From positions 310,001 to 374,000 of the forward strand of contig NZ_QUBR01000002.1 of assembly GCF_003586285.1 (NCBI RefSeq): 64,000 nucleotides of DNA. Reading direction: 5' to 3'. The DNA is from Aeromicrobium endophyticum (GTDB taxonomy: Bacteria; Actinomycetota; Actinomycetes; Propionibacteriales; Nocardioidaceae). The first letter of the stretch is position 1; every line of letters starts with the position of its first letter. Shown here one piece after another: positions 1-64,000 of this stretch. Below the pieces are notes generated by a model, which saw nothing but the letters and a program-made list of their open reading frames with translations, searched no databases and was not told where the DNA came from. The translations under genes were made by a program, and so were the position numbers.

Positions 1-2208
1 GAACTGGTTGGCGATCTTCTTCTCGTCGAGCCGCCGGGTGAGCAGCCGGCCCATCTGCGCGTACTGCGTGAACACGAGCGTCGCGCCCTCCTCGGCCACG
101 ATCTCGTCGACGAGGTCGTCGAACACGCTGAGCTTGCCCGAGCGCCCGGCCAGCTTGGAGTCGGGCTCACGCAGGAACTGCGCGGGGTGGTTGCAGATCT
201 GCTTGAGCTGGGTGAGCAGCTTGACCACGAGGCCGCGACGTTGGATGCCCTGTGCCTGCTCGATCTGCGCCATGGTGCTGCGCACCACCGCCTCGTAGAG
301 GCCAACCTGCTCGCGCGTCAGGTTGATGCGGTGGTCGGTCTCGATCTTGGGCGGCAGCTCGGGGGCGATGCCCGGGTCGGACTTGCGTCGTCGCAGGACG
401 AACGGCCGGATGAGGTGCGACAGCCCGGCCGCCTTCTCGGGGTCGCGACGCGACTCGATGTCGCGCGACCACGTGCGCCGGAACTGCTCGTAGGTGCCCA
501 GCAGGCCCGGGGTCGTCCAGTCGAGGATCGCCCACAGCTCGGAGAGGTTGTTCTCGACGGGAGTGCCGGTGAGGGCCAGACGGGCCACGGCGGGAACGTC
601 GCGCAGGGCCTTGGCGGTGCGGGCGTGCGGGTTCTTGATGTTCTGCGCCTCGTCGGCGACGACCAGGCCCCAGCCGGGCTCGTGCTCGGACAGCTCGATG
701 ACGTCGGCCCGCATGGTGGCGTACGTCGTGACGAGGAAGCCCTCCTTGACGTCCGAGAGCGACCGCCCCGGGCCGTGGTAGCGGTGCACGGGGGTGTCGG
801 GCGCGAAACGCCTGATCTCGCGCTCCCAGTTGCCGAGCACCGAGGCCGGGCACACCACGAGCGTCGGTGCCGTCGTCTCGACGGCGCGCTGGAGGTGGAG
901 CGCGATCAGCATGACGGTCTTGCCCAGACCCATGTCGTCGGCCAGGATGCCACCGAGCCCGAGGTCGACCAGCTGGGTCATCCAGCGCAGGCCCTGCAGC
1001 TGGTACTCGCGCAGGTGTCCGTCGAGGTCGCCCGGCTGAACGGCCGGTGCGATGTCGCGGTCCTGCACCGCGAGGCGTCGGCGGACGTCCTCGAGCCACC
1101 CAACGGTGTCGACCTCGGTGCGTCGACCGTCGATCTCGAGCTCACCGGTGACGGCCGCGCGCAGGGCCTCGATCGCCGAGATGTCGTGGGTGCGGTTGTC
1201 GAGCACGCGGTGCAGGCTGCTCTTGTCGACGAACACCCACGTGTCGCGCAGGCGCAGCAGACCGGTCTGCGACTGGGCGAGCTGGTCGAGCTCGGCGGCC
1301 GACAGCACGTCGTCGCCGAGGGCGACCTGCCAGTCGAACGTGAACAGCTGCCCGTGGGTGAACGCCGACGGTCGGTCGGAGCCCGGTGTCTCGCGGCGAC
1401 TCAGCACGGCCGTGGTCGACAGCTCGCGCACCAGCTCGGGCGGCCAGCGCACCTCGATGCGGTTGGCCATCAGGGTCGGCGCGAGGCTGCGGTCGCCGAG
1501 ACGCGCGAGCTCGTCGGGGCCGACCGTGACGGCGCCGCGGGCGTGCGGGTCGCGCAGCCGCTCGGCGGGCGACCACCACACCTCGATGCGGCGCAGCATC
1601 GCCGCGGTGGGCTCCTTGGCGTCCTGCGCCATGGGGTGCGACGAGCCGTTGAACAGGTCGCCGGCGTCGAAGGCGCCCCACGACCCTGCACGGGGGTGCA
1701 CGCGCAGCCGGACGACGGCGGCCTGGTCGGGGCTGGGGTTCTCGAGGAAGCTGATGATCAGCGACCACGAGAAGGTGGTCTCACGGGTGCGCGGCGCCGC
1801 CTTGGGCGAGACGTACGCCTGACGCTGGGGCGTGGACGCGGCCGGTGGTGCGTCGACCTCGAGGGCCTTCAGGAAGGCGTTGATGGCGGCCTGTCCGGCT
1901 CCGGCGTTGGGGCCGATCGCGGCTCCGGCGTTCTGCAGCTGGTTGAGCTCGGCGGCATCGGGCGAGCCCAAGGCGCCGCGGGCCATGATGCGCAGCGCGA
2001 GGATCGCGGGGGTGGCCCAGGCGCGCACCGACTTGTGCGCCGACATGACCCGGATGCCCTGGCTGAGCGCTCCGATGGCCTCGTTGGCGGTGGCCGTCTG
2101 GTCGCCGTCGGGAGCGTGGAAGACGAAACGCGATTCGGCCGGCGTGGCACCGGCCACGAACTCCACCGGATGGCGCAGCAGCGGGCGCAGATCCATCGCA
2201 GCAGGCAT
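1..2208 (-). CDS. SNF2-family DEAD/H helicase, 3' end outside the window
   Basis: RapA/SNF2-type double-stranded DNA translocase; 736 residues are visible and the frame stays open to the window edge, so the C-terminus is missing. The N-terminal ~390 residues match the bacterial SNF2-associated region. The helicase core follows: Walker A DDMGLGKT near residue 425, the DEAQ box (ADEAQNIKN) near 518, motif III LTGTPVENN, and the start of the second RecA lobe (VFTQYAQ) near the edge. Start chosen at MPAAMDLR, although a GGAGGG abuts that ATG; the ATG 12 nt downstream has better spacing and may be the true start. Usually acts in chromatin or transcription remodelling or repair; the substrate here is unknown. 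Divergent from the next gene. Confidence 0.9.
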   Translation of the reverse strand, partial: MPAAMDLRPLLRHPVEFVAGATPAESRFVFHAPDGDQTATANEAIGALSQGIRVMSAHKSVRAWATPAILALRIMARGALGSPDAAELNQLQNAGAAIGPNAGAGQAAINAFLKALEVDAPPAASTPQRQAYVSPKAAPRTRETTFSWSLIISFLENPSPDQAAVVRLRVHPRAGSWGAFDAGDLFNGSSHPMAQDAKEPTAAMLRRIEVWWSPAERLRDPHARGAVTVGPDELARLGDRSLAPTLMANRIEVRWPPELVRELSTTAVLSRRETPGSDRPSAFTHGQLFTFDWQVALGDDVLSAAELDQLAQSQTGLLRLRDTWVFVDKSSLHRVLDNRTHDISAIEALRAAVTGELEIDGRRTEVDTVGWLEDVRRRLAVQDRDIAPAVQPGDLDGHLREYQLQGLRWMTQLVDLGLGGILADDMGLGKTVMLIALHLQRAVETTAPTLVVCPASVLGNWEREIRRFAPDTPVHRYHGPGRSLSDVKEGFLVTTYATMRADVIELSEHEPGWGLVVADEAQNIKNPHARTAKALRDVPAVARLALTGTPVENNLSELWAILDWTTPGLLGTYEQFRRTWSRDIESRRDPEKAAGLSHLIRPFVLRRRKSDPGIAPELPPKIETDHRINLTREQVGLYEAVVRSTMAQIEQAQGIQRRGLVVKLLTQLKQICNHPAQFLREPDSKLAGRSGKLSVFDDLVDEIVAEEGATLVFTQYAQMGRLLTRRLDEKKIANQF

Positions 2209-2251
2209 CCCTCCATTGTCGCGCACGCCTCCAAGGAGGCACGCTGGAGGG

Positions 2252-2620
2252 GTGCCTCCCGAACCGAAGACCTGTGCTGCGTGCGGACGCACCATCGAGT
2301 GGCGCAAGAAGTGGGCCCGTGACTGGGACGACGTCCGGTGGTGCAGTGCCGCGTGCCGCCGGCGCAAGGTCACCGACCAGGACGCCGATCTGGAGCGTCG
2401 TGTGCTCGCGATGCTGGCGGGTCGTGCACGCACGTCGTCGATCTGCCCGTCGGACGTGGCGCGGGCCGTCGCGCCCGACGACTGGCGGCCGTTGATGGAG
2501 CCGGTGCGCCAGGCGGCGCGACGGCTCGTGCAGCGCGGCGAGGTCGAGATCACGCAGAAGGGCTCGGTCGTCGACCCGTCGACCGCCAAGGGACCGATCC
2601 GCATCCGGCTGCCCCGGTGA
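2252..2620 (+). CDS. DUF2256-DUF3253 fusion protein
   Basis: A 122-aa protein starting at GTG. Residues 1-45 are a DUF2256-like zinc-ribbon (CAACGRTIEWRKKW then WCSAACRRRK), with two CxxC/CxxxC pairs likely binding Zn. Residues 50-122 are DUF3253-like: a winged-helix fold in which one sees SICPSDVARAV, VRQAARRLVQRGEVEITQKG and GPIRIRL. DUF2256 proteins often sit beside photolyase or cryptochrome genes, but no such gene is adjacent here. Its TGA overlaps the GTG of the next gene. Function unknown; a small DNA- or RNA-binding protein is an inference from the ribbon plus winged helix. Confidence 0.85.
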   Translation: MPPEPKTCAACGRTIEWRKKWARDWDDVRWCSAACRRRKVTDQDADLERRVLAMLAGRARTSSICPSDVARAVAPDDWRPLMEPVRQAARRLVQRGEVEITQKGSVVDPSTAKGPIRIRLPR

Positions 2621-3822
2621 CCCGCTCCGTCAGGCTGGCGTCGTGGACGCGAGGGGGACTGGTCGCGGCGGCGGTGATGCTGGTCGCTGCGTGCTCTGCC
2701 TCCAGCGACGACACGGGGGCACCCCGGCCGTCCGCATCGGCCCAGGCGTCGACGTCCGCCTCACCGACGGCCACCCCCACGACCGCTGCGACGACGCCAC
2801 CGCCGGCCGCGACCTTCCCGGGGCGTCAGTGGCAGCGCGCCGAGGCGGGCGACTGGGGCCGGCTCGACGCCGATCTGCGCAGGGACGGGTCGACCTGCAT
2901 CGCGGTGGTCAAGGACGGCCGGCTGGTGCACGACGCGTACTGGAACGGGGGAGCGGAGCGCAGGGCCGGCCGGGTCTACTCGATCACCAAGTCGTTGACG
3001 TCTCTGCTCGTCGGGATGCAGGTGGACGAGGGCGCTCTGGCCCTGGACGCCCCGGCGGCCGAGCAGGTCGAGTCGTGGCGCGGCACCGACGCCGGTCAGG
3101 TCACGGTGCGCAGCCTGCTGTCCATGACGTCGGGCCGGCGCTGGAGCGAGGCGGACGACCGCCGGATGATCCGGAGCACGGCCGACCAGACGGCCTTCGC
3201 CGTCCGGGCCGCGCAGCTGTCGCCGCCGGGTGGCGAGTGGGTCTACGACAACGTCGCCGCGCAGACGCTCGAGGCGGTGCTCGACGACGCGGCCGACGGC
3301 GGAGACGTCGCGCAGCTGGCCCGCCAGCGCCTGCTCGAGCCGCTGGGCATGCGCGACACCACCTGGGCACGTGACGGGGCCGGCAACGCGCTGACCTACT
3401 CGGGCGCCGAGTCGACGTGCCTCGACCTGGCGCGCGTCGGGCACCTGATGCTCAACGAGGGTCGGTGGGACGGACGTCAGCTGCTCTCGGCCGACATGGT
3501 CGCCCAGCTGACGACGTCCTCGTCCGACCGCAACGCCGCCTACGGCCTGCTGTGGTGGACCAATACGAGCGGTCGCATCGTCGAGGTGTGGCGGCAGGCC
3601 GGGTTCGCGACCGACCGTGCCCCGTACGAGGGACGGCTCGCGCCTAGCGTGCCGGCCGACGCCTTCTGGGCCCTCGGCTACGGCAACCAGTACATCGCCG
3701 TGGTGCCCAGCGAGGGTGTCGTGGCCGTCCGGCTCGGATCGCGTCCCGCGACGCCCGACCGGGTGACCTTCGACAGCTTCACGGCCGGTGTGCTCGAGGC
3801 ACTGTCGGACCCGCCTGGTTGA
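2617..3822 (+). CDS. beta-lactamase/class C-type serine hydrolase lipoprotein
   Basis: A 401-aa exported lipoprotein. A signal peptide ends in a lipobox (VMLVAAC) near residue 24, followed by a Ser/Thr/Pro/Ala-rich spacer to about residue 65. The catalytic SxxK (YSITKSLTSLL) lies near 123 and the tyrosine motif (VYDNVAAQ) near 210. Family members are penicillin-binding-like hydrolases or esterases, so a periplasmic or cell-wall esterase or peptidase is likely; the substrate cannot be read from sequence. The GTG start overlaps the upstream stop (GTGA), suggesting translational coupling. Confidence 0.88.
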   Translation: MTRSVRLASWTRGGLVAAAVMLVAACSASSDDTGAPRPSASAQASTSASPTATPTTAATTPPPAATFPGRQWQRAEAGDWGRLDADLRRDGSTCIAVVKDGRLVHDAYWNGGAERRAGRVYSITKSLTSLLVGMQVDEGALALDAPAAEQVESWRGTDAGQVTVRSLLSMTSGRRWSEADDRRMIRSTADQTAFAVRAAQLSPPGGEWVYDNVAAQTLEAVLDDAADGGDVAQLARQRLLEPLGMRDTTWARDGAGNALTYSGAESTCLDLARVGHLMLNEGRWDGRQLLSADMVAQLTTSSSDRNAAYGLLWWTNTSGRIVEVWRQAGFATDRAPYEGRLAPSVPADAFWALGYGNQYIAVVPSEGVVAVRLGSRPATPDRVTFDSFTAGVLEALSDPPG

Positions 3823-3830
3823 GTCCGGTC

Positions 3831-4304
3831 ATGGACGCGGACGAGCCGGGCTGGCCGATGATCGACGACTTCTTCCGCGACCTGGCCGTCGGGCGGTCCG
3901 CCGCCACCGCACGGCGCTACCTGCGGGTGCGGGCGCGGCTCTACGCCTTCCTCGAGACCGCTGACCTCAGCGGTGCGCTGGGCGCCGACGCCGCGACCGT
4001 CCTCCAGGCCGAGCGACAGCGGCACGATTCCGGCGCGTTCTGGGCGGTGCTCGGCGTCGGCGAGCTCGCCCGCTGCCTGCCGGCCTTCGCCGGCGATCCG
4101 TGGCTCCCGGACGGCCTGGCCGAGGCGCGCGTCCACCTCAGCGTGGTGTCGCGACTGGCGGCGCGGCTGGGCGACTCGCCGGGGCGGCACGACGTCCACG
4201 CGGCGGTCGACCTGTCCCGCGAGCTGTTGGACGTGCGCCCCTCGGCCACCGAGCCGCCGCGCATGCCTGATCGGTTCCTGCGTCGACCGGGACCGTCATG
4301 GTGA
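3831..4304 (+). CDS. hypothetical protein with integrase-N-like helical region
   Basis: A 157-aa protein of no family I can name securely. The N-terminal 50 residues (IDDFFRDLAVGRSAATARRYLRVRARLYAFLE) resemble the SAM-like core-binding domain of tyrosine recombinases, but the catalytic domain is absent and the rest is alanine/leucine-rich helix. It starts 8 nt after the serine hydrolase stop and is codirectional. Possibly a DNA-binding remnant, possibly an unrelated helical protein. Confidence 0.6.
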   Translation: MDADEPGWPMIDDFFRDLAVGRSAATARRYLRVRARLYAFLETADLSGALGADAATVLQAERQRHDSGAFWAVLGVGELARCLPAFAGDPWLPDGLAEARVHLSVVSRLAARLGDSPGRHDVHAAVDLSRELLDVRPSATEPPRMPDRFLRRPGPSW

Positions 4305-4321
4305 TATGATTGAAGCATCAA
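4282..4321 (+). promoter_or_regulatory. candidate promoter with overlapping TTGA-N4-TCAA operator
   Basis: A TATGAT hexamer (4305-4310) has a GTCGAC -35-like element 17 nt upstream. Immediately after and overlapping the expected start site is TTGAAGCATCAA (4310-4321), whose outer four bases on each side are inverted repeats. Sites of the TTGA-N4-TCAA type are bound by some MarR/DUF24-type redox regulators in actinobacteria; this assignment is inference. Confidence 0.4.
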
Positions 4322-4338
4322 CTAAGTCAGGACGTCCC

Positions 4339-5157
4339 ATGGCCATGTACTCGATCTCCGACCTCGACCACCGTCTCGTGCCCAGCGAGCGGATGCCGGT
4401 GCTGTTCGTGGGCCACGGCAACCCCATGCACGCCCTGGCCGACAACGCCTACACGCGCACCTGGACGGCCGTGGGCACCGAGCTGCCGCAGCCCCAGGCG
4501 ATCGTCGTGATCAGCGCCCACTGGCTCACGCCGGGGGCCACGCACATCACCGACGCGCCCAAGAACCCGATCATCTACGACTTCGGCGGCTTCCCCGACG
4601 AGCTCTCGAAGGTCACCTACGACTCGGTCGGCGACACCGACGTCGCGCGGTTGCTGGCGCGCCAGCTCGTCGAGTACGAGGCCGAGCTCGACAAGCAGTG
4701 GGGCCTCGACCACGGCACGTGGAGCATCCTGAAGTTCATCGCCCCGGCCCCGCAGGTGCCGGTGCTGCAGATCAGCATCGACTACTCGATGCCGCTGCCG
4801 AAGCTGTACGAGCTCTACGGCCGCCTGCGCGCGATGCGGCGCCGGGGCGTGCTGTTCATCGGAAGCGGCAACATCGTCCACGCGCTCGGTCGCGCCAAGT
4901 GGCACGGCGGCGGTGCGTGGGACTGGGCGCAGCAGTTCGACGCCGACACCGCCGTGGCGCTGCGCGACCGCGAGATCGGCAAGCTCGTCGACCCCTACGG
5001 CACGTGGGCCGAGGCGCGCATCGCCGTGCCGACCGACGACCACTACCGGCCCATGATCGCGGCCCTGAGCCTGCTCGAGGACGGCGAGGACATCTCGTTC
5101 TTCAACGACTCGATCGACATGGGCTCGATCAGCATGCGCTCGTTCGTGACGGCCTGA
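4339..5157 (+). CDS. ygiD: 4,5-DOPA dioxygenase extradiol-type protein (LigB family)
   Basis: A 272-aa class III extradiol ring-cleavage dioxygenase of the DODA/YgiD type, a non-haem metalloenzyme. Metal-ligand histidines are seen in GHGNPMHAL (near residue 20), SAHWLTPG (near 58), LDHGTWSILKF and DDHYRPMIAAL. The ATG at 4339 is preceded by AGGA at good spacing; an upstream in-frame ATG at 4306 lies inside the operator-like palindrome and is less likely. Physiological substrate unknown: bacterial YgiD members act on catechols in vitro and are often redox-regulated together with DoxX or pirin genes, none of which is adjacent here. Confidence 0.88.
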   Translation: MAMYSISDLDHRLVPSERMPVLFVGHGNPMHALADNAYTRTWTAVGTELPQPQAIVVISAHWLTPGATHITDAPKNPIIYDFGGFPDELSKVTYDSVGDTDVARLLARQLVEYEAELDKQWGLDHGTWSILKFIAPAPQVPVLQISIDYSMPLPKLYELYGRLRAMRRRGVLFIGSGNIVHALGRAKWHGGGAWDWAQQFDADTAVALRDREIGKLVDPYGTWAEARIAVPTDDHYRPMIAALSLLEDGEDISFFNDSIDMGSISMRSFVTA

Positions 5158-5226
5158 CCACCGTGTGCCGCTGACCGGCGGGCTGGGCCCGGTCGGGAGG
5201 CTTGGCCCGATCGGGACAATGGCGGG

Positions 5227-5922
5227 GTGAGCCGTCCTGCTGTCCTGATCGCCGTCGCGACCGTGGCTCTCGTCCTGGTGGCCGGTCTGCTGCTGTCGGG
5301 CATCGAGCGCGACCGGGTCCCGGGTCCGGCGGCCGAGGTGCCGCCCGCCGCCGCGATCCCGTCGCCGCGCGAGACCCGTCAGGTGGCAGGGTCCACCGGC
5401 ATCCCGCGCCGGGCCCTGGCCGCCTACGTGGGCGCGGCACAGACCATCGAGCGCGAGAACGCGACGTGCCGCATCGCCTGGAACACGCTGGCGGGCATCG
5501 GCGCGTCCGAGAGCAGCCACGGTGCCTTCGGCGGTGCTGCCCTGGACGACCAGGGCGTCGCGCGTCCGCTGATCATCGGGGTGCCCCTCGACGGCAGCGG
5601 AGGCAACCGCGCGATCCGCGACACCGACGGCGGCCGGCTCGACGGCGACCCACGCTGGGACCGCGCCGTCGGGCCGATGCAGTTCATCCCCACCACCTGG
5701 GACGTCTGGGGCGCCGACGGCGACGGGGACGGGCGGTCCGATCCGCACGACCTCGACGACGCGGCGCTGGCGGCTGCGCGCTACCTGTGCCGCGCCGGCA
5801 CCGACCTGGGCGGCTCGGAGGGCTGGTCACGCGCCGTGCTGACGTACAACAACAGCGGCGAGTACGCCCGCAAGGTCGCGCGCACGGCGACCGCGTACGC
5901 GCGGGCCCTCGACGACGTGTGA
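5227..5922 (+). CDS. membrane-anchored lytic transglycosylase
   Basis: A 231-aa protein starting at GTG with an N-terminal membrane or signal segment (residues 5-25) and an MltB/SLT-like lysozyme fold. Seen: IPRRALAAYVGAAQ, catalytic Glu context GIGASESSHG, VGPMQFIPTTW and the C-terminal YNNSGEYARKV. It also carries a DGDGDGRSDPHD loop typical of actinobacterial members, possibly Ca-binding. Cleaves peptidoglycan glycan strands outside the membrane. BluB follows after 10 nt. Confidence 0.88.
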   Translation: MSRPAVLIAVATVALVLVAGLLLSGIERDRVPGPAAEVPPAAAIPSPRETRQVAGSTGIPRRALAAYVGAAQTIERENATCRIAWNTLAGIGASESSHGAFGGAALDDQGVARPLIIGVPLDGSGGNRAIRDTDGGRLDGDPRWDRAVGPMQFIPTTWDVWGADGDGDGRSDPHDLDDAALAAARYLCRAGTDLGGSEGWSRAVLTYNNSGEYARKVARTATAYARALDDV

Positions 5923-5932
5923 GGGTGGGTCC

Positions 5933-6574
5933 GTGCACGACCACGCCTACTCGCCCTCCGACCGCGCCGCCGTCCACCGGGTCATCGCCGAGCGCCGCGA
6001 CATGCGCCACTTCAGCGGCGGGACGGTCGACGACGACGTGCTGGCTCGACTGCTGACCGCGGCCCACCACGCGCCCAGCGTCGGGCTCATGCAGCCGTGG
6101 CGCTTCGTCCGCATCGCCGACCGAGGGCTGCGCCGCGACATCCACGACCTGGTGGAGGTCGAGCGGGTCCGCACCGCCGAGGCGCTGGGGGAGCGGTCGG
6201 ACGAGTTCATGCGGCTCAAGGTCGAGGGCGTCCTCGACTGCGCCGAGCTGCTGGTCGTCGCGCTGGGCGACGATCGCGAGCGGCACGTGTTCGGCCGTCG
6301 CACCATGCCGCAGATGGACCTCGCGTCGGCGGCGTGCGCGATCCAGAACCTGTGGCTCGCGGCCCGCGCCGAAGGGCTCGGCATGGGATGGGTCTCGCTG
6401 TTCGACCCCGATGCCCTGCGGACGCTGCTCGGCATGCCGGTCGGGAGCGAGCCGATCGCGGTGCTGTGCCTCGGGCCGGTGAGCGAGTTCTACGACCGAC
6501 CGATGCTCGAGGACGTCGGGTGGGCGACGCCCCGCCCGCTGACCGACCTGGTGTCGGTCGACGGGTGGGGCTGA
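5933..6574 (+). CDS. bluB: 5,6-dimethylbenzimidazole synthase
   Basis: A 213-aa flavin-destructase of the nitroreductase fold. BluB converts reduced FMN to the lower ligand of vitamin B12. Signature segments: AERRDMRHFSGG (residues 20-31), AAHHAPSVGLMQPWRF, FGRRTMPQMDLASAACAIQNLWLAARAEGLGMGWVS and the tail YDRPMLEDVGW. No other cobamide gene is nearby, so it is separated from any cob operon. GTG start, 10 nt after the transglycosylase stop. Stops 19 nt from the converging thioredoxin stop. Confidence 0.93.
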   Translation: MHDHAYSPSDRAAVHRVIAERRDMRHFSGGTVDDDVLARLLTAAHHAPSVGLMQPWRFVRIADRGLRRDIHDLVEVERVRTAEALGERSDEFMRLKVEGVLDCAELLVVALGDDRERHVFGRRTMPQMDLASAACAIQNLWLAARAEGLGMGWVSLFDPDALRTLLGMPVGSEPIAVLCLGPVSEFYDRPMLEDVGWATPRPLTDLVSVDGWG

Positions 6575-6593
6575 CGCTCAGGCCGTCGCCGGC

Positions 6594-6974
6594 TCACTCA
6601 GCGGCCGGCTCGGCGGCTTCCTGCTCGGCGAGCTGGCGCTTGACGTCGTCCATGTCGAGGTCGCGGACCGCCTGGATGACCTGCTCGAGGCCAGCGGCGG
6701 GCAGCGCGCCCGGCTGTGAGAACACCAGCACGCCGTCGCGGAAGGCCATCAGCGTGGGGATCGAGGTGATCTGGGCGGCGGCAGCCAGCTGCTGCTGGTC
6801 CTCGGTGTCGATCTTGCCGAAGACGACGTCGTCGTGCTTCTCGCTGGCGGCCTCGAAGACCGGCGCGAACTGGCGGCACGGGCCGCACCACGACGCCCAC
6901 CAGTCGACGAGCGTGATGCCCTCGGCTCCGATGACGTCGTCGATGGACTCTTGGGTCAGGGTGACGGTGCTCAT
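6594..6974 (-). CDS. trxA: thioredoxin
   Basis: A 126-aa thioredoxin with the redox-active WCGPC motif (C30, C33) and the cis-proline region SIPTLMAFRDG. The C-terminal tail is acidic and alanine-rich, slightly longer than the usual 105-110 aa. The start at MSTVTLTQES has a GAGAGG ribosome-binding site. It keeps cytosolic protein thiols reduced. A SigR-type promoter lies 38 nt upstream, so oxidative/disulfide-stress induction is expected. Confidence 0.95.
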   Translation of the reverse strand: MSTVTLTQESIDDVIGAEGITLVDWWASWCGPCRQFAPVFEAASEKHDDVVFGKIDTEDQQQLAAAAQITSIPTLMAFRDGVLVFSQPGALPAAGLEQVIQAVRDLDMDDVKRQLAEQEAAEPAAE

Positions 6975-7011
6975 GATTGCCTCTCGTGTGAAGACTCCGT
7001 ATTCGGGTGTC

Positions 7012-7038
7012 AACGACCGCGCGACCGCGGGCATTCCC
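7012..7038 (-). promoter_or_regulatory. SigR/SigH-type stress promoter of thioredoxin
   Basis: On the minus strand GGGAAT (7038-7033) is followed after exactly 18 nt by GTT (7014-7012), the SigR/SigH consensus GGGAAT-N18-GTT. It lies 38 nt before the trxA ATG, leaving a normal leader. In Streptomyces and mycobacteria thioredoxin genes are classic members of this regulon, so motif and gene agree. Confidence 0.75.
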
Positions 7039-7196
7039 CGGCCGCGGGCGCGGCGACGTGCATCGGACGGGTGGTGGAGACAGCTCCGCAAGAAAGTCGT
7101 GCCGATCGCCGTCATGACGTCGAGCGCACCTGCTCTGCACAGTCGAGGCAGAAGAATCATCGGTCGAGTCCGCTCGACTCAGGGACGGAGCGAGTC

Positions 7197-8783
7197 GTGA
7201 AGTACGACAGGCCGGTGTGGCAGATCATGCACGAGTGTGCTGACGCGATGCCCGACGTCTTCCGCTACGACGACGTCCGCGGGTGGTTCGTCACGCACTA
7301 CCCCGACGTCAACGAGGCCACGATCCGCGCCCACCTCATCGGCCTGACCGAGGGCGGTCGCGCCAAGCACGTGCAGTTCGCCCCGCGGTCGCCGGTGTTC
7401 CGCCGCGTGGCACGCGGCGAGTACTCCACGATCCCTCGCGACGAGCGCGGTGAGGACCCCGACGCACCGCCGCCGTCCGCGAGCGGCATCAAGATGGGCG
7501 CCGGCACGTCGCGCACCGAGCTCGTCGACACCGAGGCGGCCGAGCCGTCGTCCGACGACGCCACGTCCGAGCAGCCCGTGCCCGACCCACGCCGGGCCAC
7601 GGGTCCGGCCGCCAGCACGTTCGACGACGAGCCGCCGATGCCCGACGTCATCCTGCTCGGCAGCATCGGCGACCGGGTCAACGTGCCGGCTCCGGCCAAG
7701 GAGGTCTACCGCGAGGTCGCCTTCCAGCTCGGTCGCCTCGACGCCGAGCTGGGCGGGTCCGAGTGGTTCGTGCTGTCGGCCGAGCACGGCCTGCTCGCGC
7801 CGAACGAGTGGATGTCGCCCGACTCGCGCACGCTCGCCGACATGGAGCCGGCCTACCGGGTCGTGTGGGCCGCGTGGGTCGTGGCTCGTCTGCAGTCGAT
7901 GGTCGGCTCGCTCGACGGGTTGATCGTGCGGGTCGACGCGCCGAGCGCCTTCGTCGGGCCGCTGTTCAGCGTGCTGCAGGACACCGGCGCTGCCGTGACG
8001 TCGGGCGGCGTGGGCAACACCCCTGCTGCCTTCGTCGAGCACGCCGACGACGAGGTCGTGCCGGACGAGCGCGAGATCGCCGAGTCGGAGGTCGACGTCC
8101 AGCCGGAGGTCGAGCTCTCGACCTTCGAGTCCCTCGTCGCAGAGCCCGACGAGATCGAGCCCGACGAGATCGAGCCGGAGGTCGCCGAGCCCGACGAGGT
8201 CGAGGCCGCGGAGGTTCCACCCGTCGCGGTCCCGCTCGCGACGGTCTCCGACATCGGTGCCCGCAGCGGCATCGCCCAGCACCTGCGCGACGATCGGCAC
8301 ACGGTGCCGGCAGCCGACTACGACTCCCTGCCGATGGTGCCGGGCCTCTACGCGTGGCACGTCGATCCCATCGGCGCTCGCGTGCTCAACCGCTGCCTGC
8401 GTCTGCCCGTGCGCGCCGGCGTCGTGTTCGTCGGCGAGGTCGGCGGCTCCACGTGGCACTCCCTGGTCGATCCCGTGCTCAACCTGCACGACCACCTCGA
8501 CCGCGTGCAGCTGCACGGCCGCACCCGCGCCTCGACCTTCCGCATGACGCTGGCGACGGTGCTGGGCGACCACCTCGGCATGACCTCCCTCGAGGACCCG
8601 CGGCTCACCGAGTGGATGCTCGAGCACCTGTCGATCGCGACCTGGGGCGTCGACGACGGCAACGGTCTGCGCGAGCTGGCCCGCAGCGTCATCGACGAGC
8701 TCGATCCGCCGCTCAACGTCGACCACCTCGCCTCGACCGAGTACCGCGCCCGCCTCCAGCAGATGCGTGGCGAGCTGGCCTGA
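7197..8783 (+). CDS. three-domain protein: DUF7669-like, DUF6884-like, GIY-YIG-like
   Basis: A 528-aa GTG-start protein with a mosaic layout. Residues 1-80 resemble DUF7669, a winged-helix module (VWQIMHECAD, VNEATIRAHLIGLTEGG). Residues ~148-285 resemble DUF6884 (DVILLGS at 150, LSAEHGLLAPNE from 193). An acidic linker follows with repeated EPDEIEPDEIEPEV (about 318-345). Residues ~375-528 look like a GIY-YIG nuclease: GLYAW at 383, VFVGE at 410, Arg in STFRMTL, and DPPLN at 503. By alignment with the usual LExxLLxxLDPPLN motif, the metal-binding Glu appears replaced by Ala495, so nuclease activity is doubtful. No neighbour explains it. Domain names come from recall of patterns, not a search. 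Confidence 0.7.
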   Translation: MKYDRPVWQIMHECADAMPDVFRYDDVRGWFVTHYPDVNEATIRAHLIGLTEGGRAKHVQFAPRSPVFRRVARGEYSTIPRDERGEDPDAPPPSASGIKMGAGTSRTELVDTEAAEPSSDDATSEQPVPDPRRATGPAASTFDDEPPMPDVILLGSIGDRVNVPAPAKEVYREVAFQLGRLDAELGGSEWFVLSAEHGLLAPNEWMSPDSRTLADMEPAYRVVWAAWVVARLQSMVGSLDGLIVRVDAPSAFVGPLFSVLQDTGAAVTSGGVGNTPAAFVEHADDEVVPDEREIAESEVDVQPEVELSTFESLVAEPDEIEPDEIEPEVAEPDEVEAAEVPPVAVPLATVSDIGARSGIAQHLRDDRHTVPAADYDSLPMVPGLYAWHVDPIGARVLNRCLRLPVRAGVVFVGEVGGSTWHSLVDPVLNLHDHLDRVQLHGRTRASTFRMTLATVLGDHLGMTSLEDPRLTEWMLEHLSIATWGVDDGNGLRELARSVIDELDPPLNVDHLASTEYRARLQQMRGELA

Positions 8784-8827
8784 GCCTCCGGGCGGCGGAC
8801 GTTGGCCGCCGAGGGCATGATCGAGGC

Positions 8828-9961
8828 ATGCAACGTCGAGAGCTCCTGTCGGGCATGGCCGTCCTCGGCGCGGCAGCGCTGGTGGGCTGCAGTCGCAGCA
8901 GCGAGGGCGAGCCCGCCCCCAGGACCACCGGCACCGCGTCGAGCGCCACCGCACCGACCGACGCTCCGCCGACCGGCACGCCGACGTCCGCCGCTCCGGT
9001 CACCCCGACGATCGCCTCCACCGTCGCCTCGGGCCTGGCCGTGCCGTGGGGCATCGCCTTCCTGCCCAGCGGCGACGCCCTGGTGTCGCAGCGCGACGAC
9101 GGCACGATCGTGCGCATCGGGGCCGACGGCACGGTCGCACCGCTCGGCGAGGTGCCGGGTGCCCGCGGACGCGCCGGGGGAGAGGGTGGTCTGCTGGGGC
9201 TTGCCCTGTCGCCGGACGACGACGGCGTTCTGTTCGCGTACGTCTCCACGTCGACCGACAACCGCGTCGTCCGCATGACGCTGACGGGCGACACCCTCGG
9301 CTCGCCCGACGCCGTGCTCACCGGCATCCCGGTGGGTGCACGTCATCACGGCGGACGGCTGCTGTTCGCGCCGGACGGCACCCTGTTCGTCTCGACGGGC
9401 GATGCGGGGAACGGCCGGCTCGCACAGGACCGCGACTCCCTGGCCGGCAAGATCCTGCGCATCGACCAGGACGGCGCCCCGCATCCCGACAACCCGTTCG
9501 GCAACCGCACCTGGTCGTACGGTCACCGCAACGTCGAGGGGCTGGCCTTCGACGCCGGCGGCCGTCTGTGGGCCACCGAGTTCGGCGACAAGTCGGCCGA
9601 CGAGCTCAACGTGTCGCGCCGCGGCCAGAACTACGGATGGCCGCGCGTCGAGGGCACGGGAGGAGGCCGTGGGCTGGTCGATCCGAAGGTCACCTGGCCG
9701 ACCGACGAGGCGTCGCCCGCCGGCATCGCGATCGTCGACCAGGTCGCCTACGTCGGTGCGCTGCAAGGGGAGTGCCTGTTCGCCGTCCCGCTCGACGGCG
9801 GGTCGGCAGGCACGCCGGTGGCGTACTTCGCGGGTGATTACGGCCGTGTGCGCAGCGTCGCGGCCGCACCCGATGGCAGCGTGTGGGTGACCACCAGCAA
9901 CACCGACGGTCGGGGCGACCCGCGACGCGCGGACGACAGGATCCTCCGGATCACCGTCTGA
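8828..9961 (+). CDS. PQQ-dependent sugar dehydrogenase-type lipoprotein
   Basis: A 377-aa six-bladed beta-propeller of the soluble glucose/sorbosone dehydrogenase (GDH-B) type. A twin-arginine-like start (MQRRELLSG) leads into a lipobox (ALVGC, Cys22) and a Thr/Pro/Ala spacer to about residue 60. Family motifs: GLAVPWGIAFLPSGD, GGEGGLLGLALSPD, ARHHGGRLLFAPDG, WSYGHRNVEGLAFD, WATEFGDKSADELN and GQNYGWP. The catalytic base His is in the RHHGGRL motif. Periplasmic aldose oxidation is expected; whether this organism makes PQQ cannot be seen here. Confidence 0.88.
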   Translation: MQRRELLSGMAVLGAAALVGCSRSSEGEPAPRTTGTASSATAPTDAPPTGTPTSAAPVTPTIASTVASGLAVPWGIAFLPSGDALVSQRDDGTIVRIGADGTVAPLGEVPGARGRAGGEGGLLGLALSPDDDGVLFAYVSTSTDNRVVRMTLTGDTLGSPDAVLTGIPVGARHHGGRLLFAPDGTLFVSTGDAGNGRLAQDRDSLAGKILRIDQDGAPHPDNPFGNRTWSYGHRNVEGLAFDAGGRLWATEFGDKSADELNVSRRGQNYGWPRVEGTGGGRGLVDPKVTWPTDEASPAGIAIVDQVAYVGALQGECLFAVPLDGGSAGTPVAYFAGDYGRVRSVAAAPDGSVWVTTSNTDGRGDPRRADDRILRITV

Positions 9962-9993
9962 CTCAGGGCCCCGGCCCCGAGGTCAGGCACGAC

Positions 9994-10030
9994 GAAGCCC
10001 CCGGACCGCCGATGGCGACCCGGGGGCTTC
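9994..10030. terminator. bidirectional terminator hairpin
   Basis: An 11-bp perfect stem (9994-10004 GAAGCCCCCGG with 10020-10030) around a 15-nt loop lies between the converging sugar dehydrogenase and cold-shock genes. The A/T content at both feet is low, as usual in this GC-rich genome. Confidence 0.75.
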
Positions 10031-10051
10031 GACTCGATGCGAGGTGACGAA

Positions 10052-10255
10052 TCAGAGGGGGCGGATGTTCGCGGCCTGCAGGCCCTTCTGGCCCTGCTCG
10101 ACGTCGAACTCGACCTTCTGGTTCTCGTTCAGCGAACGGTAGCCACTGGTCTGGATGGCGGAGAAGTGCGCGAACACGTCCTCGCTGCCGTCATCGGGGG
10201 CGATGAATCCGAAGCCCTTGTCCGCGTTGAACCACTTGACGGTTCCTGTTGCCAT
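10052..10255 (-). CDS. cspA: cold-shock protein
   Basis: A 67-aa single OB-fold nucleic-acid chaperone. RNP1 KGFGFIAP (13-20) and RNP2 DVFAHFSAI (26-34) are intact. It melts mRNA secondary structure. A GAGGAG ribosome-binding site precedes the ATG. A candidate promoter about 150 nt upstream gives the long 5' leader typical of cold-shock mRNAs. Confidence 0.96.
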
Positions 10256-10480
10256 GTCCTACTCCTCTTGGCGAGATGCCACCCACGACCGTCGCGAGTG
10301 GCTGTCGCGACGTACATCCAACCTTCGAGAAGAACTAGACAGCCCGAGAAGATACCCGAGAAAAACGCTCATTCATCCGTACGGCCCAACGTCGTGCAAC
10401 TGATTCAAGCCTAGGGCAATCCGAGGTGCTTGTGGCAAGTGCTGGAGCCGCCGAATGAAAATTCTGGGTGAACGCGAGGG
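10256..10480 (-). promoter_or_regulatory. long 5' leader and promoter region of cspA
   Basis: A 225-nt non-coding stretch. On the minus strand TAGGCT (10413-10408) is a plausible -10, with a TTGCCA about 18-19 nt upstream. This predicts a leader of about 146 nt, within which CTCGGGTATCTT and CTCGGGCTGTC form imperfect direct repeats. A long structured leader fits cold-shock regulation; no structure was computed. Confidence 0.4.
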
Positions 10481-10948
10481 CTACTTGCGGGTGCCGAAGA
10501 CCTGCGAGACGTAGATGTCCCCGTTGCTGGCCCGTGCCACCCCGACGCCGATGTAGCGCATCTTCGCGGCCTGCATGTTCTTGGCGTGCCCGGGTGACTT
10601 CGCCCAGGCGCGGACCGCCTCGCGGCCCGTCGAGAAGTTCCAGGCGATGTTCTCCGACACGCCGGTGAGCTTGCACGACCGCAGGAGCTTGCGCAGCTGT
10701 CCGTCGCGGTGCTCCAAGGTCGACCGGGCGGCCATCCAGCGGGCCTGGTCGTTGGCCCATCGGTCGACACACTTCTGCATCTTCACGCGCACCTTGCCGT
10801 GGTCGGCCCGGTAGGCGTTCGTGCTGGAGACGACCTGCTTCTCGTAGCTCGACAGGCTGGCGGCCGACGCGGGCGCGGTGGACACCACGGTGAAGAGCAC
10901 GGCGCAGGCGACGACGCGAGCGGCGGCGGATGCACGGCGGGGGGTCAT
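10481..10948 (-). CDS. secreted CAP-domain (SCP/PR1) protein
   Basis: A 155-aa protein with a signal peptide (MTPRRASAAARVV..., cleavage after SAPASA near residue 29). A CAP domain follows: NAYRADHGKVRV, QARWMAARSTLEHRDG, SENIAWNFSTGREAV, WAKSPGHAKNMQAAKMRYIGVG and the final IYVSQVFG. The conserved His and Glu of the CAP cavity are visible (EHRDG, SENI, GHAKN). Bacterial CAP proteins are extracellular and their function is mostly unknown. Divergent from the M6 protease gene. Confidence 0.88.
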   Translation of the reverse strand: MTPRRASAAARVVACAVLFTVVSTAPASAASLSSYEKQVVSSTNAYRADHGKVRVKMQKCVDRWANDQARWMAARSTLEHRDGQLRKLLRSCKLTGVSENIAWNFSTGREAVRAWAKSPGHAKNMQAAKMRYIGVGVARASNGDIYVSQVFGTRK

Positions 10949-11183
10949 GCAGCGAGACTAGGACACCCGGGACGTTCAGGCATCCCCACGCGGGACCTAG
11001 GTCTCGGACTAGTTCGAAATGACTAGATTCGTATAGTCCGATCGGGTCAAAGTCAAGACTGCCGTTCTTCCTGAAATTTGCCTAAGTTGGCACGCACTGC
11101 GCCGGGATCCGCCTCATGAGGGCGGGGCCGGCCTCACCGCTAGGTCGAATCCGACCCCAGCGACGTTCTGACAAGGGGGAACA
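10949..11183. promoter_or_regulatory. divergent promoter region with a 7-bp inverted repeat
   Basis: 235 nt between the CAP gene and the protease gene. CGGACTA (11005-11011) and TAGTCCG (11034-11040) are perfect inverted arms, with an inner GACTA/TAGTC pair. TAGATT at 11024-11029 is a possible -10 for the protease. The region is AT-richer than its surroundings. An operator or RNA hairpin is possible. Confidence 0.4.
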
Positions 11184-13598
11184 GTGAAGCGTGTGATCCC
11201 AGGCCTCGTCGGCCTCACACTCGCAGCCTCGCTCGGTCTGGCATATGCCTCGCCGAGCTCGGCGGCGCCCGCACCACCGACCAATGCCGCCGACCAGCCG
11301 GGCAAGGCCGGCAAGGTCGGCAAGGATGAGCTGCCCAACCCGCTGGAGCAGAAGCGGCGTGCCCTGCGCGAGACGGCACTGACCTCCGTCATCAACGGCG
11401 ACGCGACGGCCACCTCGAAGAACGGCACCTCGGTCGTCAAGGTCGGCAAGGGTTACAGCCCGGCCGATGCTGCCGCCCTGGCCAACAAGCGGGCTTCGCG
11501 CACGCAGCTCAAGGCGATCCAGAACAAGAAGCAGAAGGATCAGTACGTCGAGCTCGCGCAGGAGCGCTCGGACAAGATCTTCGTGATCCTGGCCGAGTTC
11601 GGCGACAAGCGTCACCCCGACTTCCCCGACCAGGACACCGATCCGGCCGTCGCGGGACCCACGACGTTCAACGGTCCGCTGCGCAACCAGATCCCCGAGC
11701 CCGATCGCACGAAGGACAACTCGACGGTCTGGCAGAAGGACTACAACCGCCAGCACTACCAAGACCTCTACTTCGGCAAGGGCAAGGGCCAGGAGTCGGT
11801 CAAGACCTACTACGAGACCCAGTCGTCAGGCCGGTACACGGTCGACGGCCAGGTGCAGGACTGGGTCAAGGTGCCGTACAACGAGGCGCGCTACGGTCGC
11901 GACGAGTCGTACCGCACGGTCTGGAACCTCATCGAGGACTCCCTGACCGCCTGGGTCGCCGACCAGAAGAAGGCCGGCCAGACCGATGAGCAGATCAAGG
12001 CCACGATCGCCTCGTACGACAAGTACGACCGCTACGACTACGACGGCGACGGCGACTTCAACGAGCCCGACGGCTACATCGACCACTTCCAGATCGTGCA
12101 CGCCGGCGGCGACGAGGCCGACGGCGATCCGCAGCAGGGCGAGGACGCCATCTGGTCGCACCGCTGGTACGCCTTCGGCACCGACGCCGGACTGACCGGC
12201 CCGGGCCAGAACAAGCTGGGCGGCACGCAGGTCGGCAGCACCGGCGTCTGGGTCGGCGACTACACCGTGCAGCCCGAGAACGGCGGCCTGTCGGTCTTCG
12301 TCCACGAGTACGGACACGACCTGGGGCTGCCCGACGACTACGACACCAGCAGCCAGGGTGACAACAGCAGCGAGTACTGGACGCTGATGGCGCAGAGTCG
12401 TCTCAATGCCAAGGGGGAGGCTCTCGGCACCCGGCCGGGCGACCTCGGCGCGTGGAACAAGCTGCAGCTCGGCTGGCTCGACTACGAGGCCATCGCCACC
12501 AAGCAGAAGAAGACGCTCGACCTCGGTCCTCAGGAGTACAACTCCAAGAAGGCCCAGGCCGCGGTCGTCGTGCTGCCCAAGAAGGAGGTCTCGAAGGACA
12601 ACGGCGCGCCGGCCTCCGGCTCGAAGCAGTTCTTCTCGGGATCGGCCGACAACCTCACCAACGCCATGACCACCGACGTCGACCTCACCGGCAAGACCGG
12701 CGGCGTCCTCACGGCCAAGGTCCGTTACGCGATCGAGGCGGGCTACGACTACGCCTACGTCCAGGCCTCGACCGACGGCGGCTCCACGTGGACGTCGCTC
12801 GACGGCACCATCGGCGGCACGCCGATCGCCGACGACGCCTCGGGCAACCCGGCCATCGACGGCGAGCAGGCCACGTGGGCCGATCTCTCGGTGCCGCTGA
12901 GCGCCTACGACGGCCAGAAGATCAAGCTGCGGTTCCTGTACAAGACCGACGGCGGCGTGTCCGAGGCCGGTCTGTTCGTCGACGACCTGGCGGTCAAGGC
13001 CGGCAGCGAGACGCTGCTGGCCGACGGTGCCGAAGCCGGAGGCCCGGCGTGGACCTTTGACGGGTTCTCGATCGTCGGCGCGACGTCGACCGAGCTGTTC
13101 GACAACTACTACATCGCCGGGCACCGGTCGTACGTCTCGTACGACAAGTACCTGCAGACGGGGCCGTACAACTTCGGCTTCGCCAACACCAAGCCCGACT
13201 ACGCCGAGCACTACTCGTACGGGCACGGGCTGCTGGTCTCCTACTGGGACACCTCCCAGCAGGACAACAACACCAACGTGCACCCGGGCACGGGGCGCAA
13301 CCTGATCATCGACGCCAACCCGTCGCCGATCACGAACATCGTGACGGGTGCTCCCTGGCGGGCACGTGTCCAGATGTACGACGCGCCCTTCTCGCTGCAC
13401 AAGGCTGACTCGTTCACGTTGCACACCAACGGCAAGCCCAGCTACATCCGGGGCCAGGACGCCAAGCCGTTGTTCGACGACACCAAGAAGTATTGGTTCG
13501 CCGAGCTGCCCAACCACGGAGTCAAGCTCCCGGCTGCGGGCGTCAAGATCCGCGTCCAGAAGGAGGACGGCACCTCCATGAAGGTCAAGTTCAACTAG
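11184..13598 (+). CDS. secreted M6-family (immune inhibitor A) metalloprotease
   Basis: An 804-aa exported zinc endopeptidase. GTG start with GGGGGAA upstream. A signal peptide ends near residue 28 (SPSSAAPA) and a Lys-rich propeptide reaches about residue 125. The catalytic domain has HEYGH at 374-378, the extended zinc motif ending LGLPDD and a downstream YWTLMAQSR segment. Calcium-like loops (YDYDGDGDFNEPDGYIDH) sit near residue 290. Residues ~480-640 form a jelly-roll/MAM-like domain typical of the C-terminal half. Degrades extracellular protein; an insecticidal or virulence role known in Bacillus need not apply here. Confidence 0.92.
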   Translation: MKRVIPGLVGLTLAASLGLAYASPSSAAPAPPTNAADQPGKAGKVGKDELPNPLEQKRRALRETALTSVINGDATATSKNGTSVVKVGKGYSPADAAALANKRASRTQLKAIQNKKQKDQYVELAQERSDKIFVILAEFGDKRHPDFPDQDTDPAVAGPTTFNGPLRNQIPEPDRTKDNSTVWQKDYNRQHYQDLYFGKGKGQESVKTYYETQSSGRYTVDGQVQDWVKVPYNEARYGRDESYRTVWNLIEDSLTAWVADQKKAGQTDEQIKATIASYDKYDRYDYDGDGDFNEPDGYIDHFQIVHAGGDEADGDPQQGEDAIWSHRWYAFGTDAGLTGPGQNKLGGTQVGSTGVWVGDYTVQPENGGLSVFVHEYGHDLGLPDDYDTSSQGDNSSEYWTLMAQSRLNAKGEALGTRPGDLGAWNKLQLGWLDYEAIATKQKKTLDLGPQEYNSKKAQAAVVVLPKKEVSKDNGAPASGSKQFFSGSADNLTNAMTTDVDLTGKTGGVLTAKVRYAIEAGYDYAYVQASTDGGSTWTSLDGTIGGTPIADDASGNPAIDGEQATWADLSVPLSAYDGQKIKLRFLYKTDGGVSEAGLFVDDLAVKAGSETLLADGAEAGGPAWTFDGFSIVGATSTELFDNYYIAGHRSYVSYDKYLQTGPYNFGFANTKPDYAEHYSYGHGLLVSYWDTSQQDNNTNVHPGTGRNLIIDANPSPITNIVTGAPWRARVQMYDAPFSLHKADSFTLHTNGKPSYIRGQDAKPLFDDTKKYWFAELPNHGVKLPAAGVKIRVQKEDGTSMKVKFN

Positions 13599-13614
13599 TC
13601 CTTCTCCACGATCG

Positions 13615-13648
13615 GAGGCGGCACGTACCGGGGGGTGCGTGCCGCCTC
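13615..13648. terminator. terminator hairpin between protease and MFS genes
   Basis: An 11-bp perfect stem (GAGGCGGCACG at 13615-13625 with 13638-13648) lies between convergent stops. There is no strong T tract, so it may act in both directions. Confidence 0.6.
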
Positions 13649-13679
13649 TGTCATGCGCGGAGCCTGCGGGCTCGACCGT

Positions 13680-15011
13680 CTAGCGGGCGTTGATCGACTC
13701 GTCGATCGCGCCGGACGCGCCGCCGAACTCGTCGGCGATCTCGCCCTCGACCACGTCGGCGTCACGGACGTCGTGCCCGTCCTCGTCGAGGCCGGCGTCG
13801 GCCTGCGCCAGGATGCGGTGCCCGCTGGCGAGCACCGCGATGGCGACGGCGACGGCGACGGCGCCGAGGGCGAAGGGGACGTGGACGGTGAAGTGCTCGA
13901 CCAGCTTGCCCGCGGCGAACGGCGCGAGACCGCCGCCGATGAAGCGCACGAACCCGTAGGCCGCCGAGGCGACCGGTCGCTCGACGGGCGACACGATCAT
14001 GACGGCCTGGGTCATCAGCGTGTTGTTGATGCCGATGAAGATGCCTGCCGCGATGACCGCCCCGATCATCAGGGTCTGGTTGGTCGGGCTGATCGCCATG
14101 ACCGCGAGATCGACCGCGAAGAGCGCGAGCGATCCGTACAGCGAGGTCGCGGTGCCGAACCGGCGCTGCAGCCAGGGTGCGCCGATGACCGAGAAGAAGG
14201 CCACGAGGATGCCCCAGCAGAAGAAGACCCAGCCGAGGGCCGTGATCGACAGCCCCATCGGGAACGGCGCGTACCCGAGCATCGTGAAGAAGCCCCAGTT
14301 GTAGAGCAGGGCCGTGATGCTCATCGTGAGCAGGCCGCGGTGGCCGAGCGCCCGCAGCGGTGCACTGAGCGCGGTCGGATGATCGGGCTTCGGCGTGGCC
14401 GGCAGCAGGAAGAACGTGGCGACGAGGGCGATCGCCATGAGGGCGGCGACGCCGAAGAACGGCCCGCGCCAGCTGATGTTGCCCAGCACGCTGCCGACCA
14501 GCGGGCCGGCCGCGATGCCGAGGCCCAAGGCTGCCTCGTACAGGATGATGGCGCCGGCGAATCCGCCACGGGCGCTCGACACGATGGCGGCTAGGGAGGT
14601 GGCGATGAACAGTGCGTTGCCGAGGCCCCATCCCGCGCGGAACGCCACGATGCCCGAGATGGTGTCGGTCGATCCGGCGAGTGCGGCGAACACCACGATG
14701 ATCAGCAGACCGGTCAGCAGGGTCCGCTTGGCGCCGAGGCGGCTCGACACCCAGTTGGTGGCGAGCATCGCGACGGCGGTGACGACGAGGTAGCTCGTGA
14801 ACAGCAGCGTCACCTGGCTCTCGGTGGCGTCGAGCTGCGTCTTGAGCGCCGGGAGGATCGGGTCGACGAGGCCGATGCCCATGAATGAGATGACGCAGGC
14901 GAAGGCGACGGCATAGACCGCCTTCGGCTGGTCGAACAGGCTGGTCGTGTGGGTGTTGCCGGTGCTACCGGTGCTGTGACCGGCGCCGGGGTGGCTGGTG
15001 TCAGGCGACAT
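13680..15011 (-). CDS. MFS drug-efflux transporter
   Basis: A 443-aa major facilitator with about 12 membrane helices. It has a hydrophilic His/Ser/Thr N-terminus (1-25), a motif-A loop (SSRLGAKRTLLTG), and an acidic cytosolic C-terminal tail after about residue 400. The proline-rich first helix (GLVDPILPALKTQL) resembles DHA1/DHA2 multidrug exporters. The start overlaps the end of the MarR gene, so the two form one operon with regulator and pump; drug or toxin export controlled by the repressor is the obvious reading. Confidence 0.85.
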   Translation of the reverse strand: MSPDTSHPGAGHSTGSTGNTHTTSLFDQPKAVYAVAFACVISFMGIGLVDPILPALKTQLDATESQVTLLFTSYLVVTAVAMLATNWVSSRLGAKRTLLTGLLIIVVFAALAGSTDTISGIVAFRAGWGLGNALFIATSLAAIVSSARGGFAGAIILYEAALGLGIAAGPLVGSVLGNISWRGPFFGVAALMAIALVATFFLLPATPKPDHPTALSAPLRALGHRGLLTMSITALLYNWGFFTMLGYAPFPMGLSITALGWVFFCWGILVAFFSVIGAPWLQRRFGTATSLYGSLALFAVDLAVMAISPTNQTLMIGAVIAAGIFIGINNTLMTQAVMIVSPVERPVASAAYGFVRFIGGGLAPFAAGKLVEHFTVHVPFALGAVAVAVAIAVLASGHRILAQADAGLDEDGHDVRDADVVEGEIADEFGGASGAIDESINAR

Positions 15012-15426
15012 GAGACTCCATGAGGTGGGTGAGGGCGGGGGTGGCCGCGGCCAGGAGGGCGCGGTCGTAGGCCGACAGGAGGTCGAGGCGCGCGGTGATC
15101 GCGTCCTCGTGGCCCTGTCGGCGGGCGGCGAGCCGCTCGGACCCGGTCGCCGTGATGGCGATCAGGGCTGCCCTGCCGTCGTGGGGATCGGAGCGGCGCG
15201 ACGCGAGGCCCTGGGCCTCGAGCCGTTGCACCAGGCCGGTCATGGCTGGTTGCGACACCGACTCGTGGGATGCGAGCGTCGTAATGCGCTGCGGCCCCGT
15301 CCGCTCGAGCAGCGACAGGGTCGCCGCGGCGGTGCGGCTCAGCGAGTCCTGCGGAGCGTCCCGGACCAGCGACAAGGCGAACTCTCGCAGCACGGGAGCG
15401 AGCTCCGCGAGATGTGGTTGCAACAT
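15001..15426 (-). CDS. MarR-family transcriptional regulator
   Basis: A 141-aa winged-helix repressor. Recognition-helix region: ITTLASHESVSQPAMTGLVQRLEAQGLASRRSDPHDGRAALI, where the DxRA wing signature is present (DPHDGRAA). Dimerisation helices flank it. First gene of an operon with the MFS pump (11-nt overlap). The start codon lies inside a perfect inverted repeat and only 7 nt from a good -10, so the mRNA is probably leaderless and the gene autoregulated. Confidence 0.9.
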   Translation of the reverse strand: MLQPHLAELAPVLREFALSLVRDAPQDSLSRTAAATLSLLERTGPQRITTLASHESVSQPAMTGLVQRLEAQGLASRRSDPHDGRAALIAITATGSERLAARRQGHEDAITARLDLLSAYDRALLAAATPALTHLMESHVA

Positions 15427-15439
15427 GCAACCAAATATA
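15416..15439 (-). promoter_or_regulatory. MarR autoregulatory operator and -10 box
   Basis: GGTTGCA-TGT-TGCAACC (15416-15432) is a perfect 7-bp inverted repeat with a 3-nt spacer, containing the MarR ATG. A TATATT -10 hexamer sits at 15439-15434. A dimeric repressor bound here would block initiation. Binding by the adjacent MarR protein is inferred from position. Confidence 0.7.
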
Positions 15440-15447
15440 TCAGGTGG

Positions 15448-15664
15448 TTATGTACGTTCTCGGATGAGGTAGACCGCGGTGGCCAGCGCCAGCACGAGGA
15501 CGGAGACGATCATCGTCCGGACGGGCAGCGACGCTGCGATCACGAGGCACCCGGCGAGGCCACCAGCCGCCGAACACCACGAACAAGCCCGAGCCGATCA
15601 TGGCGCCGACCCCGACCGCCACGGCCCCCACCGGGCCGATGCGCCGGTCGAGAGCCTCGGGCAT
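15448..15664 (-). pseudogene. remnant of an APC-family amino-acid permease
   Basis: Only the two ends of a permease survive. A 32-residue start (MPEALDRRIGPVGAVAVGVG, then AMIGSGLFVVFG) is the typical first helix of the APC superfamily. About position 15567 the frame shifts and continues as the permease C-terminus (AGCLVIAASLPVRTMIVSVL, ending AVYLIRERT). Some 350-400 internal residues are missing, so a large internal deletion plus frame change is inferred. The ATG lies 2 nt after the exonuclease III stop, so the intact permease was once in that operon. Confidence 0.7.
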
Positions 15665-15666
15665 CG

Positions 15667-16491
15667 TCAGAGGTCGTAGTCGACGACCAGCGGTGCGTGG
15701 TCGGACCACCGCTCGGCCCAGCTCTCGGCACGGTCGACGACGGCCGTCGTGGCGGACGCCGCCAGCTCGGGGGTGGCCATCTGGTAGTCGATGCGCCAGC
15801 CGGTGTCGGTGTCGAAGGCCTGCCCGCGCATCGACCACCACGTGTAGGGGCCGGGCACGTCGCCGGCCAGGGCGCGGTGCACGTCGACCCAGCCGAGCTC
15901 GCCGAAGAACCGGTCGAAGTAGGCACGCTCCTCGGGCAGGAAGCCGGCCTTCTTCTGGTTGCCCTTCCAGTTCTTGATGTCGAGCTGCGTGTGGCCGACG
16001 TTGAGGTCGCCCGTGACGACGGCATGACGGCCCGTGGCGCGCAGCTCGGCGAGCCGGACGACCATCTGGTCGAGGAACCCGTACTTCTCGTCCTGGCGGG
16101 GCGTGCCGGCCTCGCCGGAGTGGACGTAGGCCGACACCGCGGTGAGGGTCGAGCCGTCGGGCAGGGGGATGTCGGACTCGATCCAGCGGCCGGCGTCGTC
16201 GAAGAAGTCGTCGCCGTTGCCGACGCGGTGGTCGACGGGTGCGGTGCGGCTGAGCACCGCGACCCCGGCGCGCCCCTTGGCGGCGGCCTCGGCGTGGACG
16301 ACGTGGTAGCCCGAGCCGTCGAGGATCTCGTGGACGATCGCATCGGGTGCTCGCACCTCTTGCAGCGTCACGACGTCGGCGCCGCGCGTGGCGAGCCACT
16401 CGCTGAGGCCGGAGGACTGGCCACGGGTCTTGTTGTGGGCGGCACGGATGCCGTTGACGTTGACGGTCGCGATTCTGAGCACGTGCTTCAC
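15667..16491 (-). CDS. xthA: exodeoxyribonuclease III
   Basis: A 274-aa AP endonuclease/3'-5' exonuclease of the EEP family for base-excision repair. Motifs: ATVNVNGIRAAH (metal-binding Asn), TLQEVRAPD (Glu), SAYVHSGE, VTGDLNVGHTQLD (DxN), RIDYQMATP and WSDHAPLVVDY (catalytic Asp-His). Length fits the family. Start at MKHVLRIATVNV; three residues precede the first strand. Followed directly by the permease remnant. Confidence 0.93.
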   Translation of the reverse strand: MKHVLRIATVNVNGIRAAHNKTRGQSSGLSEWLATRGADVVTLQEVRAPDAIVHEILDGSGYHVVHAEAAAKGRAGVAVLSRTAPVDHRVGNGDDFFDDAGRWIESDIPLPDGSTLTAVSAYVHSGEAGTPRQDEKYGFLDQMVVRLAELRATGRHAVVTGDLNVGHTQLDIKNWKGNQKKAGFLPEERAYFDRFFGELGWVDVHRALAGDVPGPYTWWSMRGQAFDTDTGWRIDYQMATPELAASATTAVVDRAESWAERWSDHAPLVVDYDL

Positions 16492-16512
16492 CCTAACCGG
16501 GCGGTGCGACGC

Positions 16513-16908
16513 TCAGGTGTTCGCGGCCAGCAGTGCCGTCGCGACCGCGAGCAGCGCCGGGAGCCCCTGGATCGAGGCGGCACGGGCGCGGTCGAGGCCG
16601 GTCGACAGCAGCACCAGGGCGGCCGCCAGCATGCTGCCGCACGCGAAGACGATGAGCGTCCAGCCGACGACGTCGCGGGTGTCGGACACGATCACGACCA
16701 CGATGCCGACGAGGGTGCCGACCGCGAGGAAGAGGTTGTAGAACCCCTGGTTGTACGCCAGCGGCGCCGTCGTCTCGGCGTCGGCCTGCGAGGCGACGCC
16801 GAACGTCTTCCAGGTCGCGGGCTGGGTCCAGCGCAGCGACTCGAGCACGAAGAAGAAGACGTGGAGCGCGCCGGCGAGGGCGGCCAGGACGAGGGCGACG
16901 GTGGTCAT
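16513..16908 (-). CDS. DUF1304 membrane protein
   Basis: A 131-aa integral membrane protein with four helices (about 3-22, 50-70, 78-98, 108-128). The DUF1304 pattern is seen in ALHVFFFVLESLRWTQP and LAYNQGFYNLFLAVG. Function unknown. It ends 21 nt before the exonuclease III start and may be cotranscribed with it. Confidence 0.85.
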   Translation of the reverse strand: MTTVALVLAALAGALHVFFFVLESLRWTQPATWKTFGVASQADAETTAPLAYNQGFYNLFLAVGTLVGIVVVIVSDTRDVVGWTLIVFACGSMLAAALVLLSTGLDRARAASIQGLPALLAVATALLAANT

Positions 16909-16990
16909 GAGCGGAGCCTAGCGTGTCGTACAGGGCGTCTCATACCACAGATGACGGGCACAAAAGGCTTGCGAACACGGGCCGGTCGGA

Positions 16991-17020
16991 TTGTTCAAGG
17001 GGCCTCGAGACCACTAGATT
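16991..17020 (+). promoter_or_regulatory. candidate promoter of the 17057 membrane gene
   Basis: TTGTTC (16991-16996) and TAGATT (17015-17020) are separated by 18 nt and lie 37 nt before the ATG. The same TAGATTCGT string occurs before the M6 protease gene. Confidence 0.4.
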
Positions 17021-17056
17021 CGTCACGTTCACACTCATCGTTGGGAGAAAAACGCT

Positions 17057-17557
17057 ATGGCCGTCGACTTCAAGTCAATTGGCAAGTTCGAACAGGGTGC
17101 GCTGATCGCTGGCGTCCTGGCCCTCATCCTTTCCTTCATCCCCAAGTACTACACCGCGTCGTACGACGGCCCGGGCGGGTTCGGCGTCTCCAGCGGCACC
17201 AGCGCCTGGACCAGCTACGCGACCTTCGGCGTGCTGCTGATCATCGCCGCGACCGCCGTCGTCGCGATCAAGGCCTTCGCTCGCGAGAACCTGCCCGACG
17301 GCGTGCCGTGGAACCTCGTCGCCGCCGCGCTGGCCGGGCTCGGCACGGTGCTGGTCATCCTGCGCGCCATCTTCGACAACGCGCCCGACTACCCCGGAAT
17401 CTCGGCCGGTCCCGGCTGGTCCGGCTACCTGCTGTTCGTGGCCGGCATCGCGCTGACCGTCTTCACGGTGCTGTCGTTCCGCGAGTCGGGCGAGAAGCTG
17501 CCGCAGGCCAACAAGAACAACGGTGGCACCACGCCGCCCGCGCCGCCGGCCGCCTGA
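17057..17557 (+). CDS. four-helix membrane protein of unknown function
   Basis: A 166-aa protein with predicted helices at about 13-30, 52-72, 88-108 and 122-142, and a Pro/Ala/Asn-rich hydrophilic tail. The loop after helix 1 is aromatic and Gly-rich (PKYYTASYDGPGGFGVSSG). No family recognised with certainty; it resembles small actinobacterial DUF5336-like membrane proteins. Monocistronic: its own promoter and a strong terminator. Confidence 0.75.
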   Translation: MAVDFKSIGKFEQGALIAGVLALILSFIPKYYTASYDGPGGFGVSSGTSAWTSYATFGVLLIIAATAVVAIKAFARENLPDGVPWNLVAAALAGLGTVLVILRAIFDNAPDYPGISAGPGWSGYLLFVAGIALTVFTVLSFRESGEKLPQANKNNGGTTPPAPPAA

Positions 17558-17587
17558 GCCACGGCACCACCTGCACGACCTGCACCA

Positions 17588-17617
17588 CGAAGGGCCCGGC
17601 CTCGGCCGGGCCCTTCG
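17588..17617 (+). terminator. strong terminator hairpin
   Basis: A 13-bp perfect stem (CGAAGGGCCCGGC with its complement) closed by a CTCG tetraloop, just after the 17057 gene and before the converging flavoprotein gene. Confidence 0.8.
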
Positions 17618-17642
17618 CCGTGTCCGGGGTCTGACGCCCAGG

Positions 17643-18905
17643 TCAGGACGTGAAGGGTGGTCGGTCGTCGAGGCGGACGGACTGGCGTCCGGCCCAGCGC
17701 CACAGCCGGGCCGTCAGGTCGCGGTCCTCGTCAGTGACGAGGTTGCCCATGACGCGCAGCGCGAAGGTCATGAGGGTGTGCGAGCGCATGCCGATGGGTC
17801 CGGCCGTCGGCAGCAGCCGGGGCACCGTGATCAGCCCTGCGAGGCGCCGGGCGATCGAGAAGGCCTCGCCGTAGCGGGTCGTGAGCAGGTGCGGCCACGC
17901 CTCGGCGAGGTCGGTGCGTGAGCTCATCAGCTCGGCGGCCTCGCGGCCGGTCTCCATGCCGTAGTCGATGCCCTCGCCGTTGAGCGGGTTGACACACCCG
18001 GCGGCGTCGCCGATGACGACCCAGTTGGGGCCGGCCACGCCCGACACCGCCCCGCCCATCGGCAGCAGCGCGCTGGTGGGGGCTCGCAGCTCGCCCGACA
18101 GGCCCCACTCGTCGCGGCGCAGGGTCTCGTAGTACTGCATGAGGGGGCGGATCTGCAGGTCGGCGGGACGCTTGGCGGTGGCCAGCGCGCCGACGCCGAG
18201 GTTCACCTCGCCGTTGCCGAGCGGGAAGATCCAGCCGTAGCCGGGCAGCAGCTCACCGTCGCCGCCGTCGGTCGCCGGACCGCGCAGCTCGAGGTGCGAC
18301 GAGATCCACGGGTCGTCGCTGCGGGTCGAGGCGACGTACGAGCGTCCGGCCACGCCGTAGGCGGTGTCGCGGTGCCACTCGCGACCCAGCACGCGACCCA
18401 GCGGTGAGCGGACGCCGTCGGCGACCACCAGCCGCTCGCACATCACGGTGTGAGGCGTGCGGTCGGCGGCCACGTGGAAGACGACACCGGTCACCCGGCC
18501 CGATGCGTCGCGCACGGCGTCGACGGCCCGGGCGCCCTCGAAGGGCACGGCCCCCGACTCGGTCGCCACGCGGAAGATGCGATCGTCCAGCTCGGTGCGA
18601 GGGACGGCCGAGCCGTGGTCGGGCAGCGTGCCGCCGGGCCAGGGGAGCAGCAGCTCCTGCCCGAAGCCCGCCGCGCGCAGCCCGCGATTGGTGCCGTGCC
18701 TGCGGACCCACTGGCCGAGACCCAGGCGGTCGAGCTCGGCGATGGCGCGAGGCGTCAGTCCGTCGCCGCACGTCTTGTCGCGCGGGAACGTCGCGGCGTC
18801 GGCGACGACCGTGTCCATCCCGAGCATGGTGGTCCAGGCGGCAGCGGCCGCCCCGGCTGGTCCGGCACCGACGACCAGGACGTCCGTGCGGGTGGGGAAG
18901 GGCAT
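17643..18905 (-). CDS. geranylgeranyl reductase-family flavoprotein
   Basis: A 420-aa FAD-dependent reductase. The N-terminal Rossmann motif VVGAGPAGAAAA (residues 11-22), the DKTCGDGLTPRA substrate/FAD motif near 43-54 and the second FAD motif NWVVIGDAAGCVNPLNGEGIDYGMETG near 285-310 are all visible. In actinobacteria such enzymes saturate isoprenoid chains, for example the beta-isoprene unit of menaquinone (MenJ-like); the exact substrate is not proven here. Divergent from the transporter gene. Confidence 0.85.
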   Translation of the reverse strand: MPFPTRTDVLVVGAGPAGAAAAAWTTMLGMDTVVADAATFPRDKTCGDGLTPRAIAELDRLGLGQWVRRHGTNRGLRAAGFGQELLLPWPGGTLPDHGSAVPRTELDDRIFRVATESGAVPFEGARAVDAVRDASGRVTGVVFHVAADRTPHTVMCERLVVADGVRSPLGRVLGREWHRDTAYGVAGRSYVASTRSDDPWISSHLELRGPATDGGDGELLPGYGWIFPLGNGEVNLGVGALATAKRPADLQIRPLMQYYETLRRDEWGLSGELRAPTSALLPMGGAVSGVAGPNWVVIGDAAGCVNPLNGEGIDYGMETGREAAELMSSRTDLAEAWPHLLTTRYGEAFSIARRLAGLITVPRLLPTAGPIGMRSHTLMTFALRVMGNLVTDEDRDLTARLWRWAGRQSVRLDDRPPFTS

Positions 18906-18950
18906 GCTGCGATTCTCGCAGAGGAGCGGACGGATGGAAGGATGAGACCC

Positions 18951-19676
18951 ATGAGCTCAGCTGCCACGTCGGCGACGTCCGACCCCGAGATCCACTACGC
19001 CACGCGCGGCTCGTCCTACTACGACGTGCTGCTGGCGGTGTTCTGCGTCGTGCTGGTGGTGTCGAACATCGCGGCGACCAAGGGCACGCAGTTCTTCTCC
19101 GGCGACGTCTCGCTGGGTCCGGTGCAGATCCTGCCGGTGTTCTCCGACGGGGGAGCCGTGCTGTTCCCGCTGGCGTACATCATCGGCGACGTGATCGCCG
19201 AGGTGTACGGGCTGAAGGCCGCCCGCCGCGCCATCCTGGTCGGCTTCGGCACCGCGCTGATGGCCTTCGCGACCTTCCTGATCGTGATCCAGCTGCCCAG
19301 CGCCTCGTTCTACGAGAACCAGGAGGCGTTCGAGAGCGTCGTGTGGTCGGGCGTGCAGATCGTGGCGGCCTCGATGATCGCGTACGTCGTCGGCCAGTTC
19401 CTCAACTCGTACGTGCTGGTGCGCATGAAGGCGCGGTCGGCCGAGCCGGGTCTGTGGCGCCGTCTGGCCGGCTCGACCGGCGTCGGCGAGGCGGCCGACA
19501 CGTTCATCTTCTGCGCGATCGCAGCGTCGGCGATCGGCATCACGACCGGCGGCCAGTTCCTCAACTACTTCGTCGTGGGCTTCGTGTTCAAGTGCGCCGT
19601 CGAGCTGCTGGTGATGCCCGTGACGATGGTCGTCATCGGCATCCTCAAGCGCCGCGAGCCGTCCTACGCCGCCTGA
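18951..19676 (+). CDS. yhhQ: queuosine precursor transporter (YhhQ/QPTR family)
   Basis: A 241-aa integral membrane protein of the VUT_1 family with six helices. Family segments: SNIAATKGTQFF, AVLFPLAYIIGDVIAEVYGLKAARRAI, YVVGQFLNSYVLVRMK and the motif GEAADTFIFCAIA. It imports queuine or preQ bases for tRNA modification. The ATG at 18951 has GGAAGGA at suitable spacing; ATG 18942 in frame is an alternative. It faces the tgt gene, the enzyme that would use its substrate. Confidence 0.9.
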   Translation: MSSAATSATSDPEIHYATRGSSYYDVLLAVFCVVLVVSNIAATKGTQFFSGDVSLGPVQILPVFSDGGAVLFPLAYIIGDVIAEVYGLKAARRAILVGFGTALMAFATFLIVIQLPSASFYENQEAFESVVWSGVQIVAASMIAYVVGQFLNSYVLVRMKARSAEPGLWRRLAGSTGVGEAADTFIFCAIAASAIGITTGGQFLNYFVVGFVFKCAVELLVMPVTMVVIGILKRREPSYAA

Positions 19677-19687
19677 GGGGCGCGAGC

Positions 19688-19747
19688 GATCCTGATCTCT
19701 CGCCCGGTTCCGTCGACGGGCGGCTGCGCCGCGTCGCGCTCCACCTG
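19688..19747. repeat. dispersed intergenic repeat, copy A
   Basis: This ~60-nt stretch in the gap between converging genes matches 46119-46177 at 49 of 60 aligned positions with one gap. Both copies contain GATCTCTC, a GGTTnCGTC core and end in GCGCCGCG or similar. Both sit between convergent genes. Confidence 0.6.
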
Positions 19748-19778
19748 GATTCGCGCCCGCTCGTTGCACTCGCTCGGC

Positions 19779-20993
19779 TCACCCATAGAACCGCGCCAGG
19801 AAATCGGTCTTGAAGTCGGCGAACGAGCCGGCCTCGATGTGCGCCCGCATGTCGTCGACGAGTCGCACCGTGAACCGCTCGTTGTGGATCGTGCACAGCG
19901 TCGCGGCGACGTACTCCTTGGTCTTGAACAGGTGGTGCAGGTACGCCTTGGAGTAGTGCGCGCAGGTGTAGCAGTCGCAGGCCGGATCGATCGGCCCGAA
20001 GTCGCGCCGTGAGGCGGCGACCAGCAGGTTGTAGCGCCCGGTCATGGCGTACACGCGGGACGACCGTGCGACCCGCGACGGTGAGACGCAGTCGAACGTG
20101 TCGCAGCCGTTCTCGACGGCGGTGAACAGGTCGTCGGGCTCGCTGATGCCGAGCAGGTGCCGCGGCTTGTCGACCTCGAGCTCCTCGCAGACCCAGCGCA
20201 CGATCGTGCCGAGGTTCTCCTTCTCGATCGCGCCGCCCACCCCGTAGCCGTCGAATCCGCCGCCGCCGACCGACAGGGCGGCGAGGTCGCGCGCGGCCTG
20301 GCGGCGCAGGTCCTCGTGCTGCGCACCCTGCACGACACCGAACAGGGCCTGCGCCGGCTTGTCGGCACGCTCGGCCGACAGACGGCGGTGCTCGACGAGG
20401 CAGCGCCGGGCCCACGCCTGGGTGCGCGCGAGCGACTCGACCTGGTAGCCGTAGGTGTTCATCAACGTCGTGAGCTCGTCGAAGGCGAACATGATGTCGG
20501 CGCCGAGCTGGTGCTGGATCTGCATCGACACCTCGGGCGTGAAGCGGTGCTTCGAGCCGTCGAGGTGCGACGTGAACGTCACGCCGTCGTCGTCGACCGT
20601 CGCCAGGCGGTTCTTGCCGTCGGCGATGACGTCGTCGGCCTCGACGCCCTTGGTGTCCATCGACAGCGTCTTCTGGAACCCGGCGCCGAGCGACAGCACC
20701 TGGAAGCCGCCGGAGTCGGTGAACGTCGGACCCGGCCAGTTCATGAACGACCCGAGACCGCCGGCCTCGTCGACGATGTCGGCGCCGGGCTGCAGGTACA
20801 GGTGGTAGGCGTTGGCCAGCAGCGCCTGCGCGCCGAGCTCGGACATCTGCTCGGGCAGCACCGCCTTGACGGTCGCGCGGGTGCCCACCGGGATGAAGGC
20901 CGGGGTGCTGATCTGGCCGTGAGGCGTCGTGATCGTGCCGGTGCGTCCGAGGGCGCCGGAAAGCTCGTGACCGAGAGTGAACATCCCGCCCAT
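19779..20993 (-). CDS. tgt: bacterial tRNA-guanine transglycosylase
   Basis: A 404-aa TIM-barrel enzyme that exchanges guanine-34 of GUN-anticodon tRNAs for a queuosine precursor. Visible: TDSGGFQVLSLG (substrate-binding Asp), GVVQGAQHEDLRR, SVGGGGFDGYGVGG, DTFDCVSPSRVAR (nucleophile Asp) and the zinc site CDCYTCAHYSKAYLHHLF with H in the following helix. Start MGGMFTLGHE; ATG 20984 is an alternative. No queCDEF biosynthesis genes lie nearby; with the adjacent transporter this suggests salvage. Confidence 0.94.
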   Translation of the reverse strand: MGGMFTLGHELSGALGRTGTITTPHGQISTPAFIPVGTRATVKAVLPEQMSELGAQALLANAYHLYLQPGADIVDEAGGLGSFMNWPGPTFTDSGGFQVLSLGAGFQKTLSMDTKGVEADDVIADGKNRLATVDDDGVTFTSHLDGSKHRFTPEVSMQIQHQLGADIMFAFDELTTLMNTYGYQVESLARTQAWARRCLVEHRRLSAERADKPAQALFGVVQGAQHEDLRRQAARDLAALSVGGGGFDGYGVGGAIEKENLGTIVRWVCEELEVDKPRHLLGISEPDDLFTAVENGCDTFDCVSPSRVARSSRVYAMTGRYNLLVAASRRDFGPIDPACDCYTCAHYSKAYLHHLFKTKEYVAATLCTIHNERFTVRLVDDMRAHIEAGSFADFKTDFLARFYG

Positions 20994-21013
20994 TAGATCA
21001 GGACGTCGTGCGG

Positions 21014-21634
21014 TCAGGACGTCGGCAGGCCCACGACGCGCACCGCCGCCGCCAGGGCGCCGACCGTCAGCACGACGAACACGACGTTCCAGACCGGCGC
21101 CGGCAGGATCGTGATGCGGGCCAGCACGTCGGCGTCGGTGGTGCGGGTGCGAGCCCGCCGGCGGTGCGACCACAGGTCGACGGTCGCCCGCGGGGCCGCG
21201 AGCAGCAGGAACCAGGCGAACGTCAGGGCGGCGACGTCCTGCGCCTCGGGAGAGGCACGCCAGATCAGCAGCCACACGGCGGCGCCGACCGCGACGACGA
21301 CCAGCAGCCCGAACCAGTTGCGGATGAACGCCAGCATCACGGCCATCGTGGCCAGCCCGGCGTACAGCGACCACGCGGTGCGGCCGTTCTCGACGAGGAC
21401 GACCGACACGAGCCCGAGCGCCGCGGGGGCGAGGTAGCCGGCCGCCGCCGTCGCGATCATCCCCGGCCCGCGGGGCTTGCCGCTCGAGACCGTCAGCCCG
21501 GACGTGTCGGTGTGCAGGCGGATGCCGTTGAGCCGTCGTCCCGTCAGCACCGCGACCGCGGCGTGACCGGCCTCGTGGACGAGCGTGACGAGGTGGCGGG
21601 TGATCGACCAGGCGGGCGGCAGGACGACGAGCAC
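21014..21634 (-). CDS. M50-like (peptidase M50B) membrane metalloprotein
   Basis: A membrane protein of at least 206 aa. The HEAGH zinc motif lies in the first hydrophobic segment (TLVHEAGHAAVAVLTGR), followed by 5-6 helices. The family is M50B-like, related to site-2 proteases. The GTG start used here cuts into helix 1; reading back in frame to a CTG at 21688 would add 18 residues (LPTTDSFDPTWAAAAAALVL, ending just before the GTG) and complete the helix. The true start may therefore be CTG. Its stop lies 20 nt from the tgt start. Confidence 0.75.
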   Translation of the reverse strand: MLVVLPPAWSITRHLVTLVHEAGHAAVAVLTGRRLNGIRLHTDTSGLTVSSGKPRGPGMIATAAAGYLAPAALGLVSVVLVENGRTAWSLYAGLATMAVMLAFIRNWFGLLVVVAVGAAVWLLIWRASPEAQDVAALTFAWFLLLAAPRATVDLWSHRRRARTRTTDADVLARITILPAPVWNVVFVVLTVGALAAAVRVVGLPTS

Positions 21635-21691
21635 GAGTGCTGCCGCCGCTGCCGCCCAGGTGGGGTCGAACGAGTCGGTCGTGGGCAGGGG

Positions 21692-22096
21692 TCAGCCGAC
21701 CTGTCGGTCGACCAGCTCGACGCGCGTGGCGTCGTGCGGCGAGGCGCCCATGGCCGCTGCGATGCGGTGGTGGACCGCACCCTCCTGGTGCCGGCTCTGA
21801 CGGTCGAGCGACAGCCCGAGCGCGGTCTGCGCCCACGCGCTGGTCGGCTCGATCTCGGCCAGGCGGCGGAACGCCTGCTCGGCCGGCACGAGCTGCGCAG
21901 CCGCGAAGTGCGCGCGTCCCAGCAGCTCCCAGGCGGCACCGTTGCCCGGCTCGGCGTCGACGACCTTGCGCAGCACGCGGACGGCGTCGCGCGGGTGGCG
22001 GTCGGCGACGAGCTCCTCGCCGGTGCGGAACGCGTCGAACACGTCCATCGAGTCGATCATGGCCTCGGAGATGGTCGGCATGAAACGGATGGTCAT
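21692..22096 (-). CDS. tetratricopeptide-repeat protein
   Basis: A 134-aa protein made of about three TPR units (RHPRDAVRVLRKVVDAEPGNGAAWELLGRAHF, LVPAEQAFRRLAEIEPTSAWAQTALGLSL, RHQEGAVHHRIAAAMG). Likely a protein-interaction scaffold in the cytoplasm. GAGGAGCG precedes the ATG. The partner is unknown; the downstream M50-like gene is in the same direction and almost contiguous. Confidence 0.85.
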   Translation of the reverse strand: MTIRFMPTISEAMIDSMDVFDAFRTGEELVADRHPRDAVRVLRKVVDAEPGNGAAWELLGRAHFAAAQLVPAEQAFRRLAEIEPTSAWAQTALGLSLDRQSRHQEGAVHHRIAAAMGASPHDATRVELVDRQVG

Positions 22097-22148
22097 GGTG
22101 CGCTCCTCTCGGGGGTGGTTGCCCGCCTCAACGTCCGCGCGGAGTGGA

Positions 22149-22853
22149 TCATTCCGCCGGTGCCGTGGGGGTGGAGCTGGGCGTCGGTGTCGGCGTGGGG
22201 GTCGCGGCGGTGGGCGCCTGCGTCGGAGCGGGCGTCGGTGTGGCAGCCGGCTCGGGTGTCGTCGCAACAGGTGCCGGGACGGTCGCGGACGGCTGCGTGG
22301 GGCGCGGCGTGACGGTGCCGCTCTCGGTCGATGTCGGCTTCGGATCGGGCTCGTCGTTGCTCGTCCCGCTCGAGCCGCCGAAGATCTTGCCGATGCGCGG
22401 GTTGTCGGAACGGTTGCCGTACGCGTCGCCCGTCACCGCCTCGTACGCACCCATCAGACCGACGGCGATGGCGAGCACCAGCACCGTCGTGGCCGTGATC
22501 GTCTTCCAGTGCAGGCGGCGGGGCTTCTCGTCCTCGACCACCTGGGCCCCGGTCACCGGCGAGCCGCCGACCTCCTCGGCCTGCTCGAAGGCCTCGGCGA
22601 TCTCGCCCTCGTCGACGGCCTTCTGCACGACGGTGCCGCCGGCGGTCTGCACGATCAGCGTCTTGCCCTTGTCGAGGGTGCGGCCGTAGAAGGCCGAGCT
22701 GATCGTGACCACCGAGCTGCCCAGGGCGGCTCCGATCAGGGTGCCCGCGACTCCGAGGCTCGAGGCGATCCAGGCGGCGGTCACCGCGGCGAGCGCGCTG
22801 ACGGCCACCTGCAGCCACGAGACCTCGGCGAGGAATCCAGGACGTCTCGACAT
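22149..22853 (-). CDS. membrane protein with Pro/Thr-rich extracytoplasmic tail
   Basis: A 234-aa protein. The N-terminal part has a glycine-rich hydrophobic hairpin (VSALAAVTAAWIASSLGVAGTLIGAALGSSVV), an acidic cytosolic middle and a third helix (TATTVLVLAIAVGLMGAYEAV) around residue 118-140. The last ~85 residues are low-complexity Thr/Pro/Ala. No family recognised. The tail probably spans the cell wall. Confidence 0.75.
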   Translation of the reverse strand: MSRRPGFLAEVSWLQVAVSALAAVTAAWIASSLGVAGTLIGAALGSSVVTISSAFYGRTLDKGKTLIVQTAGGTVVQKAVDEGEIAEAFEQAEEVGGSPVTGAQVVEDEKPRRLHWKTITATTVLVLAIAVGLMGAYEAVTGDAYGNRSDNPRIGKIFGGSSGTSNDEPDPKPTSTESGTVTPRPTQPSATVPAPVATTPEPAATPTPAPTQAPTAATPTPTPTPSSTPTAPAE

Positions 22854-22863
22854 GGCCTCCAGA

Positions 22864-23484
22864 CTAGGAGGTGACTCCGAATGTCTGCGTGGTGAGCACT
22901 TCGACCTCGTCGAGCCAGTCGGCGCGCTGCTCGGGCGTGGCGCTCGAGACGGGACGCAGGACGCGGCGGGTGACCTGGGGCCCGCCGAGGTACGGGGCCA
23001 CGCAACGGCCCCAGATTGACGCGAGCGGGTCGCCGTACAGCGTCGCCTCGCGCTCGTCGGTGGTGTCGGAGGTGTTGACCACGAACAGCTGCTTCACGGG
23101 AGCAAGCGGCTCGGGATGACCGGTCGCGTCGGCCAGGCGGTAGGCGACGCCCGGGACCACGACGCGGTTGATCCAGCCCGTGAGGATCGCCGGGGGCATG
23201 CCCCACCAGTTGGGGTGGACGACGACCAGTCCCTCGGCCTGGCGCAGCTCCTCGCGGTGCAGCGCGACCAGGGGGTCGTCCTCGCGGGCCAGCGTCGACT
23301 CGATCGTCGGGCCGCTGGTGTGCGACTCGAACGCCGGCATGATGGGGTCGAACAGCTCGGCGTAGAGGTCGTGCGACCGCACCTCGTGGCCCAGGTCGAG
23401 CAGCCGCTCGCCGATGCGCTCGGCGATGGCGTGGCAGTAGCTGTCGGCCCTGGGGTGGGCGAGCAGCAGCACGAGGTGGCTCAT
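22864..23484 (-). CDS. NAD(P)H oxidoreductase, flavodoxin-like (KefF/MdaB type)
   Basis: A 206-aa FMN- or FAD-binding quinone reductase. Typical segments: LLLAHPRADSYCHAIAER (phosphate binding), GLVVVHPNWWGMPPAILTGWINRVVVPGVAY and VKQLFVVNTSDT. Such enzymes make two-electron reductions of quinones and protect against electrophiles. It sits between a membrane protein gene and sbcC on the same strand. Confidence 0.85.
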   Translation of the reverse strand: MSHLVLLLAHPRADSYCHAIAERIGERLLDLGHEVRSHDLYAELFDPIMPAFESHTSGPTIESTLAREDDPLVALHREELRQAEGLVVVHPNWWGMPPAILTGWINRVVVPGVAYRLADATGHPEPLAPVKQLFVVNTSDTTDEREATLYGDPLASIWGRCVAPYLGGPQVTRRVLRPVSSATPEQRADWLDEVEVLTTQTFGVTS

Positions 23485-23524
23485 GGATCCATCGTGGCAG
23501 CAGCCGGTGCCAGGCGCTGGGCGT

Positions 23525-26503
23525 TCAGGTCGGGCGGGACGTCCTGATGGTGCTCCACCCGCCGTCGGTCTGGTCGACGAACAGCTGCGCGGGGATCGAC
23601 TCCTTCATGGCCTCGACGTGACTGATGAGCCCGATCGTGCGACCGCCCTCGCGCAGGTCGTCGAGCGTCGCCATCGTGGTCTCGAGGGTGTCGGCGTCGA
23701 GGGAGCCGAAGCCCTCGTCGATGAACAAGGTGTCGAGGCGGATGCCGCCGGCCCGGTTGGTGAGCACCTCGGCCAGCCCGAGCGCCAGGGCCAGCGACGC
23801 CTGGAACTTCTCGCCTCCCGACAGCGACTGTGGTGGTCGGGTCTCGCCGGTGAACGCATCGAGCACGTCGAGCGCGAGGCCGGACTGGGCCCCGCGCCCC
23901 GCGAGCGCGTCGGAGTGCAGGAACTCGTAGCGGCCGCCGGTCATGTGCACCAGGCGGGCGTTGGCCGCTCGCACGATCTCCTCGAGCTCGGCGGCCAGGG
24001 CGAAGGTCTCGAGAGCCATCTTCATCGTGTTGGGGTTCTGTCCGCGCACCGTGCTGGCGAGGCGGTGGACGACGGCGTGCTCCTCGCGCAGCGTCCCGGC
24101 CGCGGCCAGCGCTTCGTGGATCTGGGCGGCGAGCCGGTCGACCGTCGAGCGCCTCTGCCGAGCGGTGGACTCGGCGGCGAGGGCCTGCTTGTCGGCGGCG
24201 TCGGCAGCTGCGAACGCGCCACGGGGGAGGTCGAGCTCGACCAGGTCGCCGGGCAGGTCGTGCAGGTCGCTCGATGCCAGGATCGAGGCGACCGACCGGG
24301 TCTCGGTGTCGTGATCGGCGACGCGGGCCTCGAGGGCGGCCTGCTCGCGCGGTTGCAGCCGCGCGGCCTCGGCGGCGGCCGCGTCGGCGATCTCGTGCTC
24401 GACCAGCGCGGCGGCGAGCAGCTGCCTCGCGGACTCGGCGTGCTCGGCGGAGTCGCTGAGCGCCGCGGCGGTCTCGAGCAGCGCGCGTCCGGCCCGAACG
24501 TGGGCCGAGACGGTGGCCAGCCGGTCGGCCACGGACTCGTGGTCGCCCCGCGCCGCGTCGAGCGAGCGCATGGTGTCGTCGTGGGTGGTGGTCGCAGCAG
24601 CCTCGGCGGCGACCAGCGCGGCGCGCCGCTGCTGGGCCGAGGCGATGCGCTCGGTGAGCGCGTCGATGTCGGCCGTCAGCCGCTCGAGCGTCTGCTGCGC
24701 GACGGCACGCTCGGCGACCGCGGCCTCGGCGCCGGCGACCGCGGCCTCGGCGTCGTCGACCAGCGACTGCAGCACGGGGGAGGTCTCGTCGCCGGCCGCC
24801 TCGCGCTCGGCGGCGAGACGCTTGGTGAGGTCGTCGACCTCGCCATCGCACTTCTGCGACCGTCGGACGGCCCTGACGTAGTCGGCCTCGGCCTGCTCGA
24901 CGTCGCCGTCGTCGACGTGGCCCTCGGTCAGCACCGCCGGCGCCGGATGGGCCGACGAGCCGCACACGGGGCACGGCTCGTCGGGCTCGAGCCGCTGGGC
25001 GAGCACCCCGGCGAAGCCGGCCCGCTGGCGGGCGCGCAGGTCGTCGCGGCGCGTGGACGCCTGCGTGACCTCGCGGCCTGCGTCGAGCTGACGCTGCTGG
25101 GCCTCGTCGATCTCGACGGCCGTGCGGTCGGCGGTCTCGGCCGCCGTGAGCCGCGCGCGCAACGACGTGACGGCCTGCTCGACGCCGCGCAGCGCGGCGG
25201 CGCGCTCGTCGAGCGCCGGGAGCGTCGCCCGGACCGTCTCGCGCTCGGCACGCAGGTCGACCCGTGCCTGCGCGTCGAGCTCGACCTGCTCGTCGAAGGT
25301 GGCCAGGGCGTCGGCGGCGACGCGAACCGCCTCGGCCAGGCCCCCGAGGCCCTTCTCGCGGTCGGCGCTGTCGCGCAGCGAGCCGACGAGCTCGGACCAC
25401 TGCTGCACGGACCCGGCCAGGGTGTCGGGGTCGGTCGCCTCGTCGGGCAGCAGCCGGCGGAACGACTCATCGGCGGTGCGGTGCCGCAGCTGCGCGTCGT
25501 GGTGAGCGCGGCGGGCCTCGCGCTCGGCCTCGACGCGGTGCCACACGTGCGCCGCGCGCGTCGCCTCGGCCAACCGCAGGCGCAGCTCGTCGATCTCGGG
25601 TCGGACGAGCTCGAGATCGGCCTGTCGGCGCAGCATCTCGGCGCGACGGTCCTGGCGCTCGCGGATGGACCTGGCCTCGTCGAAGGCGACCCGCGCGAGC
25701 TCGAGCGCGGCCCCGGTGGCCTGGCGCTCGGTCATGGCCTGCTCGAGCACGTCGGCGTGCTGGCGCACGACGTCGTCGACCCAGGCCTCGACGCCCTCGC
25801 CGGTCGTGGTGTCGACCGTGTCGGGCAGCTCGTGCTGGGTCTCGCCGGCCAGCGACGCGCTGTAGGTGCCGATCGCCGTCGACGACGAGGCCAGTCGCTC
25901 GCCGAGCGTGCGCGCGCGAGCGTCGAGCGCCTCGCTGTAGTCGGCGAAGCGGCGCGTGTCGAACAGCATGCGCAGCAGCTCGCGCCGCTTGTCGCTCGTG
26001 GCGACGAGGAACTCCTGGAACTGCCCCTGGGCGAGCAGGATGACCTGCTGGAACTGCTTGGCCGACAGCCGCACGATCTCTTCGATACGCACCTCGGCGT
26101 TGCCGGTCTTGGACTCGACGACCTCCCAGCCGTCGCCGACCAGTCGGGCCAGCTCGAAGGTGGGCGGCGCCGTGGTGGTGCCGGTGCCGCGCTGCTTGGG
26201 GCGCTGGTACGCCGGGCTGCGCGTGACCCGGAACCGTCCGTCGGCGGTGCTGAGCTCGATCGTGACCTGGCACGGGTCGGTGGGGCCGATGTGGTCGCTG
26301 CGCACCTTCTCGCCCGCCCCGCCCTCGTAGCGCGGGATGCTGCCGAACAGGGCGTACGTGACGGCGTCGAGGATCGAGGTCTTGCCGGCGCCGGTGCGGC
26401 CCGTGATGAGGAAGATGCCGTCGTCATCGAAGGCGTCGAAGTCGACGACCTCGGTGTCGCGGTAGGGGCCGAAGCCCGTCATGGTCACCTGGTGGATCTT
26501 CAC
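23525..26503 (-). CDS. sbcC: exonuclease subunit SbcC
   Basis: A 992-aa SMC-like ATPase. Walker A ITGRTGAGKTSILDAVTYALFG (near residue 34-55), Q-loop LAQGQFQEFL, a long coiled coil interrupted by the zinc hook CPVCGS (about residue 515), then the ABC signature QSLSGGEKFQASLALAL and Walker B DTLFIDEGFGSLD. With SbcD it processes hairpins and protein-blocked ends of DNA. GTG start overlaps the sbcD stop by 4 nt (GTGA). Confidence 0.95.
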   Translation of the reverse strand: MKIHQVTMTGFGPYRDTEVVDFDAFDDDGIFLITGRTGAGKTSILDAVTYALFGSIPRYEGGAGEKVRSDHIGPTDPCQVTIELSTADGRFRVTRSPAYQRPKQRGTGTTTAPPTFELARLVGDGWEVVESKTGNAEVRIEEIVRLSAKQFQQVILLAQGQFQEFLVATSDKRRELLRMLFDTRRFADYSEALDARARTLGERLASSSTAIGTYSASLAGETQHELPDTVDTTTGEGVEAWVDDVVRQHADVLEQAMTERQATGAALELARVAFDEARSIRERQDRRAEMLRRQADLELVRPEIDELRLRLAEATRAAHVWHRVEAEREARRAHHDAQLRHRTADESFRRLLPDEATDPDTLAGSVQQWSELVGSLRDSADREKGLGGLAEAVRVAADALATFDEQVELDAQARVDLRAERETVRATLPALDERAAALRGVEQAVTSLRARLTAAETADRTAVEIDEAQQRQLDAGREVTQASTRRDDLRARQRAGFAGVLAQRLEPDEPCPVCGSSAHPAPAVLTEGHVDDGDVEQAEADYVRAVRRSQKCDGEVDDLTKRLAAEREAAGDETSPVLQSLVDDAEAAVAGAEAAVAERAVAQQTLERLTADIDALTERIASAQQRRAALVAAEAAATTTHDDTMRSLDAARGDHESVADRLATVSAHVRAGRALLETAAALSDSAEHAESARQLLAAALVEHEIADAAAAEAARLQPREQAALEARVADHDTETRSVASILASSDLHDLPGDLVELDLPRGAFAAADAADKQALAAESTARQRRSTVDRLAAQIHEALAAAGTLREEHAVVHRLASTVRGQNPNTMKMALETFALAAELEEIVRAANARLVHMTGGRYEFLHSDALAGRGAQSGLALDVLDAFTGETRPPQSLSGGEKFQASLALALGLAEVLTNRAGGIRLDTLFIDEGFGSLDADTLETTMATLDDLREGGRTIGLISHVEAMKESIPAQLFVDQTDGGWSTIRTSRPT

Positions 26504-27663
26504 GACGACGCCCTCGCCTCGCGCTCGGCGATGACGTCGCGCACCAGCGTGGTCTCGAGGTCGGTGGAGCCCTCGCCGTTGCGGACCTTGGTGAGGAAGG
26601 TGTCGACGAGCTGGTCGTCGGTCTTGCCGCGCACCAGCTCGGCATAGCTGCGCCCGCCGTCGTCGTGCACGCGGCTGGGACGGAACTCGAGGTGCGCGCA
26701 GTGGGCGAACCGCGTCTGCAGCTTGCGCATCGCGTCCATCGGGCGGGTGGTGTCGGTGAGCACCGCGCTGACCCAGTGATCGGCCACGGCGTCGAGCGAC
26801 GTGTCGGCGAGGAGGTCGTCGAGCGTGCCGGTGACGACCGTGAGCGGACGTGGCACGGGCAGGTCGACCCAGGTGACGTCGGCCAGGCCGTCGGCGTCGA
26901 GGTCGACCAGCCAGCCACCGCGAGGCTTGCCGGCCTCGGAGAACGAGTAGTGCAGCGGCGCCCCGCTGTAGCGGACGTGCTCGGAGAGCCGGGCCCGACC
27001 GTGGATGTGGCCGAGTGCCGCATAGTCGACGCCGTCGAAGGTCGGCACCGGCACCTTGTCGACGCCGCCGACCGTGGTGCCGACGATGTCGCGCTCGGAG
27101 TCGCACGACTCCCCGTCGGCCCCCTGCACGAAGGTGTGCGCCAGCACCACGGAGCGTCCGGCGCGGGTGGCCAGGTCGTCGCGCACGAGCTGCATGGCGC
27201 GGCCGACGACGTCCTTCTGCGAGCGCATCGGGGCGTCGGTCCACACGTGTCGCAGGCGGGCGGGCTCGAGGAAGGGGATGCCGTACACGTGGACGGGCCC
27301 GTGCTCGTCGGTGAGGGTGACGGGCCGGGTGATCTGCGCCGGTGTGGTGATGACGTGGACGCCGGCTGCGGCGGCGAAGGCCGACATGGAGCCCAGGCGG
27401 GCGGGGGAGTCGTGGTTGCCGCTCGTGATGACGACGACGGCTCCCGCCTCGCGCACCCGCAGCAGGATGGAGTTGAGCAGCTCGACTGCCTCGGCCGAGG
27501 GGGTCGACGAGTCGTAGACGTCGCCGGAGACGAGCACGACGTCGACGCGCTGCTCGCGCACGACCTCGACGACGGCGCCAGCGACCTGGTCGAGCGCCGC
27601 GAGCGTCGAGTGCCCGTGGAAGGTGCGCCCGACGTGCCAGTCGGAGGTGTGCAGGATCCGCAT
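26500..27663 (-). CDS. sbcD: exonuclease subunit SbcD
   Basis: A 387-aa calcineurin-like Mn-dependent nuclease. Phosphoesterase motifs: LHTSDWHVGRTF (D8, H10), VLVSGDVYDSSTPS, ITSGNHDSPARLGSM (GNHD/E) and YAALGHIHGRARL (GHxH). The C-terminal capping and SbcC-binding region completes the usual length. First gene of the sbcDC operon, divergent from the permease gene. Confidence 0.95.
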   Translation of the reverse strand: MRILHTSDWHVGRTFHGHSTLAALDQVAGAVVEVVREQRVDVVLVSGDVYDSSTPSAEAVELLNSILLRVREAGAVVVITSGNHDSPARLGSMSAFAAAAGVHVITTPAQITRPVTLTDEHGPVHVYGIPFLEPARLRHVWTDAPMRSQKDVVGRAMQLVRDDLATRAGRSVVLAHTFVQGADGESCDSERDIVGTTVGGVDKVPVPTFDGVDYAALGHIHGRARLSEHVRYSGAPLHYSFSEAGKPRGGWLVDLDADGLADVTWVDLPVPRPLTVVTGTLDDLLADTSLDAVADHWVSAVLTDTTRPMDAMRKLQTRFAHCAHLEFRPSRVHDDGGRSYAELVRGKTDDQLVDTFLTKVRNGEGSTDLETTLVRDVIAEREARASS

Positions 27664-27727
27664 GCCTGGAGCCTAGACGGGGCGTCCGACACCTCGTCCC
27701 GCGACCGATTCGGCCGTTCCCTGGACA

Positions 27728-27743
27728 GCACCGACGTCGGTGC
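27728..27743. promoter_or_regulatory. 16-bp perfect palindrome in a divergent promoter region
   Basis: GCACCGACGTCGGTGC is its own reverse complement. It lies 64 nt before the permease start and 65 nt before sbcD, so a dimeric regulator could act on either. No regulator gene is adjacent. Confidence 0.4.
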
Positions 27744-27806
27744 GGTGAGGTGTCCTGACAACGCGGCGCCGCACGGTGCCGGTCGCACGTGTGGAGAGGT
27801 GGCGCC

Positions 27807-29294
27807 GTGGCCCAGGTGGACGAAGAACCCCGCGAGGAGCTGAAGGCCGACGCGATCGGCTTCGTCGACGCGCTCGTGATCGGGCTCAACGCGACGTCGC
27901 CGGCCTACTCGATCGCCGCCGTGATCGGGCCTCTCGTGGTCATCGCCGGCGTGCACGCGCCGGGGGTCATGCTCGCGTCGTTCGTGCCGATGCTGTTCAT
28001 CGCGTCGGCGTTCTACTACCTCAACAAGGTCGACAAGGACTGCGGGACGACCTTCTCGTGGGTCACCCGGTCGATGGGCCCTTGGGCCGGCTGGCTCGGC
28101 GGGTGGGCCATCACGATGACCGGTGTCCTGGTCGTCGGATCGCTCGCCGACGTCGGCGTCAGCTTCACGCTGCGGGGCTTCGGGCTCGATGCCGCCGCCG
28201 ACACCGCCTGGATCCGCCAGAGCCTGGCGGTGCTGCTGATCCTCGCCATGACCGCGATCTGCGTGGCCGGCACCGAGGGCTCGGCCAAGCTGCAGAATGT
28301 GCTGATCCTGGCGCAGGTCGTCTTCCTGCTGGTCTTTGCCGCGGTGGCGGTCTACCGGGTCTACGCCGACACCAGCTCGCTCGACTCCGTGCGGCCGAGC
28401 CTCGAGTGGCTCAACCCGTTCGCCGTCGGGGGAGCGGCCCTGACGTCCGGCCTGCTGCTGGGCGTGTTCATCTACTGGGGCTGGGAGTCGGCGGTCAACC
28501 TCACCGAGGAGACGAGCGGGGCGGCATCGGCCCCGGGGCTCGCGGGCATCTGGTCGACCGTGATCCTGCTGGCCACCTACCTCGCCGTGGCCTTCGCGGT
28601 CGTGGCCTACGCGGGCACCCAGTTCCTCGTCGACAACGCGGACGAGGAGGAGTTCATCTTCCCGCTGCTCGCGACCAAGGTGCTGGGCCAGTGGGACTGG
28701 ATCGTCTACTTCGCGGTGGCCACGTCGGCGATCGCGTCGACGCAGACCACGATCATCCCGGCGTCCCGCACGGCGCTGTCGATGGCGCGCCGGGCGGCGC
28801 TGCCGAGGAGCTTCGGCCACGTCCACCCGCGCTTCCGCACGCCCGACGTCAGCACGTGGTGGGTCGCGGGCATCGCGATCGCCTGGTATCTGGTGGTCAA
28901 CCAGCTCAGCGAGAACGCGCTGTTCGACTCGCTGTCGGCCCTGTCGCTGCTCATCGCCTTCTACTACGCCCTCACCGGGATCGCGTGCGCGGTCTACTAC
29001 CGGCGCCACCTCACCGAGAGCGTCCGCAACTTCGTGCTGATCGGCCTCGGCCCCGTCGTCGGTGCGCTGCTGCTGGCCTGGTTGCTGGTCGCGTCGGTGC
29101 GCGACCTGTCCGACCCGGCGAACTCGTACAGCCAGACGTCGTGGTTCGGTCTCGGACCGCCGCTCGTCATCGGCATCGGCATCGCCCTCACCGGTGTCGT
29201 CATCATGCTGTGGTGGCGCGTGGTGTCGCCCCGGTTCTGGCAGGAGCGGCCCGGCGTGGCCGATCCCGAACTCGTCCACGGCAAGGAGGCCTGA
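27807..29294 (+). CDS. APC-family amino-acid permease
   Basis: A 495-aa transporter with about 12 helices. The N-terminal helix has the family glycine/unwinding region (DALVIGLNATSPAYSIAAVIGPLV). Conserved features include GTTFSWVTRSMGPWAGWLGGW, GVFIYWGWESAVNLTEETS and the cytosolic loop SMARRAALPRSFGHVHPRF. GTG start with GGAGAGG; hydrophilic N-terminus of about 18 residues. Substrate probably an amino acid or amine. It is followed by a UspA gene after 1 nt. Confidence 0.87.
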   Translation: MAQVDEEPREELKADAIGFVDALVIGLNATSPAYSIAAVIGPLVVIAGVHAPGVMLASFVPMLFIASAFYYLNKVDKDCGTTFSWVTRSMGPWAGWLGGWAITMTGVLVVGSLADVGVSFTLRGFGLDAAADTAWIRQSLAVLLILAMTAICVAGTEGSAKLQNVLILAQVVFLLVFAAVAVYRVYADTSSLDSVRPSLEWLNPFAVGGAALTSGLLLGVFIYWGWESAVNLTEETSGAASAPGLAGIWSTVILLATYLAVAFAVVAYAGTQFLVDNADEEEFIFPLLATKVLGQWDWIVYFAVATSAIASTQTTIIPASRTALSMARRAALPRSFGHVHPRFRTPDVSTWWVAGIAIAWYLVVNQLSENALFDSLSALSLLIAFYYALTGIACAVYYRRHLTESVRNFVLIGLGPVVGALLLAWLLVASVRDLSDPANSYSQTSWFGLGPPLVIGIGIALTGVVIMLWWRVVSPRFWQERPGVADPELVHGKEA

Positions 29295-29295
29295 C

Positions 29296-29712
29296 ATGGC
29301 GGTGGTGCTCGGATACGAGGAGTCGCCCGGTGCGTCTCGCGCGCTCGAGGCGGCGATCGAGGTCGCGTCGGCCTTCGGCGAGCCGCTCGTGATCGTCCAC
29401 GGCGTCGGGGCACCCGGCGGGCTCGGCGAGGAGTACCGCAGCCACCGCGCGGCCCTCGAGGCGGCCGGTCGGGCGGCGCTCTCGGCGGCCGTCGCGGCGG
29501 CCGACGAGGCGGGGGTGCCGACGTCGGTCGAGCTCGTCGACGCCAAGCCCGCCGAGGCGGTGCTGAAGGTCGCCGACGACTACGACGCCCGGGTCATCGT
29601 CGTCGGGTCGTGGGGCGAGAGCCCGCTGAAGGGCGCGGTGCTCGGCTCGACGCCGCACAAGCTACTGCACCTGTCGTCGCGTCCCGTGCTGTGCGTGCCC
29701 GCGCGCGACTGA
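29296..29712 (+). CDS. universal stress protein (UspA family)
   Basis: A 138-aa single Usp domain. Seen: AVVLGYEESPGASRALEAAIEVA, VIVHGVG and the ATP-binding-type motif VVGSWGESPLKGAVLGSTPHKLLHLSSRPVLCVP (GxxGxnGxxGSxxxxll). Tightly coupled to the amino-acid permease, so it may regulate that transporter, an arrangement known for permease-Usp pairs. AAGGAGG precedes the ATG. Its end overlaps the 3' end of the converging DUF998 gene by about 50 nt. Confidence 0.9.
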   Translation: MAVVLGYEESPGASRALEAAIEVASAFGEPLVIVHGVGAPGGLGEEYRSHRAALEAAGRAALSAAVAAADEAGVPTSVELVDAKPAEAVLKVADDYDARVIVVGSWGESPLKGAVLGSTPHKLLHLSSRPVLCVPARD

Positions 29713-30240
29713 GCCGATGGCGACCACCGACACCCAGACGTAGCCGGGCCAAAGGGCGAGCCGCTCGAGGGCCCCGATGGCGCCGGAGTCGGTGCCGACC
29801 GTGAGCCCGAATCCGATCGCGCCGGCGGCCGACAGGGCCGCCAGGACGTATCCGACCCGCGCCGTTGCTGGGCGGGACGCACGCAGGCTCAGGCCCGTCA
29901 ACAGCACGGCGAGGGGCTGCGCGACGAAGATCGGCAGCGCCACGAGCCCGTGGATCGCTGCGTCCTCGTTGACCGGGAAGAGCCCCACGCCGATCGAGCC
30001 GAGGCCCGAGACGCACCACGCCACGACCGCGGCCGTCCCGGTGCGGCCCCTCAGCACGCGTGTGCCGAGCAGCAGTGCGCCGATCAGCAGGGTGCAGCCG
30101 AACCAGACGAATGCGACGTTCATCCCGGCGTGCCACGGTGAGCACAGCACGTCGCCGCGCACCTGGCGGCACGCGGTGTCGCCGAGGTCGCTGACGGTGC
30201 TGCCGGCGAACGTGTAGTCGGCGGACGCCTGCAGCCCCAC
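29662..30240 (-). CDS. DUF998 membrane protein
   Basis: At least 192 aa with five or six helices. DUF998-like features: TFAGSTVSDLGDTAC, VFWFG-type helix, GVGLFPVNEDAAIHGLVALPIF. The GTG used as start (30240) removes an upstream in-frame hydrophobic stretch (LVGQVVWALQPIYVLVEVAV) that looks like helix 1; no ATG, GTG or TTG is found there before the in-frame stop. Non-standard start or sequence error possible. Cotranscribed with the cystathionine gene upstream. Its 3' end overlaps the usp gene. Confidence 0.7.
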   Translation of the reverse strand: MGLQASADYTFAGSTVSDLGDTACRQVRGDVLCSPWHAGMNVAFVWFGCTLLIGALLLGTRVLRGRTGTAAVVAWCVSGLGSIGVGLFPVNEDAAIHGLVALPIFVAQPLAVLLTGLSLRASRPATARVGYVLAALSAAGAIGFGLTVGTDSGAIGALERLALWPGYVWVSVVAIGSVARGHAQHGTRRQVQ

Positions 30241-30311
30241 CGCGACCTCGACGAGGACGTAGATCGGCTGCAGCGCCCAGACGACCTGCCCGACGAGGGG
30301 GAGCGGTGACC

Positions 30312-31490
30312 TCAGCTCAGGGCCTGCTCGAGATCGCCGATCAGGTCGGCGACGTCCTCGATGCCGACGGACAGGCGCACCAGATCGTCGGGCACCTCGA
30401 GCTGCGAGCCGGCGGTCGACGCGTGGGTCATGGCGCCCGGGTGCTCGATGAGCGACTCGATGCCTCCGAGGCTCTCGGCCAGCGTGAACAGCTCGGTGCG
30501 CGCGCAGAAGTCGAGCGCGGCCTGCTGGTCCTTGAGCCGCACCGAGACCATGCCGCCGAAGCGCTTCATCTGGCGTGCCGCGACCTCGTGGTTGGGGTGC
30601 TCGGGCAGGCCCGGGTAGAGCACCGACTCGATCGCGGGGTGACCCTGCAGGAAGTCGACGACCGCCTCGGCGTTGTCGCAGTGCTTGTCCATGCGGACGG
30701 CGAGCGTCTTGGCGCCGCGCATCGTCAGGTAGGCGTCGAACGGTCCGGGCACGCCGCCGGACCCGTTCTGCAGGAACGCGAACGCGGCGTCGAGCTCGTC
30801 GTCGTCGGTGACGAGCACGCCGCCCACGACGTCGGAGTGCCCGCCGATGTACTTGGTGGTGGAGTGCAGCACGACGTCGGCGCCGAGCGTCAGCGGCTGC
30901 TGCAGGTAGGGCGAGGCGAAGGTGTTGTCGACGACGAACGTCGCACCGGCCGCGTGGGCGATCTCGGAGATCGCGGCGACGTCACCCACGTTGAGCAGCG
31001 GGTTGGTGGGTGTCTCGATCCAGATCGCCTTGGTGGCGTCGGTGACGGCGGCGCGGATCGCGTCGAGGTCGTTGACGGCGGCCACGGTGTAGGTGATGCC
31101 CCACTGGCTGAAGACCTTGTCGATGAGCCGGAACGTGCCGCCGTAGGCGTCGTCGGGGATCACGAGATGGTCGCCAGGACGCAGCAGCGAGCGCAGGGCG
31201 CAGTCGGTCGCAGCCATGCCGGAGCTGAACCCCCGTCCGTACGTGCCCTGCTCGAGCGCGGCCAGGTTGGCCTCGAGCGCCGCCCGGGTCGGGTTGCCGG
31301 TGCGGGCGTACTCGAAGCCGCCTCGCATGCCGCCGACGCCGTCCTGCGCGAAGGTCGAGCTGGCGTAGATCGGCACGTTGACCGCGCCGTTCTGGGCGTT
31401 GGGCTCGTAGCCGGCGTGGATGGCCCGCGTCGCGAACCCTTGCCCCACGTGCTCGTCGGGGCTGGTCAGGTGGTCGAAGGGCTCGCTCAT
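30312..31490 (-). CDS. metB: cystathionine gamma-synthase/gamma-lyase
   Basis: A 392-aa PLP enzyme of the Cys/Met metabolism family. PLP-lysine motif VVLHSTTKYIGGHSDVVGG, phosphate-binding YARTGNPTRAALE and GRGFSSGMAATDCALRSLL. Synthase and lyase are hard to separate by sequence; pairing with CBS suggests reverse transsulfuration (cystathionine to cysteine), though many actinobacterial orthologues are called MetB. ATG overlaps the CBS stop (ATGA). Confidence 0.9.
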   Translation of the reverse strand: MSEPFDHLTSPDEHVGQGFATRAIHAGYEPNAQNGAVNVPIYASSTFAQDGVGGMRGGFEYARTGNPTRAALEANLAALEQGTYGRGFSSGMAATDCALRSLLRPGDHLVIPDDAYGGTFRLIDKVFSQWGITYTVAAVNDLDAIRAAVTDATKAIWIETPTNPLLNVGDVAAISEIAHAAGATFVVDNTFASPYLQQPLTLGADVVLHSTTKYIGGHSDVVGGVLVTDDDELDAAFAFLQNGSGGVPGPFDAYLTMRGAKTLAVRMDKHCDNAEAVVDFLQGHPAIESVLYPGLPEHPNHEVAARQMKRFGGMVSVRLKDQQAALDFCARTELFTLAESLGGIESLIEHPGAMTHASTAGSQLEVPDDLVRLSVGIEDVADLIGDLEQALS

Positions 31491-32860
31491 ACGTGCACCC
31501 CCAGCAGGTCGTGGCGGGTCAGGACGCCCAGTGGCTTGCCGTCCTCGACGACCATCACCGCGTCGCTGCTGCTGAGCGCCTTCAGGGCGTCGTCGAGGGT
31601 CTCGCCGGATCCGAGGAGCGGGAGGGGAGCCTCCATGTGCTTGGACACCGGGTCGGTCAGCTGGGCCCGGCCCTCGAAGACGGCGCTGATGAGGGCCCGC
31701 TCGCTGACGCTGCCGGCGACCTCGCCGATGACCACCGGCGGCTCGGCGCCGACGACCGGCATCTGCGAGACGTTGTACTCGCGGAGGATCTCGATGGCGT
31801 CGCGGATCGTCTCGGACGGGTGCGTGTGCACGAGGGCCGGCATGCCGCCGGTCTTGCTGGTCAGGAGGTCGCCGACCGCCATCTGGTCGGTCGTGCCGTC
31901 GAGCGGCTCGCGCAGGAAGCCGTACGACGACATCCAGTCGTCGTTGAAGATCTTGGCGAGGTAGCCGCGACCGCCGTCGGGCAGCAGCACGACGACGAGG
32001 GCGTCCGGGCCGGCCTCGGCGGCGACCTGCAGAGCGGCGACGGTCGCCATGCCGCACGAACCACCGACGAGCAGGCCTTCCTCGCGGGCGAGACGCCGCG
32101 TCATGTCGAAGGAGTCGGCGTCGGAGACCGCGATGATCTGGTCGGGGATGCTCGGGTCGTAGGCGCTGGGCCAGAAGTCCTCGCCGACGCCCTCGACCAG
32201 GTAGGGGCGACCGGTGCCGCCGGAGTACACCGAGCCCTCGGGGTCGGCGCCGATCACCTTGATGTCGGGGTTCTGCTCCTTGAGGTAGCGACCGACGCCG
32301 GTGATGGTGCCGCCGGTGCCGACGCCGGCCACGAAGTGCGTGACCTTGCCGTCGGTGGCCTCCCAGATCTCGGGCCCGGTGGTCTCGTAGTGGCTCTGGG
32401 GCCCGGCAGGGTTGGAGTACTGGTCGGGCTTCCATGCGCCCTCGGTCTCGCGCACGAGGCGGTCGGAGACGTTGTAGTAGCTGTCGGGGTGCTCGGGTGC
32501 GACGGCCGTCGGGCACACGACGACGCGGGCGCCGTAGGCCTTCATGGCGTTGCGCTTCTCCTCGCCGACCTTGTCGGGGCACACGAAGATGCACTTGTAC
32601 CCGCGCTGCTGGGCGACGAGGGCCAGGCCGATGCCGGTGTTGCCGGAGGTCGGCTCGACGATCGTCCCGCCGGGCTTGAGCGCGCCGGACGCCTCGGCGG
32701 CGTCGACCATCCTGACGGCGATGCGATCCTTGGCGCTGCCGCCGGGGTTGAGGTACTCGATCTTGGCGGCGACGGTGGCTGATCCAGCGGTGGTCACCGA
32801 GTTCAACCTGACCAGCGGGGTGTTGCCGATCAGGTCGACGATGTGGTCTGCAATGGGCAT
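31487..32860 (-). CDS. cbs: cystathionine beta-synthase
   Basis: A 457-aa PLP enzyme condensing serine and homocysteine. PLP Lys in NPGGSAKDRIAVRM (near residue 44), SGNTGIGLALVA, GVGTGGTITGVGRYLKE and GGSCGMATVAAL. Residues ~335-457 hold two CBS domains (TIRDAIEILREYNVSQMPVV; ETLDDALKALSSSDAVMVVEDGKPLGVLTRHDLL), the regulatory Bateman module. Operon with the gamma-synthase/lyase. The upstream secreted-protein gene ends only 16 nt before the start. Confidence 0.95.
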   Translation of the reverse strand: MPIADHIVDLIGNTPLVRLNSVTTAGSATVAAKIEYLNPGGSAKDRIAVRMVDAAEASGALKPGGTIVEPTSGNTGIGLALVAQQRGYKCIFVCPDKVGEEKRNAMKAYGARVVVCPTAVAPEHPDSYYNVSDRLVRETEGAWKPDQYSNPAGPQSHYETTGPEIWEATDGKVTHFVAGVGTGGTITGVGRYLKEQNPDIKVIGADPEGSVYSGGTGRPYLVEGVGEDFWPSAYDPSIPDQIIAVSDADSFDMTRRLAREEGLLVGGSCGMATVAALQVAAEAGPDALVVVLLPDGGRGYLAKIFNDDWMSSYGFLREPLDGTTDQMAVGDLLTSKTGGMPALVHTHPSETIRDAIEILREYNVSQMPVVGAEPPVVIGEVAGSVSERALISAVFEGRAQLTDPVSKHMEAPLPLLGSGETLDDALKALSSSDAVMVVEDGKPLGVLTRHDLLGVHV

Positions 32861-32876
32861 GTCGCCATTCTTGCAC

Positions 32877-33635
32877 TCACGGTCTGGTCATCACCGGGGC
32901 CGCTTCGTCGACGTCGAGCGCGGCCGGCGGACCGGACGCGACCAGCGTCTGGCCGATCGTCTGCCACGGACCGTCGTCGACCCGGAACCGCACGCGGTAC
33001 GTCACGTCGACGCGTGCCTGGAGGCCGTCGGCCGGCTTCGCGTAGCGGTGGACGACGTCCATCGCCGGGTAGGGCCGCCCCGGTGTGTCGGTCGCGGCGG
33101 TGGTCCCGTCGCCGTGGACCCACTGGTAGCCGACCGGTTCGGCGACGAGGTCGACGTCGAAGTCGAGCAGCCGCACGCGGCGCTCGAACGGCTGAGGCTC
33201 GGCGTAGAAGATCGTCGGGACGTTGACCAACGTGCCGCCGCCCGGCTGCACCTTGACCTGCAGGCTCGGCAGCCCGATCTCGCGCACCGCCCGCAGGACG
33301 TCGCCGGGCGTCAGCTCGCGCTCGTCGTCGTCCGGGTCGGGGTCGGGCGCATCGGTGCGGCACCCGTAGATCCCGATCTCCGGCTCGATCCGGCACGGCA
33401 CCACGGACTCGTAGGCGGGCTCATTCGACACGATCGGGTTGTTGGTGGTGGGTGCTGCCCCGGACTGCGGCCGACCAGTGGACGGCCACTTCGCTCTCTC
33501 CCCGTCGATGTGCACCTTCGGTGACCACGGTGACGGCTTCACATCCACGTCGCCGGAGGACCGGTACTGAGCCGAGGCTGGAGTAGCCGCGAAAAAGAAA
33601 ACTGCAGCCGTGAGAGTCGAGAGCAGTGCTCGCAT
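32877..33635 (-). CDS. exported PKD-like protein
   Basis: A 252-aa protein with a signal peptide (MRALLSTLTAAVFFFAATPASA). The C-terminal part (TIFYAEPQPFERRVRLLDFDVDLVAEPVGYQWVHGDGT...) has the WxHGDGT feature of a PKD-type Ig fold. The two Cys in VPCRIEPEIGIYGCR may pair. ATG overlaps the upstream stop (TGATG); GTG one codon upstream is an alternative. Forms an operon with the DUF6318 lipoprotein. The 5' part is AT-richer than its neighbours. Probably cell-surface; function unknown. Confidence 0.75.
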   Translation of the reverse strand: MRALLSTLTAAVFFFAATPASAQYRSSGDVDVKPSPWSPKVHIDGERAKWPSTGRPQSGAAPTTNNPIVSNEPAYESVVPCRIEPEIGIYGCRTDAPDPDPDDDERELTPGDVLRAVREIGLPSLQVKVQPGGGTLVNVPTIFYAEPQPFERRVRLLDFDVDLVAEPVGYQWVHGDGTTAATDTPGRPYPAMDVVHRYAKPADGLQARVDVTYRVRFRVDDGPWQTIGQTLVASGPPAALDVDEAAPVMTRP

Positions 33636-34123
33636 CACTTTGTCCGATCTCTTATGTCGAGCACCTGGAACGGAGGGTGCGATGACAGTTCGAAGAGCAG
33701 CTCATACGACCCATCGGCGTCGCCCAGTGAAGAGATCGACGCCTGAACTCGTCGATTGCCCGCCTCGGTCGAGACTCCGACGTCGCCAAGTTCCCACGCG
33801 TCGCCTTGCGGTCGAGACGACGGCTGGAGGGACGAGAAATCCTCGGCATACTCGCTGCAGGGCTTGCATTTCGACGAGATCGCCGACAGCTCCTTCACGT
33901 CGCCCGTGGCGGCGGCGTAGTTGAAGACGTCCACGTAGTGCTTGACGAAGGCGGCGGCGCCTTCGGGGGAGTCCTCGGAGGCCTGGGGCGGCATGGTCGG
34001 CACGGCGACGGCCGGGGTGGTGGGGGTGGCGGCCTTGCTCGGATCGGGCTCCTTGGGAGTGGGGTCCGACGAGCAGGCGGACAGCACCAAGGCAGCGGCC
34101 ACGACAATTCCCCCGAATCGCAT
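33635..34123 (-). CDS. DUF6318-type lipoprotein
   Basis: A 162-aa lipoprotein with lipobox VLSAC (Cys17), a Pro/Thr-rich spacer and a globular domain (SPEGAAAFVKHYVDVFNYAAATGDVKELSAISSKCKPCSEYA, an NTF2-like cone-fold start). The CKPC pair matches DUF6318. Base composition is lower in GC than flanking genes. Paired by overlap with the PKD-like protein, so the two probably act together at the cell surface. Confidence 0.78.
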   Translation of the reverse strand: MRFGGIVVAAALVLSACSSDPTPKEPDPSKAATPTTPAVAVPTMPPQASEDSPEGAAAFVKHYVDVFNYAAATGDVKELSAISSKCKPCSEYAEDFSSLQPSSRPQGDAWELGDVGVSTEAGNRRVQASISSLGDADGSYELLFELSSHPPFQVLDIRDRTK

Positions 34124-34191
34124 GGCCCGAAAGTACCGAAATCCCGCCCGTTCTGTCAGCCCCTACGAGACAGCCTGTGGGTAACTCCGCA

Positions 34192-34235
34192 GCGTCATAC
34201 CTTCTGAGGGTCAGGACCCCCAGAAGGTATGACGC
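34192..34235. repeat. long inverted repeat upstream of the exported pair
   Basis: Two perfect 14-nt arms (GCGTCATACCTTCT at 34192-34205 and its complement at 34222-34235) flank a 16-nt loop that itself has GGGT/ACCC arms. It lies between the starts of the DUF6318 gene and the end of secDF. There is no T tract, though it could end secDF transcription; a mobile or dispersed element is also possible. Confidence 0.6.
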
Positions 34236-34255
34236 AAGGGCGGCGAGCCGGAGGG

Positions 34256-36559
34256 TTAGAGGATCGCGCCCGTGGTGGTGCGACCGTCGTCGACGTTCGC
34301 GTACGGGTCGATGACCTTCTTGGGCCCCTCGGACGGGTCGTACGGCCAGCGCTCCTCGAGCACGATCGCCACCGCCGACGCCGTGAAGATCGTCGACAGG
34401 ATGCCGACCGACAGGCCGAGCAGCAGCGCGATCGCGAAGTCCGTCAACGAGTCGCCACCCAGGACGGCGAGCGCCGCCAGGATGAACATCGCGCCGAGCC
34501 CCGTGTTGATCGTGCGGGGGATCGTCTGCAGGATCGCCTCGTTGACGACACCGCGCAGCGGCTTCTTGCGGTTGGCTGCCGTGTACTCGCGGATGCGGTC
34601 GAACACGACGATCGTGTCGTTGACCGCCAGACCGATGATCGACAGCACTGCTGCGAGGAACACGCCGTCGATCGGCTTGCCCCACCACGCGAACACGCCG
34701 ACCACCGTCAGCACCACGGACGACATCGACAGCACCGCGGCCGCCGCATAGGTCCAGCGGAAGCGCCAGGCCAGGTACAGCATCTGCGCGGCGATCGCGA
34801 TCGCGAACGCGATGAGCGCCTTGTCGCGCAGCTCCTTGCCGAGGCTCGGCCCGATCAGCTCGTCGCGCTCCTTCTCGACCGAACCGGCGATGCCGGCCAA
34901 GGCGTCCTCGACCTGCACGGCCTCCTCGTTGGTGATGTCGTCCAGACGGACGCTGATGTTCTCGCGTCCGCCCTCACCCGACGACGACTGCACCACGGCC
35001 TGGCTGAACCCGGCGTCGCTGACCGCGACACGGGCCTCCTCGGCATCGACCTGCTTGGACGTCGAGTACTCGAGCAGGCGTCCGCCGGTGAACTCGACGC
35101 CGAGGTTGAGTCCCTTGATGGCGATGCCGCCGACCGAGACCACGGCCACGACCAGCGTGATGACGATCCAGGTGCCGCTGCGCTTCATCAGGTCGGGACC
35201 GCTCTCGGTCAGCCACTGACGGATGCGGCCCGTGCCAGCGAGGCCCGACATGGCCGGACGGCCCTTGACGAACGAGCGCTTGACCGCCCACTCGCACAGC
35301 ACGCGGGCGACGACGAGCGCCGACACCATGGAGGCCACGACGCCGATCGACAGGGTGACGCCGAAGCCCTTGACGGGGCCCGACGCGAAGAAGAACAGCA
35401 GGGCGGCGGCGAGCAGCGTCGTGACGTTGGAGTCGATGATCGCCGACCACGCCTTGTTGAATCCCGTGGTGAGGGCGGGGGAGAGCCCCGCGGACGCCCG
35501 CTCGGCGTACTCCTCACGGGCTCGCTCGAACACCAGCACGTTGGCATCGATCGCCAACCCGATGGCCAGCACGAAGCCCGCCAGTCCCGGCAGCGTCAGG
35601 GTCGCTCCCAGCCAGACGAGCATCCCGTACGAGATGAGTGCGTACGTGGCCAGCGCGATCGTGGCGAGGAAGCCGACGAGGCGGTAGACGAGCACGATGA
35701 ACAGGCCCGTGAGGGCGATGCCGATGATGGCGGCCTCGATCGAGGCGTCGATGGCGACCTTGCCGAGCGTGGGCCCGACGGTCCTCTGCTCGACGGTCTC
35801 GACGGGCACGGGGAGCGCGCCGCCCTTGATGAGGATCGCGAGGTCGTCGGCCGTGGCCTGCGTGAAGTTGCCGGTGATGGACGTCCGCGCGCCGCCGCCG
35901 GACTGGCACAGCGACGGCTCGACGCCCGGCGACGAGATCACGTTGCCGTCCAGCACGATCGCGACCCGCTGACCTGCGGCTGGGTTGGCACAGGCGGCAC
36001 CGACCAGGTCGGCCCACCCGCCGCGCCCCTGCTTGTTGAACGAGACGTCGACGACCCACTGGCCGATGCCGCCCTCGGGGATCCCGGCCGAGGCGTCGCT
36101 GACGCCGTTGCCGTCGAGCAGCTGGGGGCCGAGGAGCAACGGGTTGCCGTCCTCGTCGTCGATGAGCTGCTGCCCCTCGGCCGGCGCGGGTGAGCCCTCG
36201 GCGGGGATCGACAGCACCTCGTGGAACGACAGCTGAGCGGTCTGGCCGATGACCTCGGCGGCCTCGCGCGGGTCCTGCACGCCGGGCAGCTCGACGATGA
36301 TGCGGTTGGAGCCCGAACGGGCGAGCGTGGGCTCGGCGACGCCGAGGGCGTCGACGCGTCCGCGGATGACGGTCAGGGCGCGGTCGGTCGACTCGGCGTC
36401 GGCCTTGACGCGCTCGGAGTCCTTCGTCTCGAGGACGATCTGGGTGCCGCCCTTGAGGTCGAGGCCGAGATTGGCCTTGCTGGTCAGGGCGAGGAGCAAG
36501 GAGACGGCGATGACCGCGAAGGCGGCTATCGCGCGCCACATGGGGGCACGGGAGGGCAT
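34256..36559 (-). CDS. secDF: fused protein-export membrane protein SecDF
   Basis: A 767-aa single polypeptide joining SecD and SecF. SecD half: GLDLKGGTQIVLETKDSE near residue 32-50, P1 domain, then LVYRLVGFLATIALATYALISYGMLV and IGLAIDANVLVFERAREEY. SecF half from about residue 450: LNLGVEFTGGRLLEYSTS, DDALAGIAGSVEKERDELIGPSLG and VNDTIVVFDRIREYTAANRKKPLRGVVNEAI. Twelve helices expected. Uses proton motive force to assist SecYEG export. Actinobacteria usually have separate secD and secF beside ruvB/yajC; this fused orphan is away from that locus. Confidence 0.9.
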   Translation of the reverse strand: MPSRAPMWRAIAAFAVIAVSLLLALTSKANLGLDLKGGTQIVLETKDSERVKADAESTDRALTVIRGRVDALGVAEPTLARSGSNRIIVELPGVQDPREAAEVIGQTAQLSFHEVLSIPAEGSPAPAEGQQLIDDEDGNPLLLGPQLLDGNGVSDASAGIPEGGIGQWVVDVSFNKQGRGGWADLVGAACANPAAGQRVAIVLDGNVISSPGVEPSLCQSGGGARTSITGNFTQATADDLAILIKGGALPVPVETVEQRTVGPTLGKVAIDASIEAAIIGIALTGLFIVLVYRLVGFLATIALATYALISYGMLVWLGATLTLPGLAGFVLAIGLAIDANVLVFERAREEYAERASAGLSPALTTGFNKAWSAIIDSNVTTLLAAALLFFFASGPVKGFGVTLSIGVVASMVSALVVARVLCEWAVKRSFVKGRPAMSGLAGTGRIRQWLTESGPDLMKRSGTWIVITLVVAVVSVGGIAIKGLNLGVEFTGGRLLEYSTSKQVDAEEARVAVSDAGFSQAVVQSSSGEGGRENISVRLDDITNEEAVQVEDALAGIAGSVEKERDELIGPSLGKELRDKALIAFAIAIAAQMLYLAWRFRWTYAAAAVLSMSSVVLTVVGVFAWWGKPIDGVFLAAVLSIIGLAVNDTIVVFDRIREYTAANRKKPLRGVVNEAILQTIPRTINTGLGAMFILAALAVLGGDSLTDFAIALLLGLSVGILSTIFTASAVAIVLEERWPYDPSEGPKKVIDPYANVDDGRTTTGAIL

Positions 36560-36613
36560 GGGAGATCTTTCGGGTGACGCCGGTGGGCGTGGACGGACGG
36601 GACGGGTGCGGGC

Positions 36614-36955
36614 TCAGAGAGCCGGCGGTGCCCGTCCGTCTGCCGTCACCGTGGCCGCTGCGACGTAGGAGTCGGCGTGCGCGGGTACCTGATCGGCCAC
36701 GATGAGAGCCGGCGACGCCTGGTCGTCGGGCGGTGTCGTGGCGAGGTCGAGGTGCAGGTGCGAGTGGTCGTGGGACGACGGCGCGACGGCGGTGACCTGG
36801 CGTCCGTGGTGCGGCGTGCCCGCCACGTGTCCGGTTCCGGCGCTGGTGCGTGCCTGCACGGCTCGTGCCGAGCCGCCGGTCGCGACGAGGAGCATGGCGA
36901 CGAGCGCCACCATGACGACGGCAGCAGACCTGCGCGTCGCGGTCCTCGTGAGCAT
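36614..36955 (-). CDS. small secreted His-rich protein
   Basis: A 113-aa protein with a clear signal peptide (ATRRSAAVVMVALVAMLLVATGGSARA). The mature part contains HHGRQ and SSHDHSHLHLDLATTPPDDQAS, a histidine-rich segment that could bind metal. No family recognised. It ends 54 nt before secDF on the same strand and could be cotranscribed; some small exported proteins upstream of SecDF are its clients, which is only a guess here. Confidence 0.6.
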   Translation of the reverse strand: MLTRTATRRSAAVVMVALVAMLLVATGGSARAVQARTSAGTGHVAGTPHHGRQVTAVAPSSHDHSHLHLDLATTPPDDQASPALIVADQVPAHADSYVAAATVTADGRAPPAL

Positions 36956-37009
36956 CCGCAGAGTCTACGCGAGTCGGACGACGACGAGGGGTCTGCCTAT
37001 CGTGGGGGC

Positions 37010-37978
37010 ATGTCCTCCACGCGCCCCCTCGGTCACAGCGGAATCGACGTCAGTGTCGTCGGCATCGGCTGCAACGCCTTCGGCTCACGCATCGACCTCG
37101 AGCAGACCCGTGCCGTCGTCGACGCCGCGATCGACGAGGGCGTCACCTTCTTCGACACCGCAGACTCGTACGGGACGGGCCAGAGCGAAGAGCTGCTCGG
37201 CGCCGCGCTGGCGGGACGTCGCGACGAGGTCGTCATCGCGACCAAGTTCGGCATGGACATGAAGGGCGTCAACGGAGACGACGGCGGACGTCGTGGCACG
37301 CGTGCCTACGTCCGCACGGCGATCGAGGCCAGCCTTCGCCGCCTCGGCACCGACCACGTCGACCTCTACCAGCTGCACACGCCCGATCCGTCGACCCCGA
37401 TCGAGGAGACGTTGGCGGCGATGACCGAGCTCGTCACCGAGGGCAAGGTGCGGGCGATCGGCTCGTCCAACCTGCAGGCATGGCAGCTCGTCGATGCGGC
37501 CTGGCGCTCGAAGACGCGCGACCTGGCGTCGTTCGCGACGGCGCAGAACGAGTACAGCCTCTACAACCGCACGGCCGAGGTCGAGCTGGTGCCGGCGTGC
37601 CTCGAGCTGGGCGTCGGCCTGCTGCCCTACTTCCCGCTCGCGTACGGCCTCCTGACCGGCAAGTACCGCCAAGGGGAGCAGGCTCCCGAGGGCACGCGCC
37701 TGGCCCAGCAGACCGCGCGCCTCGCCGGCGCCGACTGGGACCGCATCGACGCGCTGCAGACGTTCGCCGACGAGCGCGACATCTCGCTGCTCGAGCTGGC
37801 GATGGGTGGCCTGGCCGCCCAGCCGGCGGTCTCGAGCGTCATCGCAGGAGCAACGCGCCCCGAGCAGGTGCGGGCCAACGTGGCCGCCGCGGCGTGGAAG
37901 CCGACGGCCCACGATCTCGCCGACCTGGCGCAGCTCGGAGCGCCGACCCAGTCGTACACGACCTACGCGCCGACGTGA
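37010..37978 (+). CDS. aldo/keto reductase
   Basis: A 322-aa TIM-barrel NADPH-dependent oxidoreductase. Catalytic tetrad context: VTFFDTADSYGTGQSEELLG (Asp, Tyr), VIATKFGM (Lys) and LYQLHTPDPSTP (His). Coenzyme-binding end: AVSSVIAGATRPEQVRANVAA. Resembles AKR11/12-type general stress reductases. ATG preceded by GGGGG. Monocistronic. Confidence 0.92.
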   Translation: MSSTRPLGHSGIDVSVVGIGCNAFGSRIDLEQTRAVVDAAIDEGVTFFDTADSYGTGQSEELLGAALAGRRDEVVIATKFGMDMKGVNGDDGGRRGTRAYVRTAIEASLRRLGTDHVDLYQLHTPDPSTPIEETLAAMTELVTEGKVRAIGSSNLQAWQLVDAAWRSKTRDLASFATAQNEYSLYNRTAEVELVPACLELGVGLLPYFPLAYGLLTGKYRQGEQAPEGTRLAQQTARLAGADWDRIDALQTFADERDISLLELAMGGLAAQPAVSSVIAGATRPEQVRANVAAAAWKPTAHDLADLAQLGAPTQSYTTYAPT

Positions 37979-38303
37979 GATGACCGGCCGGCGATCGCCC
38001 CTGGAACGTCCGCCGACCGGTCTGGCTGCCCATGGGCACCGCATCACGCTAGACGATGAGGGCGGTGGTTCGGACCGGTTCGCGGGTGAAATCCGGTGTG
38101 GTGTTGGACAAATGACTCATTCGAGCCATGACACGTGGCCCACCGAGGAGGATCAGGCCGGAAGTCGAGCGTCGGGCTGGGAAGCGCCTCACGGCGCATG
38201 GCCGCTCGTAGCGGCTATTTTTGGGACCCGGGGCTACCGCAGCCCGACGCGTCGCCCAGCCTAACGGAGCGGACAACCCCGGACGGCAGATGGCACCGAC
38301 ACG
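37979..38303 (+). other. gap with stem-loops ending in a terminator; possible small RNA
   Basis: 325 nt without a convincing gene. It contains GCGCC-TCAC-GGCGC (38183-38196), directly followed by a T-tailed hairpin (38201-38222). Upstream CCCACCGA and TCGG..TGGG can pair around a GGCCGGAAG loop. A TTGGAC..N17..CATGAC promoter-like pair begins near 38114. Transcription of a short RNA ending at the terminator is an inference. Confidence 0.35.
38201..38222 (+). terminator. intrinsic terminator
   Basis: GCCGCT-CGT-AGCGGC followed by TATTTTT, the only classical T-tailed intrinsic terminator seen in the window. It reads in the plus direction 223 nt after the aldo/keto reductase stop. Confidence 0.75.
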
Positions 38304-38894
38304 TCAGCTCAGCTCGCCGTGGCGCTCCAGCTCGGCTGCTCGGCGCAGGTGCACGGCGGTGTCGACGAGCTTGGCGGCGCTGTGCGGATCGCCGCTGTCG
38401 AGCTGCGCCCGGCCCACGCCGACGATGTGCGCGAACGACGCGGCACGGTCGAGGGTCACGTCGAGGTCGCTGGTGACGATGCCCCGCACCACCGTGTCGG
38501 CCAGGGCGATGACCTCGGCCGGTCCCGGCGGGTCGACCACGCCCGCCAGCACCTCGTGCACGGGGGCGTGAGCCTTGCCCGACGCGTACTCGCGGGCCGC
38601 CTGGTCGGGCTGCCGGTGCACCCAGGTGCGCAGCAGGTAGAGGCGCCACAGGGCGCCGGGCAGGCTGTCGGCCGGGGCCGTCGCCCACAGGTCGGCGATG
38701 ACACCGAGGCCCTCCTCGTCGGCCAGGTGCAGCACCCGCTCGACGAGCCCCTCGTCGGCGGGGGTGCGCGGACCGCGGACCAGCAAGGTGGCGATGCGGT
38801 GACCGGCCGCGGCCAGCTCGGCAGGGTCGTCGCCGCCCGCCTGCGCCTCGAACAGCGCGGCCCCGGGCAGCGACGGCCGCTTGAAGTCGCTCAT
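38304..38894 (-). CDS. conserved hypothetical alpha-helical protein
   Basis: A 196-aa soluble protein found in actinobacteria, with no named domain that I recognise. Sequence is helical throughout: AAGHRIATLLVRGPRTPADEGLVERVLHLADEEGLGVIADLWATAPADSLPGALWRLYLLRTWVHRQP in the first half, DVTLDRAASFAHIVGVGRAQLDSGDPHSAAKLVDTAVHLRRAA near the end. No Cys, no signal peptide. Lies downstream of the frameshifted serine hydrolase. Confidence 0.8.
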   Translation of the reverse strand: MSDFKRPSLPGAALFEAQAGGDDPAELAAAGHRIATLLVRGPRTPADEGLVERVLHLADEEGLGVIADLWATAPADSLPGALWRLYLLRTWVHRQPDQAAREYASGKAHAPVHEVLAGVVDPPGPAEVIALADTVVRGIVTSDLDVTLDRAASFAHIVGVGRAQLDSGDPHSAAKLVDTAVHLRRAAELERHGELS

Positions 38895-38952
38895 GCGGTC
38901 ACCGCCGTGGGAAGCGCACGGTACGGAGGTGTCCGCATGAGAGTGCTGCCGG

Positions 38953-40109
38953 TCATGCCAGAGCCTCGGCGACGACCTCGGCGTAGGCGTCGAAGCGGGA
39001 GTCGCCGCACGGGCGGACGATGCGGGTACCCGGGGCGTGCTCCATGACCATCCGGTTCATGGCGTAGGCGATCGTGAGCCGCTGGTCGACGTCGTTGACG
39101 ACGACGGAGCCGCCGAGACCGCCCCAGAAGCAGCGTCGTCCGGGTGCCGCGGACGGCATGGAGTGAGCATCGGGCAGCGCCCAGCCGGTGCCGAACGTCA
39201 GGGGCAGCCCGAGCACCCGGTCGACGCCGCTGGCTCGCACCTCGAAGATCCGCTCGACGGTCTCGGCGGAGAGAAGACGGACGCCGTCGACCTCGCCGGC
39301 GTGCGACACCAGGGCCTGCACGCGCGCGATGGAGCGGGCGTTGCCGTGCCCGTTGGCAGCGGGGATCTCGGCACGCCGCCACCGCTCGGTGTTGCACTCG
39401 GTCGCCCGCAGGAACGGCCCGGTCATGGTGCGCAGCGAGACGTCGTCGGGGTCGTCGAACGGCTCGAGCTCGGGCAGCCGCGGAGCTGTGAGACCCGGTC
39501 GTCGTGCGACGGGGGCAGGCCGATGTGGAAGTCGGCGCCGAGGGGCGCGGCGACCTCGCGCGCGAACCACGCACCCACCGAGGTGCCGGTGACGCGGCGG
39601 ACCACCTCACCGACGAGGTGACCCTGGTCGAGCAGGTGGTAGCCGGAGGCGGTGCCGGGCGTCCACCACGGCTCCTGCGCGGCGAGCATCGCCGTCGAGC
39701 GGTCCCAGTCGTAGAGGTCGTCGACGCTCACGGGCTGCGCCCAGCCCGAGACGCCTGACGTGTGACCGAGCAGGTGGCCGACGGTGACGTCCTGCTTGCC
39801 GGCGGCGCCGAACTCGGGCCAGTACGTGGCGACCGGCTCGTCGAGATCGACGAGCCCGTGGTCGACGGCGACGAGAGCCGCCAGGTTGGTCATCACCTTC
39901 GAGATCGACCAGACCGGCACGATCGTGTCGCGCTGCCACGGCACGGTGCCCTCGAGGTCGGACCAGCCGTCCCAGATGTCGACCAGCACCTCGCCGTCCT
40001 GCACGACGCACAGGCTCGCTCCGCGCTCGACGCCCGAGCGGACGTTGTCGTGGAGCAGATCGGCCAGTGGTGCGAAACGAGGGTCGAGTGTCCCGGCGTC
40101 CGACGTCAT
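38953..40109 (-). pseudogene. frameshifted beta-lactamase-type serine hydrolase
   Basis: A class C beta-lactamase-like esterase broken once. The first part runs from MTSDAGTLDPRFAPLADLL with the catalytic SxxK (VWSISKVMTN) to HIGLPPSHDDRVS; near 39478-39500 the reading frame changes by a net loss of one base (or gain of two). The rest continues in the other frame as APRLPELEPFDDPDDVSLR to the end EALA. Joined, about 385 aa, the normal family length. Either a recent pseudogene or an assembly error. Lies 42 nt after efeU. Confidence 0.75.
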
Positions 40110-40151
40110 GCGATCACGGTAGCCGTGAGTCGCAACAGCCGGGCAGGTCGA

Positions 40152-41027
40152 TCAGCGACCGGCGTCGACCGTGGTCGGCGCACCCGCGACAGGAGCGGCC
40201 GCGGCCTTGGGCCTGCGCGAGTAGAGCCACAGCACGGGGAACAGGTAGCAGGCCCAGCCGATCACCTGCAGCCACGACGGATTGGGCTGGAAGTTGACGG
40301 TGCCCTTCAGCAGCGTGCCGTACCAGCTGTCGGGCGGGATGGTCGACGAGATGTCGAACACCGCGTTGCCGAGGTGGGAGATGCCGCCGACGTCGCCGGT
40401 CAGGCGCGGCAGGAAGCCGGCCTCTTGCAGGTCGTAGATGCCGTAGGCCAGCACGCCGGCCGCGACCACGATCAGCAGGTAGCCCGTGATGGTGAAGAAC
40501 TTGCCGAGGTTGACCGTGATGGCGCCCCGGTAGATCAGGTACCCGAGCACGACGGCCACGAGCAGGCCACCAGCGGCGCCGAGGAACGGCCGGGGCGTGT
40601 AGGCGTCGGCGACCGTGCCGTACATGATGGCGGCGGTCTCGAGGCCCTCGCGGCCGACCGTCAGGAAGGCGACGACGGCGACGGCGACGGGGCCGAGCGT
40701 CACGGCCGAGGCCAGCTCGCTCTCGAGCTCCCTCTTGAGCCCGCGGGCGGTGCGGCGCATCCAGAAGATCATCCACGTCACGAGACCGGCCGCGAGGATC
40801 GACAGCGTGCCGCCCACCAGCTCCTGCGTGCGGAACGGCAGCGAGCCGATCGCGATGTTGATGGCCGTGAACGTGGCGACGACCAGGACGATCGCCGTCA
40901 CGACCCCGCCCCAGATGTAGCGGATGTCGTGACGCCGGTCGGTCTTGACCAGGTAGGCGATCAGGATGCTGACGACGAGGCTGGCCTCGAGGCCCTCGCG
41001 CAGTCCGATCAGGAAGTTGGCTAGCAC
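40152..41027 (-). CDS. efeU: FTR1-family iron permease EfeU
   Basis: A 291-aa membrane protein with seven helices. Both iron-binding REGLE motifs are present (residues 10-14 and 126-130). FTR1/EfeU imports ferric or ferrous iron together with EfeO and EfeB, but neither gene is adjacent: the next genes are a broken serine hydrolase and RNase D. A DtxR-like box lies just upstream, suggesting iron repression. Confidence 0.92.
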   Translation of the reverse strand: MLANFLIGLREGLEASLVVSILIAYLVKTDRRHDIRYIWGGVVTAIVLVVATFTAINIAIGSLPFRTQELVGGTLSILAAGLVTWMIFWMRRTARGLKRELESELASAVTLGPVAVAVVAFLTVGREGLETAAIMYGTVADAYTPRPFLGAAGGLLVAVVLGYLIYRGAITVNLGKFFTITGYLLIVVAAGVLAYGIYDLQEAGFLPRLTGDVGGISHLGNAVFDISSTIPPDSWYGTLLKGTVNFQPNPSWLQVIGWACYLFPVLWLYSRRPKAAAAPVAGAPTTVDAGR

Positions 41028-41037
41028 CTGTGAAGCC

Positions 41038-41056
41038 TAAGGCAAGGCAATGCTCA
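41038..41056 (-). promoter_or_regulatory. candidate DtxR/IdeR iron box
   Basis: TAAGGCAAGGCAATGCTCA matches the 19-bp DtxR/IdeR consensus (TTAGGTTAGGCTAACCTAA) at 12 of 19 positions and lies 11-29 nt before the EfeU start. The match is moderate but the gene context (iron uptake) supports it. Confidence 0.4.
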
Positions 41057-41094
41057 CCACAGCCCGTCGAGACTGTGATGTCGGTAAGACCTGG

Positions 41095-42357
41095 TCAGGC
41101 GGCGAGCGCCTCGACGAGCTGGTCGAGGACGAGGTCGACCTGCCACTGACGCGCCCCTTGCTGGCGCAGCACCTGCGAGACCGTCGCGGGCGACACGTCG
41201 GCGGGCGGCTCCCACGCGAGGTTGCGGACGAGCTGCGGGCTGATCAGGTTCTCGCTCGGCAGGTCGTGCTCCTCGGCCAGGGCGGTGACGACCTCGCGGC
41301 AGCGTCCGAGCCGCTCGGCCGCGGCGGGGTTCTTGTCGGCCCAGGCGCGAGGCGGGGGAGGACCGTCGACGCGCTGGTTGGTGGTCGGCAGCTGCGCCTC
41401 GTCGAGCGCAAGCCCGCGCTCGACCGCCTCGAACCAGGTCTCGACGAAGCGCCGCGGCCCACGGTTGCGCATGATGCGCAGGCTCTTGAGGGCGTTGAGG
41501 TCCTTCGGCGGCGCGGTGGCCAGCTCGAGGATCGACGCGTCGGGCAGGACGCGTCCGGGCGTCGTGTCGCGGCTCTCGGCGATCGCGTCGCGGGCGTGCC
41601 AGATCTCGCGGACGATGCCGAGAGCCCGCCGTCCCCGTGCCTTGTGCAGCCCCGAGGTGCGGCGCCACGGCTCCTTGCGCTCGGGCGGGCCCTGGAAGAG
41701 CAGCAGCGACTCGAACTCCTCGGCCGCCCAGGCGCGCTTGCCGGCCTGCTGGAGATCGGCGTCGATCAGGTCGCGCAGCTCGACCAGCACCTCGACGTCG
41801 AGGGCCGCGTAGACGAGCCACGGCTCGGGCAGCGGGCGCGTCGACCAGTCGGCGGCCGAGAACTCCTTGGCCAGGCTCAGCCCGAGGTAGTGCTCGACCA
41901 GGGCGGCCAGACCGACGCGAGGCAGGTTGAGCAGGCGTCCGGCCAGCTCGGTGTCGAAGAGGTGCTCGGGGTAGAGCCCGACCTCGGCCAGGCACATGAG
42001 GTCTTGCGTCGCCGCGTGCAGGATCCACTCGTTGCCGTCGAAGGCGGTGTCGAGCGGCACGAGGCTGTCGAAGGCGATGGGGTCGACCAGGTGCGTGCCC
42101 GACCCCTCGCGGCGCACCTGGATCAGGTAGGCGCGCTGGGAGTAGCGGTAGCCGGACGCGCGCTCGGCGTCGAGCGCGATGGGTCCGGTGCCGGCCATGA
42201 TGCGGGCGCACGTGTCGTCGAGGGCCGCGGCGGTGTCGACGACGGGCGGCAGCGGATCGCGCAGCTGGAGGCGCGGGGCCTCGGCGACGACCGGCTCGGT
42301 ACCGGCGTCAGCCTCGGTGCCGGCGTCGGTGGGGGGCGTCGGGTCGGCAGGGGTCAC
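41095..42357 (-). CDS. rnd: ribonuclease D
   Basis: A 420-aa 3'-5' exoribonuclease. DEDDy motifs: IALDAERASGYRYSQRAYLIQ (DxE), LFDTELAGRLLNL (Asp) and YAALDVEVLVELRD (Tyr, Asp). HRDC domain at about residues 235-315 (GRVLPDASILELATAPPKDLNALKSLR). Trims tRNA precursors and other structured RNA. GTG start overlaps the DUF3000 stop (GTGA), an operon common in actinobacteria. Confidence 0.93.
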   Translation of the reverse strand: MTPADPTPPTDAGTEADAGTEPVVAEAPRLQLRDPLPPVVDTAAALDDTCARIMAGTGPIALDAERASGYRYSQRAYLIQVRREGSGTHLVDPIAFDSLVPLDTAFDGNEWILHAATQDLMCLAEVGLYPEHLFDTELAGRLLNLPRVGLAALVEHYLGLSLAKEFSAADWSTRPLPEPWLVYAALDVEVLVELRDLIDADLQQAGKRAWAAEEFESLLLFQGPPERKEPWRRTSGLHKARGRRALGIVREIWHARDAIAESRDTTPGRVLPDASILELATAPPKDLNALKSLRIMRNRGPRRFVETWFEAVERGLALDEAQLPTTNQRVDGPPPPRAWADKNPAAAERLGRCREVVTALAEEHDLPSENLISPQLVRNLAWEPPADVSPATVSQVLRQQGARQWQVDLVLDQLVEALAA

Positions 42358-42947
42358 CGGACACCGCGCCTGCGCTGCAGCGGGATGACGCCAGGAGCGA
42401 GCGGCGGCAGGCCCGCGATCGCGCACAGCAGGTTGGACCAGGCCCCGGCGTGACCGCCGGTGGTGGTGGCGGGGACGGGCATGTGCGGCGTCCACGAGGC
42501 GCGGACCTCGATCTGTGCGTCGCCGCCGTCCTCGGCCATCTCGCCGAAGCCCTCGGAGCGCACGACGGTGACGCTGCCGCTGGCGGCCGAGTAGTCGCTG
42601 CCGTAGGCGTCGAGCGCCTCGGTGAGCCAGCTCCAGCCGACGGCGAGCAGCGAGGGGTCGGCGGCCATGTCGGCCTCGATGTCGGCGCGCGCGAAGGTGA
42701 CGCACCGGAAGGTGCCGCCCCAGGCGTCGTTGCCGGCGGGATCGTGCAGCAGGATGAACCGGCCCGTCGCGAGCTCCTCGTCGTCGACCACGACGTCGCC
42801 GCTCATGGCATAGGCGTGGGGGGCGATGCGTTGCGGCGCGGGCATCTCGTCGACGACCACCTCGGGTCGCAGGACCGCCTGGCGGACCTGCTCGACCGCG
42901 TCGGTGAACTGGGCCGGTGTGCGATCGATCTCGCTGCGGACTGCCAC
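42354..42947 (-). CDS. DUF3000 protein
   Basis: A 197-aa actinobacterial signature protein of unknown function. Recognised by TPAQFTDAVEQVRQAVLRPEVVVDEMPAPQRIAPHAYA, GRFILLHDPAGNDAWGGTFRCVTFARADIE, VGWSWLTEAL and the end LLCAIAGLPPLAPGVIPLQRRR. GTG start. Conserved pairing with ribonuclease D; divergent from hemE with a 70-nt shared promoter region. Confidence 0.92.
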   Translation of the reverse strand: MAVRSEIDRTPAQFTDAVEQVRQAVLRPEVVVDEMPAPQRIAPHAYAMSGDVVVDDEELATGRFILLHDPAGNDAWGGTFRCVTFARADIEADMAADPSLLAVGWSWLTEALDAYGSDYSAASGSVTVVRSEGFGEMAEDGGDAQIEVRASWTPHMPVPATTTGGHAGAWSNLLCAIAGLPPLAPGVIPLQRRRGVR

Positions 42948-43017
42948 CCTGTGATGGTAGAGGCGACGGCGCCAGGTCCCGGGCGCGACACTCCGCACGA
43001 CCTGAGAGACTGAGGCA

Positions 43018-44061
43018 GTGACATCGACACTGACTGACAGCGCGTTCCTGCAAGCCTGCAGGGGTGAGCGCCCGGCGCACACGCCCGTGTGGTTCATGCG
43101 GCAGGCGGGCCGGTCGCTGCCCGAGTACCTCAAGATCCGCGAGGGCACGGCGATGCTCGACTCGTGCTTCCGCACCGACATGGTCGTCGAGATCACGATG
43201 CAGCCCGTCCGCCGCCACGGCGTCGACGCGGCGATCTTCTTCTCCGACATCGTCGTGCCGCTCAAGGCCATCGGCGTCGACCTCGACATCGTGCCGGGCA
43301 CGGGCCCCGTCGTCGCCGAGCCCGTCCGCTCGGCCGCGCAGCTCGCGCAGTTCCGCGACGTCGAGCCCGACGACGTCCGCACGATCACCGATGCCGTCAC
43401 GGCGCTGGTCGGCGAGCTGGGCTCGACGCCGCTGATCGGCTTCGCCGGAGCACCGTTCACGCTGGCGTCCTACCTCGTCGAGGGCGGGCCCTCGCGCGAC
43501 CACCGGCTCACCAAGCAGCTGATGTACTCCGATCCCGAGCTGTGGCACGCGCTGCTCGGACGCATGGCGGTCATCGCCGGTCAGTTCCTGCGCATGCAGG
43601 TCGAGGCCGGGGCGTCGGCGATCCAGCTGTTCGACTCGTGGGCCGGCCACCTGTCGCTTGCCGACTACGAGACCTACGTCAAGCCGCACTCCACGGCGGT
43701 GCTCGAGTCGGTCGCCGACCTCGGCGTGCCGCGCATCCACTTCGGCGTGGGCACCGGCGAGCTGCTGCACGCGATGGGCGACGCGGGCGCCGACGTGGTG
43801 GGCGTCGACTGGCGGGTGCCGCTCGACGACGCCGTCACGCGCATCGGGCCCGGCAGGGCCGTGCAGGGCAACCTCGATCCCACGACGCTGTTCGCGCCGA
43901 CCGAGTTCGTCCACGCCCGCGCGGCCGAGGTCATCGAGGCGGGACGCGCGGCCGAGGGGCACGTGTTCAACCTGGGTCACGGGGTGCTGCCGGCCACCGA
44001 TCCGGACGCGCTGACCCGCCTCGTCGACTTTGTGCACGCGTACCAGCCGTCCGACGCATGA
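43018..44061 (+). CDS. hemE: uroporphyrinogen decarboxylase
   Basis: A 347-aa enzyme converting uroporphyrinogen III to coproporphyrinogen III. Signature [20 protein letters not shown] near residues 24-43 includes the substrate-binding arginines; catalytic Asp in [14 protein letters not shown]. Other blocks: [33 protein letters not shown] and [12 protein letters not shown] start. First of three haem genes (hemE-cgoX-chdC) joined by 4-nt overlaps. Confidence 0.96.
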
Positions 44062-45389
44062 GGGTCGTCGTCGTCGGAGGTGGCATGGCAGGCCTCGCCG
44101 CCGCCCACGAGCTCGCGACGTCGGGCGCCGAGGTCGTCGTGCTCGAGGGGTCCGACCGGCTCGGGGGCAAGCTGCGGCTCGGCGAGGTCGGGGGTCTCAC
44201 CCTCGACCTCGGTGCCGAGTCGGTGCTGGCCCGCCGCCCCGAGGGACTCGACCTGATCCGCGGCGTCGGCCTGGACGACCGTGTCGTCCACCCCGAGACC
44301 ATCACGGCGTCGATCTGGACGCACGGCGCCCTGCGCCCCATGCCGCCCACGGTGATGGGCATCCCGGCCGACCCGGCCGCGCTCGCCGCGTCCGGCATCG
44401 CCGACATGCCCGAGGCTCGGGTCCTGCCCGTCCCCGACCACGACGTGTCGGTCGCCGAGTTCGTCACCGAGCGTCTCGGACGTGACGTCCTCGACCGCTT
44501 GGTCGAGCCGCTGCTGGGCGGCGTCTACGCCGGCCACACCGACCAGCTCTCGCTACGTGCGACCACCCCGCAGATCGCTGCGCTGGGTGAGGACCTGGTG
44601 GCGGCGGCGGCCGAGCACCGCGCCGCCGCGACGGCCACCGGACCGGTCTTCGCCGGCCTCGTCGGCGGCGTCGGTCAGCTGCCCGCCGCGGTCGCTGCTG
44701 CCGACGGCATCGAGGTGCGGCTGTCGGCGACGGTGCGCGACGCCACGCGCACGGCCGACGGATGGCGGTTGTCGGTCGGCCCGACGACCGATGTCGAGAC
44801 GGTCGTGGTCGACGCGGTCGTCGTGGCCGTGCCGGCTCCTGCGGCAGCTCGCCTGCTCGCCGAGGAGGCTCCCGACGCGGCGTTCGCGCTGGCAGCCGTC
44901 GACTACGCCAGCATGGCCATCATCACCTTCGTCTTCGACGACGCCGTGGTGCCGGAGGGCTCCGGATTCCTCGTGCCGCCGGTCGACCGCACGTTCATCA
45001 AGGCCGCCACGGTGTCGTCCAACAAGTGGGGCTGGGTGGGCGACAGCGGGCGCACCGTCATCCGGACGTCCGTGGGTCGTGCCGGCGACACGACGCTGCT
45101 GCAGCACGACGACGGCGACCTGGGCCGTCGCGCCCTCGCCGACCTGCGGTCGGCCCTCGGCACGCTGCCCGATCCGGCCGACCAGCTCGTCCAGCGGTGG
45201 GGCGGAGCGCTGCCGCAGTACGACGTCGGCCACCTCGACCGCGTCGAGACCGTCGAGCGCTCGGTGGCGACCGTCCCCGGCCTCGAGGTGTGCGGCGCGG
45301 CCTATCGCGGCGTCGGCATCCCGGCCGTCATCGCGTCCGGGCGGGCGGCTGCTCGCCGGTTGCTCGACGCTGGGATGATCGAGTCATGA
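44058..45389 (+). CDS. cgoX: coproporphyrinogen III oxidase (HemY/CgoX type)
   Basis: A 443-aa FAD flavoprotein of the HemY family. FAD motif [38 protein letters not shown] at the N-terminus; [15 protein letters not shown]-terminal FAD motif [26 protein letters not shown]. In actinobacteria this enzyme oxidises coproporphyrinogen III to coproporphyrin III, and the adjacent chdC supports that assignment over protoporphyrinogen. ATG overlaps hemE stop. Confidence 0.93.
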
Positions 45390-46111
45390 CTTCGCCGACC
45401 GACACCGGCCGCATCCCCAACGCGGGAAAGCTGGCCAAGGAGATCAACGAGACCATCCGCTACACGATGTGGTCGGTCTTCCGGCTCGACCGCCCGATGG
45501 GCGACGCCGACCGGCAGGCCGAGGCTGCCGAGGTCGACGCCCTGATCGCGTCGCTGGCCGCCGACGACACGATCGTGCGCGGCACCTACGACGTCAGCGG
45601 GCTGCGCGCCGACGCCGACCTCATGATCTGGTGGCACGCCCCGACCAGCGACGCGCTACAGCAGGCCTACAACGCGTTCCGGCGCACGGCCCTCGGCTCG
45701 CGCCTGGCGCCGGTGTGGTCGCAGATGGCCCTGCACCGTCCGGCCGAGTTCAACCGGTCGCACATCCCCGCGTTCATGGCCGATGAGGAGGTGCAGCCGT
45801 ACGTCTGCGTCTACCCGTTCGTCCGCTCGTACGACTGGTACCTGCTGCCCGACGACGAGCGCCGCGCGATCCTCAAGGAGCACGGGATGGCCGCGCGCGA
45901 CTACCCCGACGTGCGCGCCAACACGGTCGCCTCGTTCGCGCTGGGCGACTATGAGTGGATCCTGGCGTTCGAGGCCAAGGAGCTCTACCGCATCGTCGAC
46001 CTCATGCGCGAGCTGCGCGCCACCGAGGCGCGACGCCACGTGCGCGAGGAGATCCCGTTCTACACCGGCCGGGCACTGACGGTCAGCGAGCTCGCCGACC
46101 TCTGGCCGTAG
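45386..46111 (+). CDS. chdC: coproheme decarboxylase (HemQ)
   Basis: A 241-aa chlorite-dismutase-fold enzyme catalysing the last step of the coproporphyrin-dependent haem pathway. Hallmarks: [65 protein letters not shown] (catalytic Tyr) and a haem-ligand His in the [18 protein letters not shown] segment. ATG overlaps cgoX stop (ATGA). The ferrochelatase is not in the window. Confidence 0.96.
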
Positions 46112-46118
46112 GCCCACC

Positions 46119-46177
46119 GATCCCGATCTCTCACCGGGTTTCGTCTACCGGCGGCCCCGCCGCGCACGCTCAACCTG
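46119..46177. repeat. dispersed intergenic repeat, copy B
   Basis: Matches 19688-19747 at 49 of 60 aligned columns. It lies between the converging chdC and msrB genes. It runs directly into an inverted repeat, CCTGAGC (46178-46184) with GCTCAGG (46208-46214), the latter overlapping the msrB stop. Confidence 0.6.
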
Positions 46178-46214
46178 CCTGAGCGCTTCGGCCGCGAGCG
46201 GCCTTCGGCTCAGG
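46178..46214. terminator. hairpin between convergent chdC and msrB
   Basis: Outer arms CCTGAGC/GCTCAGG enclose inner pairing of GGCCGC-GAG-CGGCC type. Position between two converging stops and overlap with the msrB TGA make a bidirectional terminator likely. Confidence 0.55.
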
Positions 46215-46635
46215 CATCCGCCTGGAGCTTGAGGGCCACGCCGTTGATGCAGTAGCGCTGGTCGGTGGGGGTGCCGAAGCCCTCGCCCTCGAAGACGTGC
46301 CCGAGGTGAGAGCCGCAGGTCGCGCAGCGCACCTCGGTGCGCACACCGCCGAACAGCGAGCGGTCCTCGATGTACTCGACCCGGTCCTCGGCGAGCGGAG
46401 CGTAGAACGCCGGCCAGCCGCAGTGGGCGTCGAACTTGGTCTCGCTGCGGAACAGCTCGGCGTCGCACGCCCGGCACGAGTAGACGCCCACCGTGGGGTC
46501 GGTCTCGTACGACGAGCTGAACGGCCGCTCGGTGCCCGCTTGGCGCAGCACCTGGTACTCGGCCGGGCTCAGCTCGGCCTTCCACTCGGCGTCGGTCTTG
46601 TCGACGGCGTAGGTCTTCTCGCTCTGCTTGCTCAT
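46210..46635 (-). CDS. msrB: peptide-methionine (R)-S-oxide reductase
   Basis: A 141-aa SelR-domain repair enzyme reducing methionine-R-sulfoxide. Zinc ligands CRAC (C54, C57) and CATC (C104, C107), substrate pocket GWPAFY, and the catalytic Cys129 in QRYCINGVAL. No SigR-type promoter was found upstream. Cytosolic: no signal. Confidence 0.96.
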   Translation of the reverse strand: MSKQSEKTYAVDKTDAEWKAELSPAEYQVLRQAGTERPFSSSYETDPTVGVYSCRACDAELFRSETKFDAHCGWPAFYAPLAEDRVEYIEDRSLFGGVRTEVRCATCGSHLGHVFEGEGFGTPTDQRYCINGVALKLQADA

Positions 46636-46685
46636 GCCTCAAGCCTACGCGCGCGGCCCAGCGTCCGCCGGGCCCAGCGGACGGG

Positions 46686-47174
46686 TCAGCGCTGGGCGTC
46701 GAACGGCACGTGCTCGAGCAGGTGGACGCTGGGCACGTCGAGCTTGCGCTGCGCACGGGACGTCCAGTCGATGTGCAGGAACTCCTTCACGACGTGCGGC
46801 TCGGTGAGGATGATGACCTCCGACGACGACGTGCTCCTGACCAGCGCGAGCAGCGCCTCGATGGGGTCGTCCTCCGTCATCGTCGCGGTCACCTCCTGGC
46901 CGCGGTCGCTCAGCAGGGCGGCGCTGGCCGTGAGCTCGTCCTGGCCGGCCCGGTCGATCGACTCCTGGACGTCGGCGATCGCGCCCGGCTCGCTGATGGG
47001 CACGACCTGGCCGCCGAGGGCGCCCATCGACGACATCAGCAGCGTCGACGAGTTCTCGACCGGAAGCAGGAGGTGGTAGCGGACGGTGTCGTCGAGCCCC
47101 TCGTGGAGGGCGACGACCTGGTCGGCGTCGAGGGCGTTGAGCTGGCGCTCGATGAGCAGTGACACGTCGAACAT
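46686..47174 (-). CDS. Usp/nucleotide-binding-like conserved hypothetical protein
   Basis: A 162-aa soluble alpha/beta protein (MFDVSLLIERQLNALDADQV, RYHLLLPVENSSTLLMSSMGALGG, SSEVIILTEPHVVKEFLHIDWTSRAQRKLDVPSVHLLEH). The arrangement resembles a universal-stress-protein-like fold lacking the usual ATP loop; no firm family. AAGGGACC precedes the chosen ATG; an upstream in-frame ATG at 47198 is possible. Cotranscribed with the RibD-C gene (25-nt gap). Confidence 0.7.
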   Translation of the reverse strand: MFDVSLLIERQLNALDADQVVALHEGLDDTVRYHLLLPVENSSTLLMSSMGALGGQVVPISEPGAIADVQESIDRAGQDELTASAALLSDRGQEVTATMTEDDPIEALLALVRSTSSSEVIILTEPHVVKEFLHIDWTSRAQRKLDVPSVHLLEHVPFDAQR

Positions 47175-47199
47175 AGGTGGTCCCTTCGTCGTCTCCACC

Positions 47200-47850
47200 C
47201 TACGCGCGGGCGCGGACCCACCGCGTCAGCAGGACGTCGTCGGACGCGATCGCGTGCCCGAGCGTCATCGGCCGGTCGACCGCGACGGTGGCGTGCGCGA
47301 TGCGGGGAGCCGATCCGGACGCCAGGACGGGTGCCACGGTCAGGCAGACCTCGTCGACGAGGTCGTGCCCCACGAGCTCGCCGTGCAGGGACGGCCCGCC
47401 CTCGCACAGCACGCGGACCAGGCCGCGATCGGCCAGTGCGTCGAGCACCGCCGGCCAGTCGATGGCGCCCTGGCCGAGGGCGATGACGTCGACCGCGGAG
47501 CGCAGCTCGTCGAGCCGGTCGGCCGGGGCGTCGGCCGTCGTGACCACGAGCGTGCCCGGCACCAGCAGCTGCTCGGGGACGTCGAGACGTCGCGACACGA
47601 CGGCGATCGGCACGTCGGCCGGCCCGTAGCCCTCGTCGCGTGCGGTCCCTGCGCCGACGAGCACGACGTCGGCGAGTGCGCGCAGCACCCCGAACACCTG
47701 GTGGTCGACGTCGCCGCCGAGCGTGCCCGACACGCCGTCCGCACCGTGCGCGGCGCCGTCGATCGTGGCCACGAAGTTGCTGCGCACCCAGGGACGATCA
47801 GTGGTGGGGTAGGCGTAGAGGCGCTCGATCTCGGTGACGTCCAGGGGCAT
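47200..47850 (-). CDS. RibD C-terminal/dihydrofolate-reductase-fold reductase
   Basis: A 216-aa stand-alone RibD_C-domain protein. Motifs: PWVRSNFVATIDGAAHGADGVSGTLGGDVDHQVFGVLRALADVVLVGAGTARDEGYGP and RVLCEGGPSLHGELVGHDLVDEVCLTVAPVLASG. It resembles the pyrimidine reductase of riboflavin synthesis but lacks the deaminase; in actinobacteria stand-alone versions occur outside riboflavin operons, so the substrate is uncertain. 10 nt after the response regulator. Confidence 0.85.
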   Translation of the reverse strand: MPLDVTEIERLYAYPTTDRPWVRSNFVATIDGAAHGADGVSGTLGGDVDHQVFGVLRALADVVLVGAGTARDEGYGPADVPIAVVSRRLDVPEQLLVPGTLVVTTADAPADRLDELRSAVDVIALGQGAIDWPAVLDALADRGLVRVLCEGGPSLHGELVGHDLVDEVCLTVAPVLASGSAPRIAHATVAVDRPMTLGHAIASDDVLLTRWVRARA

Positions 47851-47860
47851 GGGTCGAACC

Positions 47861-48535
47861 CTACGGGGGCGGGTCCGTCAGGCCGTGCTCGTGGGCGAGG
47901 ACGACGATCTGCACCCGGTCGCGCAGCCCCAGCTTGCGCAGGATGCCGCCGACGTGGGTCTTGACCGTCGACTCGCTGGCGAAGACCTCGTCGGCGATCT
48001 CGGCGTTGCTCAGCCCGCGCGCCACGGCCGACAGCACCTCGCGCTCCTTGGCGGTGAGCTGCTCGAAGCCCGGTGGTGCGGGACGTCGCTCGCGGAACGT
48101 GCCCGCGAGCAGCGAGGTGAGATCGGCGGGTGCGAGCACCGCGTTGCCGGCGTGGACCGTGCGGATCGCGTCGCACAGCATCGCCGGGGTCGCGTCCTTG
48201 AGCAGGAACCCGCTGGCACCGTGCCGGATCGCCGTGGCGGCGCTGTCGTCGAGGTTGAACGTCGTCAGCACGACGACCCGCACGGGACGGGCCCGGCGGG
48301 CGGTGCGGTCGGGCGAGAAGATCAGGCGGGTGGCCTCGACGCCGTCGAGCTCGGGCATGCGGATGTCCATGAGCACGACGTCGGGCTGCTGCTCGTCCAC
48401 CACCTGCACGGCTTCGCGTCCGTCGGCGGCCTCGCCCACGATCTCCATGTCGGGCTGGGCTCCGACGATGACGGCGACGCCGGCCCTGAACAACTCTTGG
48501 TCGTCGACGAGGACGACGCGGATCGGGACGTTCAC
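47861..48535 (-). CDS. LuxR/NarL-family response regulator
   Basis: A 224-aa regulator. Receiver domain with acidic pair D11/D12, phospho-acceptor D57 (VLMDIRMPELDG), T in VVVLTTFNLD and K in GFLLKDATP. C-terminal LuxR HTH: LTAKEREVLSAVARGLSNAEIADEVFASESTVKTHVGGILRKLGLRDRVQIVVLAHEHGL. GTG start overlaps the kinase stop (GTGA). Partner of the adjacent HisKA_3 kinase. Confidence 0.93.
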   Translation of the reverse strand: MNVPIRVVLVDDQELFRAGVAVIVGAQPDMEIVGEAADGREAVQVVDEQQPDVVLMDIRMPELDGVEATRLIFSPDRTARRARPVRVVVLTTFNLDDSAATAIRHGASGFLLKDATPAMLCDAIRTVHAGNAVLAPADLTSLLAGTFRERRPAPPGFEQLTAKEREVLSAVARGLSNAEIADEVFASESTVKTHVGGILRKLGLRDRVQIVVLAHEHGLTDPPP

Positions 48536-49767
48536 GAGGCCCCTGCCCGGGTCGGGATCCATGCCGTCGCCGTGAAGCTGACGCCTTCGAGGTCGTCGCG
48601 CTGCCGCGTGGCGAGGCGGCCGCCGACGGACTCGAGACGGCGTCGCATGCCGTCGATGCCCAGGCCGCCCTCGCCGTCCGGTTCGACGACCCGCGTCGCG
48701 TCGACCGCGTCGACGGCGTTGCGCACCTCGATGCGCAGCTGCTCCTCCCAGTGCCGCTCGACGAGCACCGGCAGGCCCCGTCGCCCGTGACGCAGGGCGT
48801 TGGTCAGCATCTCCTGCAGCACCCGGAAGGCGACGGCCTCGATCTCCGGGGGGAGCGGCCGCGGCTGCCCGACGACCTCCGACCGGACGTCGTGGCCCGA
48901 CCGGGTGAGCCCGTCGACCAGGCTGTCGAGCCCCGCGGTCGTCGAGCCGGTGGGGGCGTCGGACTGCGCGGACGACAGCACGGCACGGACGTCCTGGAGC
49001 GACTGGCGCGCCGAGCTGGCGACGTTCTGGAGTGTCTCGCGGATCTGCGGGGTCTGGTCGTCGCCGAGGAACTGGGCGGACTCGGCCTGGGCCAGGATCA
49101 CGGCCAGCGAGTGCCCGACGACGTCGTGCACGTCGTTGGCCAGCCGCGCCTGCGAGGCTCGCAGGTCGGCGATCTGACGAGCCTGGGCCAGGCCCGCCTC
49201 GGCCTCGCGCTGCAGCGACTCAGCGGCGATGCGTTGCTCCTTGGACTCCTCGGTCTGGGCGAGGCTGCGCACCAGCAGCCCGAGCAGCCAGGGCATCGCG
49301 AACACGACGAGCCCGATCGCGACGAGGGTGAAGGTGCCGATGCGTCCGCCATCGTAGATCGACAGGATGGGGTCGTAGATGCGGGCGACGACCTGGTAGC
49401 CGTCGCGGCGCACCACGAGGGCGGCGAGCGCTGCCCCGAGCGGGATCGACAGCCCGCTGAGCCACACGACCAGCGGCGTGCCGTAGCGACCGGTGCCGAA
49501 GCCGACCAGCACGACGACGAGCATCACCGCGAGCAGCGGGGTCGACGACAGCACCAGCTCCAGGCAGGTGAGCCAGAACGCCAGCAGGGCCCAGCCCGGC
49601 TGGTGGCGAAACAGCGTGGCCGAGAGCGCGCAGCCCAGCGTCACCAGCCACTGGGCCGTCGTCACGTAGGACGTCGCGTTGAACTGATACGACACGTCGG
49701 CGATGCCGAAGGCTGCGACCGCCGAGCCCAGCAGCACGTCGGGCAGCCACGCTCGCAGCGTCGTCAC
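48532..49767 (-). CDS. HisKA_3 sensor histidine kinase
   Basis: A 411-aa membrane kinase of the NarL/DesK class. Five or six helices in residues 10-165, coiled linker, phospho-acceptor H214 in ANDVHDVVGHSLAVI, and a HATPase domain with VLQEMLTNALRHGRRG (N-box) and GGLGIDGMRRRLESVGG (G-box). No extracytoplasmic sensor domain, so it may sense the membrane. GTG start. It follows ddl by 52 nt on the same strand. Confidence 0.92.
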   Translation of the reverse strand: MTTLRAWLPDVLLGSAVAAFGIADVSYQFNATSYVTTAQWLVTLGCALSATLFRHQPGWALLAFWLTCLELVLSSTPLLAVMLVVVLVGFGTGRYGTPLVVWLSGLSIPLGAALAALVVRRDGYQVVARIYDPILSIYDGGRIGTFTLVAIGLVVFAMPWLLGLLVRSLAQTEESKEQRIAAESLQREAEAGLAQARQIADLRASQARLANDVHDVVGHSLAVILAQAESAQFLGDDQTPQIRETLQNVASSARQSLQDVRAVLSSAQSDAPTGSTTAGLDSLVDGLTRSGHDVRSEVVGQPRPLPPEIEAVAFRVLQEMLTNALRHGRRGLPVLVERHWEEQLRIEVRNAVDAVDATRVVEPDGEGGLGIDGMRRRLESVGGRLATRQRDDLEGVSFTATAWIPTRAGAS

Positions 49768-49819
49768 CCTGCGGTCTCCGTGCGGCACAGACCGAGGATC
49801 GCACACCGCTCGCGCGCGG

Positions 49820-50803
49820 TCACCGCACCGTCTGCGCGGCGCCGAGCACGAGCTCGGACAGCAGGTCACGGTAGCTCGTGCCCGCGGCGGCGAACATGCG
49901 CGGCACCTGCGACTCCGCGGTCATCCCGGGCATCGTGTTGACCTCGTTGAGCACGACACCCATCGGCGTGACGAAGAAGTCGAACCGCGCCACGCCGGCG
50001 CAGCCCAGCGCGTCGAACATCGTCAGCGCGGCGTGTGCGAGCTCCTTGCGCTGGACGTCGTCGAGCGCGGCGGGCAGCCGGAAGTCGGCCGACCCGTCGT
50101 ACTTGCTGTCGAGGTCGAACACCGAGCCTTCCGGTGAGACGATCTCGAGCGCGGGGCCCACCAGGCGGCTGCCGTCGACCCGTTCGAGCACCGCGACGTC
50201 GACCTCGCGGCCCTCGACGAGCTGCTCGACGAGCACCCGGTCGTCCAGGGCGAGCGCGGAGTCGATCGCCGGGGCGAGGTCGTCCGCCGCGGTCACGAGC
50301 GACACGCCATGGCTGGACCCGGCGGCGACGGGCTTGACCACGACCGGTCCGTCCCATCGAGCCGAGGACGCGGTCGACGCCGTCACGAGCGTGCCGGGAG
50401 CTGTCGCGATGCCGTGCGACTCGGCCACGAGCTTCGTCGTCACCTTGTCCATGGCCAGCGCACCGGCGCGCAGGTCGCTGCCGACCCAGGGGATGCCGGC
50501 CAGCCGGCAGAGGGCGGCGAGCGTGCCGTCCTCGCCGACCGGACCGTGCACGGCCGGGAAGGCGACGTCGCACTCGGCGAGCACCGTGACCGCGCCGGCG
50601 AGGCTGGCGGCGGGTGTCGCGCCGAGCGGGACCGACCCGAGGTGCCATCGCCCGTCGAGGCCGATCGTGAGGCGGATCGCGATGAAGAGGTCGGGGTCGA
50701 GCGCCGCGGCCACGGCGGCGGCGGACGCGAGCGACACGTCGTGCTCGCAGCTCTGGCCACCGCCGATCACGGCGACGCGGCGCGGGGCAGCGGTGGTGGT
50801 CAT
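49820..50803 (-). CDS. ddl: D-alanine-D-alanine ligase-type enzyme
   Basis: A 327-aa ATP-grasp ligase. VAVIGGGQSCEHDVSLASA (first-substrate Glu/His/Ser region), FPAVHGPVGEDGTLAALCRLAGIPWVGSD, GPVVVKPVAAGSSHGVSLV (ATP site), and GVARFDFFVTPMGVVLNEVNTMPGMTAES (metal and second-substrate site). The omega loop carries FDLDSKYDG, like D-Ala-D-Ala ligases (aromatic plus KY), rather than the loop of VanA D-Ala-D-Lac ligases. Overlaps alr by 4 nt. Makes the peptidoglycan D-Ala-D-Ala dipeptide. Confidence 0.92.
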   Translation of the reverse strand: MTTTAAPRRVAVIGGGQSCEHDVSLASAAAVAAALDPDLFIAIRLTIGLDGRWHLGSVPLGATPAASLAGAVTVLAECDVAFPAVHGPVGEDGTLAALCRLAGIPWVGSDLRAGALAMDKVTTKLVAESHGIATAPGTLVTASTASSARWDGPVVVKPVAAGSSHGVSLVTAADDLAPAIDSALALDDRVLVEQLVEGREVDVAVLERVDGSRLVGPALEIVSPEGSVFDLDSKYDGSADFRLPAALDDVQRKELAHAALTMFDALGCAGVARFDFFVTPMGVVLNEVNTMPGMTAESQVPRMFAAAGTSYRDLLSELVLGAAQTVR

Positions 50804-51993
50804 GGACGGCTCCTGACGTCGAGGGCGGACACGGCCCGCAGTCGCGGGGACCGAGCCGCATGGATGGTTCGCGCGACCCGTGGGCCGAAGCCGGTGACGA
50901 CGTCGTGGGGGAGCGACTGCGACCACGCTGCCCACTCGGTCACGGTGGGCTCGCCGTCGTCGCCGGGGCCCATGACCGTCACGGTGTCGCCCGGACGGGC
51001 GGGTAGGTCGCCGAGGTCGACGACGGTCTGGTCCATCGAGACCAGGCCGAGCGTGCGGCAGCGACGTCCGTGGACGAGCACCTCGCCGCGACCGGACGAC
51101 GACCGCGGGATGCCGTCGGCGTAGCCGACCGGGAGCAGGCCGAGGCTCGTGCGTCGCTCGGTGACGTGGGTGTGGCCGTAGCCCACGCCGGTGCCTGCGG
51201 GCACCGAGCGCACGCTGACGAGCGGCGCGCGCAGCGTCATGGCCGAGCGCAGCATCGTGGTGCCGGACGGATCGATGCCGACCAGGCCTGCGCCCACGCG
51301 GCACAGGTCGTGGTGGCTCGACGGATCGGTCAGCGTGGCTGCGGTCGCGGCCAGGTGGCAGCGGGCCTCGTCCAGCCCGGCGGCGCGTGCCGTCGCCACG
51401 AAGCGGGCGAAGGCCTCGCGGCCGACGGCGTTGGCCGGGTCGCCGGGTCGGTCGGCACAGGCGAGATGGCCCATCAGTCCGACGACGCGCAGGCGTCCGC
51501 GACCGTGGTCCACCGCCGCCGCCTGGCACAGCTGCTGCCACGCGTCGGGTGACGCCCCGTCCCGCGCGAGGCCGGTGTCGGCGTGGAGGTGCACGAGAGC
51601 AGGACGTCCCACGGCGTCCGCTGCGGCCCGTATCGCCCGCAGGTGCTCGAGGCTCGGCGCCGCCAGCTCGACACCGGCGGCGACCGCAGGCCTGAAGTCG
51701 GCAGTCGGCGGGCTGAGCCAGCTGAGGACCGGTGCGGCGATGCCGGCCGAGCGCAGCGCCATCGCCTCGCCCAGCGAGGTCACGCCGAGGGACGTCGCTC
51801 CGTGCGTCAGCGCCGTGGTCGCCACGTCGAGCAGGCCGTGCCCGAAGCCATCGGCCTTGACGACGGCCATGAGGCTGCCGCGGGCGCGGTCCGCGAGCAG
51901 CCGGGTGTTGTCGGCGATCGCCTCGAGGTCGATCTCGAGCCGCGGCCCCGGCAGGGAGGGCTCGGGCCGCACCACGTGCGCGGGCTCGGTCAT
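50800..51993 (-). CDS. alr: alanine racemase
   Basis: A 397-aa fold-type III PLP enzyme. PLP Lys46 in MAVVKADGFGHGLLDVA; the other catalytic Tyr lies in GTGVGYGHTHVTER; DPSGTTMLRS and LGLLPVGYADGIPRSSSGRGEVLVHGRRCRTLGLVSMDQTVVDLG are typical C-terminal barrel motifs. Converts L- to D-alanine for the ligase encoded next. ATG overlaps the dipeptidase stop and its own stop overlaps ddl, indicating one transcription unit. Confidence 0.92.
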   Translation of the reverse strand: MTEPAHVVRPEPSLPGPRLEIDLEAIADNTRLLADRARGSLMAVVKADGFGHGLLDVATTALTHGATSLGVTSLGEAMALRSAGIAAPVLSWLSPPTADFRPAVAAGVELAAPSLEHLRAIRAAADAVGRPALVHLHADTGLARDGASPDAWQQLCQAAAVDHGRGRLRVVGLMGHLACADRPGDPANAVGREAFARFVATARAAGLDEARCHLAATAATLTDPSSHHDLCRVGAGLVGIDPSGTTMLRSAMTLRAPLVSVRSVPAGTGVGYGHTHVTERRTSLGLLPVGYADGIPRSSSGRGEVLVHGRRCRTLGLVSMDQTVVDLGDLPARPGDTVTVMGPGDDGEPTVTEWAAWSQSLPHDVVTGFGPRVARTIHAARSPRLRAVSALDVRSRP

Positions 51994-52622
51994 GCGGCGG
52001 CCGTCATCGGCAGGGGGCCGTAGATCGCGTGCTCGGCGCCCGTCACGTGCGCCCAGTAGCGGTCGCCGTAGCTCCAGTGCCACCACTCGGTCGGGTAGTT
52101 GACCAGTCCGGTCGCCTCCAGCGCCGTCACCAGCATCGTGCGGTGTGCCCGTGCCACGGCGTCGAGACCTGGCGCGTCGGTGTAGCAGGCACCCTGGCTC
52201 TGCTCCGGGGTCGCGTCGAGGGCCGACCCCATCCACAGCTCGCGCCCGTCCGCGTCGACCAGGGTCAGGTCGACGGCGGCTCCCGCGACGTGCGGTGCGG
52301 CCTGCAGCGGCGCGACGTGACGGCTGGCCAGGTGTCGGATCTGCTCGGGCGTCGCCGCCGGACGGTCCTGCCGGAGGCGCTCCGAGTAGGCCTCGATGAT
52401 CGCCAGCTGGACGTCGGAGGCACGGCTGCCCTCGACGACCTTGAGGCCGATGCCGTCAGGCAGGGCGCGCGCCGCGGCCACCAGGCGGTCACGCACGCCG
52501 CGTCGCACGAGACGAGCGAGGCCCGTGGCGCCTGGAGCCAGGTCGAGCAGGTCGACGACGGGCTCGTCGATCTCGCGCAGGGGGATGCCGACCACGCGGG
52601 GGTCGGAGATCAGGATCGTCAT
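51990..52622 (-). CDS. ddpX: D-alanyl-D-alanine dipeptidase, VanX/DdpX family
   Basis: A 210-aa zinc M15 peptidase. Zinc ligands H111, D118 (HVAGAAVDLTLVDADG) and H182 with catalytic E179 (TEWWHWSYGDRYWA); catalytic Arg67 in EGSRAS. Spacing agrees with VanX almost residue for residue. No signal peptide, so cytosolic: it would hydrolyse D-Ala-D-Ala. First gene of the dipeptidase-alr-ddl operon, divergent from ppk2. VanX role in resistance is not implied without a D-Lac ligase. Confidence 0.92.
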   Translation of the reverse strand: MTILISDPRVVGIPLREIDEPVVDLLDLAPGATGLARLVRRGVRDRLVAAARALPDGIGLKVVEGSRASDVQLAIIEAYSERLRQDRPAATPEQIRHLASRHVAPLQAAPHVAGAAVDLTLVDADGRELWMGSALDATPEQSQGACYTDAPGLDAVARAHRTMLVTALEATGLVNYPTEWWHWSYGDRYWAHVTGAEHAIYGPLPMTAAA

Positions 52623-52719
52623 GTCATCGACGCTACGAAGACGTCAGCCCGGACGGATCAGCCTGAGGTACCGATCGTCACGCCCAAGGTGCCGACCGTC
52701 CGACCGGCATACTTCGTGC

Positions 52720-53574
52720 ATGGGCACGTCACACCAGGACACATCACTCTCGTCGCAGCTCGCGGTCGCCGGACACGTCGACCTGTCGACCTTCGACTCA
52801 CGGGCCACGACCGGCTTCGACGGCAGCAAGGCCGAGGGCAAGGCCGCGCTGGCCGGCATCGGGGACGAGCTGGACGACCTGCAGGAGCGGCTGTTCGCCA
52901 ACGGGCGCTCCGGTGCGAGCAGCACCCGCGTGCTGCTGGTGCTGCAGGGGATGGACACGTCGGGCAAGGGCGGCATCGTCCGCCATGTCGCCGGGCTCGC
53001 CGACCCGCAAGGGCTGGCCATCACGTCGTTCAAGCGGCCGACGCCCGAGGAGCTCGAGCACGACTTCCTGTGGCGCGTCGAGAAGGCCCTTCCCGGGCCG
53101 GGGATGATCGGCATCTTCGACCGGTCGCACTACGAGGACGTCCTCATCGGCCGGGTGCGCCGGCTCGTGGGCGAGAAGGAGATCGCGCGACGCTACGCGG
53201 CGATCAACGACTTCGAGCAGGCCTTCACCGCCTCCGGGGGCGTCATCGTCAAGTGCTTCCTGCACATCACGGCCGACGACCAGAAGGACCGCCTCGCGGC
53301 TCGGCTCGACGACCCGACCAAGTACTGGAAGTACAACCCGGCCGACCTCGACGAGCGCCAGCTCTGGGACGACTACCAGCAGGCCTACGCCATCGCGATC
53401 CAGCGGTGCTCGACCGAGTCCGCCCCGTGGCACGTCGTGCCGAGCGGACGCAAGTGGTACCGCAACTGGGCGGTCGCGACGTTGCTGCTCGAGCACCTAC
53501 GGGCTCTCGACCTGGCGTGGCCCGACCCCGACTTCGACGTCGAGGCGGAGAAGGCCAGACTCGCGACGATGTGA
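52720..53574 (+). CDS. ppk2: polyphosphate kinase 2 (PPK2) family protein
   Basis: A 284-aa P-loop kinase. Walker A GMDTSGKGG (77-85), Walker B/lid FDRSHYEDVLIGRVR, KCFLHITADDQKDRLAARLDDPTKYWKYNPADLDER and the terminal RKWYRNWAVATLLLEHL. PPK2 enzymes phosphorylate nucleoside mono- or diphosphates with polyphosphate; the subclass is not clear. Monocistronic, divergent from the D-Ala-D-Ala dipeptidase. Confidence 0.92.
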   Translation: MGTSHQDTSLSSQLAVAGHVDLSTFDSRATTGFDGSKAEGKAALAGIGDELDDLQERLFANGRSGASSTRVLLVLQGMDTSGKGGIVRHVAGLADPQGLAITSFKRPTPEELEHDFLWRVEKALPGPGMIGIFDRSHYEDVLIGRVRRLVGEKEIARRYAAINDFEQAFTASGGVIVKCFLHITADDQKDRLAARLDDPTKYWKYNPADLDERQLWDDYQQAYAIAIQRCSTESAPWHVVPSGRKWYRNWAVATLLLEHLRALDLAWPDPDFDVEAEKARLATM

Positions 53575-53577
53575 CGC

Positions 53578-54651
53578 TCAGCCGGCTGACCGGGCGACCG
53601 CTGCCGGACGCTTGGAGCCTGGCATCTCGAGCAGCCACCTGGCGCCCACCTGGCGCACGATCCGCTCGAGCAGCAGGCAGACCGCGATCAGCACCCCGGT
53701 CAGCACGACGGGCTCGAGCGCCGCGACCAGCGCGGTACGTGGCTCCAGCACGGCGAGAGGGCCGCGCAGCAGACGATCGGCCACCGCCAGCAGCGGCAGG
53801 TGCATGACGTACACCGGCAGGGTGCGCCTGCCCAGCCCGCTCAGGGCACGGGTGGTCCGCGTCAGGTGGCGCGCGACCATCACGGCCGCGACGACGCCGA
53901 CGGCGATGGCCAGCACCGACACCGCCGGCCAGACGCCCGGCCAGCGCTGCGCGCCGAGAGCTGCCATGGCGGCCAGGGCCGCGACGTAGGCCGTGCAGGT
54001 CGCCACCAGGCGTCGCACCGACGAGGCCGAGGCGAATGACTCGATGGCCGGGCGAAGCCGCAGCCCGGCGAGGAAGAACACGAGGTTCTGGTAGACCTGC
54101 CCGCGATTGCTGACGACGGGCAGCAGGTCGGCCGCCGCGACCGCTGAGAGCACCATTGCCGCCGTCAGGAGCCATGCGGTCGGGACGCGCCGCGTCGCGC
54201 GGGCGATCGCGAAGTATGCCGCGAGGGCGAACAGGTACCAGAGGTTGGTCGGGCTGATCGTCAGCTGTTCCAGCAGGTCGCCGGCGCTGCGGGCGCGGGC
54301 CGTGTCGAACGTCGGCGTCCACCACATCACCGCGGTGTGGATCAGCAGCCACACCGCGTACAGGTAGAAGAAGCCCGCCACCCGCGTGCGGGTCAGCACG
54401 GGCCAGGGGCGCGCGACCACGCCGACGGCGAACAGTCCCGAGATCGTGAAGAACAGCGGCATCCGCAGGGGCAGCAGCTGCTCGCCGAGCGTGCCCCACG
54501 CGGCCGACCACGGGACCGACGTGTCCCAGTCGATCCGCTGGTAGTGCTTGGTGACGACGTGCCACAGCACGACCAGGACGATGCAGACGCCCTTGGCGAC
54601 GTCGGGCCACGTCTCGCGGCGGGTCGGTGGAACGGCAGCGGTGGTGACCAT
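53578..54651 (-). CDS. acyltransferase-3 family membrane protein
   Basis: A 357-aa membrane protein with about ten helices. The family start (RRETWPDVAKGVCIVLVVLWHVV, conserved His at residue ~27) and LPLRMPLFFTISGLFA match the acyltransferase 3/OafA type, which O-acetylates sugars or transfers succinyl groups on cell-surface glycans. The substrate is unknown. Converges with ppk2, with 3 nt between stops. Confidence 0.87.
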   Translation of the reverse strand: MVTTAAVPPTRRETWPDVAKGVCIVLVVLWHVVTKHYQRIDWDTSVPWSAAWGTLGEQLLPLRMPLFFTISGLFAVGVVARPWPVLTRTRVAGFFYLYAVWLLIHTAVMWWTPTFDTARARSAGDLLEQLTISPTNLWYLFALAAYFAIARATRRVPTAWLLTAAMVLSAVAAADLLPVVSNRGQVYQNLVFFLAGLRLRPAIESFASASSVRRLVATCTAYVAALAAMAALGAQRWPGVWPAVSVLAIAVGVVAAVMVARHLTRTTRALSGLGRRTLPVYVMHLPLLAVADRLLRGPLAVLEPRTALVAALEPVVLTGVLIAVCLLLERIVRQVGARWLLEMPGSKRPAAVARSAG

Positions 54652-54716
54652 GCCTCGACGCTAGGCAGCCGGCGGACGTCCGACATCCACCTGCGGGGCC
54701 GATCCCCGCACCGGAA

Positions 54717-54756
54717 GGACCGGGCACCTCCGCCTCAGGGAGGAGGTGCCCGGTCC
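54717..54756 (-). terminator. terminator of the sulfite-reduction operon
   Basis: A 15-bp perfect stem (GGACCGGGCACCTCC at 54717-54731 with 54742-54756) and a 10-nt loop, 26 nt after the CbiX-type gene stop. Confidence 0.85.
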
Positions 54757-54782
54757 GGGGTCGACCGATCAGGTGCGGTGCG

Positions 54783-55541
54783 TCAGGCGAACAGTGCCTC
54801 GAGCGGAACGAGGTCGACCGCGCCGACCGCGTAGCGAGCGAGGATCACGCGGGCGACCTCGACGTCGACGCCCAGGGGCTCGGCGACGGCGACCGCTCCA
54901 GCCTCGTACGCCAGCTCGGCGACCCGGTCGGGCAGCACGCCCGGCGCGAGGAACAGCTGGCCCACCGCGATGTGACGACGTCCGTCGGCGCGGTGCTGGC
55001 GGACGGCCTCGCCCGCGGCCGGCGGGACGCTCGACGCGAAGGCGGCGATCGTCGGGAGCCGGTGGTGGGAACCCCACGCACGAGCCGCGCGGGAGATCGC
55101 CGCGTTGGCGATGGGGTCGGACGAGCCGGCCCCGGCCAGCACGAGCGCGTCGAGCTCGCGCACGCGGTGCTTCGACAACGCCTCGCGCAGGCGCTTGTCG
55201 AGCACGTGGAAGAACGCGGCCTCGATGCCGAGGACGTTCGTGGCGTGCACCTTGATGCCGTCGTGACGGGCCATGGCCGCGGCGACGACCTGGGGGACGT
55301 CGACTTTGGCGTGGTACGCCTCGCTGAGCAGCAGAGGCACGACGACGATCTCCTGGTGGCCCTCGGCCACGAGCTGGTCGACGGCCTCGTCGAAGGCCGG
55401 ACCGACGTGGTCGAGGAATGCCGGCGCCACACGCAGGTCGGGGCGCATGCACGCGACCATCTCCGTGAGGGCTGTGATGGTGGCGGCGGAACGGGGATCC
55501 GTGCTGCCGTGCGCAAGAGCGATGAGTGCTGGTGCGGTCAT
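54783..55541 (-). CDS. sirohydrochlorin chelatase (CbiX-type)
   Basis: A 252-aa two-domain class II chelatase. Metal-binding His in LIALAHGSTDPRS (near residue 11) and in LLLSEAYHAKVDVPQVV (near 78); second half repeats the fold (LVLAGAGSSDPIANAAISR, LFLAPGVLPDRVAELAYEAG). It inserts iron (or cobalt) into sirohydrochlorin, which fits its place after sulfite reductase, a sirohaem enzyme. 34 nt after the 53-aa protein stop. Confidence 0.9.
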   Translation of the reverse strand: MTAPALIALAHGSTDPRSAATITALTEMVACMRPDLRVAPAFLDHVGPAFDEAVDQLVAEGHQEIVVVPLLLSEAYHAKVDVPQVVAAAMARHDGIKVHATNVLGIEAAFFHVLDKRLREALSKHRVRELDALVLAGAGSSDPIANAAISRAARAWGSHHRLPTIAAFASSVPPAAGEAVRQHRADGRRHIAVGQLFLAPGVLPDRVAELAYEAGAVAVAEPLGVDVEVARVILARYAVGAVDLVPLEALFA

Positions 55542-55575
55542 GATGCGTGCCTCCTTCCAGGGGGTGGTGCTGTGA

Positions 55576-55737
55576 TCAATGGGTGGTCAGGTCGGTGGGG
55601 GAGAGCTGGCCGATGAAGCCGAGCCGGAACGCCCTCAAGCAGGAGCGACACTCCCACTCCCCGTGCTTCTCGCCGTGCGGGCGCAGGCTGTCGTCGGCGC
55701 AGTAGGGGCAGTGGAACGGGACGGCGCGAGCACTCAA
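55576..55737 (-). CDS. 53-aa four-cysteine protein of the sulfite operon
   Basis: A tiny protein with TTG start overlapping the sir stop (TTGA). Sequence: MSARAVPFHCPYCADDSLRP then HGEKHGEWECRSCLRAFRLG then FIGQLSPTDLTTH. Two CxxC pairs (C10/C13, C30/C33) form a zinc- or Fe-S-ribbon. Such small ribbon proteins recur right after actinobacterial sulfite reductase genes; their role is unknown, perhaps in sirohaem or electron transfer. Too short for routine gene calls. Confidence 0.8.
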   Translation of the reverse strand: MSARAVPFHCPYCADDSLRPHGEKHGEWECRSCLRAFRLGFIGQLSPTDLTTH

Positions 55738-57419
55738 CGCAGTGCCTCCTCGTCGGCGCGGGCAACCCAGCGGGCGAACGACTCGTCGCCGTCCCGCTCG
55801 CTCAGGTAGGTCTTCGAGAGCTTCTCGACGTACTCGGGCAGGTGCTCGCCGGTCACCTTGTGCTGGCGCAGCTTGCGACCGAAGCCGGCCTCGAGGCCCA
55901 AGGCGCCGCCCAGGTGCACCTGGAAGCCCTCGACGGTGTTGCCGTGCTCGTCCAGCACGAGCATGCCCTTGAGGCCGATGTCGGCGGTCTGGATGCGCGC
56001 GCACGAGTTGGGGCAGCCGTTGACGTTGACCGTGATGGGGGTGTCGAGCTCGGGCACCCGCTGCTCGAGCTCGTCGATCAGGGTCCGCGCGGTGTCCTTG
56101 GTGTTGACGATCGCGAGCTTGCAGTACTCGATGCCGGTGCAGGCCATCGTGTTGCGACGCCACTGCGACGGCCGCGCGTGCAGCCCGATCTCGTCGAGGG
56201 CCGCGACCAGCGACTCGACCTTGTCCTCGGCGATGTCGAGCACGACGAGCTTCTGCATGGGCGTCGTGCGGACGCGGTCGCTGCCGTGGGCCTCGACGAT
56301 GTCGGCGACCTGGTTGAGCAGGGTGCCCGAGATGCGTCCGACCGTTGCTGCGACGCCCACGTAGAACTTGCCGTCGTTCTGAGGGAAGACGCCGACGTGG
56401 TCGGCCGGCGTCTCGGGGGCCGGGGGAGCGTCGAGGTCGACGAGCTTGCGCTCCAGGTACTCGGTCTCGAGCACCTCGCGGAACTTCTCGATGCCCCAGT
56501 CGGCGACCAGGAACTTCAGCCGGGCGCGGGTGCGGAGGCGGCGGTAGCCGTAGTCGCGGAAGATGCTGACGACGCCCTTCCAGACCTCGGGCACCTCGTC
56601 GATCGGCACCCAGACGCCGACGCGCTGCGCCAGCATCGGGTTGGTCGACAGCCCGCCGCCGACCCAGAGGTCGAAGCCCGGGCCGTGCTCGGGGTGCACC
56701 GCGCCGGTGAAGGCGATGTCGTTGATCTGCGGGACAACGTCGTGGTCGGGGTTGCCGCTGATCGCCGACTTGAACTTGCGGGGCAGGTTGCTGAACGCGC
56801 GGTCGCCGATGAAGGTCGACTCGATGGCGTCGACGGCCGGCGTGCCGTCGATGATCTCGTCGGCGGAGATGCCGGCGACGGGGGAGCCGAGGATGACCCG
56901 GGGGCAGTCTCCGCACGCCTCCTGCGTGGAGAGCCCGACGGCCTCGAGGCGGTTCCAGATCGTGGGCACGTCGCGGACGTCGATCCAGTGGTACTGGACG
57001 TTCTGGCGATCGGTGAGGTCGGCGGTGTCGCGAGCGAACTCGACCGAGATGTCGGCGACGGTGCGCAGCTGCTCGAGGCTGAGCTGTCCGCCGTCGATGC
57101 GCACGCGCATCATGAACCGGTCGGCGTCCAGCTCTTCCGGCTCGAGCGTCGCGGTCTTGCCGCCGTCGATGCCCTCCTTGCGCTGCGTGTAGAGCCCCCA
57201 CCAGCGGAACCGGCCGCGCAGATCGCCGCCGTCGATCGACTCGAAGCCGTGGTGCGCGTAGATGTTCTCGATGCGGGCCCGCACGTTGAGCGGGTTGTCG
57301 TCCTTCTTGGACTGCTCGTTGGCGTTGAGCGGCTCGCGGTAGCCCAGCGCCCACTGGCCCTCGCCGCGCTTGGGGCGCGGGCGACGGGCGGGGGTGTCGG
57401 TACCGGGTGCTGAAGCCAT
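55734..57419 (-). CDS. sir: ferredoxin-dependent sulfite reductase
   Basis: A 561-aa sirohaem/[4Fe-4S] enzyme reducing sulfite to sulfide for cysteine synthesis. Cluster cysteines in ACTGIEYCKLAIVNTK and NGCPNSCARIQTADIGLKG. The RWWGLYTQRKEG Tyr and the ACGDCPRVILGSPVAG Cys correspond to the Tyr-Cys pair described for M. tuberculosis SirA, favouring sulfite over nitrite. AAGGGA precedes the ATG. First structural gene of an operon with the 53-aa protein and CbiX, headed by a leader peptide. Confidence 0.94.
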   Translation of the reverse strand: MASAPGTDTPARRPRPKRGEGQWALGYREPLNANEQSKKDDNPLNVRARIENIYAHHGFESIDGGDLRGRFRWWGLYTQRKEGIDGGKTATLEPEELDADRFMMRVRIDGGQLSLEQLRTVADISVEFARDTADLTDRQNVQYHWIDVRDVPTIWNRLEAVGLSTQEACGDCPRVILGSPVAGISADEIIDGTPAVDAIESTFIGDRAFSNLPRKFKSAISGNPDHDVVPQINDIAFTGAVHPEHGPGFDLWVGGGLSTNPMLAQRVGVWVPIDEVPEVWKGVVSIFRDYGYRRLRTRARLKFLVADWGIEKFREVLETEYLERKLVDLDAPPAPETPADHVGVFPQNDGKFYVGVAATVGRISGTLLNQVADIVEAHGSDRVRTTPMQKLVVLDIAEDKVESLVAALDEIGLHARPSQWRRNTMACTGIEYCKLAIVNTKDTARTLIDELEQRVPELDTPITVNVNGCPNSCARIQTADIGLKGMLVLDEHGNTVEGFQVHLGGALGLEAGFGRKLRQHKVTGEHLPEYVEKLSKTYLSERDGDESFARWVARADEEALR

Positions 57420-57536
57420 GAGAGTCCCTTGGGGCAGGGCACACGGCGACCAGGACAGGCTCGTCACGGTGGTCGCCGCGCGCCTGGATTGATTCGACGG
57501 ATGGTGCTCGAGATCAGTGCAGAGGTCGCGCGTTGA
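57420..57536 (-). promoter_or_regulatory. leader between the MMCR peptide and sir
   Basis: 117 nt with no gene between the leader peptide stop and sir. It would hold any attenuator that depends on ribosomes pausing at the Cys codon. No obvious strong terminator hairpin was seen by eye; folding was not computed. Confidence 0.35.
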
Positions 57537-57617
57537 TCAGCGACACATCATGTTGCGGGCGCGACCGAGGTCGACGTGAAGTCGTCCCACGAGCCAGAGG
57601 GTCTGCGCCGAAAGCAT
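57537..57617 (-). CDS. sulfur-metabolism leader peptide ending MMCR
   Basis: A 26-aa reading frame, MLSAQTLWLVGRLHVDLGRA followed by RNMMCR, 117 nt before sir. The RLHVDL block and C-terminal MMCR match leader peptides found upstream of sulfur-assimilation genes in many actinobacteria. Its penultimate codon is Cys, so translation can sense cysteine supply. Regulatory role inferred from the position and pattern. Confidence 0.78.
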   Translation of the reverse strand: MLSAQTLWLVGRLHVDLGRARNMMCR

Positions 57618-57741
57618 GTGTTCAGTCTGCTGACGACGATCGTCCACGACAAGCAGCGGTCTCGCGATATGGGACGCCTGTCCACATGGTGAACTCCGGT
57701 ACCGGTATCACGGTAAAAAGGGATGGCTGTTGTGGGCGGGG

Positions 57742-58368
57742 TCACGACCTCGGCACGAGCAGCGAGACGGCGTAGGCGCCGACCACGGCTCCGGCCATGG
57801 CTGCGCCAGCTGCCACCAGGGCGACGTCCCAGGGCAGGATGCCCGCCGTGGCCAGGCCCATCACAGCGGCGGGCTGGAAGGCCGTCAGCAGTCCGAGGGG
57901 GAGTGCGGCACCTCCGACGAGCACGGGCACGGCTGCCGTGGCCTCGGGCCCGCCGGCGTCGATCGCGAGCGTCGTCCACGCCACGATGAGGCCGACGACG
58001 GCGGATCCCGCGCCGGCGAGCACGAGGCCGGGCGCGCTGAGCACCAGCGTGTCGCCCAGCTGGTCCTCGAGCCCCATCGCGGCGAGCCCGCCGAGGACGC
58101 CCCCCACCAGGTGAGCGGCGATCTCGGGCAGCAGGGTCGACCACGGTCGCCGGCCGACGGCCGCCAGGGTCACCGAAGCGGCAGGGTTGGCAAGACCGAG
58201 CGCCGACTCGTCGTCGGAGGAGTGCAGCTGGGCGTACCAGGTGAGCAGGGCCGCGACGGCCGCGACGGCGACGACGGCGAGCGTCGCCTCGGCCGCCCTC
58301 AGCGCCATCGCGGCGACGAGCGTCGTCAGCGCGGACATCAGCCCGGCGACGACCAGGCGCCGACCCAT
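57742..58368 (-). CDS. aquaporin-like membrane protein with degenerate second NPA
   Basis: A 208-aa hydrophobic protein of MIP length. The first half-box is intact: LGLANPAASVTLAAVGRRPWSTLLPEIAAHLVGGVLGGL (NPA at 61-63). The second is changed: LTAFQPAAVMGL (QPA at 165-167), without the usual NPAR arginine. Six helices fit. Possibly a channel with altered selectivity or an inactive scaffold. No promoter assigned. Confidence 0.6.
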   Translation of the reverse strand: MGRRLVVAGLMSALTTLVAAMALRAAEATLAVVAVAAVAALLTWYAQLHSSDDESALGLANPAASVTLAAVGRRPWSTLLPEIAAHLVGGVLGGLAAMGLEDQLGDTLVLSAPGLVLAGAGSAVVGLIVAWTTLAIDAGGPEATAAVPVLVGGAALPLGLLTAFQPAAVMGLATAGILPWDVALVAAGAAMAGAVVGAYAVSLLVPRS

Positions 58369-58447
58369 CAGGACCTCGATCGCGACGTCGTGCGCGCCCG
58401 GTCACCGGATGCGTCGTGAGGGGGATGCATGTCGCTACGGTAGAGCC

Positions 58448-59338
58448 ATGGTGGCGCAACCGGTAGGCCGACCGCGCCTCGCCGAGCTGATGAGCAGGCT
58501 GGTCGCCCGCACCGTCAGCAGCTGCCTGCGCTACCGGGTCACGGGCCTGGCGGCCGAGGCCGCGTTCTTCGCGATCCTGTCGCTGCCACCGCTGGTGTTC
58601 GGCCTCGCCGGCACGATCGGCTTCATCGCCGAGCGTTACGACGTCGCCCAGGTCGACGTGCTGAAGGACCGGATCATCGAGCTGTCGTCGAAGGCCCTGA
58701 CCGACAGCACCGTCGACAAGGTGATCGCACCGACCCTCGACGAGGTGCTCGGATCGGGACGCATCGACGTCATCTCGATCGGCTTCGTGCTCGCCCTGTG
58801 GTCGGGGTCGCGAGCCCTCAACGTCTTCCTCGACACGATCTCGATCATCTACGGGATGGGCGGGCAGCGCGGCATCGTCAAGACGCGCGCCCTGTCGTTC
58901 TCGCTGTACATCGCGGCGCTCCTGGTGGGCATCGTGCTGGTGCCGCTCGTGCTGATCGGGCCCGAGCTGGCGGCGGACATCCTCTCCGACCGGTGGGCGT
59001 TCCTGCGCATGTTCTACTGGCCGGCCGTGCTGGTGCTGTCGCTCGGCTTCTTGACGACCCTCTACCACCTGGCCGTTCCCGTGCGGCAGAAGTGGCGGTC
59101 GGGTCTGCCGGGTGCGGCGTTCACCTTGGTGCTGTGGATCCTCGGCAGCTACTTCGTGCGCTGGGCGCTCGGCTTCTCGACCGGCGGCATGTCGATCTAC
59201 GGGCCGTTGGCCGCCCCGATCGCGGTGCTGCTGTGGCTGTACGTGCTGTCGATCTCGGTGCTGATCGGCGCTGCCATCAACGCTGCGGTGGAGGCAGGCG
59301 TCGACGACTCGCGGTGGGGTGCCGAACCGGTCGCCTGA
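58448..59338 (+). CDS. YihY/UPF0761 family membrane protein
   Basis: A 296-aa membrane protein with six helices. The family start (CLRYRVTGLAAEAAFFAILSLPPLVFGLAGTIGFI) and later LWSGSRALNVFLDTISIIYGM, VPVRQKWRSGLPGAAFTLVLWILGSYFVRWAL and YGPLAAPIAVLLWLYVLSISVLIGAAINA are clear. Formerly called BrkB/RNase BN. Function unknown. Convergent with the DUF222 protein gene. Confidence 0.9.
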   Translation: MVAQPVGRPRLAELMSRLVARTVSSCLRYRVTGLAAEAAFFAILSLPPLVFGLAGTIGFIAERYDVAQVDVLKDRIIELSSKALTDSTVDKVIAPTLDEVLGSGRIDVISIGFVLALWSGSRALNVFLDTISIIYGMGGQRGIVKTRALSFSLYIAALLVGIVLVPLVLIGPELAADILSDRWAFLRMFYWPAVLVLSLGFLTTLYHLAVPVRQKWRSGLPGAAFTLVLWILGSYFVRWALGFSTGGMSIYGPLAAPIAVLLWLYVLSISVLIGAAINAAVEAGVDDSRWGAEPVA

Positions 59339-59367
59339 GCGCACGTGTGCCATGAGTGACTGTGGCG

Positions 59368-60705
59368 TCATGGCCGCCAGCGATGGTTCGCGAGCCACGC
59401 CGTGGTGCCTGCCCGGCGGTACTGGATGTGGCCGTCCGGACCTTCGCGCAGCTGCCAGTCGTCGGCGTGCACCACGCGATGGTGGTGCGGACAGATCAGC
59501 ACGCCGTCGTCCAGGGTGGTGGTGCCACCGTGCGACCAAGGAGATCGCCAGTGGTGTGCCTCGGTCTGCTCGGGGGGTCTGTCGCACCCGGGGAAGGTGC
59601 AGCCGCCGTCTCGTCGGGCGAGGGCCTGCTTCTGCGCTCGGGTGAAGAGCCGCTGCTCGTGCCCGTGGTCGAGCGGGACCGGCCTGCCTCCGAAGACCTG
59701 AGGGATGATGCCCAAGGAGCACGCCATCAGCCGCGCCTGCGAGGCACTGATGCGTGTGCCGGTCGAGAGCGTCGCCGCCTTGACTCCCTCGGTGAGCGTC
59801 GCCAGGTCGAGGTGGACCATGAGGGTCGCGCCGAAGCCGGAGCGGCCGGGCAGCAGGTTGCCGGGCAGGTGACCGCACAGCTCGGCGAAGGCCATGCCGA
59901 GGCGGGTGCGGTGGTCGAGGTCGCGGTCGTACACCGACGTGGTCGCCTCGGGGGCCGCCGCTCCCGGGTGGTCGCGCAGATGGTCTCGCTTGGGGGCGCA
60001 GATCGCCTTGAGCGCCGTCTCGAGCATGTCGGCCTGGGCGTCGGGGATCGTGAACCCGCCGCTGGTGGTGCCGTCGGCGTTGGGACGCATCCAGAACGTC
60101 GATGCGGCCCAGGACTTCTTCTCGGTGGCCTCGAGGTCGTCGTTCTCGGAGCGGTCGACCCCGGGCTCGGGCGTGAACTGATCGGCGATGCGCTTGGACC
60201 GCGTGCGCAGGTCTTTGAGCGAGAGCCGGCCGGCATCGCCGATCAGCGTGTCTTCGCACGCCTGGCGGTCGTCGGCCGAGACGTCGTCAGGCAGGCCGCT
60301 GATCGCGCCCGCGATGATGTCCGCCTGGGCGGCACCGATCTGACCGGCCGCCAGCGCGTCCTGGGTGCTGGGTGCCGCACCGAGCTTATTGCCCCGGTGC
60401 ACCATCGCGTCCGCTGCTCGTCGATCGCCGCCGAACGCGCCGGCGAGCAGGTCTCCGGTCGAGGTGGCACCAGCGCTCTTGGCGACCCCCGAGGCGTCCA
60501 GCGCACGGGTCGCGGCCATCAGGTGAGCCTTGACGCGGGCCTCGACACGCATCAGTCGCTCGGCAGCAGATCGCAGGGCGTCGGGCTCGAGCCCTGGCCA
60601 GCCGTCGATCGGCATCTGGTCGAGAGCCGCTTCAAGCGCTGCGACCCCACCCACCAGCGGGTGGGGGAGCTGCTCGACGACGGCGAGGGACACGAGGACA
60701 TCCAA
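59368..60705 (-). CDS. DUF222/13E12-repeat HNH endonuclease-like protein
   Basis: A 445-aa protein. DUF222 covers about residues 40-330; the C-terminal HNH motif is complete (CTFPGCDRPPEQTEAHHWRSPWSHGGTTTLDDGVLICPHHHRVVHADDW). Actinobacterial genomes carry many copies. Some M. tuberculosis 13E12 proteins belong to the LexA regulon, and a perfect LexA box lies upstream here. Start taken as TTG 60705; GTG at 60693 is an alternative. Likely a DNA nuclease used in damage response, not shown. Confidence 0.85.
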   Translation of the reverse strand: MDVLVSLAVVEQLPHPLVGGVAALEAALDQMPIDGWPGLEPDALRSAAERLMRVEARVKAHLMAATRALDASGVAKSAGATSTGDLLAGAFGGDRRAADAMVHRGNKLGAAPSTQDALAAGQIGAAQADIIAGAISGLPDDVSADDRQACEDTLIGDAGRLSLKDLRTRSKRIADQFTPEPGVDRSENDDLEATEKKSWAASTFWMRPNADGTTSGGFTIPDAQADMLETALKAICAPKRDHLRDHPGAAAPEATTSVYDRDLDHRTRLGMAFAELCGHLPGNLLPGRSGFGATLMVHLDLATLTEGVKAATLSTGTRISASQARLMACSLGIIPQVFGGRPVPLDHGHEQRLFTRAQKQALARRDGGCTFPGCDRPPEQTEAHHWRSPWSHGGTTTLDDGVLICPHHHRVVHADDWQLREGPDGHIQYRRAGTTAWLANHRWRP

Positions 60706-61200
60706 AGGAGGTAGGTCGTCGCACCCCTGGCCCCGTCAGGTGTGTCGCATCCAGGGTCGATGCGTCACGGACCGGTCATGTTCGATCGCTCGTCGGATCT
60801 CGTGTCACGTCGAGGGTTCCCGCGTCTTCTTCGCCCTCGTGATGATCATTATGCCGTATTTCGAGCGTCGTGTCGAACAGGTGTTCGAATGATGAGACGC
60901 TGCTCAGACCGGCGAACACGTGACGGAGCCCCTCGGCCGGGGTGGGCGGCGGAGGGGCTCGGTCGCGACCGGCGGGCACATGGAGGAAGCCCTGCCGTAT
61001 CGCTGTGCACCGGTCGTGCGTGACCAACCGGCTCGTCTCCGACGCTACGGGCGTCGCGGCACCCGCACCACCAACCACGGGTGAACTCCGACCCAACAAC
61101 GGGGCCGCCCCCGCCCTCCAGGGGAGGTGAGGCGGGGACGGCGTACCGATGGTATCTGGAAGTTGCCCATCGGCGCGAGGTCTCGTGGCCGAGACGACGA
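60706..61200. other. gene-free interval with SOS control region and hairpins
   Basis: About 500 nt with no convincing gene. It holds the LexA box (60873-60888) with its -10, a 9-bp hairpin (60926-60934 with 60952-60960), and a C-rich/G-rich inverted stretch near 61105-61140. The rest shows nothing recognisable. Confidence 0.5.
60848..60888 (-). promoter_or_regulatory. LexA/SOS box overlapping promoter of the DUF222-HNH gene
   Basis: TCGAACAGGTGTTCGA (60873-60888) fits the Gram-positive/actinobacterial LexA consensus TCGAACRNRYGTTCGA at every position. On the minus strand TTCGAC (60877-60872) and CATAAT (60853-60848), 18 nt apart, form a promoter covered by the box. 168 nt upstream of the HNH gene. 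Confidence 0.75.
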
Positions 61201-61230
61201 AAGCCCCGGACTCGTCGGAGTCCGGGGCTT
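61201..61230. terminator. terminator after tRNA-Val(CAC)
   Basis: A 12-bp perfect stem AAGCCCCGGACT / AGTCCGGGGCTT with a 6-nt loop CGTCGG, 8 nt beyond the 3' end of the minus-strand tRNA. Confidence 0.75.
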
Positions 61231-61238
61231 GCCTGCGG

Positions 61239-61310
61239 TGGGCGATACTGGGTTCGAACCAGTGACCTCTTCGGTGTGAACGAAGCGCGCTACCACTGCG
61301 CCAATCGCCC
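61239..61310 (-). tRNA. tRNA-Val (anticodon CAC)
   Basis: A 72-nt cloverleaf: acceptor GGGCGAT pairing ATCGCCC, anticodon stem CTTCG/CGAAG with loop TTCACAC, T-loop GGTTCGAAC. CCA is not encoded. Nearly identical to the tRNA-Val at 62486 except around the anticodon and T arm. Confidence 0.95.
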
Positions 61311-61374
61311 GCTGACGTGCGACAGAAACACTAACCTACGGCCGACGTCCGCCACCAGCGAGGTCGCCGCCTCG

Positions 61375-62208
61375 TCACGGATCGACGTCCTTGGCCGCCT
61401 CGCGGGCCCAGATCTGCTGGGCGCGTCGCGTGACCGGCCCCGGCGCGGGCAGCTCGCGGTCGTCGACCCGCCTGATGGCCTGCACGTCCCGCGTCGTCCC
61501 GACGAGGATGACCTCGTCGGCCGTGCGGAGCACCTCGATGGGGGCGTCCTGCTCGACGACGTCGATCTCGCCGGCGCACCACTGCAGCACCAGAGCGCGG
61601 GTGACGCCCGCGAGCGGCCCGGCACCGAGCGTCGGGGTGATGAGGCGGTCGCCGACGACGTACATCACGTTGGACCCCGTGCCCTCGCACAGCTCGCCAC
61701 GCGTGTTCGGCATGACGGCCTCGGACGCGCCGTAAGCGTGAGCGTGCTCGACCATCAGTGCGTTCTCGGCGTACGACGTCGTCTTGAGGCCGGTGAGCGC
61801 CCCGCGCTCGTTGCGCGGCCACGGCACCGTGACGATGCTCGAGACCGGTGGGGGTCGGTCGCACGGCTCGGCCACGACCGTGTGCGTGAGCGCTCCCGAC
61901 CCCCGCGGGGAGCCGAGCGGCCCGGGGCCGGACGTCACGGTGACGCGGACGCGACCGAAGCCGATCGACTGGCCGTCCATCGTCGCGGCGATGCCGTCGC
62001 GGACGGCGCCGAGGTCGGGGGTTCCGATGCCCAGGCCGGCGGCAGATCGCACAAGACGGTCGAGGTGACGCGTGAGCGCGAACGGTCTGTCGTCCTCGAT
62101 CTTGACGGTCTCGAACACTCCGTCACCCACGATCATGCCGTGATCGAGGACGCTGATCGCCGGTTCGTCCGGGGATTGCAGGAGGCGTCCGTTGACCCAT
62201 GTGCGCAT
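61375..62208 (-). CDS. pabC: aminotransferase class IV, likely aminodeoxychorismate lyase
   Basis: A 277-aa fold-type IV PLP enzyme. PLP Lys in GALTGLKTTSYAENALM (near residue 144); phosphate-binding GVTRALVLQWC; VMPNTRGELCEGTGSNVMYVVGDRLITP. Resembles PabC (4-amino-4-deoxychorismate lyase of folate synthesis), with D-amino-acid or branched-chain transaminases as alternatives. No pabAB neighbour. Confidence 0.82.
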   Translation of the reverse strand: MRTWVNGRLLQSPDEPAISVLDHGMIVGDGVFETVKIEDDRPFALTRHLDRLVRSAAGLGIGTPDLGAVRDGIAATMDGQSIGFGRVRVTVTSGPGPLGSPRGSGALTHTVVAEPCDRPPPVSSIVTVPWPRNERGALTGLKTTSYAENALMVEHAHAYGASEAVMPNTRGELCEGTGSNVMYVVGDRLITPTLGAGPLAGVTRALVLQWCAGEIDVVEQDAPIEVLRTADEVILVGTTRDVQAIRRVDDRELPAPGPVTRRAQQIWAREAAKDVDP

Positions 62209-62292
62209 GCCTCCACGCTACGCCGACCCCGGTTTGGGGTGTACGGGAAGCATCCGCTAATGTTTCATCTCGGCCCGCCAAGCGGGCCGGTT

Positions 62293-62364
62293 GCGGACAT
62301 AGCTCAGTGGTAGAGCATCACCTTGCCAAGGTGAGGGTCGCGAGTTCGAATCTCGTTGTCCGCT
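62293..62364 (+). tRNA. tRNA-Gly (anticodon GCC)
   Basis: A 72-nt cloverleaf: acceptor GCGGACA/TGTCCGC, D arm GCTC-AGTGGTA-GAGC, anticodon loop TTGCCAA, T-loop TTCGAAT. CCA not encoded. First of a three-tRNA run (Gly-Cys-Val). Confidence 0.96.
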
Positions 62365-62391
62365 CGGAGAGGGTCTCCATACCCATCCAGC

Positions 62392-62462
62392 GGTGGGTTG
62401 GCCGAGAGGCGAGGCAACGGACTGCAAATCCGTTTACACGGGTTCAAATCCCGTACCCACCT
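62392..62462 (+). tRNA. tRNA-Cys (anticodon GCA)
   Basis: A 71-nt cloverleaf: acceptor GGTGGGT/ACCCACC, anticodon stem ACGGA/TCCGT with loop CTGCAAA, T-loop TTCAAAT. Discriminator U. 27 nt after tRNA-Gly. Confidence 0.95.
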
Positions 62463-62485
62463 CGCAGGTACAATTTCATATCCAC

Positions 62486-62557
62486 GGGCGATTGGCGCAG
62501 CGGTAGCGCGCTTCCCTGACACGGAAGAGGTCACTGGTTCAAACCCAGTATCGCCCA
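62486..62557 (+). tRNA. tRNA-Val (anticodon GAC)
   Basis: A 72-nt cloverleaf: acceptor GGGCGAT/ATCGCCC, anticodon stem CTTCC/GGAAG with loop CTGACAC, T-loop TTCAAAC. Discriminator A. Last of the Gly-Cys-Val run, followed by a terminator. Confidence 0.96.
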
Positions 62558-62565
62558 CACGAGAA

Positions 62566-62597
62566 AGCCCCCGGAATCCTGTTGGATTCCGGGGGCT
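62566..62597 (+). terminator. terminator of the tRNA run
   Basis: A 14-bp perfect stem AGCCCCCGGAATCC / GGATTCCGGGGGCT with loop TGTT, then CTTCGTTTT, starting 9 nt after tRNA-Val(GAC). Confidence 0.88.
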
Positions 62598-62922
62598 CTT
62601 CGTTTTCAGGCGGCTCGCAGATTCATGCGTCGTGCTCCAGCTCGCTGAGCCGTGCCTGGCGTACGAGCACTCGGAGGGTCGCCTCGGATTCCGCAATCTC
62701 GGTCGGGCCTCGTCCGGAGCCTGAGCCACGACTGTCGTCGGCGCTCGGCGCCGGCCTCCGCAGCGACGCCGGTGTTTCGCCGGTCGGCTGGTTCAACGCG
62801 TCGCGAGTCACCGTTGCTCGTCCGCCTGGGGGCAGGGGTTCCTCTGCGGGCCTCGTCCCGGGACTGGTCACGGTCGGAGCGACACGGCGCTTCTGTCGCA
62901 CCCCGTGGCTAGCGTCGATCGA
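62598..62922. other. gap without recognised gene
   Basis: 325 nt between the tRNA terminator and the 62923 gene. I see no confident coding frame, repeat or RNA. A minus-strand open frame that crosses this gap lacks recognisable features. Confidence 0.5.
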
Positions 62923-63093
62923 ATGCAGCTCACCGCCACCGTCCGCACCATCCCCGACCCCGCGGCCGACGACATCGACAGCCTCAGGATGGACGTCATC
63001 ACCTCCGAGGCGGCTGATTACGACACCGCCTACGCCCGGCTCAGCACTCGCATCCCCGACGGGTGGCAGCTGCTCTCCGTGCGCAGGCACTGA
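62923..63093 (+). CDS. small hypothetical protein
   Basis: A 56-aa protein (MQLTATVRTIPDPAADDIDS, then LRMDVITSEAADYDTAYARL, STRIPDGWQLLSVRRH). The AADYDTAYARLSTRIPDGWQLLSVRR part has the look of a short amphipathic helix plus strand found in small actinobacterial proteins of unknown role. No strong ribosome-binding site; an in-frame GTG at 62905 is possible. Confidence 0.6.
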   Translation: MQLTATVRTIPDPAADDIDSLRMDVITSEAADYDTAYARLSTRIPDGWQLLSVRRH

Positions 63094-63240
63094 CGGTCGG
63101 TCGCTGTCTCCGGCGCTGACCGCGACCATGTCGGCGTCCGCAGGAGCATCGCGAGTAGGTCACCGCCCCGGCGGCTCGGTGCGCCATGCTGGAGGTACAG
63201 CCCGCACGTGCGGGGTGAGAGGCGTCAGGCAGGAGACCGC

Positions 63241-63534
63241 GTGAACCAACCAGGGGACCCGCCGCTGCCCGACTGGGCCCAGCAGGCGCGGCGCGTCACA
63301 CGAGCCGCCATCAAGGTCGCGTCGACCTGCGTGCTGGTGAGCTGGCTGCTCGCGGGCGTCGATCTCGTCGTGGACGGATCGCTGCGGGGTCGGTGGGCCA
63401 CGTGGGCCTTCGGCATCGGGTTCGGGTCGGCCGCGGCGGTCGTGCTCGTCGCCGGCGTGGTGTGGCTCGCCGGCGAGACGGTGGCCGGCACGCGATCGCG
63501 ACAGACCCGGCGCAAGAGCTCGCGCAACGACTGA
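63241..63534 (+). CDS. small two-helix membrane protein
   Basis: A 97-aa protein starting at GTG. Two hydrophobic helices (about 25-45 and 55-78) are flanked by a Pro-rich N-terminus and a basic tail (SRQTRRKSSRND), which implies both ends are cytosolic. No family recognised. Ends 1 nt before the converging acetoacetate decarboxylase-like gene. Confidence 0.7.
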   Translation: MNQPGDPPLPDWAQQARRVTRAAIKVASTCVLVSWLLAGVDLVVDGSLRGRWATWAFGIGFGSAAAVVLVAGVVWLAGETVAGTRSRQTRRKSSRND

Positions 63535-63535
63535 C

Positions 63536-64000
63536 TCAGCGACGTCCGAACAGCAGGCGGAACGGTCGCGAGGCCAGCGTGACGAGCGGACGACGTCCGT
63601 GCAGGAAGGCCAACGGTCCGTCCGCGGCGAACGACCACCGGGCGGATGCCGTGCCGAGGCGCATGCGTCCCGTCACCGGCGACACCAGCAGGCTCCCGCG
63701 CTGGTCCTGGGCGATCCTGAACCCGGCCGGCAGCATCCACGGCAGTCGGCGCACGCGGCGCAGCACCAGCGAGCCGATGTCGTGCGCGGCGTACGACGCG
63801 TGCGGCACGACGTCGAAGTCGGCGAGCTGCTTGGGGATGGCCCACAGGTCGCGTCCGCCGTCGCGCGACGCCTCGCTGTCGACCCAGATGTGCGTGATCG
63901 ACACCCGCACGCGCCAGCCCTGCCGCACCAGCACGGTCGCCATGATCTCGTTGTAGGTCAGCGGGCTCGGCTGCTCGTAGACGAAGAACGCCGCACCGAC
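63536..64000 (-). CDS. acetoacetate decarboxylase-like protein, 5' end outside the window
   Basis: 155 codons are visible, open at the window edge. The pattern FFVYEQPSPLTYNEIM, HIWVDSEASRDGGRDLWAIPKQLADF and RLPWMLPAGFRIAQDQRGSLLVSPVTGRMRLG fits the acetoacetate decarboxylase-like superfamily (ADC fold), where the typical GGR.LWAIPK motif occurs. The Schiff-base lysine could be the Lys of IPK. Function not settled. Confidence 0.8.
   Translation of the reverse strand, partial: VGAAFFVYEQPSPLTYNEIMATVLVRQGWRVRVSITHIWVDSEASRDGGRDLWAIPKQLADFDVVPHASYAAHDIGSLVLRRVRRLPWMLPAGFRIAQDQRGSLLVSPVTGRMRLGTASARWSFAADGPLAFLHGRRPLVTLASRPFRLLFGRR

Follow-up and report, generated by a model that had tools for sequence, protein, structure and literature searches.

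The locus considered here raises the question of whether a frame of 26 codons, lying ahead of a sulfite reductase gene (sir) in Aeromicrobium endophyticum, is a gene in its own right and, if so, whether it senses cysteine on behalf of sir. The window, by which we mean the whole stretch of 64,000 nucleotides that was analysed, carries both on its minus strand, with 117 nt between the stop codon of the upstream frame (the uORF) and the sir ATG at 57419. We consider it highly likely that the uORF encodes a leader peptide, translated from a leaderless start, through which sulfite reductase is controlled in response to cysteine. Comparison of related genomes establishes the gene, its promoter layout, selection on its amino acids, a fixed cysteine position and a codon rule at that cysteine; the features are listed in Table 1.

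A preliminary description of this DNA had pointed to a frame of 26 residues with an RLHVDL block and a terminal MMCR, at the distance from sir given above, and all of this is confirmed. It had also set the cysteine codon next to the stop; the cysteine is indeed near the stop but does not adjoin it, the order at the 3' end being Cys (codon 25), Arg (codon 26) and UGA. The following gene was rightly taken for a sulfite reductase, as the Pfam domains PF01077 and PF03460 in its product attest, and the statement that the leader has no obvious terminator agrees with the finding of 0 intrinsic terminator-like sites in 57380-57760.

Table 1. Features of the sir leader and its surroundings, in window coordinates.
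Feature	Position	Strand	Basis
Leader peptide gene, putatively leaderless, 26 codons and UGA, MLSAQTLWLVGRLHVDLGRARNMMCR	57537..57617	-	Frame, genus conservation, dN/dS
Cys25 codon UGU, putative sensing codon, motif Asp plus nine residues	57543..57545	-	Alignment, codon counts
sir/nirA-type sulfite reductase, 561 aa	55734..57419	-	Pfam PF01077 and PF03460
CbiX-type sirohydrochlorin chelatase	54783..55541	-	Pfam PF01903
Candidate -10 element CAGACT, 6 nt 5' of ATG	57624..57629	-	NANNNT hexamer in 47/47 genus leaders
Candidate -35 element TTGTCG, spacing 17	57647..57652	-	TTG at spacing 16-18 in 47/47
Block i CGCGCGACCT, after uORF stop	57523..57532	-	With GUCGC of Cys25-Arg26 can pair block ii
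Block ii AGGCGCGCGGCGACC	57471..57485	-	Can pair block i or block iii
Block iii GGTCGCCGTGTGCC	57438..57451	-	Can pair block ii or sir start region
Possible hairpin over sir Shine-Dalgarno (57426-57430) and AUG	57415..57447	-	Alignment pairing counts

The leader gene and its predicted transcript start

The genus was represented by 49 genomes, of which 47 gave a match to sir, the other two being 71% and 88% complete. A peptide of the MLSAQTLWLVGRLHVDLGRARNMMCR type precedes sir in 47/47 of these, two copies (L046 and L047) being one residue shorter at the end than the rest. Among 37 distinct genus uORFs, dN/dS is 0.21 over codons 8-26 (0.30 for the entire frame), as against 2.0 and 2.2 in the two shifted frames. 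It is the universal presence in the genus together with this in-frame constraint that leads us to conclude, from sequence comparison, that the uORF is a real gene. In the 45 full-length copies the residues L9, V10, R12, H14, V15, D16, L17, R19 and C25 are invariant, and synonymous changes are most frequent at R12, V15, L17 and R19; the N-terminus varies. There is a single cysteine in 46/47 genus peptides, the remaining one (L045) having a second that is non-adjacent.

The arrangement upstream of the uORF suggests a promoter. A hexamer of the form NANNNT ends 6-7 nt ahead of the uORF ATG in 47/47 genus leaders (shuffled mean 3.3, maximum 9), and is exactly CAGACT in 32/47; a TTG lies 16-18 nt 5' of that hexamer, again in 47/47 (shuffled mean 2.4, maximum 8). 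A Shine-Dalgarno-like tetramer upstream of the uORF ATG was found in 0/47 genus leaders, or 1/47 if the interval searched is made one base longer; with a broader set of tetramers the count is 1/47 for the uORF versus 47/47 for sir, which has such a tetramer in 31/47 by the strict set. Across the class, 86/89 leaders have an ATG or GTG located 19-31 codons ahead of the cysteine with a -10-like hexamer 6-7 nt upstream of it (shuffled mean 8.3, maximum 16). A consensus scanner for sigma-70 found no site in 57380-57760, because CAGACT deviates from its TATAAT rule. It thus looks as though the uORF transcript starts at the A of its own ATG, that is, it is predicted to be leaderless, a layout absent from the preliminary description. 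A longer version of the frame, of 36 aa from a GTG at 57647, was considered and rejected, since transcription from the conserved promoter should begin at the ATG instead.

On the other side of sir, gene order and strand indicate that the CbiX gene is likely to be part of the sir operon. Between the two, a short frame on the minus strand overlaps the sir end and stops at 55576; its product (CPYC...CRSC) appears zinc-ribbon-like by eye. An Rfam search of 54000-62000, with E up to 1, gave no leader element; its two matches, one to a tRNA and the other to an sRNA below threshold, lie away from the leader.

Spread across the class and the codon of the conserved cysteine

Of 246 genomes of the class that were searched, 194 had sir at threshold, and 101 sir loci from outside the genus were examined (21 from the class search and 80 fetched, hand-picked to cover genera). 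A profile of 17 positions, built from 56 peptides of which 49 come from these same 101 loci, detected relatives of the leader peptide ahead of sir in 89/101. It gave no peptide at the other 12 (L071, L138, L140, L143-L145, L147 and L163-L167), one of which, L071, had just 151 nt of upstream sequence. Regular-expression searches had missed 48 or 49 of the 101 loci, and the profile recovered 37/49. The core shared across the class is LVxRRHVDLxRxxSxxC, in which the cysteine stands nine residues after the aspartate (D+9) in 87/89 leaders, L122 and L146 deviating; in the genus it does so in 47/47. Cysteine-sensing leaderless leaders, if our reading is correct, thereby extend from mycobacteria to most actinomycete sir loci in this sample.

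The codon used for the D+9 cysteine is UGU in 47/47 genus leaders and in 86/87 class leaders (133/134 combined); L102 is the sole class leader with UGC. For comparison, sir genes themselves use UGU for 28/380 cysteine codons, or 7.4%, in 54 frames. The UGU rule at the putative sensing cysteine is new here, and no mention of it, or explanation for it, was found in the limited library of literature searched.

The same rule holds in other leaders of this kind. At G000:C1:1900194-1900271 (+) this genome has a second leaderless-type cysteine leader, MFRTTHLTRRRAVDNCRTRSSLCRTR (L049/L170), 5' of genes for a DUF4395 protein and a rhodanese, in which the D+2 cysteine is UGC and the D+9 cysteine UGU. 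This second type is present in 47/49 genus genomes, and the same assignment of codons was observed in 26/26 loci that fitted a regular expression, from 30 returned. The family models NF042934 and NF042933 were also run on 59 genomes; among the matches listed (L199-L256) there are 35 distinct scored places, beside 13 loci without a scorable match and 10 repeats. UGU occurs, among these, in 30 leaders not recognised as preceding sir and in 2 sir leaders, while L199, L219 (which has UGC) and L254 are probable mis-hits, scoring at most 6.1 versus 7.2 for the lowest UGU match. Cysteines outside D+9 are mostly UGC overall, by hand count 21/24 at D+2 and 9/11 at D+7 among the matches listed. They are mixed within the class sir leaders, where the 52 found by regular expression have UGC in 8/9 at D+5 and 7/8 at D+12, and UGU in 5/5 at D+7 and 3/5 at D+10. 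NF042934-type leaders can be numerous, with up to 11 per genome among the matches listed in the 59 genomes (for example in G092, a large actinomycete); such numbers possibly reflect a large ribosome-directed regulon.

A general preference of leaders for T-ending codons is ruled out as the cause of the rule, as the core histidine is mostly CAC (48/50) and the core aspartate mostly GAC (42/52). Differences in tRNA-Cys charging were set aside, since both cysteine codons are read by one tRNA-Cys. That tRNA decodes UGU through a G-U wobble, and we tentatively entertain the possibility that one UGU, nine residues past the aspartate of a tunnel-facing RxHVDL, is the sensor, in place of a simple tally of many cysteine codons, the leader gauging, beyond charging, the wobble decoding of UGU under slowing by the nascent motif. 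Decoding could then depend on ms2i6A37, a sulfur-containing tRNA modification, and the leader could be a gauge of overall sulfur status. The chief alternative to the wobble reading is that UGU may be kept for its pairing with ACA or GAC near the target start. The predicted pairing probability of the codon is 0.97 for the G and 0.88 for the last U in the 47 genus leaders, versus an average of 0.60, and 0.83 and 0.69 in 48 class leaders, versus 0.61; changing UGU to UGC alters the mean ensemble energy little (+0.56 kcal/mol in the genus, -0.06 kcal/mol in the class). In many leaders, for example L084, L087, L114 and L117 (starts guessed), a C or AC comes after the sir Shine-Dalgarno sequence (AGGAC) and could pair with UGUC at the cysteine codon. 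Should UGU prove functional, the choice between synonymous codons would belong to the sensor. The rule and the single-cysteine design are the points that deserve follow-up, and the codon rule is cheap to test.

Proposed mechanism, RNA structure and rival explanations

A cysteine-responsive leader for sir, as the preliminary description had proposed, is the best reading in view of the gene, its leaderless layout and the homologous peptide shared with the mycobacterial uORF; the response to cysteine, the role of the exit tunnel and the direction of the RNA switch are what we infer. With transcription beginning at the A of the AUG, a ribosome would load immediately and translate 24 codons to the single UGU. 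When Cys-tRNA is ample it would complete the uORF and depart, allowing the leader RNA to fold over the sir ribosome-binding site. When Cys-tRNA is scarce it would pause at UGU with LVxRLHVDLGR in the upper part of the exit tunnel, and its body would block the pairing of the uORF end, leaving the sir ribosome-binding site free. In terms of the blocks of Table 1, pairing of i with ii is predicted to release iii, which can then mask the start of sir (off), and pairing of ii with iii to expose that start (on). If Cys25 occupies the A site, the segment R12-L17 would presumably lie at a distance of 7-12 residues from the peptidyl-transferase centre, close to the constriction of the tunnel, which is where arrest peptides act. 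This geometry, the fixed spacing and the selection on amino acids together suggest a contribution of the nascent peptide to the pause, and the design suggests that a single cysteine codon suffices for sensing.

The helices were counted in the 33/47 genus leaders in which blocks ii and iii could be recognised by eye, the other 14 being excluded. Helix ii:iii has 89.1% of cells paired, as compared with 22-56% in slid controls, and the hairpin at the sir start 90.6% as compared with 31-52%. Double changes affect 4 pairs in 14 cells for ii:iii and 3 pairs in 12 cells for the sir hairpin. The numbers of cells exceed those of all 500 shuffles for both helices, but the numbers of pairs are not above chance (reached in 304/500 and 279/500 shuffles, respectively), and the sir hairpin slid by -1 or -2 has equally many double-change cells. 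The compensatory changes come mostly from a single clade, L018-L021. Column 182, within block iii, pairs both with column 144 in block ii and with column 217, which lies in codon 2 of sir, and in this one clade all three are changed with both pairings retained. Helix i:ii is without covariation support, having 1 pair with both sides changed, a number reached in 496/500 shuffles. RNAalifold on all 47 leaders gave helices only within the uORF.

Folding of the leader RNA, a check that had been suggested at the outset, favoured the model across the class but not for the leader in the window. The class set consists of those leaders, 82 of 85 with a guessed sir start, whose spacer is no longer than 190 nt. 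Here, with a ribosome positioned at the cysteine codon, opening of the sir site becomes cheaper by 1.36 kcal/mol, versus 0.63 with shuffled spacers (Wilcoxon p 0.001, relatedness ignored), and 51/82 leaders beat their own shuffled mean. For the window's leader the cost changes from 5.1 to 4.7 kcal/mol, and ii:iii is retained in every ribosome state tried. The effect in the 47 genus leaders is near that of shuffled ones (-0.96 versus -0.65 kcal/mol, and -0.68 versus -0.54 in another run), several, including L028, L029 and L036, having the opposite sign; one further placement run in the genus was without a shuffled control. In the 14 leaders lacking block ii, the ribosome cuts the cost in 14/14, and with shuffled spacers in 13/14; in one of them, L037, shuffled spacers drop more than the real one. 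In L026, L037 and L039 the end of the uORF, GUCGCU, can pair with AGCGAC at or beside the sir Shine-Dalgarno sequence, and in L044 GUUCGU can pair with GCGAAC there, both sides having changed. Class-wide, the energies of duplexes formed by the end of the uORF with positions about the start of sir showed no clear peak. The modelling supports the freeing of the sir ribosome-binding site class-wide, not for the window's own leader, and equilibrium folding was rejected as a demonstration of switching in the latter, given that the genus effect is near the shuffled controls.

Among the other explanations, the one that we find least unlikely, though still doubtful, is Rho-dependent attenuation, in which the naked C-rich spacer after the uORF stop would load Rho, with termination before sir unless a paused ribosome or altered coupling prevented it. 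C exceeds G in the spacer of 47/47 genus leaders (44% C and 26% G, versus 39% and 30% in the initial 200 nt of the match to sir), intrinsic terminators are lacking, as noted above, and Rho is proposed for mycobacterial cysteine leaders in the available text of Seliverstov 2005 (PMC1262725). Against this, a ribosome at Cys25 would cover few nucleotides past the stop and so would not mask the spacer, conserved helices lie over the sir start, and later papers treat the mycobacterial case as attenuation of translation, the available text of one describing a cysteine-dependent attenuation (PMC9031893) and that of another an action on translation (PMC13236596). Slightly less probable in our view is that we are dealing with an arrest peptide, responsive in the exit tunnel to a different sulfur metabolite and not to the level of Cys-tRNA. 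The retention of LVxRxHVDLxR through synonymous changes and the constant cysteine spacing go beyond what a plain starvation codon needs; nevertheless, the near-invariant residue towards the C-terminus is a cysteine, and the extra cysteines of some relatives fit the sensing of Cys-tRNA.

The purifying selection on amino acids would also fit a small protein acting in trans, its place before sir reflecting mere co-transcription. We regard this as very improbable, given the constant position ahead of sir (47/47 genus and 89/101 class loci), the similar short leaders elsewhere, the variable N-terminus and the codon-level constraint at one cysteine. A structured RNA element with an accidental reading frame would account for the conserved leader helices, but is contradicted by the difference in dN/dS between the true and shifted frames and by retention of the peptide core across families, and we give it almost no credence.

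Relationship to known leaders

Work by Canestrari from 2020 is said to describe mycobacterial cysteine-responsive leaderless attenuators as short ORFs, first in their operon, with contiguous cysteine codons near the stop; operon expression reportedly rises on cysteine limitation, when the ribosome stalls and a ribosome-binding site further downstream is released from sequestration. By sequence, a leaderless short ORF standing first in a sir/nirA operon fits the present case; the contiguous cysteine codons are not found, with one cysteine in all but one of the genus peptides. The intrinsic terminator before the gene that typifies a trp-type attenuator is likewise lacking. In the Rhodobacterales, the available text of PMC8632094 describes a cysS uORF (uORFC-8-2 motif) with cysteine codons, for which ribosome-mediated attenuation is proposed; it resembles the present leader in those codons and differs in its intrinsic terminator, tandem cysteines and predominance of UGC.

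Within the actinobacteria, cysteine leaders with no obvious terminators were predicted for Mycobacterium, Propionibacterium and Bifidobacterium (Seliverstov 2005, PMC1262725, as far as the available text goes), and conserved, leaderless, cysteine-enriched small ORFs are described before nirA/Msmeg_4527 and cysA2/Msmeg_5788 in the accessible part of Shell 2015 (PMC4633059). The second leader of this genome is similar in kind to Ms5788A (NF042933, cysA2-type genes), scoring 22.5 bits against a cut-off of 45; it differs from the window peptide in its core, RRAVDNCR, and its target. NF042934, a cis_reg_atten model named 'putative leader peptide', has the same core as the window peptide, which gives 17.7 bits (E 0.002) and stays below the cut-off of 27. 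A search of the window peptide with NF042936 (Ms4527A, cut-off 45 bits) gave no match at E up to 1; two relatives, both of one family, pass it with 58 and 46.4. The NCBI models therefore miss this member in annotation.

The nearest known system is the mycobacterial nirA/Msmeg_4527 uORF. It differs in its cysteine cluster, where the present leader has one cysteine, RLHVDLGR and spacer structures of its own in addition to the lack of an NF042936 match. It is alike in its downstream gene, its leaderless start and a cysteine near the stop, a terminator not being reported in the text available, and the Ms4527A family has a homologous core, LVARRHIDLKRVCSCCC in the genomes passing NF042936. Because the gene, the layout and the peptide correspond in this way, the leader very probably works, by analogy, as a cysteine gauge for sir as in mycobacteria. 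Judged by position and core, it is homologous to the element of mycobacteria, and so belongs, as a diverged member, to a kind already known.
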